Source: Rhodothermales bacterium
GTDB taxonomy: Bacteria; Bacteroidota; Rhodothermia; Rhodothermales; Bin80
NCBI GenBank assembly: GCA_012271205.1
Contig: JAAXGT010000020.1
Coordinates: 1-37,380, forward strand
Direction: 5' to 3'
Length of the DNA: 37,380 bases
The position numbers and the translations under genes were made by a program. This document shows, in pieces, positions 1-37,380 of the stretch. The notes beneath the pieces are model-generated. The model made no database searches. It was not told the DNA's origin and saw only the letters and a list, made by a program, of their open reading frames with translations. How positions within the stretch are numbered: position 1 is the stretch's first letter; every line of letters starts with the position of its first letter.

Positions 1-1360
1 ACGGCCACGGCGCTCCGGGACGGCCGCCATACGTCCAGTCTGGGGGCCGAGCTCGGACTCGAAAATGTGCACGACCATGAGGTGTACCCAGCGATGGATT
101 GGTTGTACCAGCGCCAGGCCCGGATCGAAACCGGGCTGGCCCAGCGTCATCTGCGCGAGGGGTCTATCGTGCGGTGTGACACCAGCTCCTCCTATGTGGA
201 GGGCGACCACATGGCGTTGGCCGAATTCGGCTACAGCCGGGAGGGCCAAAAGAACAAGAAGCCAATCAACTACGGCCGGCTCCTGGATCCGGCTGGCCGG
301 CCCGTTGGCCTGGAAGTGTTTCCCGGTAACACGGCCGATCCGGCCACGCTGGGAACGCAGCTGAAGAAGCTGCGCGAGCCGTACGGGTGTGACCCTGGTG
401 GGCGATCGCGGCCTGCTCACCCCTGCCCGGCTGCGGGACGAGGTGGAGCCCGCCGGCTATACTTGGATCACGGCCCGGCGGAAGGCGACCCTTCGCCGGG
501 TCCTGGAGTAGCAGAATGTACCGTGGTCGTTGTTTGACGAGCCGGACTTGGCCGAAGTGGAGAGCGAGGACTTCCCCGGCGAGCGTCTGATTCAGTGTCG
601 GAATCCCCTCCAGGCCGACCAGCAGGCCCGCAAGCGGGAGGCGTGGCTCCAAAAGACCGAGCCGAAACTGGACCGGCTGGTCGCGGCCACGCAGCGGGCG
701 CGGCGCCCCTTGCGGGGGACGGACCGGATTGCGCTGCGGGCCGGGGGCATCCTGGCCAAACACCAGATGACCAAGTACTTCGACGTCACAATCACCGAGA
801 CCACGTTTACCTACCAGCGCAAGACAGCGGTTCTCCAAGCGCAGGCCCGCCTGGACGGGCTCTACGCGATTCGGACCCATGGGCCCGAATCGGAGCTGAC
901 GGCGGAAGAGGCTGTACGGAGTTACAAGCAACTCTCCAAAGTGGAGCCGGCCTTCCGGCCATTGAAGACGGTCGACCGGAAGGGGCGCCCGATCCACCCC
1001 TTCACCCGGCGGCGCATCGAGACCCACTTTTTCATCTGTATGCTGGCCGAATATGTTCTGTGGCACCTGAAAGCCCGACGGGCCCCGCTGCGGTTGGCCG
1101 AGGAGAACCCCGACGGGGTGACACGCGACCCGGTCGTCGTCCCGGCGGAGCGATCCGCAGCCACACGCCAAAAAGTGGCCACGAAAACAACACAGTATGG
1201 GACGCGGGCGATGAGCTTCCAGTCCCTGATGCCACACTGGTCGACGCTGACCAAAGCCCACCTCGAAGAGCCCTCCGGCCGGACGCGTCAGGTCGGGCTC
1301 GGCGCCCTGACCCCGACGCAAAAGCAGGCCTCCAAACTGCTCGGCGTCCGTTACCGGTAG
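1..1360 (+). pseudogene. IS1634-type DDE transposase, frameshifted, with in-frame stop; 5' end outside window
   Basis: An IS4-superfamily (IS1634-like) transposase is readable in two frames. Frame 1 is open from the first base and carries the first catalytic Asp (codon 178-180, context RCDTSSS) and the VFPGNTAD box typical of IS1634. Near 385-390 the homology moves to frame 2, where VTLVGDRGL supplies the second Asp (404-406). A TAG at 509-511 interrupts that frame. Reading resumes from about 530 to the stop at 1358-1360 and includes LSKVEPAFRPLK with the catalytic Glu (944-946). One frameshift and one nonsense codon mean no full-length enzyme is made unless these are sequencing errors. The protein starts before the window. 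The terminal inverted repeats were not identified. Family assignment is from remembered IS1634 motifs. Confidence 0.85.
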
Positions 1361-1479
1361 GCCCGCTTCCGGTAGCCCGAATCAGCTTGAATTTCCGCGT
1401 GAAGTCTACCCCTGATCGCCCCTTGCCGACTCTCAAATACTATAAACTTCCGTTCTAACCCCCCTCAATCATTTAACCG

Positions 1480-1672
1480 ACCGTATAGACGAAATCAAAC
1501 AGCGTGACTTCGACCTCATCGTTGTGCATTGCGTTCGGATGGCTGCTCCACAAGTGCAGCTCAATTCCTTCAGGTGACAGGGCATTTCGGCGACAGAAAA
1601 CTTGCGTGGCAGAACGCTGGTGTGGGGCAAGGAATTGTTCTGTTGGTGCCCACATACTAAGCAAATTTCTTG
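1480..1672 (-). repeat. 193-bp direct repeat, copy 1 (contains a conserved ~60-codon frame on the minus strand)
   Basis: This block matches 3384-3576 in the same orientation with only six differences that I can see. On the minus strand both copies keep an open frame beginning around LSMWAPTEQ and ending LFDFVYTV. Four of the six changes are silent in that frame and the other two are conservative (Leu/Met and Phe/Leu). In the other two minus-strand frames they change more residues. In copy 1 the frame ends one codon after the block (Gly, stop) and upstream continues to an ATG at 1703. I do not recognise the protein family. It could be the surviving piece of a dispersed gene or of a mobile-element end. 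Confidence 0.8.
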
Positions 1673-1854
1673 ACTGGGGCTCACGGGCCGGTACAGCAAC
1701 CATTCACTGCGAGCAGGTAGCTCCCCGTTCGGCGAGTGACTGGGCGCTACGCTCGTTGAATTGCAGCAAGAAGGACGCTGGACGTCGTCACGCATGCCCG
1801 CCCACTATGCACGCGGTCAACTCGCCGGACGGGGGGCTACGGCCCGGTCGGTGA
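1673..1854. other. non-coding gap with nothing recognised
   Basis: The stretch between repeat copy 1 and the end of the small membrane-protein gene is moderately GC-rich. I see no convincing gene, hairpin or RNA in it. The short open frames crossing it are continuations of frames from the repeat. Confidence 0.4.
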
Positions 1855-2109
1855 CTACGCGGCGGGTGCGGGCTTTTTAGCCGCTGTAACGGCGCCGGTT
1901 ACGATCCTTGCACCCAATTGTAACACGTAACCAAGTAGCAAAATTGCTCCGGCAATTCCCGCAAGGGTAGAGATTATTAATCCTCCAGCAAGTAGCATAG
2001 CGGGCGCCTCGATAAACATGCTCATCGCATAACCGCCATAAAAAACAGCTATACATGACAGGCCTAAAATGACTAGCAAATGGCGCCTGTAAAACATTGT
2101 TTTGTTCAT
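1855..2109 (-). CDS. 84-aa two-helix membrane protein, unknown function
   Basis: This is a small protein with a basic N-terminus (MNKTMFYRRH), two long hydrophobic stretches at about residues 11-31 and 37-63, and a short Lys/Ala/Pro-rich tail, so it is most likely a double-pass inner-membrane protein. A textbook Shine-Dalgarno (TAAGGAGATAAG, about 8 bases before the ATG) sets the start and makes it a real gene despite its size. It lies 12 bp downstream of the lipoprotein gene, with its ribosome-binding site in the intergenic space, so the two should be co-transcribed and may act together at the envelope. I do not recognise a family. The strong Shine-Dalgarno is unlike most long genes in this window. 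Confidence 0.7.
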   Translation of the reverse strand: MNKTMFYRRHLLVILGLSCIAVFYGGYAMSMFIEAPAMLLAGGLIISTLAGIAGAILLLGYVLQLGARIVTGAVTAAKKPAPAA

Positions 2110-2121
2110 GGTCTTATCTCC

Positions 2122-2868
2122 TTAGGGGGAATGTGGGTTTGGTGGAACGAGACCATTCTCCCTCCACGGACGCTCCTCCGAGGCGCATGCTGCATAGCAT
2201 TCATCCCGGTCTAACCTATGCAGCGCCATGCGCCGAGTATGCGCATCAATGGCAGCTAGGAAACAAAGTGGCAACGCTATAAGATCCGGCCAGCTTTCTA
2301 CGCTGTCGACGCATTGCTGATAGTCTGCAGATTTCTTGAGTCTGGAAAGCAACTTATCACGCTTATAATCAGCGTCACAAGCTTCTTCGCATGGGGTTGT
2401 ACGAGCAATCCCGGCACCATCTTCCTTGGGGTCCTGTGGAGGGTCGTCAAGCGTTTTTGCGGGCTCAAAATCTTTGGCAAGAAGGCTGTGATAAGCCGTC
2501 CCGAAATGCGCCGTAAGCAAGCCGTGATTTTCGCTGTATCTCTCCCATAACTGCAATAATTCTTCCTCTTCAAACCCTAGGGCAGCGGCCGCGCCCCTCA
2601 CATCATTTTCTTCTCGAAATTGCTCTATTTGGCCAGCCGTTAAATCGCTACTTGCGACCGCCTCGGATATGTCCAAAATGATTTTCGCGTTAGCTGCAAA
2701 TGCAGGAGAGGCTTTAATTGCCGCCGCCCTTTCTGGCGACGGCTCTACCACGGCGGGCACTTCATGCAGCGGTTCCTGCATTACGGGCGTTTCCGAGCAG
2801 CCCCACAGGAACAGGAGCAAGAAAGCGGGCAGCCAGACCGATAGGTTGCGTAACCCTGCGTGCAACAT
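2122..2868 (-). CDS. Cys-rich predicted lipoprotein, unknown function
   Basis: With the ATG at 2868 the product is 248 aa and starts with a classic lipoprotein signal: a short N-region, a run of Leu/Phe/Trp, and the lipobox LFLWGC with Cys24 as the lipidated residue. A longer version from 2913 is open but would put 15 polar residues before the signal, so I prefer the shorter one. The middle is acidic and helical. The C-terminal third has six cysteines, Cys160, 164, 186, 202, 224 and 228, including two CX3C pairs that bracket the domain and could form disulfides in the periplasm. It precedes the 84-aa membrane-protein gene by 12 bp. No homologous family recognised. Confidence 0.65.
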   Translation of the reverse strand: MLHAGLRNLSVWLPAFLLLFLWGCSETPVMQEPLHEVPAVVEPSPERAAAIKASPAFAANAKIILDISEAVASSDLTAGQIEQFREENDVRGAAAALGFEEEELLQLWERYSENHGLLTAHFGTAYHSLLAKDFEPAKTLDDPPQDPKEDGAGIARTTPCEEACDADYKRDKLLSRLKKSADYQQCVDSVESWPDLIALPLCFLAAIDAHTRRMALHRLDRDECYAACASEERPWRENGLVPPNPHSP

Positions 2869-3107
2869 CCATAAAAACGGGGTTGAGTGGGTGTTAACAA
2901 CACAAGACAACATACAACATAAAATTCTCTTTTACAAAGCACAACTCGTGCCGCCTGGCGGTTGTGCCGCCGCAGGTCCGCCACGGCTGCCTTCAACCCC
3001 TTCGCAATCGCCAGTCTGCACAGTTCGGCCACCGAGACGTTATGCTCACCGGCCAGCTGCCACAATCGTTTCTGCGTGACCAGACTCACTGGTACACCCA
3101 CCTTCAC
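2781..3107 (-). CDS. possible ribbon-helix-helix (CopG-like) DNA-binding protein with non-native tail
   Basis: From a GTG at 3107 the first ~45 residues fit the ribbon-helix-helix pattern: a short strand (KVGVPVSL), a first helix (TQKRLWQLAGEH) and a second helix (VSVAELCRLAIAKGLKAAV). The frame is 108 codons, but the last ~40 codons overlap the lipoprotein gene in another frame and are Cys/Ser-rich and unlike the family. The gene may be damaged at its 3' end, or the true product may be mostly the N-terminal domain. RHH proteins usually repress their own operon, and this one lies immediately upstream of the lipoprotein/membrane-protein pair, so it could regulate them; that is inference. No clear Shine-Dalgarno is visible. 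Confidence 0.42.
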   Translation of the reverse strand: MKVGVPVSLVTQKRLWQLAGEHNVSVAELCRLAIAKGLKAAVADLRRHNRQAARVVLCKREFYVVCCLVLLTPTQPRFYGCCTQGYATYRSGCPLSCSCSCGAARKRP

Positions 3108-3383
3108 CGGCAGTCTGCGGTTGCTACTACGCGTGACGGTACAATACGGCAGTCAGTACGGGTTCTGCACAGTGTACCTCCAGTTCCCCTACGATCCATC
3201 CCCGCGCATACGGGAGAAGCCCGCGCGGGTCAAAGACCGGGCGCGTCCTTGGAAGCGCGCCCTCAGCTTGTTAAGGTCCCGGGAGGCTGTATACCCCGGG
3301 CTGGAGCGGGGCGAAGCCGTTCAAGCGCGGGATCCATGAGGTGACACTCGATCACGAAAACGATGAGCACATTTTGCAGGGTT
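3108..3383. other. gap with no recognised gene
   Basis: About 276 bp between the RHH-like ORF and repeat copy 2. It holds only short overlapping frames in all directions with no motif. The promoter of the minus-strand cassette, if it has its own, would be here, but I cannot point to clear promoter boxes. Confidence 0.35.
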
Positions 3384-3576
3384 ACCGTATAGACGAAATC
3401 AAACAGCGTAACTTCGACCTCATCGTTGTGCATTGCGTTCGGATGACTGCTCCACAAGTGCAGCTCAATTCCTTCAGGTGACAGGGCATTGCGGCGACAG
3501 AAAACTTGCGTGGCAGAACGCTGGTGTGGGGCAAGGAGTTGTTCTGTTGGTGCCCACATACTAAGCATGTTTCTTG
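3384..3576 (-). repeat. 193-bp direct repeat, copy 2
   Basis: This is the second copy of the block at 1480-1672, same orientation, offset 1904 bp. The shared minus-strand frame (LSMWAPTEQ to LFDFVYTV) is open here too. It starts upstream at an ATG at 3604 and continues 44 codons past the block to 3263, whereas in copy 1 it stops at once. Similarity ends abruptly at both edges: the flanking bases outside 3384 and 3576 do not match those outside 1480 and 1672. Confidence 0.8.
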
Positions 3577-3653
3577 TGCAGTGCCCATGGATGATCAACA
3601 TCAATTAGATCTTATAGTAGGATCACACCCGGGCAGTAGGCAACTGACAAGGT

Positions 3654-5510
3654 TCATCGGAGTTTTGGAAACTTTGGTTTGACTGCAGGAGGCTGTAATA
3701 CAAAAACAGCCTGCGTGGCAAAGCTCGCCCCCCGCTTCTCTTCTGCCAGAATTCGAGCTCCAAACTTAGCAAAGATAGCTCTCCAGCCGGCAACCGTTCG
3801 AAAATGCAATTGCCTTTCTTGCGCTTTCATTTTTCCGGATGACCGCGTGCGATTGGCCAGTTTGTCAAAGAACGTGAGCAGCCGCAACTGAGACGGACTG
3901 CTGTAAGTGGACTCGACCACGATCACTCGTCCGCGACAGACACGCAGCGCCTCACATAACACTGCTTCGGCGTCTTTGGTGTGGTGCAATACAAGGCAAA
4001 GCACGACTACATCGTATGTCCCCGATTCCCAAGGCAGGTGATCCTCGGGCACGCGTGTGAAGGGCAATTGTGTACGATTCATATCTGTAACGTCAGCCAA
4101 AACGACGCTGGCTCCCAGCGACTCCCGAATCTGCTGTCCCACATACCCTTCGGCACATCCCAAATCCAAAACATGCAAGGGCCGCCGGGCTGTAGACAAA
4201 TAGGGTCGGATCCAGCGGTACTTCGACCGTGCACGTACCATCATGATCGATTGCAACAGCCTCGGCCAGTAGCGCCAAGTAACGAGCAGTGTCCATCCCC
4301 CCCACCCTGCTGTGACAAAGCTCCAATACGGGCCACCTGAATACAGCAGATAAGTCCCTGCACTGCACAGTCCGAGCCACAGCCAGTGCCAGCCAGTCGC
4401 TCCGAGCAGCACACAGAGTACAATTACGCTTAGCAAATACCAAGGATGTACGGTTGTGGTGAGCACAAGGTATCCCCCAATCGTAAAGAGCATCGCACGG
4501 GCCACCGGCCAGTTGTACCGGAAGTCGAGCGCATACAGTAGGGGCAACCCGACCAGAAATACCGTACGCAACAGTGGCCCAAGTTGCTTGCTCCAATCGT
4601 CTCCGGTGTACCATCTTAGCATTTCCTTTAAGCCGTAGTACAGTCCCGCATTGAATTCAAAGTAGCGGGCATAAAGATCGAGGGATCCGACGACGTTGCT
4701 TAGCACATACGGCGCAGCAAAAGGCAACGCCAAGGCTGCGGCCACACCAGTGCCCGGCCACACGGCACGCCACCCAAATCGCCGCCAGAGAAACGGAAAG
4801 AAAAAGAACGGAAAAAGTTTGACCCAACCGGCAACGGCTAGACACACGGAGGCCCATCGCCCTCGCTGGTAACGCACCAAGTACACCACAAGGACCAGCA
4901 TAAGTACCAGAAATGATTCTGTATGTGCCTGTCCAGCGGTCTCCAGAAGTACGAGCGGGTTCAGAGCGTAGAGTATTAGAAGCCGTGCTGAAACCATTCT
5001 AGCAAGCAGGAAAACGGCCAATAGCTCCGCCAATACAAGCAACCCCTTTATGGCATAATGGCTTTGCCACCAGCCACGCACATAGAACAGAGCACCCGTG
5101 CGGAATAGCAGTTGTGAGACTGGGGGATATACGCTGATGAATTCCGGCGAATTGAGCTTTTCATAAATGGGAAGATCTTGCAGGGTGGCCAACGCTGGAT
5201 CCCTTGGTGGGTATCGATAGGGATTGACGCCCTGTTGCTGCACCAAGCCATCCCATACGTAGCGATACGCATCGTCAGACAGGGAAGGCGGCAGTCCAAA
5301 CAGCGCAATCCGAAAAACAACGGCATAAAAGAGTATGGTCCGCATGGAGAGGCTGGCCCAACGCCAAAGCACCAGACAGCACATTCCTGCTGCGAAGACC
5401 AACCCAACCACCAAAGGCAAGAGGCTGCGGTCTTGGGCAGCCACTCCGAGGGCAAGAGTCGCACCGCACAGACCGACCAGAGGCAACCAAACCCGGAACA
5501 GGTGCTGCAT
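3654..5510 (-). CDS. GT-C family glycosyltransferase fused to a SAM-dependent methyltransferase
   Basis: This 618-aa protein has two parts. Residues ~1-420 are a polytopic membrane domain with about ten hydrophobic helices. The first large loop carries SDDAYRYVWDG followed by NPYRYPPRDP, the signature of GT87/mannosyltransferase-like enzymes that use a polyprenyl-phosphate sugar, the Asp pair at 79-80 being the likely catalytic acid site. Residues ~446-605 are a class I methyltransferase with motif I LDLGCAEGYVG (~448-458), an acidic end of strand 2 (VVLADVTD) and motif LVLHHT typical of UbiE-like enzymes. The link is continuous, so this is a true fusion and not two ORFs. It suggests sequential glycosyl transfer and methylation of one membrane-bound substrate (lipid, carotenoid or glycan), which is inference. 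It stands alone, with mobile DNA on both sides. Confidence 0.82.
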   Translation of the reverse strand: MQHLFRVWLPLVGLCGATLALGVAAQDRSLLPLVVGLVFAAGMCCLVLWRWASLSMRTILFYAVVFRIALFGLPPSLSDDAYRYVWDGLVQQQGVNPYRYPPRDPALATLQDLPIYEKLNSPEFISVYPPVSQLLFRTGALFYVRGWWQSHYAIKGLLVLAELLAVFLLARMVSARLLILYALNPLVLLETAGQAHTESFLVLMLVLVVYLVRYQRGRWASVCLAVAGWVKLFPFFFFPFLWRRFGWRAVWPGTGVAAALALPFAAPYVLSNVVGSLDLYARYFEFNAGLYYGLKEMLRWYTGDDWSKQLGPLLRTVFLVGLPLLYALDFRYNWPVARAMLFTIGGYLVLTTTVHPWYLLSVIVLCVLLGATGWHWLWLGLCSAGTYLLYSGGPYWSFVTAGWGGWTLLVTWRYWPRLLQSIMMVRARSKYRWIRPYLSTARRPLHVLDLGCAEGYVGQQIRESLGASVVLADVTDMNRTQLPFTRVPEDHLPWESGTYDVVVLCLVLHHTKDAEAVLCEALRVCRGRVIVVESTYSSPSQLRLLTFFDKLANRTRSSGKMKAQERQLHFRTVAGWRAIFAKFGARILAEEKRGASFATQAVFVLQPPAVKPKFPKLR

Positions 5511-5726
5511 GATGACGCCGGATAAGTGAACTGTTCACTGACATAATACTGCACAACCAATTCGTCCTACTAGCCCGTGGAAGAAATGGGTTTCCCAAGC
5601 ACCGGGGAAACGAAGGAGATCAGCACCGGGCAGGGGCAAGTTTACGCCCACGGCCAACGTTATGGGCTGAAGACGCGCCATCCAGCCTCAAAGGCTAAGA
5701 TGACAGAGAAAAGGGCACAGAATGCG

Positions 5727-6780
5727 TCAGCGGTGGTGTGGACCTAGCCTGCAAGAGCAGCACAAGCCGAAACACGTGCGCATGAGAAGCCCGGGATAGA
5801 AGATGGCCGCCTGAATCAACCGCCGTTTTAGAATCTCCTCCTGCCCCCGAACGTGCACGCGGCGCAATCCGCCACTTACCAAAAGGAGGGCTAACGCCCG
5901 CTACAGCTTCTCCCCCGCTGTCGCAACAGTCGCTTTCTCCGGCTGCCCCGGATACGCCGCAGGTTCGCATATGTCGGCAGCTGCGCAGCCCGGTGCTGTT
6001 TCCAGTTCTGGCGGCCCCACTTGGGCTCACTCATATAAAGCCGCAACCCACGATCCCGCCCCCCCCGTCATCGTTTCGTTCGAGTGATAGCTCTTGTCCG
6101 CTACCCTCTCCTTCGGCACTGTCCCCACCTGCGCCAGTTGCTGCTCTGCCTCATCCAGCGTCTTCGGCAGCAACACCCCATCGTCGCCGCCCATCGTCTG
6201 GATCGTCCCCCCTGCAATCGCTCTCGGATGCAGGTCAACCGCCTGCTCCGCTTGTGTGCCAGACGAGTCCGCCCATCCTTCATCTTCGTGATCCATGCCT
6301 CCAGGTCGTGCGGATGCCCCACTCCTGGTTCGAACCCTTCTTTGGACGCTTCCGGTCCAGCTTCGCCCAATCCTCCCGGGTCGACGTCTCAATCCCCGAG
6401 GCTGCCACAGCCACATCGCGTTCGCTTCCACACTCAAACGCTTTCGCGTCTTCGACAACGTGGAATGCTCCGGTGGGTTCTCTGCCCAATCCGCTGCCCA
6501 AAACGATCGCAGCGAAATCGAGTCCGTCCACCGCCAGGCAGTGCCCCACTTCGAGCCGATCCCTTACCCCACCATTAGCATTCGGAAGTACACGCCTAGG
6601 GCAAGGCGGGGCCGTGCCGCGCTTCTCCGCATAGAACGCCCGGCACGTCGCTTCCGCAAAATCATCAAACCCGTGCTGCTCCAGCAACGTGTTCAGCGCA
6701 CAGTAAAACGGGTGGCTCAGTGCACGAATCTTATCGGTGACTACGAACAGCGACTGCTGCGGAGTCTAGCGTCGTTTGCC
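5727..6780 (-). pseudogene. decayed DDE transposase (IS5/IS1182-like), multiple frameshifts
   Basis: Pieces of one transposase can be followed on the minus strand through all three frames. From the N-terminus: ALSHPFYCALNTLLEQHGFD, then FAEATCRAFYAEKRG, then TREDWAKLDRKRPKKGSNQE, then ITKMKDGRTRLAHK, then ERVADKSYHSNETMTGG, then YMSEPKWGRQNWK, and finally VHVRGQEEILKRRLIQAA to a stop at 5727-5729. The order is that of IS1182-type transposases, with internal parts missing: after the YAEK block the usual long DDE N-terminal region is strongly shortened. At least four frame changes make it inactive. Its terminal repeats were not found. The assignment to family is from memory of the motif set and is tentative at subgroup level. 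Confidence 0.8.
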
Positions 6781-7158
6781 TAACACTAGGGTCGTCCTTG
6801 CTTGATAAAAGCCCTGAGTATACCGTACAAACGCCGCAGAATGACGTTTCCACACCTGTCAGAAGTGGGTTCGTCCGGAAGCCTTTCGGTCAAAACCAGG
6901 GCGCGGAGATCTCGTTGCAACGACGATGTTCAGCTCGTCGCAGTTTGGCCAATTCGTCATTCCCCGATGTTCCTCGTTCTACGGGTTCCACGTCTGCTTC
7001 CTCTCGTGGATAGCTCACCCGGGGTGGTGCAAGGCCACCTTGGATTCCGCCCCTGTGGGTGCAGGCTTCTCGCTTCCCTATGGTCATGGGGAACCCGATT
7101 CCTATCTCTATGGGTTTTATAGACAGCTGAAAACCCATCTGATGGGAACGAATTCGCC
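6781..7158. other. gap upstream of the ATPase gene; no gene recognised
   Basis: About 380 bp with short open frames in several directions, none with a motif. The only structured item is the perfect inverted repeat at 7110-7138, listed separately. The promoter for the ATPase/DUF4276 pair should lie here. Confidence 0.35.
7110..7138. promoter_or_regulatory. 9-bp perfect inverted repeat (hairpin or operator) before the ATPase gene
   Basis: ATGGGTTTT (7110-7118) and AAAACCCAT (7130-7138) are exact reverse complements with an 11-base loop, ending 20 bp before the ATPase start codon. The position fits an operator or an RNA hairpin in the leader. There is no T-run after it on the plus strand, so it is not a classic terminator. 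Confidence 0.5.
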
Positions 7159-8304
7159 GTGACTAGGAGTCCACAACCATACCGCACGATAATTGAGTCG
7201 ATTCACATTCGAGGGTTTCGTTCGTTGGCCAACGTACATCTCGCGGGATTGGGCCAAGCGGTTGTCCTCATCGGCGCAAACGGTTCAGGGAAATCGAACC
7301 TAATTCGGTTCTTCGAGATGCTGAGTTGGATGCTCCGCGCACGGCGGCTCGGCGAGTTCGTCGAGCGACAAGGAGGTGCTGACGATCAGCTCTTCGGCGG
7401 TCGGTCATCCAGCACGGTCATCGAGGCTGAGATTCGACTGCGCACGAGCCAAGGTCTAAATGACTATTCGTTCACGCTCGTGCATGCGCATCCAGACCGT
7501 TTCTTCTTCACTAAGGAAGCATTTCGATTCAGCGGGGAAGGCCGTCAGGAGACGGCACCGTGGCAATACCTAGGAAGTGGTCATCGAGAGGCAGAGATCA
7601 TGGAAACGGTGAAGATTGATTCCCCCTCTGTCAATCCCACCACGGCCCGTGTCATCGTTAGTCTGCTAAGAAGTTGTGCCGTTTATCAGTTCCACGACAC
7701 ATCAGACACTTCGGCCTTCAAGAAGAGATGGGACGTAGACAGTAATAGCACCGAACTCCGCAGTCACGGTGGCAATTTAGCCGCTGTCTTGTACCGTTTG
7801 GAGCATGAGGACCCGCGGCGATACGAGTTGATTTGCCATCAGATCAGCAGAGTGTTGCCGACCTTCGACCGTTTCACCATCTCCAAGCGCTATGGCCAAG
7901 TATTCTTGAGTTGGAAAGCAAGGGGACAGGAGAAGACCTTCGGCGCACATCTCACATCCGACGGCTCCCTCCGGTTCTTCGCTCTGGCGACGCTTCTCAA
8001 CCTGCCATCTGAGATGCTGCCGCAGGTGTTACTACTCGACGAACCGGAGTTAGGCCTGCACCCGGCGGCCGTTTCGCTGGTCGGCGACATGATCAAGTCG
8101 CTTTCTGCGGATCGACAAGTCATCGTGGCGACGCAATCGCCATTGTTGGTGGATGCCTTCGATATCGATGAGATCATCGTGCTGAACCTAAAGGATGGGC
8201 GGACCGAACCACAAATCTTGGATCGAAATAGGTACTGCGAGTGGCTGGACGAGTTTACTGTGGGTGAGCTTTGGCAGAAGAATCTGCTAGGCGGCCATCC
8301 ATGA
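7159..8304 (+). CDS. AAA/ABC-type ATPase (OLD/RecF-like, AAA_21 type)
   Basis: A 381-aa ATPase of the SMC/RecF/OLD kind. Walker A is GANGSGKSN (39-47), preceded by IHIRGFRSLANV, the usual family opening. The signature-like motif is TSDGSLRFF (~266-274) and Walker B is LLLDEPELGLHP (~291-302), followed by VIVATQSPLLVDAF in the switch region. There is no fused nuclease domain: the protein ends soon after the ATPase C-lobe. The start is a GTG at 7159, with no strong Shine-Dalgarno. The stop overlaps the ATG of the DUF4276 gene (ATGA), so the two are translationally coupled. Known relatives pair such ATPases with a Toprim-type effector in phage defence (OLD, PARIS, AbiL); a defence role here is inferred from this arrangement. 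Confidence 0.88.
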   Translation: MTRSPQPYRTIIESIHIRGFRSLANVHLAGLGQAVVLIGANGSGKSNLIRFFEMLSWMLRARRLGEFVERQGGADDQLFGGRSSSTVIEAEIRLRTSQGLNDYSFTLVHAHPDRFFFTKEAFRFSGEGRQETAPWQYLGSGHREAEIMETVKIDSPSVNPTTARVIVSLLRSCAVYQFHDTSDTSAFKKRWDVDSNSTELRSHGGNLAAVLYRLEHEDPRRYELICHQISRVLPTFDRFTISKRYGQVFLSWKARGQEKTFGAHLTSDGSLRFFALATLLNLPSEMLPQVLLLDEPELGLHPAAVSLVGDMIKSLSADRQVIVATQSPLLVDAFDIDEIIVLNLKDGRTEPQILDRNRYCEWLDEFTVGELWQKNLLGGHP

Positions 8305-8945
8305 CTCGACTCGCCATTGTGGTCGAGGGAAAGACGGAGAAAGAGTTCATAGGGAGAGTTCTCTCAAGACACTTGAAAGGGAAGGGCATCAAGCCGACAC
8401 CGATTCTGCCAGGACGCGGTCGCGGCGCACGAGGGGGCAATATTAGCGTTGATAGTATCGCACAGGAAATGGCTCGACTCTACTGGCATTTCGATATGGT
8501 AACGTCACTCGTAGATTACTACGGTTTTCGCGACAAGGGCACAAGGACTGTCGAAGAGCTAGAGGAGTATCTGAAAGAGAAAACGCGCCACCGAATTCCT
8601 CGTAGATGGGACTCGCGAAAGATCTTCCCCTATGTTCAACAGCATGAATTCGAGGGTCTTCTGTTTTCGGACGTGAGTGCTTTTTCGACATTGCCGGATG
8701 CGCCGACGGACCTGCAGGCTTCATTACACGAGATCCGTTCCCAGTTTCCGACTCCCGAAGATATCAACGACCACCAGAATACGGCCCCCAGTAGGCGCAT
8801 CCTTAGACTGATGCCCAGATACCGGAAGGTCGCTAACGGGTCAGTTGTAGCTGAAAAGATGGGACTCGACGTGATCCGCGCGGAGTGTCCTCGATTCAAT
8901 ATTTGGGTGAAGAAACTAGAATCACTGAGAACTGCTGGCTGCTAG
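8301..8945 (+). CDS. DUF4276 family, Toprim-like partner of the ATPase
   Basis: A 214-aa protein starting at the ATG in the ATGA overlap. It opens with LAIVVEGKTEKEFIGRVLSR, where Glu9 in EGKTE is the Toprim-type acidic residue, and continues with VTSLVDYYGFRDKG, where Asp72 lies where the second acidic site would be, then FPYVQQHEFEGLLFSD, the strongly conserved DUF4276 block. DUF4276 proteins are usually found beside predicted ATPases of exactly this type. By analogy with the Toprim halves of OLD, PARIS and AbiL, this would be the nuclease or effector subunit controlled by the ATPase. Its 3' end overlaps the convergent Doc pseudogene by 24 bp. Family call is confident; enzymatic role is inference. 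Confidence 0.85.
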   Translation: MTRLAIVVEGKTEKEFIGRVLSRHLKGKGIKPTPILPGRGRGARGGNISVDSIAQEMARLYWHFDMVTSLVDYYGFRDKGTRTVEELEEYLKEKTRHRIPRRWDSRKIFPYVQQHEFEGLLFSDVSAFSTLPDAPTDLQASLHEIRSQFPTPEDINDHQNTAPSRRILRLMPRYRKVANGSVVAEKMGLDVIRAECPRFNIWVKKLESLRTAGC

Positions 8946-9232
8946 GACCAGATCCTTCACGGCCAGCCGATACCCGCTTCTTACGCCAGTATTTACTGCC
9001 AAATAGACGGCGTCCGCTTGTTACCGTCCACGAAGCCGTGATTGGAAACGATGCCGTGGACCAAAGCCGCCACTTTTTGATGTATGCGCGGGTGGTAGCC
9101 GTGATAGGGCCGTGCGATCGCGGACTCGATGATCGAACAGTTGAGGATTCCTCGAAAGCCGCCAAACAGAAGCGCTTCGTCATGGGCACGGATGGCATCG
9201 GCCCATGTGATTCGGTAGTGGCCGTCAGCGAT
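8922..9232 (-). pseudogene. Doc/Fic-type death-on-curing toxin, frameshifted, start codon lost
   Basis: The minus strand encodes a Fic-fold toxin: AIRAHDEALLFGGFRG, IIESAIARPYHGYHP, KVAALVHGIVSNHGFVDGN and KRT. The Fic active-site motif HGFVDGNKR is intact at about 9014-9043. Directly after it a one-base deletion breaks the frame (near 9012); the shifted frame carries on with the proper C-terminus (VYLAVNTG, RSGYRLAVKDLVLAAS) and stops at 8922-8924. The codon where the start should be, just before ADGHYRITW, reads ATC, so the initiator may also be lost. The upstream ORF at 9225-9416 overlaps its first codons, as in a coupled antitoxin-toxin operon. Toxin is therefore probably inactive unless the sequence is in error. 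Confidence 0.78.
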
Positions 9233-9416
9233 TGGCCAAGAGCTTCAGCGCCGTGCTTCGCCGAACCGAGGCCTTCTTGATGATTGCCTCGGACTGCTTG
9301 GAAACAGGGCGCTGTGCCACATGACCAGATGTCCCGCGATCCATAGCGGAACGGTTCTTCTCCGATCCGCCGATCACGGCACTACCAGGCTTGGAGCCCG
9401 TGTTCTCTTTGGTCAT
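9225..9416 (-). CDS. 63-aa probable antitoxin of the Doc-type toxin
   Basis: A 63-aa ORF with a perfect Shine-Dalgarno (CGGAGGAACC then ATG). The first 40 residues are Ser/Gly/Lys-rich and probably disordered. The C-terminal end, SEAIIKKASVRRSTALKLLANR, is amphipathic and looks like the toxin-binding tail of small antitoxins. It overlaps the start of the Doc-like toxin by a few bases, which fits antitoxin-before-toxin order. I do not know a named family for it, so its role rests on position and on the strong ribosome-binding site. Unlike the toxin, it is uninterrupted. Confidence 0.6.
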   Translation of the reverse strand: MTKENTGSKPGSAVIGGSEKNRSAMDRGTSGHVAQRPVSKQSEAIIKKASVRRSTALKLLANR

Positions 9417-9443
9417 CGGTTCCTCCGTGGCTGACGTATTACC

Positions 9444-9621
9444 CTAGGAGTCTGTGGCACAGAAAATATCGACAGCTTCTGTTCTCCACTTTAGGCCTAG
9501 AATTGGCCCAATTGAAAGCTAAAACAGGGAGCAATCCCCACCAAGTGCATCTAAACCGGCATAATTCGTCTGAAAATCCCCCGACATAGTGTAATTCAGT
9601 TCCTGTGACGCAGACTCCTAG
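9444..9621. mobile_element. 178-bp MITE-like element with 18-bp terminal inverted repeats
   Basis: The left end CTAGGAGTCTGTGGCACA (9444-9461) matches the reverse complement of the right end (9604-9621) at 16 of 18 positions. It holds no gene with any motif (a 77-codon minus-strand frame crosses it). This size with matching ends and no transposase is what non-autonomous MITEs look like. No clear target-site duplication is visible beyond the CTAG within the ends. It sits between the antitoxin and DoxX genes, just upstream of the antitoxin start codon. Confidence 0.6.
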
Positions 9622-9630
9622 TCTCTTCCT

Positions 9631-9649
9631 CACGAGTCGACGACTCGTG
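9631..9649. repeat. perfect 9-bp palindrome with single-base centre
   Basis: CACGAGTCG, A, CGACTCGTG. It begins ten bases after the end of the MITE-like element. It is flanked by GACGCAG (9607-9613) and CTGCGTC (9653-9659), which are also reverse complements, so a larger folded structure is possible. Confidence 0.6.
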
Positions 9650-9878
9650 GTCCTGCGTCTAATGGTTGTCAAGGCCTATTGTTTAAAGGCAGCGCGGGTT
9701 CGCGCCCTGATGCGCGGTGCCCAGTGCCGGGACACGCGAACTTGACAGCCCCACCACCAGGCTCGTTCCTTCCACTCCTATCCGACCCGTCTGGCCTATT
9801 CCGTCGGTCGAGCGATCCCGCCCGTACAGCCTCAGCGCACGCGGTACCACACCCAGCCAAAGGACTGAAGGAGAAACG
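9650..9878. other. upstream region of the DoxX gene; no gene
   Basis: About 230 bp of GC-rich sequence in front of the DoxX start. It presumably holds that gene's promoter. The open frames on both strands have low-complexity Pro/Arg composition and no motif. Confidence 0.3.
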
Positions 9879-10259
9879 ATGGCCACACGCGACGCGGACG
9901 GGGCGGACGCGGCTATCTTGTCACGTGGGTCATGCTGGTCGCGATCTTCGTGGTCACGGGCTGGGACAAGCTTGCGAACACGCAGGACATGGTTGCTGAT
10001 ATTGCTGAAGCGGGGCTGCCGGCGCCATTCCTGCTTTCTGTTGCGGCCGGAGTCGTGGAACTGGTGTGCGGGGGGGGGCTCTGGCCGTGGGCTGGCGAGC
10101 GGCCTGTTGCTGTTCTTGCTGTCCGTGACGTTGCTGTTCGAGAACCCGTTAGCAGCGCCCGGCAACTTCGGCGTCCTGATCGACTTCCTCAAGAATCTCG
10201 CGATCAGGGGCGACTTGCTGATGGTCGTGCTGTGGGCGCGCAGAGTGGATGCGAACTGA
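9879..10259 (+). pseudogene. DoxX-family membrane protein, two compensating frameshifts
   Basis: The ATG at 9879 has an excellent Shine-Dalgarno (GAAGGAGAAACG). After about ten codons homology continues in a different frame: LVTWVMLVAIFVVTGWDKLA (helix 1), then MVADIAEAGLPAPFLLSVAA and VVELVCGGG. At a run of nine G (about 10070-10078) the frame moves back to that of the ATG: LASGLLLFLLSVTLLFENPL, FGVLIDFLKNLAIRGDLLMV, ending at 10259. This is the DoxX four-helix layout. Because the two shifts cancel and one sits in a homopolymer, either natural decay or assembly error is possible. DoxX proteins are small membrane proteins linked to redox and stress functions; no partner gene is adjacent. Confidence 0.75.
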
Positions 10260-10982
10260 CGCCGCCGGAGTCTCGCTCTACTGGCTGGCGCTCAAGGCCG
10301 CTTCGTGGCTGAGCCGCGGCGGTCAGCACCAGAAGCGCCACCGTGAATGCCCCTCGGGGCCAGTGCCGGGTTCAAGCCCTCAAGCTCACTCCCAGTCACC
10401 CTCGGCGTCTCTGCGAAGCGCGTCGGCCCGAATCACCTTCACCGCACCGACCGTTCGGTGAGATCGACGCGTCGGCCGAGGTCGATGAGCCCGATTGCGC
10501 GCGCGACGGCGTAGATCGGTCACAAGCGCGAAATGCAGACCGAGCATGAAGCCGTGTTCGGCGAGGAACCGCCGGCCAGTGGGAGCCAAGATATTCGAGG
10601 CGGGATCCACCGAGGAGGAACGCCGATCCTGCGATGGTGGCGGTGAAACCCGCCGGAACTTGGCCCTCTCAACCTGCTCAGGGCCGCAATTGTCTTTCAT
10701 GTGCCAAGATGAAGCTGACTGATGGAAGAAATACAACATTGTTCATGGTTAAGCGGTGTACACAGACTTGACTGGAGCAGGGCCAACAAGCCAATGGCTA
10801 TACCCTTCATGGAATTGATGCGGGAGGGCCTACCGATTGACGCCCAAACCTTCTTGGAGGCAAAAAACCTCACTGCAACCCAGTCAGTAAACAACGTGGG
10901 CCTAGCCAGATTGGTGCTGCACACAACTGGCCAAGAGTCCCTCCTGCCACATGTTTGTCTGCCGTGCGCCCGCTGCTAAAGG
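10260..10982. other. 723-bp gap; no gene recognised
   Basis: The first half (10260-10620) is GC-rich with open frames on both strands of Arg/Pro composition; a minus-strand stretch containing RRFLAEHGFMLGLHFALVTD reads like coding sequence, but I cannot assign it and it has no good start. The second half holds an 85-codon plus-strand frame (10722-10979) and an antisense one, both without a ribosome-binding site or motif. It may contain remnants of decayed genes. Confidence 0.35.
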
Positions 10983-11408
10983 TCACACGCTGCAATTGAA
11001 AATCAGCCGAACTGTGTTTTCACCCTCTTCAAGATAGACCTCATCGGCCAATTCGCGCATTAGCAACAGCCCCCGACCATGGTCAGCAAGCAGGTTCTCC
11101 TCGGATAGTGCATCGCGATCCGATAGGTGCAGACCACCTCCCTCATCGGTTACAACGAGCTCCATTGTCCGCTTCCTGACTACCAGTCGCATCGTCGCCA
11201 CCTTCTTTGCATGCCACTTGTTTCCGTGCTTCATCGCATTTGTAAGGACTTCACTGCCCAACAATACAACACGGTAGGCCAGATCATCGTCCGCCTGAAT
11301 CTCGGCCATAAACGCCTGCAACAGATTCACACCACGCTCCAGCTCCGCAAATGTACTCGAAAGCCGGACCTCAAGCCTTCTGTCTGACTGTTCGATTCGC
11401 TCAATCAT
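10983..11408 (-). CDS. RsbW-like anti-sigma regulatory Ser/Thr kinase (HATPase_c_2)
   Basis: A 141-aa GHKL ATPase of the RsbW/SpoIIAB kind. The N-box is GSEVLTNAMKHGN (Glu53, Asn57), the G1 box is VTDEGGGL (Asp88), and the G2 box is DHGRGLLLM (~109-117). The open frame extends 14 codons further upstream, but the ATG at 11408 overlaps the stop of the glycosyltransferase as ATGA, so I use that start. Such kinases bind and phosphorylate partner proteins to control sigma factors or exopolysaccharide. No anti-anti-sigma (STAS) protein or sigma factor is next to it. Being the last gene of a peptidase-glycosyltransferase operon suggests a link with surface-glycan control, but that is inference. Confidence 0.85.
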   Translation of the reverse strand: MIERIEQSDRRLEVRLSSTFAELERGVNLLQAFMAEIQADDDLAYRVVLLGSEVLTNAMKHGNKWHAKKVATMRLVVRKRTMELVVTDEGGGLHLSDRDALSEENLLADHGRGLLLMRELADEVYLEEGENTVRLIFNCSV

Positions 11409-12709
11409 GCCGTTGCCTTCGCAGTCCTGATCGCCCCGGTGCCCACGCATGATCCCAAGATTTGCGCCAACCGCGAAGTCAAACGCTTTTGACTGAAACT
11501 CTGGACAAAGGTCTCGTTGGGCACGGGTAACTCCTTGGTCATCCAGCAGTGGTAAATGCTTTCAAGCGTACGCGCAATACCCGCCACATCTTCAGGATCG
11601 GCAATGAAGGACGCCTGGTATTTTCGGAGCGCGTCCCGGGCCGTGCCCCGTGGCACAAGCGCAAGTATGGGCTTCTGGCGTCCCATGTACTCAAATATTT
11701 TTCCGGTGGAAATGCCCGAAGATCCTGGACGCGTGCCAATTGTCATCCACAATACATCTGCTTGCTGTTGCAGCACAACCACTTCATCGTGCGAAAGATA
11801 TCCCAAGTGGCGAACAACGTCTGAAAGTATTAATTCGCGAACCAGGCGCATCGAACGCTCCGGCAACAGGCCCGCAAACACGATGTCCAGCTTAGCTTCA
11901 CGGTTATGCTCCAAAAACCGGTGTACTCCCCTTAAGAAGAAGTCCGGTGTTTGCGCATCGTAGAATACTCCGGTATACAAGAGTTGTAATTTTCCATTTC
12001 CATCGCCGCGGGCATCCTCTTGATTGGGGGCAGGTTCGTATCCATGCGGAATTACGCCGAGACTGGCATTGGCATGTGGATTTCGCTCCCGCAAAGCGTC
12101 TCGAATATGCGAATTAATGGTTATGGCTGCACTACACTGCTTCATAACCTGCTGCTCCATCCTACGATGTAGACCGAGGTGTATGCCGGTTGGATATGTA
12201 TGCCTCGGATTACCAACCCAGTCATCCCGAAAATCTACCACAAGCGGCACACTGAATCTTCTGGACAATCTTGCACCTGTCAGGTGGGTGGTGTATGGTG
12301 GCGCACTCGAGAATATGGCATCAAAGGGTACCTTTTGTATGAGTCGCCTTGCTTTGCCGAGGACGAAAGGCATCCAGCCAATCTTGTTGTCCGGAATAAA
12401 CAGCCACTGACTTACCGAAGCCGCACGCCTGCGGGTCGCTTCTCCGGGCATCGATACAACTTGGCGCCGCCTGAAAAGCCGTGTTGGATCCAAACTGCGA
12501 GTGCGATGAATTTCAATTCCTTCGGCTTCAAGCGGCGAAAGCAGCGACTCATCATATGCAAAATATCCAGCCGGGATGGTCGTCAATACCACCGGCTGCC
12601 ACCCGTATGCCGGCAGATGGCGGACAAAGCCAGCAACCCGCTGCACACCACTTAGACCCATTGGCGGAAAGTAATATGCGATTACGAGGACCTGCTTTGC
12701 CGGCATCAT
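11405..12709 (-). CDS. GT4-type glycosyltransferase (GT-B fold)
   Basis: This is a 434-aa cytoplasmic glycosyltransferase. The N-terminal domain starts with VLVIAYYFPPMGLSGVQRV, the usual donor-of-lipid-side Rossmann opening of GT4 enzymes. LVVDFRDDW lies in the middle, and the C-terminal domain has LLYTGVFYDAQTPDFF and SGISTGKIFEYMGRQKPI, the E-containing nucleotide-sugar motif. The frame is open 19 codons upstream, but two ATGs at 12709 and 12706 follow AGAAGGG and are better starts. The M24 peptidase stop is 11 bp upstream. Substrate unknown; enzymes like this build exopolysaccharide or lipopolysaccharide. The next gene starts inside its stop. Confidence 0.85.
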   Translation of the reverse strand: MMPAKQVLVIAYYFPPMGLSGVQRVAGFVRHLPAYGWQPVVLTTIPAGYFAYDESLLSPLEAEGIEIHRTRSLDPTRLFRRRQVVSMPGEATRRRAASVSQWLFIPDNKIGWMPFVLGKARRLIQKVPFDAIFSSAPPYTTHLTGARLSRRFSVPLVVDFRDDWVGNPRHTYPTGIHLGLHRRMEQQVMKQCSAAITINSHIRDALRERNPHANASLGVIPHGYEPAPNQEDARGDGNGKLQLLYTGVFYDAQTPDFFLRGVHRFLEHNREAKLDIVFAGLLPERSMRLVRELILSDVVRHLGYLSHDEVVVLQQQADVLWMTIGTRPGSSGISTGKIFEYMGRQKPILALVPRGTARDALRKYQASFIADPEDVAGIARTLESIYHCWMTKELPVPNETFVQSFSQKRLTSRLAQILGSCVGTGAIRTAKATA

Positions 12710-12720
12710 CCCTTCTGCTC

Positions 12721-13779
12721 TTAGAGCTGGACGAGCTCGCGGGGCACCTTCGAAAGCCGCCGGCATCCGTCCGCTTCCACTTCCACAACATCTTCAATTC
12801 GCACGCCAAACTGGCCAGCGACATAGATTCCGGGTTCGATCGTTATTGTGATTCCTTCGGGTAGCTTTTCCTGGGTCTCACGTGCTATACGGGGCCATTC
12901 ATGTACTTCCAACCCAATGCCGTGCCCGGTACTGTGCAAAAAATTGTCACCATAACCCTCCTTTTGAATGACCGTACGCGCCGCCAAATCCACCTTTCGA
13001 CATTCGACGCCGGCAGCCGCACATTCCACCGCAGCCTGTTGCGCTTCACGAACGGTGTCGTAAACGCGTTTCATTGTAGAGGGAGGCTTGCCGAGAACCA
13101 CCGTACGTGTCATATCCGACGCATAGCCCTCATAAACGCACCCAAAATCCAAAATCACGCAATCCCCTTCCCTCAGCATCCTCGATCCAGGCCGTGCGTG
13201 CGGCAGCGCACTGTTCGGGCCTGCAGCAACAATGGTATCGAATGCCATGCCGTTTGCTCCATGTTTCAGGTGCCTGTAATTGACTTCAGCAGCGACTTCC
13301 AGCTCGCATAAACCTGGCCTGATGTATTCCACTATTTCCTCATAAACCTGGTCTGTTATGGCCTGTGCCTGCTCCATCATGGCTTTGGCCTCCTTCGACT
13401 TGACTGCAGCAGCCTTGGTGAGCATGCGCTCGACGGGCACCCATTCCAATTCAGGAAAAGCGTCTCTCCACTTTCCAAACGCGTGTACAGACAGATGCTC
13501 CGGCTGAAATACCACGCGCTCAACCTCTTCCAGCAGCCCTTGCCGTTTGGCAATTTCAAAAAGGGTGCCTGACTGAACATGTAATGTCGCGCCCGAAACT
13601 TCCCGCTCGGCCTGCTCCACATACCTGGAGTCCGTCAGCAGGTGCAAACCGCCCAGTTTGACCAAGAGGTGCCCACGTGAACCGGTGAACCCGCATGCCC
13701 AACGCACGTGCGGCAAGTGCGTAATGAGTGCAGCCTGCACATCGTGCGTTTCCAAGAGTTGGCACAACACTTCAGTCAT
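12721..13779 (-). CDS. M24B aminopeptidase P / Xaa-Pro dipeptidase
   Basis: A 352-aa pita-bread metallopeptidase. All five dinuclear-metal ligands are present: Asp211 (ILDFG), Asp222 (YASDMTRT), His286 (HSTGHGIGLEVHE), Glu315 (ITIEPGIYV) and Glu329 (VRIEDVV). The N-terminal creatinase-like domain spans about 1-125. The start is the ATG at 13779; a TTG two codons upstream is less likely. The protein cleaves X-Pro bonds in cytoplasmic peptides; whether aminopeptidase P or prolidase-type cannot be told from sequence. It follows the SRAP gene by 59 bp on the same strand and precedes the glycosyltransferase by 11 bp, so these look like one unit. Confidence 0.92.
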   Translation of the reverse strand: MTEVLCQLLETHDVQAALITHLPHVRWACGFTGSRGHLLVKLGGLHLLTDSRYVEQAEREVSGATLHVQSGTLFEIAKRQGLLEEVERVVFQPEHLSVHAFGKWRDAFPELEWVPVERMLTKAAAVKSKEAKAMMEQAQAITDQVYEEIVEYIRPGLCELEVAAEVNYRHLKHGANGMAFDTIVAAGPNSALPHARPGSRMLREGDCVILDFGCVYEGYASDMTRTVVLGKPPSTMKRVYDTVREAQQAAVECAAAGVECRKVDLAARTVIQKEGYGDNFLHSTGHGIGLEVHEWPRIARETQEKLPEGITITIEPGIYVAGQFGVRIEDVVEVEADGCRRLSKVPRELVQL

Positions 13780-13838
13780 GTGCAACTGGTCACCTGCAAA
13801 CCTTCACTGGCAATACATTTACGGCACTTAGCCTCCCT

Positions 13839-14474
13839 TCAGTCATCAATTGGCTCGAGGCATTCGGGCGTGTTGAATCGTGGACTGCCGACCCTGCGTG
13901 TGACTGGATAATAGACTAGATCAAGCGCATCAGCCGCTGTAAAGCTGGCAAAGGCAGCTGTCAAATCTTGCAGGTACGGTGAAATCCATTCTCGTGGCAT
14001 AGCTACTGGCATGCGATCATGAATGAAGGCCAAATCATCGCGGGCAGCCCGCGTCAGAATCACACATTGGCCTCCAGCATAAAGGCCTGCTAGCAGCAAT
14101 GGCTCGCGCGAAGATGTACGAATACAATAAGGCTGCTTTCCCCTAGGGCCTAGAAGCCACTCATAATAGGCAGTAGCCGGTATTACACAACGACGCGAGG
14201 CAAAGGAGCGCTTGAACATTGGCCTCTGATTCACTGTTTCGCAGCGTGCATTGATCATCGCCCGCTTGCTTTTCATCCAGGAAGGCCGCATACCCCATTC
14301 CAGTGGCACCCACTTGATGCCTCGTTCTGCCCCGGCCACAAGCGACGCCAGCTTACTGGAAGGTGGAACATTGTAAGCAGTCTGGACATGGTCCAGCGAT
14401 TCAAGCCCATCAGTAATACCCATCAACTCAGCCAGCTCATCTGGTGTGTCGATTTGCGCAATTCGACCGCACAT
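13839..14474 (-). CDS. SRAP-domain protein (YedK/HMCES type), abasic-site protection
   Basis: A 211-aa SOS-response-associated peptidase protein, which covalently caps abasic sites in single-stranded DNA. The chosen start gives MCGRIAQ with Cys2 right after Met, which is required because the Met is removed and Cys2 forms the thiazolidine link; longer frames upstream cannot be right. Other conserved residues are Asn35 (YNVPP), Asn75 (INARCET), Glu105 (YYEW) and His152 (IHDRMPV). A weak GGAAAGG precedes the ATG. It is divergent from the TraF-like gene and heads the minus-strand peptidase/glycosyltransferase cluster. No LexA box was looked for with tools. Confidence 0.9.
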   Translation of the reverse strand: MCGRIAQIDTPDELAELMGITDGLESLDHVQTAYNVPPSSKLASLVAGAERGIKWVPLEWGMRPSWMKSKRAMINARCETVNQRPMFKRSFASRRCVIPATAYYEWLLGPRGKQPYCIRTSSREPLLLAGLYAGGQCVILTRAARDDLAFIHDRMPVAMPREWISPYLQDLTAAFASFTAADALDLVYYPVTRRVGSPRFNTPECLEPIDD

Positions 14475-14683
14475 GCCTTTCCGACTAAGATGGTTATTAC
14501 ACTCTGTGCTACGGTTCGGACAAGAATAGCGATCCCATGCAACTTCGTTGGGCTGCACTTTCGTAGGTGTCCCCTGCTCGGCCCTTGTATCCACGGAGCT
14601 GCCGATTCGATCTTGGGCAAACGACAGTCAATTTGGACATCCGGCGATCAGGCCACCGGCAGCAGCAAGGCACCCGGTTACCA
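14475..14683. promoter_or_regulatory. divergent intergenic region between SRAP and TraF-like genes
   Basis: This 209-bp space must hold the promoters for the minus-strand SRAP cluster and the plus-strand TraF-TrbB pair. Open frames cross it from both sides, but neither is needed for the genes. I see no obvious operator palindrome. Confidence 0.35.
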
Positions 14684-15238
14684 ATGCGCTTTAAAGCCCT
14701 GCTTGTTGCCACGCTGCTAATTGCCAGTGCGCTTGGCTTCGTGGTCTGTATAAAGCATGCACCCATTGGATTCAGATCGTGGGGAGTATTTCTTAACATG
14801 TCAAATTCGATGAGCAGGGGCTGGTACCGCATCGAGAAGCGCCCATTCGTCCAACGGGGAGACACACTCCTTGTCTGCCTCCCACGGACTATTGGTGAGT
14901 TCGCCGTGCGCCGCAGCTATGTGCGCCGCGGCACGTGCCCAGGTAAAACCGGACGCATTGGCAAACCGGTCCGCGCGATAGCAGGAGATACCGTGGTCGT
15001 TGACGCGCGTGGTGTAACCGTAAACCAGGCGCTACCAATCATGGCTCCCATACAACTTCGAGACAGACGTGGGCGTCGCATGCATATGGCTCTCGGACGC
15101 CATGTGCTGCAACCGAACGAGTGTTTCCTGCTAAGTACACACAGCGTGCACAGCTATGACAGTCGCTATTTCGGCCCGGTACGCTGTACTCCCCCATATT
15201 ACGTGCTGCGGGCTGCCCTTCCCATAGAAGAAAAATGA
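14684..15238 (+). CDS. traF: TraF-like S26 signal peptidase (conjugation type)
   Basis: A 184-aa protein starting with one membrane helix (ALLVATLLIASALGFVV, residues ~5-21) and then a periplasmic S26 protease domain. The nucleophile is Ser42 in NMSNSMSRGWYRI, and the general base is Lys94 in IGKPVRAIAGD, which lines up with the KRVxAxAGD box of TraF. The DSRYFGPV box (159-166) is also present. TraF of RP4-type systems matures and cyclises the TrbC pilin. The frame is open further upstream, but the ATG at 14684 gives the expected N-terminus. Its stop overlaps the TrbB start as ATGA. No pilin gene is nearby, so the substrate is unknown. Confidence 0.82.
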   Translation: MRFKALLVATLLIASALGFVVCIKHAPIGFRSWGVFLNMSNSMSRGWYRIEKRPFVQRGDTLLVCLPRTIGEFAVRRSYVRRGTCPGKTGRIGKPVRAIAGDTVVVDARGVTVNQALPIMAPIQLRDRRGRRMHMALGRHVLQPNECFLLSTHSVHSYDSRYFGPVRCTPPYYVLRAALPIEEK

Positions 15239-16194
15239 GTTCATACGCCGGCAGGCTCAGCAGCCTGATAACACAGTATCTGGGGTTGCAAATGGAAAAT
15301 GCGTTGGCGTCACCGGATACAGAGGAAGTGTACGTGAATCCGGATCTGCAAGTGCGTCTCATCAGCTACACGCACGGTCGGCGGCGCTTGCCCGTGAAAC
15401 TCGAGGCTCAAGGCATAGAGGCCTTTCTTAGAGCAGTGGCTACTACAACCTCCAAAGCCTTTGATTCGCACCATCCCGCACTGGCCGCGGCTCTCATGCA
15501 CGAACGCGCTGGTAAGTGCCGAATTCAAGGCTTTATTCCGCCCATCACGGCCGGGCCTGCGTTTGTAATTCGGAAGCCGGGCCTACGCACTCCCGATCTC
15601 GAAACATATGTGGAGCGAGGTTCTCTAAGCGCTCAGGGGCTTGCCATCCTTCTGACAGCCATTCAGGAGCGCAAGAATATTATTATCGCGGGCCCCACAG
15701 CCAGTGGCAAAACTACGCTTTGCAACGCTATCCTAAACGCAATTACAGACCTGTTTCCAGGAGACCGGCTCGTCATTCTGGAAGACACGCCCGAACTCAG
15801 AATCAGTGCAAAGGACTGCCTCAGACTGCAGACAACCGGCACTATCAATTTGCGAGAACTCGTCAAACACAGCCTTCGCACGACGCCCAGCCGGATCATT
15901 ATTGGTGAAGTGCGCGATCATGCCGCCAAGGATCTACTGGATGCCTGGATTACCGGACATCCCGGCGGCTGCGGAACTGTTCATGGCGAGAACTGCGAAT
16001 CAGCATTGGAACGCTTAAGCGACCTGGCACGCGAGGGAGCCGGAGGTGTTGACCAACGGCCTCTAGTGCTGCGCGCCGTAAATCTGGTTGTGCTTATTAT
16101 CGGTTTCGGACAAGATCGTCGCGTGGTCGAAATTGCGCGTCCCGTCGCGATGTCTCTAACAGGCTTCACGTTCGACTACCTGCTTCGCGCGTGA
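15235..16194 (+). CDS. trbB: TrbB-like VirB11-family conjugation ATPase
   Basis: A 319-aa hexameric secretion ATPase. Walker A is GPTASGKT (153-160), the Asp box is LVILEDTPELRI (179-190), Walker B / Glu box is RIIIGEVRDHAAKDLL (220-235), and the His box is ITGHPGGCGTVH (239-250). All boxes are intact. It is closest to TrbB of P-type conjugation systems, in which TrbB energises T-pilus and DNA transfer. The ATG overlaps the TraF stop. No other trb or tra genes, relaxase or coupling protein lie in the window: the next plus-strand gene is a Gfo-type oxidoreductase. It is thus either the end of a partial integrative element or a pair kept for another secretion job. Confidence 0.9.
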   Translation: MSSYAGRLSSLITQYLGLQMENALASPDTEEVYVNPDLQVRLISYTHGRRRLPVKLEAQGIEAFLRAVATTTSKAFDSHHPALAAALMHERAGKCRIQGFIPPITAGPAFVIRKPGLRTPDLETYVERGSLSAQGLAILLTAIQERKNIIIAGPTASGKTTLCNAILNAITDLFPGDRLVILEDTPELRISAKDCLRLQTTGTINLRELVKHSLRTTPSRIIIGEVRDHAAKDLLDAWITGHPGGCGTVHGENCESALERLSDLAREGAGGVDQRPLVLRAVNLVVLIIGFGQDRRVVEIARPVAMSLTGFTFDYLLRA

Positions 16195-16259
16195 CGTATA
16201 GAGCTGGACCTGCAGGCAGCCAAAGCGGTACCATGAAACCTCTGTCCCAAGCCTGAACA

Positions 16260-17327
16260 ATGCACACCAATAAACTCAAAGTGCTCGTAGCCGGCTGCGG
16301 CCACATGGGCACATCACACGCACGTGCCTACCATTCCATGGAGGCGTTCGACATCGTCGGCTTAATTAGTCGTACTCCTGCCTCACGCAATCGCCTAAGC
16401 AAGGAGCTGGGCGGCTATCCGACATTTTCTTCGTTTGAAGAGGCATTGGCCGCTACCGGCCCCGACATTGTGTCTATCAACACATACCCGGATACTCATG
16501 CAGCCTACGTTCATCAGAGTCTTGAAGCAGGCTGCCATGTTTTTGTCGAAAAGCCGCTAGCCAATACGGTCAGCGAGGCACAAATGCTGGTAGATTTGGC
16601 ACACAAGCATTCGCGCAAAATGGTCATTGGCTACATCTTGCGTGTGCATCCTGCCTGGAAGCAGTTCATTGCCATTGCACAAACGCTGGGTACCCCGCTG
16701 GTCATGCGCATGAACCTTAATCAGCAAAGCAGCGGGGCGCAGTGGGAAACGCACAAGCAACTCATGACTTCGATGTCCCCCATCGTGGACTGTGGTGTGC
16801 ATTACGTGGACGTCATGTGCCAGATGACACGTTCACGCCCTGTAACCGTCAGCTCGATCGGTGCACGGCTGTCTGACGAGATTGCTCCTGACATGTACAA
16901 CTACGGGCAGTTGCAGGTCACTTTTGAAGACGGATCCGTTGGCTGGTACGAGGCTGGCTGGGGCCCCATGATGAGCGAGACGGCCACGTTTATTAAGGAT
17001 GTTTGTGGTCCACTCGGCTCGGTCAGTATCGCTGATGATGTCAAGGGAAAAACCGATGATATAGAGGGTCATACGCAGACTGGCGGCTTGCGCATACACC
17101 ACAGCAGCCGCGATGCTAATGGACATTTTGATCGTGCAGACGACATCATAGATACCTCGAGTGAACCCTCCCATGACGAACTCTGCCGGCTGGAGCAGGA
17201 ATACCTGTTAAAGGCAATTCGCGAGGACTTGGATCTTTCCGACCACATGCAGGATGCTGTAAGCAGCCTGCAAATTGTACTTGCTGCCGATACTGCCGCA
17301 CGCGAGCGTCGCACCGTAAGGCTTTGA
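16260..17327 (+). CDS. Gfo/Idh/MocA-family NAD(P)-dependent oxidoreductase
   Basis: A 355-aa sugar oxidoreductase. The N-terminal Rossmann motif is VAGCGHMGTSHARAY (10-24), the cofactor box EKPLAN is at 97-102, and the likely catalytic His is in DCGVHYVDVM. The C-terminal half is the usual alpha/beta barrel-like substrate domain. Specific substrate cannot be told; candidates are inositol, glucose-fructose or other sugars and sugar acids. It follows trbB by 65 bp on the same strand and converges on guaB with only 13 bp between the stops. No Shine-Dalgarno is visible. Confidence 0.88.
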   Translation: MHTNKLKVLVAGCGHMGTSHARAYHSMEAFDIVGLISRTPASRNRLSKELGGYPTFSSFEEALAATGPDIVSINTYPDTHAAYVHQSLEAGCHVFVEKPLANTVSEAQMLVDLAHKHSRKMVIGYILRVHPAWKQFIAIAQTLGTPLVMRMNLNQQSSGAQWETHKQLMTSMSPIVDCGVHYVDVMCQMTRSRPVTVSSIGARLSDEIAPDMYNYGQLQVTFEDGSVGWYEAGWGPMMSETATFIKDVCGPLGSVSIADDVKGKTDDIEGHTQTGGLRIHHSSRDANGHFDRADDIIDTSSEPSHDELCRLEQEYLLKAIREDLDLSDHMQDAVSSLQIVLAADTAARERRTVRL

Positions 17328-17340
17328 GTACGGTCCAGGC

Positions 17341-19625
<2,285 letters not shown>

Positions 19626-19695
19626 GTACTAAAAAAGGCACAGCTTTATGCCATGCCTGCGATTCGTTTGTCTGAGTTGTGTCCGTTCCAAGACC

Positions 19696-20316
19696 CTACT
19701 TGTCAAAACCTTTCAACATGAGTAGCCGTGCCCGTTCTTCACTAAAGGCAGGATCGTTTAACAACGCCTCAACCTCCTTCAAGTTCGGCAACTCGCCCAA
19801 GTCGCCAAGCCCGAAGGTTTCCAAAAAACGAGGGGTGGTTCCATACAGCATGGGCTGCCCCACCGTGTCAGCTCGCCCGTTGATCGCAATCAAACCCAAC
19901 TCCAAGAGCTTACGCAAAGCATAATCTGAATTGACCCCGCGAATATGGTCGACTTCTGCTTTGGTTGCCGGTTGCCGGTAACTGAGTATGGCCAATGTCT
20001 CCATAAGCGGACGACTTAGACGATACGGCCGTTCACGCTGAAAAAAGGATTCCAGATATGGGGCAACGGCCTCAACGGTGGCCATACGCAATCCGCCAGC
20101 CCACATATGAATGCGCAGGGCGTGTCCTTCGGCCTCATAACTGGCATTAAGTTTCTTGACCGCTGCCTGCATGGACTCCGCGTTGGGCACTTCCCCACCG
20201 GCCACTTCGGCATAGGTACGCGCAATGTTGTCCAGACTAACGGGTTCATCTGCCGCAAATACAACTGCTTCCACAACGCGGACCAATTCTCCGTTCATGT
20301 GTCGATTACGCATCAT
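19696..20316 (-). CDS. scpB: segregation and condensation protein B
   Basis: This 206-aa protein is the winged-helix kleisin-binding subunit of the SMC-ScpAB condensin. It contains EAVVFAADEPVSLD near the start, LMETLAILSYRQPATKAEVD and IRGVNSDYALRKLLELGLI (the family core), and GRADTVGQPMLYGTTPRFLE. Two ATGs are in tandem at 20316 and 20313; the first overlaps the scpA stop as TAATG, so I use it. Together with ScpA and an Smc protein encoded elsewhere it compacts and separates chromosomes. Confidence 0.95.
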   Translation of the reverse strand: MMRNRHMNGELVRVVEAVVFAADEPVSLDNIARTYAEVAGGEVPNAESMQAAVKKLNASYEAEGHALRIHMWAGGLRMATVEAVAPYLESFFQRERPYRLSRPLMETLAILSYRQPATKAEVDHIRGVNSDYALRKLLELGLIAINGRADTVGQPMLYGTTPRFLETFGLGDLGELPNLKEVEALLNDPAFSEERARLLMLKGFDK

Positions 20317-21068
20317 TATGCCCCGACCGGGGTGGAGCCAGATACTGCAAGCCGCGGTACCGTACGTTCGAGCTCAAAATCTTCTGAACCAGCAGCGGGT
20401 TCGAGGCTAATCAATCCTTGTTGTGTCATTTCCAGAATGGCAAGAAACGTGGCAATGATAAAATTTCTTGGATAGCCATGGATCATGGCCCGGAATGAGC
20501 CCCGCTGCTTCCTGCTGAGCCACGCACTCACAAAACTGCGCTGATCTTCCACCGAATAATCCTGTATGCGAAGGATCAAGTCTTCTTCTTCCGGTACTGC
20601 GGCCAGGATATGACGCAATGCACCAATCAAATCATACAGCTTTGTGTTGATCATGACATTGTCGGGCGGTCTACCCGCTTCCGGCGGAGTGGAGGCCTGC
20701 CCGCGTGTAAACAGACGTTCCCGATGCGCCTGCCGCTCGCCCAATTCCTCCGCTGCCTGCTTGTAGCGCACGTAGTCCAACAAGCGTTCCACCAGCTCTT
20801 GCCGGGGATCTTGAACTTCATCGCTTTCATCATGCTTTTGTTGCGGAAGCAGCATGCGGGCCTTTACACTGATGAGTAACGCGGCGAAATAGATGAAGTC
20901 GGCAACACCATCCAGATCAACTGCTTCCATGGCACGAACGTGTGCAAGGTATTCGTCGGTGATCTGGGCAATCGGGATATCGAATATGTCAATCTCCGAA
21001 CGTTGTATTAGGATCAACAAGAGATCCAGTGGCCCTTCATAGTCTTGCAATTGAATGTGGTATGACAT
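20316..21068 (-). CDS. scpA: segregation and condensation protein A (kleisin)
   Basis: A 250-aa kleisin that bridges the Smc heads. The opening HIQLQDYEGPLDLLLILIQ and IPIAQITDEYLAHVRAME are the standard N-terminal Smc-neck-binding part. FAALLISVKARMLLP follows, and the C-terminal winged helix includes FIIATFLAILEMTQQGLI. The start ATG overlaps the stop of the epimerase gene (TAATG), and its own stop overlaps scpB, so epimerase, scpA and scpB are translated as a chain. Confidence 0.95.
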   Translation of the reverse strand: MSYHIQLQDYEGPLDLLLILIQRSEIDIFDIPIAQITDEYLAHVRAMEAVDLDGVADFIYFAALLISVKARMLLPQQKHDESDEVQDPRQELVERLLDYVRYKQAAEELGERQAHRERLFTRGQASTPPEAGRPPDNVMINTKLYDLIGALRHILAAVPEEEDLILRIQDYSVEDQRSFVSAWLSRKQRGSFRAMIHGYPRNFIIATFLAILEMTQQGLISLEPAAGSEDFELERTVPRLAVSGSTPVGA

Positions 21069-21997
21069 TATGGAGACCAGTTCGAGCTAAACCAGTGCCC
21101 CGTAAGTGCAAGTCCTTGTGGGACAGCCACTTCTGGCGTCCAGTTCAACACTTGCTTTGCCGCAGTGCAATCAAGTATACTGCGTTTTTGCTCGCCGGGT
21201 TTTGCGGGGGCGTGACGTACTCTAACGGAAAGTCCCAACGCGTTGCTCAGGCCTTCATACACGGCTAACACATCCGTCTCAACGCCGGTGCCTATGTTGA
21301 GGGCTGTAGAGGGGGCATCGCATGCAAGCGCGGCCAAGTTGGCCCGGGCCACATCGCTTACATATACATAATCGCGGGTCTGCCGCCCGTCTCCATTAAT
21401 CGTGACCGAAGTGCCATCTAGTATTCGTTGTGCAAATATGGCGACGACGCCGGCTTCGCCGTGCGGATTCTGGCGTGGGCCGTACACGTTTCCATAGCGC
21501 AAAGCCATGTACGGTATCCCGTACTGGTGCTCATAGAAAGCCAAGTACTTCTCGCTGGTGAGTTTGGTTATGCCATACGGAGAAACAGGCTGTTGAGGAT
21601 AATTCTCCGGTTGCGGACCGCTTTCAGGCTCCCCATATATGGCGCCACCCGTGGATGCGAAGACGACTTTCCCCAAGCCACTTTGCCGCCCAGCCTCCAT
21701 CAGATTTATCAGACCCAGAATATTGACATTAGCATCGAATAGCGGATCTGCAACGGAGCGCCGCACATCCATTTGAGCTGCGTGGTGCACCAGTGCATCA
21801 TAGCGCTCGCGGCGCATGAGTTCAGCAGTTTCCGGTGCGCGTACATCCAGTTCATGCAGTATCGCTGTCCTGGGAATATTGGATCGCTTGCCACTGGTAA
21901 GATTATCCAGAAGGTGTACCGTATGGCCTGCCCCGATTAAAGTGTCCGCCACATGCGACCCGATAAAGCCGGCACCGCCTGTTACCAGTACTTTCAT
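21068..21997 (-). CDS. NAD-dependent sugar-nucleotide epimerase/dehydratase (GalE-like)
   Basis: A 309-aa extended short-chain dehydrogenase. The NAD-binding motif VTGGAGFIGSH (5-15) is next to the start, which is why I choose the ATG at 21997 instead of the open codons upstream. Catalytic Tyr141 and Lys145 are in SPYGITK, and the Ser/Thr of the triad is in FASTGGAIYGEP. ALRYGNVYGPRQ is typical of UDP-sugar epimerases. GalE is the likeliest family, but UDP-glucuronate or dTDP-sugar variants are possible. Its stop overlaps scpA; this is an odd partner for condensin genes and probably reflects operon packing, not shared function. Confidence 0.88.
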   Translation of the reverse strand: MKVLVTGGAGFIGSHVADTLIGAGHTVHLLDNLTSGKRSNIPRTAILHELDVRAPETAELMRRERYDALVHHAAQMDVRRSVADPLFDANVNILGLINLMEAGRQSGLGKVVFASTGGAIYGEPESGPQPENYPQQPVSPYGITKLTSEKYLAFYEHQYGIPYMALRYGNVYGPRQNPHGEAGVVAIFAQRILDGTSVTINGDGRQTRDYVYVSDVARANLAALACDAPSTALNIGTGVETDVLAVYEGLSNALGLSVRVRHAPAKPGEQKRSILDCTAAKQVLNWTPEVAVPQGLALTGHWFSSNWSP

Positions 21998-22066
21998 AGA
22001 ATTCAGTGGTTTTTGCAATGTGCCATTGCTTCTGTTTACCATTCATTCCGCAGAAAGGCCCTTGTG

Positions 22067-25000
22067 CTACATATACGCATCCACGAAAGAGTTATTGCGC
22101 CCGACAAGAATAAGCCGCTGATCGCTATGGTTGACCTCCAGTAGGTGCCGCACTTCTCCGAGCGCCTGGAAGCCGCTGTAGGAGCGTACTCTGAAGCCAA
22201 GGTGGCCGTCGCCCAAGAGTAAGAGGCCCCGTCCGGCGTTCATGCGCCCATCCTCAGCGCGGTTACCATAGTTGTTGCCCCCCAACAGTAGATCCATATG
22301 GCCGTCGCCATTATAGTCGGCAGCCAGCAGGCCCTTTACTGGTGAAATCTGAGCTAGAGTAGGCAGCGGATGCTGTCTGAACGTGCCATTGGGCAATTTT
22401 TCGAAAACGGATGATGTGCTCACGGTCACCTGACGATATACGGCTCCGTCACGATCAAATGTCAAATCCCTCATTGAGGCTGCGGCATAAGAGGCATACG
22501 TCGGGAAGATCGCTCCCATCCCCGGAAGTTGCGCAATCATCTGGTCTCGGGAGGCTACCGGCACATCCAAACCCATTACGAAGCCGCTTAGCACCAGGTC
22601 CCATGTTCCAGATCGATCCAAGTCACCGGCATAAACGCTGGCTGGCTGGCTGGAGTCCACCTTGAGTTGCGCATTGAGGCCACGGTTACCCCCCACAAGA
22701 TCCATGTCGCCATCTCTATCCAGGTCAGCTGCAACAAGGATATTCCAGAAACCATCCGTGTTACCCAGCTTGAGCTCTTCCGTTATCTCCAGGAAACGGC
22801 CGCTGGTCCCTCTTGCAAACACTCGAACCGGCATCCAGCCACCAGCTATGATGAGCTCTTGCCCGGAATGTTCGCTAACGTCGGCCCACGTGGCGCTGGT
22901 AACCATTCCCACGTGCTGCAGCACAGTGGGCGTTACGTCTACGAATCCGTCGGGCGTATTCGTAAGCAGGTAGCTGCGCGGAGTCTCGGGCCAACTGCCA
23001 GGCAAATGACGACCACCTATGAAGAGGTCGACATCGCCATCCCGATCGAAGTCATGGGCCGCCACATCGCCTCCACTTGCAGGCATGGAGGGCAACAGAC
23101 TTGGTGCGTATTCGAGGCGCCCGAATCCGGAATTAATGTAGATTCGATCTTGATAGACTTTGCTCTGTCCCTCTACCCAAGCCCCGCCACTGACTACATA
23201 TAAATCGAGATCATTATCGCCGTCAAGATCCTGCAATAGTGCAGCTACATCTTCGTATTCTGAGTGCTCCTCCAGTGCCGGCACGCTTACCCGTGTGAAT
23301 GTGCGATCCAGCTGTTGGAGATAAACCGTAGAAGCCTGTCCGTGCGCACCACCCACAAACACGTCTTCCAAACCGTCAAGATTCAGATCCCCTGCGGCCA
23401 TTGCCGGGCCTTCGCGTGAAAGCATGTACGGAAGCAATGGCTGGCTTTCATAGTCCACGAACGGATTTTCCACATGAACGAAGGCTGGGCCAATATCCAA
23501 AGCGCGTCGGAAGATCGGCTCTGGCTCCTGGCTGGAGTGTGAAGATGCATTAGCAGGCTCCTGCGCATCAGTGTACCGTACGGTCAAGGCCTCGCCCGCG
23601 GGTACACCCTCAAGCATTTGCACCCTTCCATCCGGCCAAGCTACTGATATGTCAACCGCTTGAGATCCTCTCGTGCCAAAGATCAGTACGGGTTCGACTG
23701 AAGACAAATACCCCCGTACCGGCTGCAATTCCTGAAAAAATTGTTGCGAGCCGGTCGAGAGCGTAACGCTGGCTCCAATGCCCTGCGTGTTGCCGGGCGG
23801 CCCCTCCAAGTTAATTTTTAGGGCTAAGCCCTCCGCCTCATTACGGTAAAGCGAAGGCGGCTCATTGATGTTACTGACTACCAGATCCGCATCGAGGTCA
23901 CCATCCAAGTCAGCCCATACCGCACCGTTGGCATACGAAGGCGCATTCAATCCCCAGGCATCGGTCTGATCCGAAAATGTTATGCCGTCCTGCCCGCGAA
24001 ACATATAGTTGGCAATTGGGCTACGCGGCATATGGCGTACCATTTCCAGAGATGAGAGAGTTTGGCCGTGCCGGCTTGCCTCGGCATACGAATTTGGGAG
24101 AGTGGTTTTCAGAAAATCCAGATTGGTGTAGTCGCGCAGATAGCCGTTCGTTACAAACAGATCCTTGTAGCCATCCAAATCAAAATCCATCAGTAGAGCA
24201 GCCCAACTCCAGTCTGTGTTTGAAATTCCCGCCAATTGGCCGATTTCAATGAAGTCGTCCTCATAGCGCAACTGGAGCATGTTGCGCATATACTGCTCAT
24301 GAAATCCGTCCTCTCTGAATTTAGCGTAAAAGACATGGTCCTCCGGACCTTTAAGCACCTTTTGCCGATAGTTGTCTTCTGCCAGCATGTCCAACGTCAC
24401 TATATCCACGCGCAGATCATTATTGATATCTGCGATATCGGCGCCCATGGATGAATACGACGTATGCGACATCCAGGCCCGGACAGACTCTGCAAAGGTG
24501 CCGTCACGCTGGTTGATGTAGAGGTAATCATCTTCTATGTAGTCATTACTGACATAGAGATCCGGCCAGCTATCCCCATCAATATCACTCACAACAACGC
24601 TGAGACCGAATCCGAGCGGGTTGCCAATAATGCCGGCTTGCTCACTAACGTCTGTGAATACTCCCCCGTCATTCCGAAAGAGCTTGTCGCCTGCCAAACT
24701 GTCGCGCTGGGCTCGCATATACTCCACAACAAACCTGGAAAAGCGCCGAATAGAATGGTTGAGCAAATACATGTCCAAGTCGCCGTCCAAATCATAATCG
24801 AAAAAGGTGGCGTGATTGGAGTAGGCCACATCATCCAGCCCATATCTCGCGGCCTGCTCTGAAAAGGTCAGGTCACCATTATTAATGTATAATGCGTTAC
24901 GCCGACGCTCGGGCGCCACGTTGCCACTGCGGCATACGTACACGTCAAGCCAGCCGTCCGCGTTAATGTCCACCATTGTTACACCCGTTGTCCAAGTGGG

Positions 25001-25354
25001 CTGGTGCAACATGCCTGCGCTCTCCGTAATGTCGTCAAAGGTCCAGTCACCCCGGTTCAAGTACAGGTAGTCAGGGCCCATGTTGGATGTGAAGTACAGG
25101 TCCGGGCGCCCGTCATTGTTGATGTCTCCCGCCGCTACACCGGCACCGTTGTAGAAGTATTCATACTCCAGCACATTAAAGCCCTCCTGCTCCACTACGC
25201 GGTTTTCAAACGTAATGCCCGTGCTAGCGGGGGGCATGCGAGTGAAAAGAGGCTTATCCCGTGCGCAACCAGACATGAAACTTACAAGAAGAAGCCACGC
25301 CACGATCTGGGCCGCTGAACCGGTCCAAACAGCTTTGCGTGTGACAAGAATCAT
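22067..25354 (-). CDS. CRTAC1-type FG-GAP/VCBS repeat lipoprotein with ASPIC/UnbV domain
   Basis: A 1095-aa exported lipoprotein (ATG at 25354; lipobox LVSFMSGC with Cys30). It has at least thirteen Asp-rich calcium-binding repeats of the type GDINNDGRPDLYF, DYDLDGDLDMYLL, DFDLDGYKDLFVTNG and DYNGDGHMDLLLGGN, in two blades groups that should form two beta-propellers. Between them, about residues 530-600, lies an ASPIC/UnbV domain (GIGASVTLSTGSQQFF, then VRGYLSSVEPVLIFG, then VDISVAWPDGR). Such proteins are common beside SusC/SusD pairs in Bacteroidota and probably bind or present glycans or proteins on the surface; the exact role is unknown. It is divergent from the GWxTD-like gene. Confidence 0.9.
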   Translation of the reverse strand: MILVTRKAVWTGSAAQIVAWLLLVSFMSGCARDKPLFTRMPPASTGITFENRVVEQEGFNVLEYEYFYNGAGVAAGDINNDGRPDLYFTSNMGPDYLYLNRGDWTFDDITESAGMLHQPTWTTGVTMVDINADGWLDVYVCRSGNVAPERRRNALYINNGDLTFSEQAARYGLDDVAYSNHATFFDYDLDGDLDMYLLNHSIRRFSRFVVEYMRAQRDSLAGDKLFRNDGGVFTDVSEQAGIIGNPLGFGLSVVVSDIDGDSWPDLYVSNDYIEDDYLYINQRDGTFAESVRAWMSHTSYSSMGADIADINNDLRVDIVTLDMLAEDNYRQKVLKGPEDHVFYAKFREDGFHEQYMRNMLQLRYEDDFIEIGQLAGISNTDWSWAALLMDFDLDGYKDLFVTNGYLRDYTNLDFLKTTLPNSYAEASRHGQTLSSLEMVRHMPRSPIANYMFRGQDGITFSDQTDAWGLNAPSYANGAVWADLDGDLDADLVVSNINEPPSLYRNEAEGLALKINLEGPPGNTQGIGASVTLSTGSQQFFQELQPVRGYLSSVEPVLIFGTRGSQAVDISVAWPDGRVQMLEGVPAGEALTVRYTDAQEPANASSHSSQEPEPIFRRALDIGPAFVHVENPFVDYESQPLLPYMLSREGPAMAAGDLNLDGLEDVFVGGAHGQASTVYLQQLDRTFTRVSVPALEEHSEYEDVAALLQDLDGDNDLDLYVVSGGAWVEGQSKVYQDRIYINSGFGRLEYAPSLLPSMPASGGDVAAHDFDRDGDVDLFIGGRHLPGSWPETPRSYLLTNTPDGFVDVTPTVLQHVGMVTSATWADVSEHSGQELIIAGGWMPVRVFARGTSGRFLEITEELKLGNTDGFWNILVAADLDRDGDMDLVGGNRGLNAQLKVDSSQPASVYAGDLDRSGTWDLVLSGFVMGLDVPVASRDQMIAQLPGMGAIFPTYASYAAASMRDLTFDRDGAVYRQVTVSTSSVFEKLPNGTFRQHPLPTLAQISPVKGLLAADYNGDGHMDLLLGGNNYGNRAEDGRMNAGRGLLLLGDGHLGFRVRSYSGFQALGEVRHLLEVNHSDQRLILVGRNNSFVDAYM

Positions 25355-26201
25355 ATTGCCGTTATCTAGTTGTGGACCGGTCGGATTGGGTCGCAAATTG
25401 CACTCCGGGTGGATATGGTGATTCTTGGCATTGAGTTTGGGAGGCTATGACGCGGTTTGGTGCTAATGCCGTAAAAGTCGCTCATCTTCGTCCGGTAAGC
25501 AATGCACAACTTAGCACCTTGGTTTCGAATCTTGAGCATTACTGCTGTGGGGGATTTGCATTTGATTCGTGTCTGTGGAAGAGCATGCCCGCGGTGCTGC
25601 TTGGCTTGCAACTGGCCTGCTATGATACGGAAACGAACGCGGTGTTAACGGGGAGGATCGCACCGTAGAACCGCAAGGGCCATCCGAGAATGGATTGGTG
25701 GTGCATGACGTGGATGAATATCGTCGAACACGCGAATACAACCTCAGACAAAATTGAGGTTGTAGAGGCGCTGAATGAGTTCTTGATGCGAGAGAAGCAC
25801 TCGGGGCACGCAAGTCGTCTCTGCCTTGCGCATCATAACGGGGCTGGAGTTCACCGGATGGTTACGTTGAACGGTATCCGGAGCCGCTGCTTGGCATCGT
25901 AAATTCCAGGAATCCAAACGTCACGACGCAGCTGGCCTGTGCGCAGGAAGATCCTGTTCTTTTGGAAAAGCTGCCGCCATTGTGCGGGATGACGATGCCC
26001 TGACGACGAGAGGAATTACGGATGGATGGTGGCACTGTAATCTTCGGAATAGCGTGGAACGCATGCTGGCAGGCGAGATCTAGGGCGATAATGCGGCCAG
26101 AACCGGCCAATGGGCAACCTTGAGGCATCGTGTCGTCCAAAATGGGTACTTTTATGAGGAGCACTCGTTGTTACAAGAATTGCCAGCTTGCGACCACCCG
26201 G
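25355..26201. other. long divergent gap with possible decayed coding remnants
   Basis: About 850 bp between the CRTAC1-type gene (minus) and the GWxTD-like gene (plus). It must hold both promoters. Two plus-strand stretches read like coding sequence with no intact gene around them: NGLVVHDVDEYRRTREYN (25680-25740 region, ended by TGA) and GITDGWWHCNLRNSVERMLA (26010-26080 region, ended by TAG), the latter flowing into GQWATLRHRVVQNGYFYEEH. I cannot assign them. A decayed gene is possible. Confidence 0.35.
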
Positions 26202-27992
26202 ATGTCTTCTCTTTCCAAGCGAGTGTGCTGCGCGGTGTTTGTAACGGTGGTGACAAGCATACCGGGGCAGTTAGCAATCGATGGACTTCCACTTGTGGGG
26301 GCTCAGACGTCCGCCGAGCCATCAGCGACGCCTGTGGAAATGGAGGCTGCAATCAAAGTCGTCTTCGATGAGGGAAATATTCTCGCCTATGACAGTGCTG
26401 CCCGAGTGTATCTGGATATGCTGCGCGCGGGCACCAAGTCTTGGACCGGTGCCGACAAGTCTGCACTTACGCGGCAACTGCACTTTGTCTCACTTATTGC
26501 GCCTCGGGCAGGTACAATTCGAGCTGCGCTGAATGCGGTGCTCGGCGAACGTGCAGATTCCACGAATGCGCTGGCACTCGTGCGCTGGTGGAACCAGCAA
26601 GACCCGGTTCCCGCTACGTTGAATAACGAGCGGCTGGAGGAACACCTCTTCCGCATATACTACGCCCAGCGCAACTACGCTTTTGAGGAAGACTCACTGG
26701 GTGTGGATGACCGGGGGCGCATTTTTATTCGCCTTGGATTCCCATGGCGCAGCACGCAAATCAAGTTGAGATCGGCTGGCTTGAGAATGCAGCCATTCCA
26801 AGTGACCATACCCCGTAACGAAATATGGGTATACCGCCCGTTGCACGATGATGCGCACTACCTTTTTGTTCAGCGGTCTCGTAGAAAACCCTTTACACTT
26901 GCTACCTCGAGAGACTTGATTCCTCCTGATTTGCGTATGTCCAGGCGACGGGTCCAGTTGCTCTTGACATGGTTGGAAGAGATCTTCGGACAACTTACGC
27001 TGGAGCACCCCCATTATGGTCCGACGTATGATGCAGTCACTAACTACTTGGCGTTACCCACCTCGGATGCACTCCAACCCTACAACTTCTCGCAGCACAT
27101 CATGGAGCAGATGCGCATACGAGATGATTACCATGTGCAAAGCCGAATGCGCACCGTCCCACCGTCAGCCACTCAGGTGTATGGTAGTGCGCATACGCTG
27201 ATACCCTTGGTGCGTACTGCCAGATTCTTGCAGCCTAACGGTGCAACACGTCTTGAAATTTACTGGACACTCGATTCAGATGGGCTGGAACCTCGGCGCC
27301 GTCGGGTAAACAGACTCACACAAGAGGGCCATATCCCTTCTGAAACCTATCTCTTGGCCGTTTCCGCGACTGAGCGAGACTCAAACTTCGCCCCTACGGA
27401 AATCAGAATGCGGCACTACAGTGTACCGACCAGGATGCAAGGGCTCCTGCCGGTTCATGCCTGGGTAACTCAGGACTTCGATAGCAAGTTGAATTTGGTG
27501 TTGCAGTGGGAGCAGTTCTGGAGTACTACCGATTCCACTGGCCAGCGTATTCCAAGTGTAACTCTTGGCATCGGTACACTCCCGATTGACTCTGTTCAGG
27601 TCTTGGATGCCAGTGGGCACAGCTTGGAAATGAGCGACATCCGTCCTATGGTTTTACCTGCTAGCGGCAATCTTCAAGGCGCCGTGCCGTATGTGGCCGA
27701 TACTCTTTCGGCTGCAACTAAACTCGCCCTGTATTTCGAGGTGTACCACTTGACCTATGGTAACGACGACAAAACGCGGTATACGCTAGAGTATCGCATC
27801 GCGGCGCCCGGTGAAACCCCCATCACGGCAAGCACCACCTATGAGGGCGAGGCACGGGTGGTTCGGGAGCAACTGGCGCTGGACGTCAGCACATGGTCGA
27901 AAGCCGGCCCCATAACCATCACACTCCGGGTTAAAGATGAGGTCGCTGGCGCTCTGGCGTCACGAACCATCCCGTTCACGTTCCGCAGATAA
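26202..27992 (+). CDS. exported GWxTD-like domain protein
   Basis: A 596-aa protein using the ATG at 26202, which gives a clean signal peptide (SSLSKRVCCAVFVTVVTS, cut after LVGAQ); the frame is open to a GTG at 26130 and an ATG at 26154. Its middle (about residues 100-250) matches the GWxTD domain pattern: RWWNQQDPVPATLNNERLEE, then SLGVDDRGRIFIRLGFP followed by EIWVYRPLH. The diagnostic Trp of GWxTD is replaced here (GVDD), so it is a divergent member. The C-terminal half is beta-rich. These proteins are exported in Bacteroidota and of unknown function. It is convergent with susD across a two-sided terminator. Confidence 0.7.
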   Translation: MSSLSKRVCCAVFVTVVTSIPGQLAIDGLPLVGAQTSAEPSATPVEMEAAIKVVFDEGNILAYDSAARVYLDMLRAGTKSWTGADKSALTRQLHFVSLIAPRAGTIRAALNAVLGERADSTNALALVRWWNQQDPVPATLNNERLEEHLFRIYYAQRNYAFEEDSLGVDDRGRIFIRLGFPWRSTQIKLRSAGLRMQPFQVTIPRNEIWVYRPLHDDAHYLFVQRSRRKPFTLATSRDLIPPDLRMSRRRVQLLLTWLEEIFGQLTLEHPHYGPTYDAVTNYLALPTSDALQPYNFSQHIMEQMRIRDDYHVQSRMRTVPPSATQVYGSAHTLIPLVRTARFLQPNGATRLEIYWTLDSDGLEPRRRRVNRLTQEGHIPSETYLLAVSATERDSNFAPTEIRMRHYSVPTRMQGLLPVHAWVTQDFDSKLNLVLQWEQFWSTTDSTGQRIPSVTLGIGTLPIDSVQVLDASGHSLEMSDIRPMVLPASGNLQGAVPYVADTLSAATKLALYFEVYHLTYGNDDKTRYTLEYRIAAPGETPITASTTYEGEARVVREQLALDVSTWSKAGPITITLRVKDEVAGALASRTIPFTFRR

Positions 27993-27994
27993 CA

Positions 27995-28035
27995 AAGAAG
28001 GGCGTCCGCCAAGTACAGCAGACGCCCTCCTTCTT
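27995..28035. terminator. bidirectional hairpin terminator between convergent genes
   Basis: AAGAAGGGCGTC and GACGCCCTCCTTCTT form a GC-rich stem (GGGCGTC/GACGCCC) extended by AAGAAGG/CCTTCTT with a two-base bulge, loop CGCCAAGTACAGCA. It lies between the stop of the GWxTD-like gene and the stop of susD, so it can end transcription from both sides. Confidence 0.8.
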
Positions 28036-28051
28036 GTGATCAAAGATCACT

Positions 28052-29581
28052 TTACCTGTCCCACCAGACGCGGGTTGTGAACTCATCTGGTCCCTGCTGG
28101 GAGACCGCGGCGCTGTAGTTCTCCGGATTGGCTACAGCCTCTGCTTCCCGATAGCGCAGTCGCCGCGGAATAGTGCCACCGGTTACGTTCCCGGGATAAT
28201 TCACAGGAGTGAACTGCGGATAGCCGGTACGGCGCCAGTTGGCAAACGCTTCGTACTCGTTAAGCAGCACAGCTGCCCAGATCTGCTCATTGATTTGCTG
28301 CATTCCCGTGGCCGCGTTGTAGGGATTGGCAGTCAGATATGCGTCAATGCTTGCACCGTCAATGGCGGCATTTGGATCATACATACTGAGGTATTCCATG
28401 GCCGCACGCACACCGTTTTCGTAATGTGTGGCAGCATTACCCGAGTGCCATCCACGCACAGCTGCTTCCGCTTTAAGCAGTTCAACCTCGGCGTAGGTCA
28501 TAAAGAACATGGGGTCATCCTGTCCCTTGATCATCGGGTTCGGCTGCATGTACACGTCCATACCACACGGCTCCGCACCGCCGTCACAGGAAATCCAACT
28601 TGGATCGTTTTCGATGCCATTGGCCGGATCCGATCCGCCGGCAATCTTCCCGTTGGGCATGCCTATCGGAGCGCTGCCGGCAACTGGAATCACACCGTAT
28701 ACCTCGAGACGCGGATCGCCGTGAGCCACCATCCAGTCTACAAAGAATTTGGATAGTCGGGGTGAGCCATCTGCCAAAAACACGGAGCCGTTGCCATTTC
28801 TCCAGCCTGAAGGATCATTGTGTGGCACGTAGGCTATGTCTGCGTTGCTGGTCATAGTGCCACCGGCAATGGCTTTCGATACCCAGCTCTGTGCCGCACC
28901 TGGATCCACCTTGACCAGTCGCATCCCAAGACGCAGCATCAGGGAGTTAGCCAACTTGCGCCACTGCTCTACATTCCCCTGGTACATTAAGTCACCGGAC
29001 CCGAAGCTGCGGTTGGCAGGATTGAGCCCCGTGGCAGCTGCCTCCAGTTTAGCAAGCATGTCCGCATAGATATCGCTCTGCTGGTCATACTTGGGTTGCG
29101 TGATGCCTTCGATAAAACCCTTTCCTGCTTCGGAATACGGAACGTCTCCGTAAAGATCCGTCAACCGGTGATACATAATCACACGCACAATCTGGGTAAT
29201 GTGATGCAAGTTCGCATCTTCAGGATCTTCTGAGGTCTGCAAAAGCAGGTCCTCCAAGTTCTTGGCGATGTTCGGGTAGTACCGGTCCCACATTGCGGCA
29301 GAGTACGAGCCAATGTACGTGTACTTGTCCCCTGCCCAATAAGTAGGCAATGTTGCGAAATGCTGGATCATAACCGAACTGTAGATCAGGTTGGTCCGCC
29401 AGTTTTCGTAACGCTCTCCACTGATTCTGAGCTGGATGTTGGTCAGCTTAAAGTTCGGGTCGACCTGGTTTGCCTGCGTCGGGTTCACATTCATCTCCTC
29501 GAACCCGGCGTCACACGACGCGAGCATCAGCAAACTTGCGGCCAGCAACGCTCCCGAGAATAGCTTTATGATGTTTTTCAT
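28052..29581 (-). CDS. susD: SusD/RagB-family nutrient-binding lipoprotein
   Basis: A 509-aa surface lipoprotein (lipobox LLMLASC, Cys23). After it comes the SusD pattern of helices: AMWDRYYPNIAKNLEDLL, ITQIVRVIMYHRLTDLYGDVPYS, and FFMTYAEVELLKAEAAVRGW, ending in WRRTGYPQ. This layout belongs to the SusD-like subgroup 2 (SusD-like_2). With SusC it forms the outer-membrane pair that captures and imports oligosaccharides or peptides. The start ATG is 39 bp after the susC stop, and both face minus. The substrate cannot be named; no glycoside hydrolase is in the window. Symbol is by family. Confidence 0.93.
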   Translation of the reverse strand: MKNIIKLFSGALLAASLLMLASCDAGFEEMNVNPTQANQVDPNFKLTNIQLRISGERYENWRTNLIYSSVMIQHFATLPTYWAGDKYTYIGSYSAAMWDRYYPNIAKNLEDLLLQTSEDPEDANLHHITQIVRVIMYHRLTDLYGDVPYSEAGKGFIEGITQPKYDQQSDIYADMLAKLEAAATGLNPANRSFGSGDLMYQGNVEQWRKLANSLMLRLGMRLVKVDPGAAQSWVSKAIAGGTMTSNADIAYVPHNDPSGWRNGNGSVFLADGSPRLSKFFVDWMVAHGDPRLEVYGVIPVAGSAPIGMPNGKIAGGSDPANGIENDPSWISCDGGAEPCGMDVYMQPNPMIKGQDDPMFFMTYAEVELLKAEAAVRGWHSGNAATHYENGVRAAMEYLSMYDPNAAIDGASIDAYLTANPYNAATGMQQINEQIWAAVLLNEYEAFANWRRTGYPQFTPVNYPGNVTGGTIPRRLRYREAEAVANPENYSAAVSQQGPDEFTTRVWWDR

Positions 29582-29620
29582 GGATCTTGCTTGGTTTATG
29601 CTTGATGGGTTGGTCCGCAG

Positions 29621-32600
29621 CTACATTCGCACGTTGACATTCAAGCCAACACTGCGTGTTTGTGGCACGCCGGAATGTTCCAGCCCGATGCCCCGGTTAG
29701 TGTTGTTGAAAATGGACTCCGGATCGAGATTGTCTACGTTGCTGTAAAGCAGCCACAGGTTGCGCCCCACCAGTGAAATAGACGCAACCTTGATTGGCGT
29801 ATTCACAAAGAGGCGGGTAGGCAATCGGTAACTGAGCTGAAATTCACGCAGCTTGACAAAACTGGCATCGTAAATAAATTCCTCTCCGATAAAGCCACCA
29901 CCGATTCGAGTCCAGTACGTCTGCGGATCCGTCTGCACGGTGTTCGGATTGCCGTCTTGATCGACTCCCTCACCCACGATGTATCCTTCACTACGGCCTT
30001 GCAGCGTGTTCTTGTGAAGACCATTGTCATACCCGGCACTGTTGGTGACGGAGAAAATATCGCCACCAAAGCGCAGATCGAACAGCATGCCTAGTGTTAG
30101 ATTGCGCCAGCGAAGCGAATTGCTGATCCCGCCCAGCATAGTGGGCGTGCCATTGCCCAGCACGCATAAGTCCGCCGTACGCATGGGTCGACCGTCACTG
30201 TCATGCACGATTGGTCCTGTGGCATCACAATCGGATCCACCCGCTGGTACGTTCTGGCGTAGATATTTGCGTCCCTTGATGGATCCGTAAGGTTCACCCA
30301 CATCTGCTGTCACGAAGTTGCCACGATGGCGGCTTTCTGCAAGCACGAGGGAAGTCTGCCCTTCCACGAGTTCCACGACCTCGTTAACGTTGCGTGAGAG
30401 ATTCACATCCAGATCCCAGCGCCAGTCTCCTGTGCGATACGGCGTTGTGGAAAGCAATAGCTCAACCCCGCTATTCTTGATTTCGCCGGCGTTGATGACT
30501 TGGCTGCCAAAGCCGGATGCGCTTGATATTGTGGTGGAAAGAATCTGATCTGTAGCACTTTGGGTGTAGTACGTAAGGTCTACACCGATTCTGTTGTCCA
30601 AAAAGCGTACGTCAAAACCACCTTCAATTCCGACACTGGAGGATGGCTTAAGCTCTGCGAGGGGAATCTGGCCTTGAGCCACACCACCTCGCGGCTGTCC
30701 CAAATGGCTGCCCTGCAAGCTGTAGGTCAAAGCCAGGGAGTAGGGATTCGTATCGCCGCCGACCTCCGCCCAAGATGCACGCACTTTGCCGAAACTTACC
30801 CAGTCAGGCAAGTCCAGCGCGTCCGTGAACACAAAGCTGCCACTGATTGATGGATAGAAGTATGAGTTGTTGGTGACAGGTAGCGTGCTGGACCAGTCGT
30901 TTCGCGCAGTCAGTGTGACGAACAAGTAGTCGTTATACGACAACTCGGCAGAACCATAAAGTGAGTTAATCTGCTTTTCGCTGAGTCCGTATCCATGGGA
31001 CCGCGTGTTCTGATTGGTCACGACCTCCAAACCGGGTACGTTAAAGCCGCCACCACCGCTCAGCGTGAGATTTTCGCGGTGACGGTACATAATGTTGCCG
31101 CCAGCTGTTGCCAATAGACCAATGTTGTTGGTCAGTTGACGATCCATATTGAGCAGGAAGTCTGTGTTGATTTCTGTAATTCGGAACTCCTGCTCTGACT
31201 GATTGCCGAGCGGGTTGTAGGCTGTACCCCAAGGGGTGATACCGGTGCGGCGAGTTGTATAGGTATCGCCACCGAAGCGGCCCGTTAATGACAGCCAGTC
31301 CGTGAACTGGTAGGCCAGTGAGGCAAACCCGATTATTCGGCGATCTTCATCCGAGTTGGTAAACTGGTGGGCCGCCCAGTAGGGATTCTGCTGGTAGATA
31401 TTGCCAAACAGCCCGCGGTGCAGCTCCCTCCCGTCTGTGTCCGTCCCCGGGTCTGCACAAGCTTCATCCTCGGGCGGACAGCGCATCGTGGTCACATCCA
31501 CATTTGGAGCCAACTGATAAACCGAGTAGTTGGCGTTACCTGGAGAGTCACTCAGGCGCGGCCGATTATTGACGAATTCACGTACGACATTTAGCTTTGC
31601 ATCCGCACTGAGCCGCGTACCGAATTGCGAAGTGCCCCGCATTGAGAACGAAGTCCGGCTAAGCCCTGAATTTGGGCTTATGCCCTGATTCTGCAAGTGG
31701 GAAAAACCCATTCGGATCGAGCTTGTAGCGGTTGCCGTGGTCAGCGCGAGGCTGTTGGTGGTTGTAAGACCTGTGTTATAAAAACTGTTTACGGGATCGA
31801 CAGCCTGGCTGTACGGCTGCATAGTGCCATCCCAGCTGATTACGTTTGCACCATCGAGCAGGGGGCCCCAAGCCTGATCCACGGTGCTCAATGCTTCATC
31901 AACAGAGGTTGGCTTCCCGCCACGTATGCCTTGACCGTACTGGCTCTGCCAATCCGTATTCACGAGCACGTTTTCAAACGTGGTGTTGCTGGAAAACTCA
32001 ATCCCCAGTCCGAGCCCCGGCGTAGCACTCTTGGTTGTGATAAGAATTACACCGTTCTTGGCACGCGTACCATAAAGGGCAGCAGCGGACGGTCCCTTCA
32101 GCACAGATATGGATTCGATATCATCGGGATTCATCGAACTGATACCATCGCCGCCATCGGTCCCCCCCCACATGCCTGCGCTACCCAGAGTGGTGTTGTC
32201 GATAGGCACACCATCGACGACATACAGCGGCTGGCTGTCCTCACCCAGCGACGACGCGCCACGAATAATGACGCGGCTCGAACCAGCTGGTCCTGTTGCC
32301 GGCTTGGTCACCAAGACGCCAGCAACTTTTCCGGCCAAGGCGTTGGCTACATTGTTTTCGCGTGCTTCCCTGAGCTCTTCGCCACTCACCTCAGAGACTG
32401 CATAACCCAAGGCACGCTCTTTGCGTTCGATACCGCCGGCTGTAACCACCACCTCCTCCAACAGACCAATGTCTTCCAGGAGTGACACTGACAAGTCAGC
32501 CTGGCCCTCTACAGCCACGGTCTGCGTCACATATCCTATGAAGGAGACAGTAAGCGATACATCTGCGTTGGAAACCGTCAGGGCAAACGTACCGTCAATG

Positions 32601-32809
32601 TCAGTAGACGTACCGTTAAGCGTTCCCACTTCCACTACAGAAGCTCCGGGAAGCGGCATGTTGTCTGTGGCGGACACGACTGTACCCCGCACAGTATGAG
32701 GCTGTGCTTGCGCCATAGTACTCACCACGGCCGTCAGAAGGAGTATTCCGAATGCCGCCAGTAAGCGCCGGTGCCGCATAGCAACCCTTAGCTGGTTTAA
32801 CTGCTTCAT
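29621..32809 (-). CDS. susC: SusC/RagA TonB-linked outer-membrane transporter
   Basis: A 1062-aa TonB-dependent receptor. The ATG at 32809 is used because MKQLNQLRVAMRHRRLL is followed by a signal peptide hydrophobic core and AQAQ cleavage site; codons upstream are open but would break it. The first mature domain is a carboxypeptidase-D-like regulatory domain (VRGTVVSATDNMPLPGASV, residues ~38-110), then the plug with VVDGVPIDNTTLG and ISVLKGPSAAALYGTRAKNG, then the large barrel ending in LNVNVRM. It works with the adjacent SusD and a TonB complex elsewhere. Confidence 0.94.
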   Translation of the reverse strand: MKQLNQLRVAMRHRRLLAAFGILLLTAVVSTMAQAQPHTVRGTVVSATDNMPLPGASVVEVGTLNGTSTDIDGTFALTVSNADVSLTVSFIGYVTQTVAVEGQADLSVSLLEDIGLLEEVVVTAGGIERKERALGYAVSEVSGEELREARENNVANALAGKVAGVLVTKPATGPAGSSRVIIRGASSLGEDSQPLYVVDGVPIDNTTLGSAGMWGGTDGGDGISSMNPDDIESISVLKGPSAAALYGTRAKNGVILITTKSATPGLGLGIEFSSNTTFENVLVNTDWQSQYGQGIRGGKPTSVDEALSTVDQAWGPLLDGANVISWDGTMQPYSQAVDPVNSFYNTGLTTTNSLALTTATATSSIRMGFSHLQNQGISPNSGLSRTSFSMRGTSQFGTRLSADAKLNVVREFVNNRPRLSDSPGNANYSVYQLAPNVDVTTMRCPPEDEACADPGTDTDGRELHRGLFGNIYQQNPYWAAHQFTNSDEDRRIIGFASLAYQFTDWLSLTGRFGGDTYTTRRTGITPWGTAYNPLGNQSEQEFRITEINTDFLLNMDRQLTNNIGLLATAGGNIMYRHRENLTLSGGGGFNVPGLEVVTNQNTRSHGYGLSEKQINSLYGSAELSYNDYLFVTLTARNDWSSTLPVTNNSYFYPSISGSFVFTDALDLPDWVSFGKVRASWAEVGGDTNPYSLALTYSLQGSHLGQPRGGVAQGQIPLAELKPSSSVGIEGGFDVRFLDNRIGVDLTYYTQSATDQILSTTISSASGFGSQVINAGEIKNSGVELLLSTTPYRTGDWRWDLDVNLSRNVNEVVELVEGQTSLVLAESRHRGNFVTADVGEPYGSIKGRKYLRQNVPAGGSDCDATGPIVHDSDGRPMRTADLCVLGNGTPTMLGGISNSLRWRNLTLGMLFDLRFGGDIFSVTNSAGYDNGLHKNTLQGRSEGYIVGEGVDQDGNPNTVQTDPQTYWTRIGGGFIGEEFIYDASFVKLREFQLSYRLPTRLFVNTPIKVASISLVGRNLWLLYSNVDNLDPESIFNNTNRGIGLEHSGVPQTRSVGLNVNVRM

Positions 32810-33245
32810 ATTGGTATATGCTGGATTTGGTGAAAAGTGAAAGCGACTAAAGGTAACAAAATGCGTGCAGAACTCAACCTCCGGCACGCCTTAATTTTAT
32901 GTCTCACTGGCCTGTCCCGATACACAGTGGTCCAATGCTCTGGATCCGGGACGGGGAAAGTTTCTGGACAGATGCAGTATGGGGCATATCGGCCAGATTT
33001 GACGCCACACAGATACATGCAGATAAACTTTCGCGGAAAACCCTGCCCTGATACCGACGAAACCAGTCGAGTACCCAAGTGCCGAGCCGAATATTTCTAA
33101 TTCCCCTCTGAAACTGCACATGCGACGCTGCTTCAGGCTGTTACACAAGCAGACCAATCCTCTGAGAGCATAGTAAGCCTGCCTGACCGGTCCGATTCTG
33201 AAAGCACACTGAACGGTCCAACCAGCAACGGTACGCAACCGGCTT
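32810..33245. promoter_or_regulatory. upstream region of susC
   Basis: The 436 bp between the end of the first Mrr-like gene and the susC start. It should contain the susC promoter and its regulation. I see no Bacteroidota-type TTTG / TAnnTTTG pair that I would trust, and no gene. Small plus-strand frames here lack motifs. Confidence 0.35.
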
Positions 33246-34154
33246 CTACAAGCCCGCGAAGTATTCTTCTTGCACTTCGCCGATCTCGACCACCTTCACG
33301 CCCAGTTGCTGCTCCCGTAACATGTCGCACAATTTGTAGCCGTCTACGAGATCTATCGGCGGAGCGCCGTCCCGTACTGCCTCTTTTGTGGCCGCGTCGG
33401 AGAATTGTCCAGTCGTAATGATTAGTCCCTGATGGGCTCGGCCCGCCATGGAACCTCGGAAGTTTTGGATTACATCCGGGCCAACAGGAGTGTCTGATCG
33501 GATTGCATGAACCATCGTACTGAAGGAAATCAGGCTTACGCACAGCGTCCCATATCCGACAAAACTGTCGTTTTCGCTGCCCTCCTCAATCGACAGTGAC
33601 GAGAATCCAGCGCCTGCCAGCAAGCGCTCACACAAACGCTTGAACTGTACGCCCGACAGCCCTTTCACGTGATTCAAAACGGTATCGCGCCAAGACACTT
33701 GCAGCGATGCTTCCTGGCGGCGGACGCGCCGTCCCGGTCTGGATATCTTGGCTGGAGCCGCTGCGGACGCACCCAAGACACCTAAGCGCTCTTTACGGGC
33801 ACGAGTTGTTTTTTCCAGTCGTACTTTGCGCGCGGAATTTATCGCATCCCTGTACCGACGCAGCAATTCGTCCTTGCTTTCAATACTGTGCCCCAGTGGG
33901 GTTACCTGCCAGACTTTGCGACGAACCGATTCTATAGCGCCCGTTATCCTGAGCGCTGTGCGTGCCCAACTCACCCGATGATGTATCTCGGTCTGTGGAC
34001 CGTCCTTATGCAACACTGTGAGCTGCTCGGACGAAAACTGCATGTCGGAGACGACGCGTGCAAACATACCTTCGTTGGTGGCTTGGCCACCAAGGCCCTT
34101 AATTGCGTTCAGCGTAGGCCACAATATGTCATTGTATTTTGGGAGTTCAGCCAT
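33246..34154 (-). CDS. Mrr-type restriction-like protein A, catalytic residues missing
   Basis: A 302-aa protein with the two-part layout of Mrr restriction proteins: an N-terminal winged-helix DNA-binding domain (residues ~1-90, YNDILWPTLNAIKGLGGQAT) and a C-terminal Mrr_cat domain (~155-285). The latter begins GLSGVQFKRLCERLLAGAGF and ends NFRGSMAGRAHQGLIITTG, then PIDLVDGYKLCDML, all typical. But the active-site boxes are altered. The usual GGIDGVG Asp position reads SFVGYG (197-202, Val instead of Asp), and the QxKR box reads HAIR (216-219), with Ile at the Lys position. The nuclease is therefore probably dead. Its paralogue sits 83 bp upstream. Whether it senses, binds or inhibits is unknown. 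Confidence 0.82.
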   Translation of the reverse strand: MAELPKYNDILWPTLNAIKGLGGQATNEGMFARVVSDMQFSSEQLTVLHKDGPQTEIHHRVSWARTALRITGAIESVRRKVWQVTPLGHSIESKDELLRRYRDAINSARKVRLEKTTRARKERLGVLGASAAAPAKISRPGRRVRRQEASLQVSWRDTVLNHVKGLSGVQFKRLCERLLAGAGFSSLSIEEGSENDSFVGYGTLCVSLISFSTMVHAIRSDTPVGPDVIQNFRGSMAGRAHQGLIITTGQFSDAATKEAVRDGAPPIDLVDGYKLCDMLREQQLGVKVVEIGEVQEEYFAGL

Positions 34155-34237
34155 AACAGTGATTCTGAATTAACGGTTAGTTCGTTTGGTTGGCCATTTC
34201 ACGACCTGGGATCTGGGGGTTGCACTTTGCGTGCGAA

Positions 34238-35146
34238 CTACAGCTGTTCGAAAAACGCAGCTTCCGGTAAACCAACTCGGACCTTTCGTACGCCGATTTT
34301 GCGACGCATGAGTTCCTCGCAAAGCATTTTGCCGTCCAACAAGCTTATCGCAGGTGCACCTGCGCGTGCCGCCTCCTCCGCTGCGCCATCAGCAATCGCC
34401 CCCGTCGTTATATAAATGCCCTTGTCCGCACGGCCGAGCAGGCTTCCGCGGAAGCTGCAGATGTCGCTTGGTTGCACCAGATTACCATTCCTTGTAATCC
34501 GGAAGCAGACAGAAAATGAAGCCAGACCGACCCGTGTGGTACCGACGCCCTCTACACTATCATACTCGGTACTGTTCGTAACAGATGGTGTCTTAATTCC
34601 CACTGCCACAAGCAATCGCAGGCACAGCCGTTCAAACTGCTCTCGCGAAAGCCCCGCCAGTGTTAGTAGCAAAGCACTCTGCCATTCCGATACGTCCAGC
34701 GCTGGAGACACCTTCGGCTGAGGTATGGAGGGCTGCGCTGTCTCGCCCCTTGGTGCGGGGGCTCTGCGACGTTCAACTGGTTTACCGGGCGCGGGCAAAG
34801 GTTTCCGCTTCTTTGCGCTCGCCTTGAAATATTCTCCCAACGCCACACGCACCAACTCCCGCACCTCGGTCTCTGATGACACATTGCCCCCCTTTGACGT
34901 CAATGCCCATTGACCTCTTCGGGGATTGTCAAGAAGCCCTGCAATCTTCAGATGAGAGCGAGCCCAACCCATTTTCAGGGATAGATTCTTACCTTCAGAC
35001 TTGGTGTTATCCAAATAGTCATTGGGCAAATCTAGATTGGCAGCCATACGGCCTAACAATTCCGAAGGCGTTGCACTACCATTGAGATCGCGCATCGCGA
35101 CCAGCATGGGCCAATACAAATCTTTGAAGCTACTAACTGATGCCAT
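34238..35146 (-). CDS. Mrr-type restriction-like protein B, catalytic residues missing
   Basis: This is the second 302-aa Mrr-family protein, with the same domain plan as its neighbour: winged helix (FKDLYWPMLVAMRDLNGSAT), Lys/Pro-rich linker (~110-150), and Mrr_cat domain (GLSREQFERLCLRLLVAVGI, SFRGSLLGRADKGIYITTG, APAISLLDGKMLCEEL). At exactly the same residue numbers as in the neighbour, the active site is changed: SVEGVG at 197-202 has Glu for the Asp, and RITR at 216-219 replaces QxKR, with Thr for the Lys. Equal length and matching positions show a tandem duplication. It is upstream of protein A on the same strand, with 83 bp between them. An IS630-type element lies 160 bp upstream. Confidence 0.82.
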   Translation of the reverse strand: MASVSSFKDLYWPMLVAMRDLNGSATPSELLGRMAANLDLPNDYLDNTKSEGKNLSLKMGWARSHLKIAGLLDNPRRGQWALTSKGGNVSSETEVRELVRVALGEYFKASAKKRKPLPAPGKPVERRRAPAPRGETAQPSIPQPKVSPALDVSEWQSALLLTLAGLSREQFERLCLRLLVAVGIKTPSVTNSTEYDSVEGVGTTRVGLASFSVCFRITRNGNLVQPSDICSFRGSLLGRADKGIYITTGAIADGAAEEAARAGAPAISLLDGKMLCEELMRRKIGVRKVRVGLPEAAFFEQL

Positions 35147-35306
35147 TCGGAACGCTTGAATATGTGGAAATCACCGGCTGAACCATACATTAAGCAAAAT
35201 AAAATATTACTTCAAGCCAGTCGATTCTACAAAACGAATGCTAGTGTTGTGTCCTGGATGTAGACATGTACAGGACAGCCTGATTAAGTCACAACAATAC
35301 ACAGTC
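35147..35306. other. gap upstream of the Mrr-like pair with a solo IS630-type end
   Basis: AT-rich space upstream of the Mrr-like genes, so it probably carries their promoter. CTAGTGTTGTGTCCT at 35241-35255 matches the outer end of the adjacent IS630-type element (35306-35320) at 14 of 15 bases, in the same orientation. It is followed by TGTCCTG...CAGGACA (35250-35277), an inverted repeat. It may be a leftover end of a second copy. Confidence 0.5.
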
Positions 35307-36551
35307 TAGTGTAGTGTCCTAAACATAATAGTGGTTATGCAGAAGCGGCGGCCAGTGCCGGCCGGCTCCGCTCGACTTTCTGGAGCATCTTGTCGGCCGG
35401 CTTCGTCCAGACCAGGGGCCGGGGATGCTCGTTGCAGGTCTCGAGGTAGTCTTGGAGGGGCCGCTCCAGATCCGGCACGGAGGGGAAGACGCCACGGTGA
35501 AGCCGCTGCTTGGTCCGCGGGCTGAAGCATCGCTCGACCCGGTTCAGCCCCGACGCACAGGTCGGTGTAAAGGGCCGGAAGAGGCGCTTCGGCCGCTCGA
35601 TCCAGTCCAGGATCCTGGGGGTGCTTGGGGGTCGCGTAGTGATCTAGGATGAGGGGGATCTCTGGGCTCTGGGGCCTGGCTTTCTCCACTGGGCGAAGGC
35701 ATGTCAGCCCCTCCGGGTGGCGAGGACGCGGGTACGTCGGGCCGATCACTTGGCCTGAGGCCCCCTCCAAGGCTACGAACCGGGTCGGGGGGCCGGGGCG
35801 CTGGTAGTCAGGCGTCCGGGTTCCGCCGCGGCCCTTCTTCGGTGGCCGGCCCGGCGGCGTCCGGTCCCGCGCCTGGATTGAGCTCTTCTCATCCAAGCGG
35901 AAGACCGCCGCCTTCTCCGACGAGTTCAGCTACCGCCCGACCCCGTCCTGGAGCTTTTCCTCGAAGTGCGAATCGCGGCTCCCCTGGAAGGTCCGTACCC
36001 AGGGCGGCTTCCGTCCGCCCGAGCGCCCCACTCGATGCCCGAAGCGGGGAGGGGTCCCGGCCGCCCGTGCCCTCGACCGGCCCGGCCCGTGCGTCGCCTC
36101 CGGCGGCTCGGTCGGCGTCGTCAGACGGATCACCGGGCTTCGGAGTTCGGCTGGGGCCGGGGAGCACGGGCCCCCATGGTAGCCGCCCCGCCCTCGTTCG
36201 GCCCAGCGTCGTCTCCAGCGGCCGACCGGGTTCGGGTCCGTTCCCCGCGCCGGGGCCAAGGCTTGGTTGGTCCGGCCGTCCGCGACCCGGAGCCCCCTCG
36301 GCGACCGCTCTCGCCACCGGACCGACGCGCGGCGCGAGCGCGACCACCGTTCCAGGCCCGGTTGGTCCGTCTCCGTCCACTCGATGTGGACGGCTACTCG
36401 CAGGGGTCCTCCTTTTCTTGGAATGTACGAGGCGGTAAAGATCGTCCATTTGGAGGACCTAGCAAATCTTTTATTCACTACACTAAATCAAAAAAACCTG
36501 ACATTAGTGGCTCCTCCTCATAATTACTATTATGTTCAGGACACTACACTA
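35307..36551. mobile_element. IS630-type element with 32-bp terminal inverted repeats
   Basis: The left end at 35307-35338 and the right end at 36520-36551 are reverse complements at 29 of 32 positions. Both ends start with TA, the target duplication of the IS630/Tc1-mariner group, within CTAG. Between them lies the transposase pseudogene on the minus strand. Length is 1245 bp, normal for IS630-type elements. The ends could still be recognised by a related transposase acting from elsewhere. Confidence 0.85.
35335..36478 (-). pseudogene. IS630-type transposase, frameshifted
   Basis: From an ATG at 36478 the first frame gives LERWSRSRRASVRWRERS (usual N-terminal helix-turn-helix region), VADGRTNQ, GTDPNPVGRWRRRWAERG, VRTFQGSRDSHFEEKLQDGV. 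It ends at ~35930 and the homology continues in the frame starting at 35896: LDEKSSIQARDRTPPGRPPK (first catalytic Asp/Glu box), then IPLILDHYATPKHP (second Asp box), and further frame changes before the C-terminal VERSRPALAAASA and the stop at 35335-35337. At least two frameshifts and many Gly/Pro/Arg changes. It is inactive as read. The coding part is much more GC-rich than its surroundings. Confidence 0.82.
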
Positions 36552-36704
36552 GCTTTTTCGCGTCTCACCGGTCGGTCTGGATCCGGTCTCCGGTGCGCCG
36601 GGGCAGCGAACCAGGCGCCATGACCGGACAATCCCCCCCCCCCGAGTCCGATGGAGATCCAGGCCCTCCAGTGGCCCTCGCCATGCGGATTTGAAGAACA
36701 TTCT
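36552..36704. other. short gap between IS630 element and the reverse-transcriptase remnant
   Basis: GC-rich sequence with a long C-run (about eleven C near 36630-36640) and no recognised gene. It could be part of the decayed intron's 3' side. Confidence 0.3.
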
Positions 36705-37380
36705 CTAGTACCGGATCCAGCCGCACACCGGGGCCTGGATCCGGACCACCAAGCGCGCCCGCCGGGCCGGCCCCCGGTCCCACGCCCGACGCTCGGTCGT
36801 ACCGGGGCCTACGAGGTCATCGGCGTATCGCTCGAATGGAATCAACGGCCCCTAGCGCCGCCTCCCCTCGTCGAACGCCTCGGGCCGAAACCAATGGGCC
36901 CATCGTGGACGGATCCCGCCGCCTGGCGGCGGGCCCGCGACTCCTCCCTTCCATCCGGGGGCCTACCGCCCCTTTCAGCCCGCGCGCGATATCCCACCGC
37001 CCCCCCCCTTCGGGTCCGGGTGACGCTTGACCGCCTTCCTCCACCGCGCCGGATCGATCGGGTCCAAGTAGGACGGGAGATCCCGGTCCCATACCCCGTC
37101 CCGCGGCCCGCCCCGCTTCCGCGTCGGCCGCCGTGCCTCCTGGGCCGACGGGTTCGGTCGATACCCGTAAGAATCCGGATGAAAGATCCGCTCCCAGACC
37201 GGTTCCCACCCCCTCTCCCGTCTGCGCCACCCGGTCCGCCCCCGTCGGTATCCCCCGTGGACGAACGCCTCCGCCCGTCTTCGGCATAGTCCCCCGGCGC
37301 ACCGGCTTCAGATGATCACGGCCCGACGCCCTCCGATTCCCCCGCGGGTAGCGAGGGTCCTCCAGCCGGGCTTCGAAGTC
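36705..37380 (-). pseudogene. group II intron reverse transcriptase/maturase remnant, running off the window end
   Basis: On the minus strand, in shifting frames, are the usual landmarks of a group II intron reverse transcriptase: LKPVRRGTMPKTGGGVRPRG followed by IPT and DRVAQ (motif 1-2 region, ~37210-37310), then ERIFHPDSYGYRPNRSAQEA (motif 2a/3 region), and FERYADD (36816-36836), the catalytic motif with both Asp intact. Frame changes and internal stops occur between them, and the frame ends at TAG 36705-36707. The start lies beyond base 37380. Many residues are changed to Gly, Pro or Arg. It is dead as read; the intron's RNA domains were not located. Confidence 0.7.

Follow-up and report, generated by a model that had tools for sequence, protein, structure and literature searches.

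Two tandem Mrr-family proteins that appear to have lost the nuclease active site, with a second such array in the same bacterial family

Two neighbouring genes in the window (the whole 37,380-nucleotide stretch of contig JAAXGT010000020.1 of Rhodothermales assembly GCA_012271205.1) encode Mrr-family proteins, here called MrrA and MrrB, that appear to be catalytically dead and yet maintained by selection. The best explanation, given about an even chance, is that they bind DNA without cutting it, probably as hetero-oligomers, and serve in regulation or structure. A second dead array, a triplet from another Mrr subfamily, is present in related genera.

MrrA (34238..35146) is the first gene of the tandem and MrrB (33246..34154) the second; both are located on the minus strand, separated by 83 bp. 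An earlier note on this DNA had described two adjacent genes of 302 amino acids each with the Mrr plan of a winged helix followed by a nuclease domain, and coordinates, lengths and domains were all confirmed. The Mrr_N winged helix (PF14338, cut-off 29.5 bits) covers residues 6-89 of MrrA (34880..35131, minus strand, 56.9 bits) and of MrrB (33888..34139, minus strand, 59 bits). Mrr_cat (PF04471, cut-off 21 bits), in a dead form, covers residues 164-276 of MrrA (34319..34657, minus strand, 49.9 bits) and 164-278 of MrrB (33321..33665, minus strand, 56.2 bits). The blocks FRGSxxGRAxxGxxITTG and DGxxLCxxL, which the same note had listed as kept, are present, and the two proteins are 34 % identical over their whole length. 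Both are members of the Mrr family by descent; a phmmer search of the PDB with MrrB gave a chance match only.

The pair was looked for in relatives, and an orthologous pair in the same order was found in 'Bacteroidota bacterium isolate RHO3_bin_5' (JAPPNA010000080.1; G002), which belongs to another genus of the same family. Its MrrA (L024:8960-9799) and MrrB (L024:9819-10907) are 41 and 43 % identical to those of the home genome (G000), respectively. A single-protein search of genome contigs had returned no relatives; an alignment-based query did recover them.

The active site was assessed in an alignment with 36 intact relatives that came out of a scan over the genomes of 84,980 species, using patterns located outside the active site so that its state was selected neither for nor against. 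Glu172, Asp195, Asp199, Gln216 and Lys218 are each present in 36 of the 36 intact proteins; MrrA carries Glu, Tyr, Glu, Arg and Thr at these positions and MrrB Lys, Asn, Val, His and Ile. The catalytic Asp of the GDGGIDG box is thereby replaced by Glu at codon 199 of MrrA (34550..34552, minus strand) and by Val at codon 199 of MrrB (33558..33560, minus strand), while residues 216-219 read RITR in MrrA (34490..34501, minus strand) and HAIR in MrrB (33498..33509, minus strand) instead of QxKR, exactly the replacements first noticed in the sequence. In about 90 relatives from many phyla the Asp and the Gln/Glu-x-Lys are retained in full-length proteins; exceptions are limited to copies with a truncation or frameshift, the protein L015, which has Leu in place of Gln, and the dead pair and triplet arrays. 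The SGDGGVD ... QAK site of MspJI, a modification-dependent enzyme of solved structure, aligns, through the family profile, with the lost site of MrrA and MrrB. The MrrA orthologue of G002 retains Asp199, so that what the four pair proteins have all lost is Asp195, Gln216 and Lys218. Counted over these four proteins, family-invariant residues are kept in 2 of 20 cases in the active site and in 135 of 200 cases elsewhere (Fisher p = 6e-7, indicative as the four rows are related), which suggests that the losses are not the result of chance drift.

Predicted structures of the pair have mean pLDDT values of 87.6 and 89.4. The Mrr_N domain of MrrA is composed of predicted helices and strands with pLDDT mostly above 90, and that of MrrB has values mostly above 95. 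Both models contain the nuclease core, with residue 199 on its second strand and residues 216-218 on the third. In a Foldseek search of the PDB, MspJI was the best match for each model; whole-chain TM-scores are low because the arrangement of the two domains differs, and the matched part is the nuclease core. An alternative intact active site was looked for in the predicted fold and none was found: the third core strand of MrrA and MrrB contains no Lys and the replacements vary between the G000 and G002 orthologues (HAI versus GI in MrrB, RIT versus RLH in MrrA), so no substitute site is seen. That the site is dead in both proteins is well supported by these residue comparisons and, judged by catalytic residues as the defining feature tested, MrrA and MrrB are not restriction enzymes of known mechanism.

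Both frames had been proposed to be kept by selection, and the comparison of the pair genes of G000 and G002 agrees with this. Fourfold sites are 26-27 % identical, which is random and hence saturated, while codon positions 1, 2 and 3 are 52-54, 64-65 and 33-36 % identical, respectively. Saturated silent sites, combined with 41-43 % protein identity and this codon-position pattern, indicate that the pair proteins are maintained by purifying selection, a conclusion that is well supported at the level of sequence. All 13 dead genes in the five genomes that carry arrays are full-length frames.

Constraint is unevenly distributed along the proteins. In the dead orthologues the winged helix is 37-44 % identical, the catalytic half of the nuclease domain 34-35 % and its distal half 57-58 %. 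The resulting catalytic/distal ratio of 0.58-0.62 is that low in 0 of 630 pairs of intact proteins, for which the median is 0.97; winged-helix identity in intact pairs (42 %) is comparable to that in the dead orthologues. These ratios indicate that constraint has been lifted from the catalytic half of the nuclease domain only, and the winged helix and distal half of the dead pair appear to be constrained as in active enzymes. MrrA and MrrB resemble each other least in the winged helix (26 % identity) and most in the distal half (40-49 %), as would be expected for partners that read different DNA and share an oligomer interface; intact pairs are likewise most divergent in the winged helix.

The second dead array, T1-T2-T3, is located between glycosyltransferase and sulfatase genes in three genomes, each of a different species: G006 (L129:9831-12991), G001 (L163:8893-12334, minus strand) and G004 (L164:8477-11859). 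The nine proteins are full length, have lost the catalytic Lys in 9 of 9 cases and are without the canonical set of Asp and Gln-x-Lys. Their order is fixed, as are the flanking MurG-like glycosyltransferase and sulfatase (names read from sequence), and an operon is likely because the intergenic gaps are small. At the same locus in G000 and G002 the glycosyltransferase adjoins the sulfatase and the triplet is absent, while in G006 SusC comes immediately after an M16 peptidase gene and the pair is absent. Pair and triplet were never found in the same family genome among those examined: the pair occurs in G000 and G002, the triplet in G001 and G006 of one genus and in G004 of another, and ten genomes of a further genus have neither.

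A maximum-likelihood tree places the pair, which forms a clade with support 82/93, in a subfamily with the motif FQCKRY, its nearest neighbours being intact proteins from unrelated phyla. The triplet (clade support 100/100) falls in a subfamily with the motif IQAKRW, next to an intact protein from the same order (99/91). Motif and spacing around the site likewise distinguish the two subfamilies. When all 13 dead proteins are forced into a single clade, the log-likelihood drops by 77 units (AU p = 2.3e-7, to be read with the long branches in mind and with the fact that this 13-protein group was named after the data had been seen). Tree and rejection together argue that tandem duplication with active-site loss arose at least two times in one family. 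Two further candidate traits were rejected. Adjacency to a sulfatase carries no functional message, as there are 16-31 sulfatase match regions per genome and the sulfatase of the triplet is a pre-existing neighbour that adjoins the glycosyltransferase also where the triplet is absent. The linker of the dead proteins has a charge of +1 to +14 against a median of -3 in intact proteins (p = 7e-8, with rows that are not independent), but this is weak support for a trait acquired by the dead arrays, because positive linkers also occur among intact Mrr proteins of the same family (L010, L011, L022).

The explanation of MrrA and MrrB as non-cutting DNA binders would run as follows. The ancestor would have been one active, modification-dependent endonuclease of the Mrr type, from the subfamily with a DGGIDG ... 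FQCKRY site. After gene duplication the catalytic centre would have been lost and the proteins retained for binding; the divergent winged-helix heads would bind DNA or a mark on it, and the distal half of the nuclease fold, which is preserved, would join A and B as a hetero-oligomer, so that the DNA-binding complex made from one operon would serve in regulation or structure. Independently, another Mrr subfamily, in sister genera, would have followed this path too. We infer the DNA binding, the A-B assembly, the regulatory or structural role and any link with SusC/SusD. Host self-damage is a plausible reason for losing cleavage while keeping binding: EcoKMrr harms its host once an incompatible methyltransferase enters the cell (PMC3874153), and DNA methyltransferase profiles match in all genomes tested (N6/N4 type in 8 of 8, C5 type in 6 of 8), whether or not an array is present. 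A correlation between methyltransferases and arrays was rejected on the same counts. Points counted against the explanation include the absence of a conserved operator between MrrB and SusC in the two genomes, the occurrence of SusC/SusD in all 16 family genomes, mostly where the pair is absent, and the finding of the pair in two genomes only. More tentatively, and with less confidence than in the role of the pair itself, the family may twice have made self-toxic nucleases of two Mrr subfamilies into arrays of DNA-reading proteins that do not cut but form hetero-oligomers with a chromatin-like or regulatory function, possibly recognising methylation of the cell's own DNA.

The strongest rival is a role in defence as decoy or sensor, in which dead Mrr proteins would bind modified invader DNA or phage anti-restriction proteins and give immunity without cutting; this is possible, at perhaps one chance in a handful. 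Inactive enzymes have been proposed to act as decoys or dominant negatives in bacterial conflict systems (PMC7159879), the best PADLOC matches of the pair are PDC-S02 candidates and the mREase_IV model, and the arrays evolve fast (orthologues 41-55 % identical, versus 76-84 % for SusC/D, the glycosyltransferase and the sulfatase), which would fit an arms race. Against this, no recognised effector or defence gene adjoins the pair or the triplets among the neighbouring genes inspected, the home assembly, G001 and G006 hold dead copies without an active counterpart, and the part that has been relaxed is the catalytic half, not the part that reads DNA. Elsewhere in the window (7159-8945) an AAA_21-type ATPase gene overlaps one for a DUF4276 protein, an arrangement reminiscent of two-gene defence modules.

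Directly downstream of the pair lies a gene for a SusC-like outer-membrane receptor (29621..32887, minus strand, probable ATG near 32809), followed by one for a SusD-like lipoprotein (28052..29581, minus strand), both identities being read from sequence. The order MrrA-MrrB-SusC-SusD is the same, on one strand, in G000 and G002, which represent two genera, and the genes further out are different (infB-pnp-M16-sulfatase for G002, the IMPDH/Scp side for the window); this lasting linkage hints at a functional tie. A specific control of the adjacent uptake genes by the pair would account for it, but is unlikely. SusC/SusD orthologues occur in 16 of 16 family genomes (SusD tested, with a close orthologue in each), mostly without the pair, and so do not need it; the triplets occupy another locus; and between G000 and G002 the MrrB-SusC gap shares only matches of 9-10 bases, which is the level of chance, with no conserved operator-like sequence. 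An Rfam scan of the window gave no matches. Beyond SusD the window contains a gene for a 620-amino-acid protein without a Pfam match (26130-27992, divergent from SusD) and then one for an FG-GAP/ASPIC protein, both of which are also found beside SusD in G002; relatives of the 620-amino-acid protein (43-51 % identity) adjoin SusD in G002 and in the g6 genomes. Near SusC in G004, L268:9950-13809 holds two copies of a 453-amino-acid ORF with identical starts, whose sequence resembles that of a group II intron reverse transcriptase. The contig becomes rich in GC upstream of MrrA (69-70 % versus 54 %). A block at about 35300-36650 (GC 0.69-0.70) has near-identical inverted ends, TAGTGTAGTGTCC...AACATAATAG, and contains a degraded IS630-like transposase reading with a DEKSSIQA motif on the minus strand; it is probably a decayed insertion sequence of the IS630 type, and GC remains high onward to the end of the contig.

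The earlier note had also suggested inhibition of a real Mrr or a scaffold in a defence system. Its picture of a dead, selected and recurring pair stood; these two proposals found no support, the scaffold because the neighbours are SusC/SusD and other housekeeping or envelope genes rather than recognised defence genes. The activity of EcoKMrr is set by its oligomeric state, the tetramer being inactive and the dimer active (PMC11279042), and a dead subunit could thus poison an active one in a mixed oligomer. When the home assembly (3.34 Mb, 224 contigs, 92 % complete) was searched in six frames, no Mrr_cat came up at E <= 1 beyond the places of MrrA and MrrB, in G001 (a single contig) and G006 the only Mrr_cat copies are dead, and the one intact Mrr_cat protein of G002 belongs to another subfamily and lacks Mrr_N. 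That the pair inhibits an intact Mrr of its own cell is thus very improbable. Mrr_N occurs in the 16 family genomes in tandem dead arrays only, and viral contigs gave three distant relatives. That the pair still cuts, through substituted or migrated residues, is even harder to credit: MrrA has Glu172 and Glu199 and its G002 orthologue Asp199, but the third core strand is without Lys, the differing replacements leave no new conserved triad, and relaxation extends over the entire catalytic half. Decaying pseudogenes that stay open by chance, to which the long branches in the tree and the probable insertion-sequence remnant beside MrrA might point, are the least credible reading of all, contradicted as they are by the purifying selection seen in codon positions and saturated silent sites, by an orthologous order kept across genera and by 13 of 13 full-length dead genes.

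Relatives of restriction enzymes that have lost activity are known as isolated cases, and a search of open-licence papers found no description of dead Mrr arrays of this kind. The data suggest that a DNA-cutting enzyme was on two occasions converted into a DNA-binding protein with a different job, and a repeated route from nuclease to a multi-gene, non-cutting, selected array, of which the triplet is the second instance, is of more interest than an isolated dead enzyme. Should the pair and triplet proteins indeed recognise modified DNA, they would be candidates for bacterial readers of methylated DNA that do not cleave it. For annotation they hold a warning, as dead Mrr genes are scored as restriction genes of the Mrr type or as candidates for defence while their products would be unable to cut by the known mechanism.

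Among known systems, the Mrr type IV enzymes such as EcoKMrr (PMC3874153) share domain order, fold and the conserved distal block with the pair, and common descent is clear; the pair differs in being without the catalytic Asp and Gln-x-Lys, in consisting of tandem paralogues and in having no other Mrr at home. MspJI and AspBHI combine Mrr_cat with an SRA-like reader; MspJI is the nearest solved nuclease fold, but retains SGDGGVD ... QAK and has a different DNA-reading domain. The PADLOC PDC-S02 proteins, whose profiles match the nuclease domain of the pair (best E ~1e-16), are a candidate defence class only, and the pair is without defence neighbours. NA-iREase1 (PF22722, NACHT-associated) is also an inactive restriction-endonuclease fold, but MrrB matches it weakly (24.6 bits, below the cut-off of 27 bits), MrrA gives no match, the pair has a winged helix instead, and NACHT is absent from the Pfam matches of the scanned window genes. 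The jaw domain of RPB5, a single subunit of eukaryotic RNA polymerases, is a weak fold match to the pair models with no sequence relationship; it has a nuclease-like fold that serves within RNA polymerase without nuclease activity.
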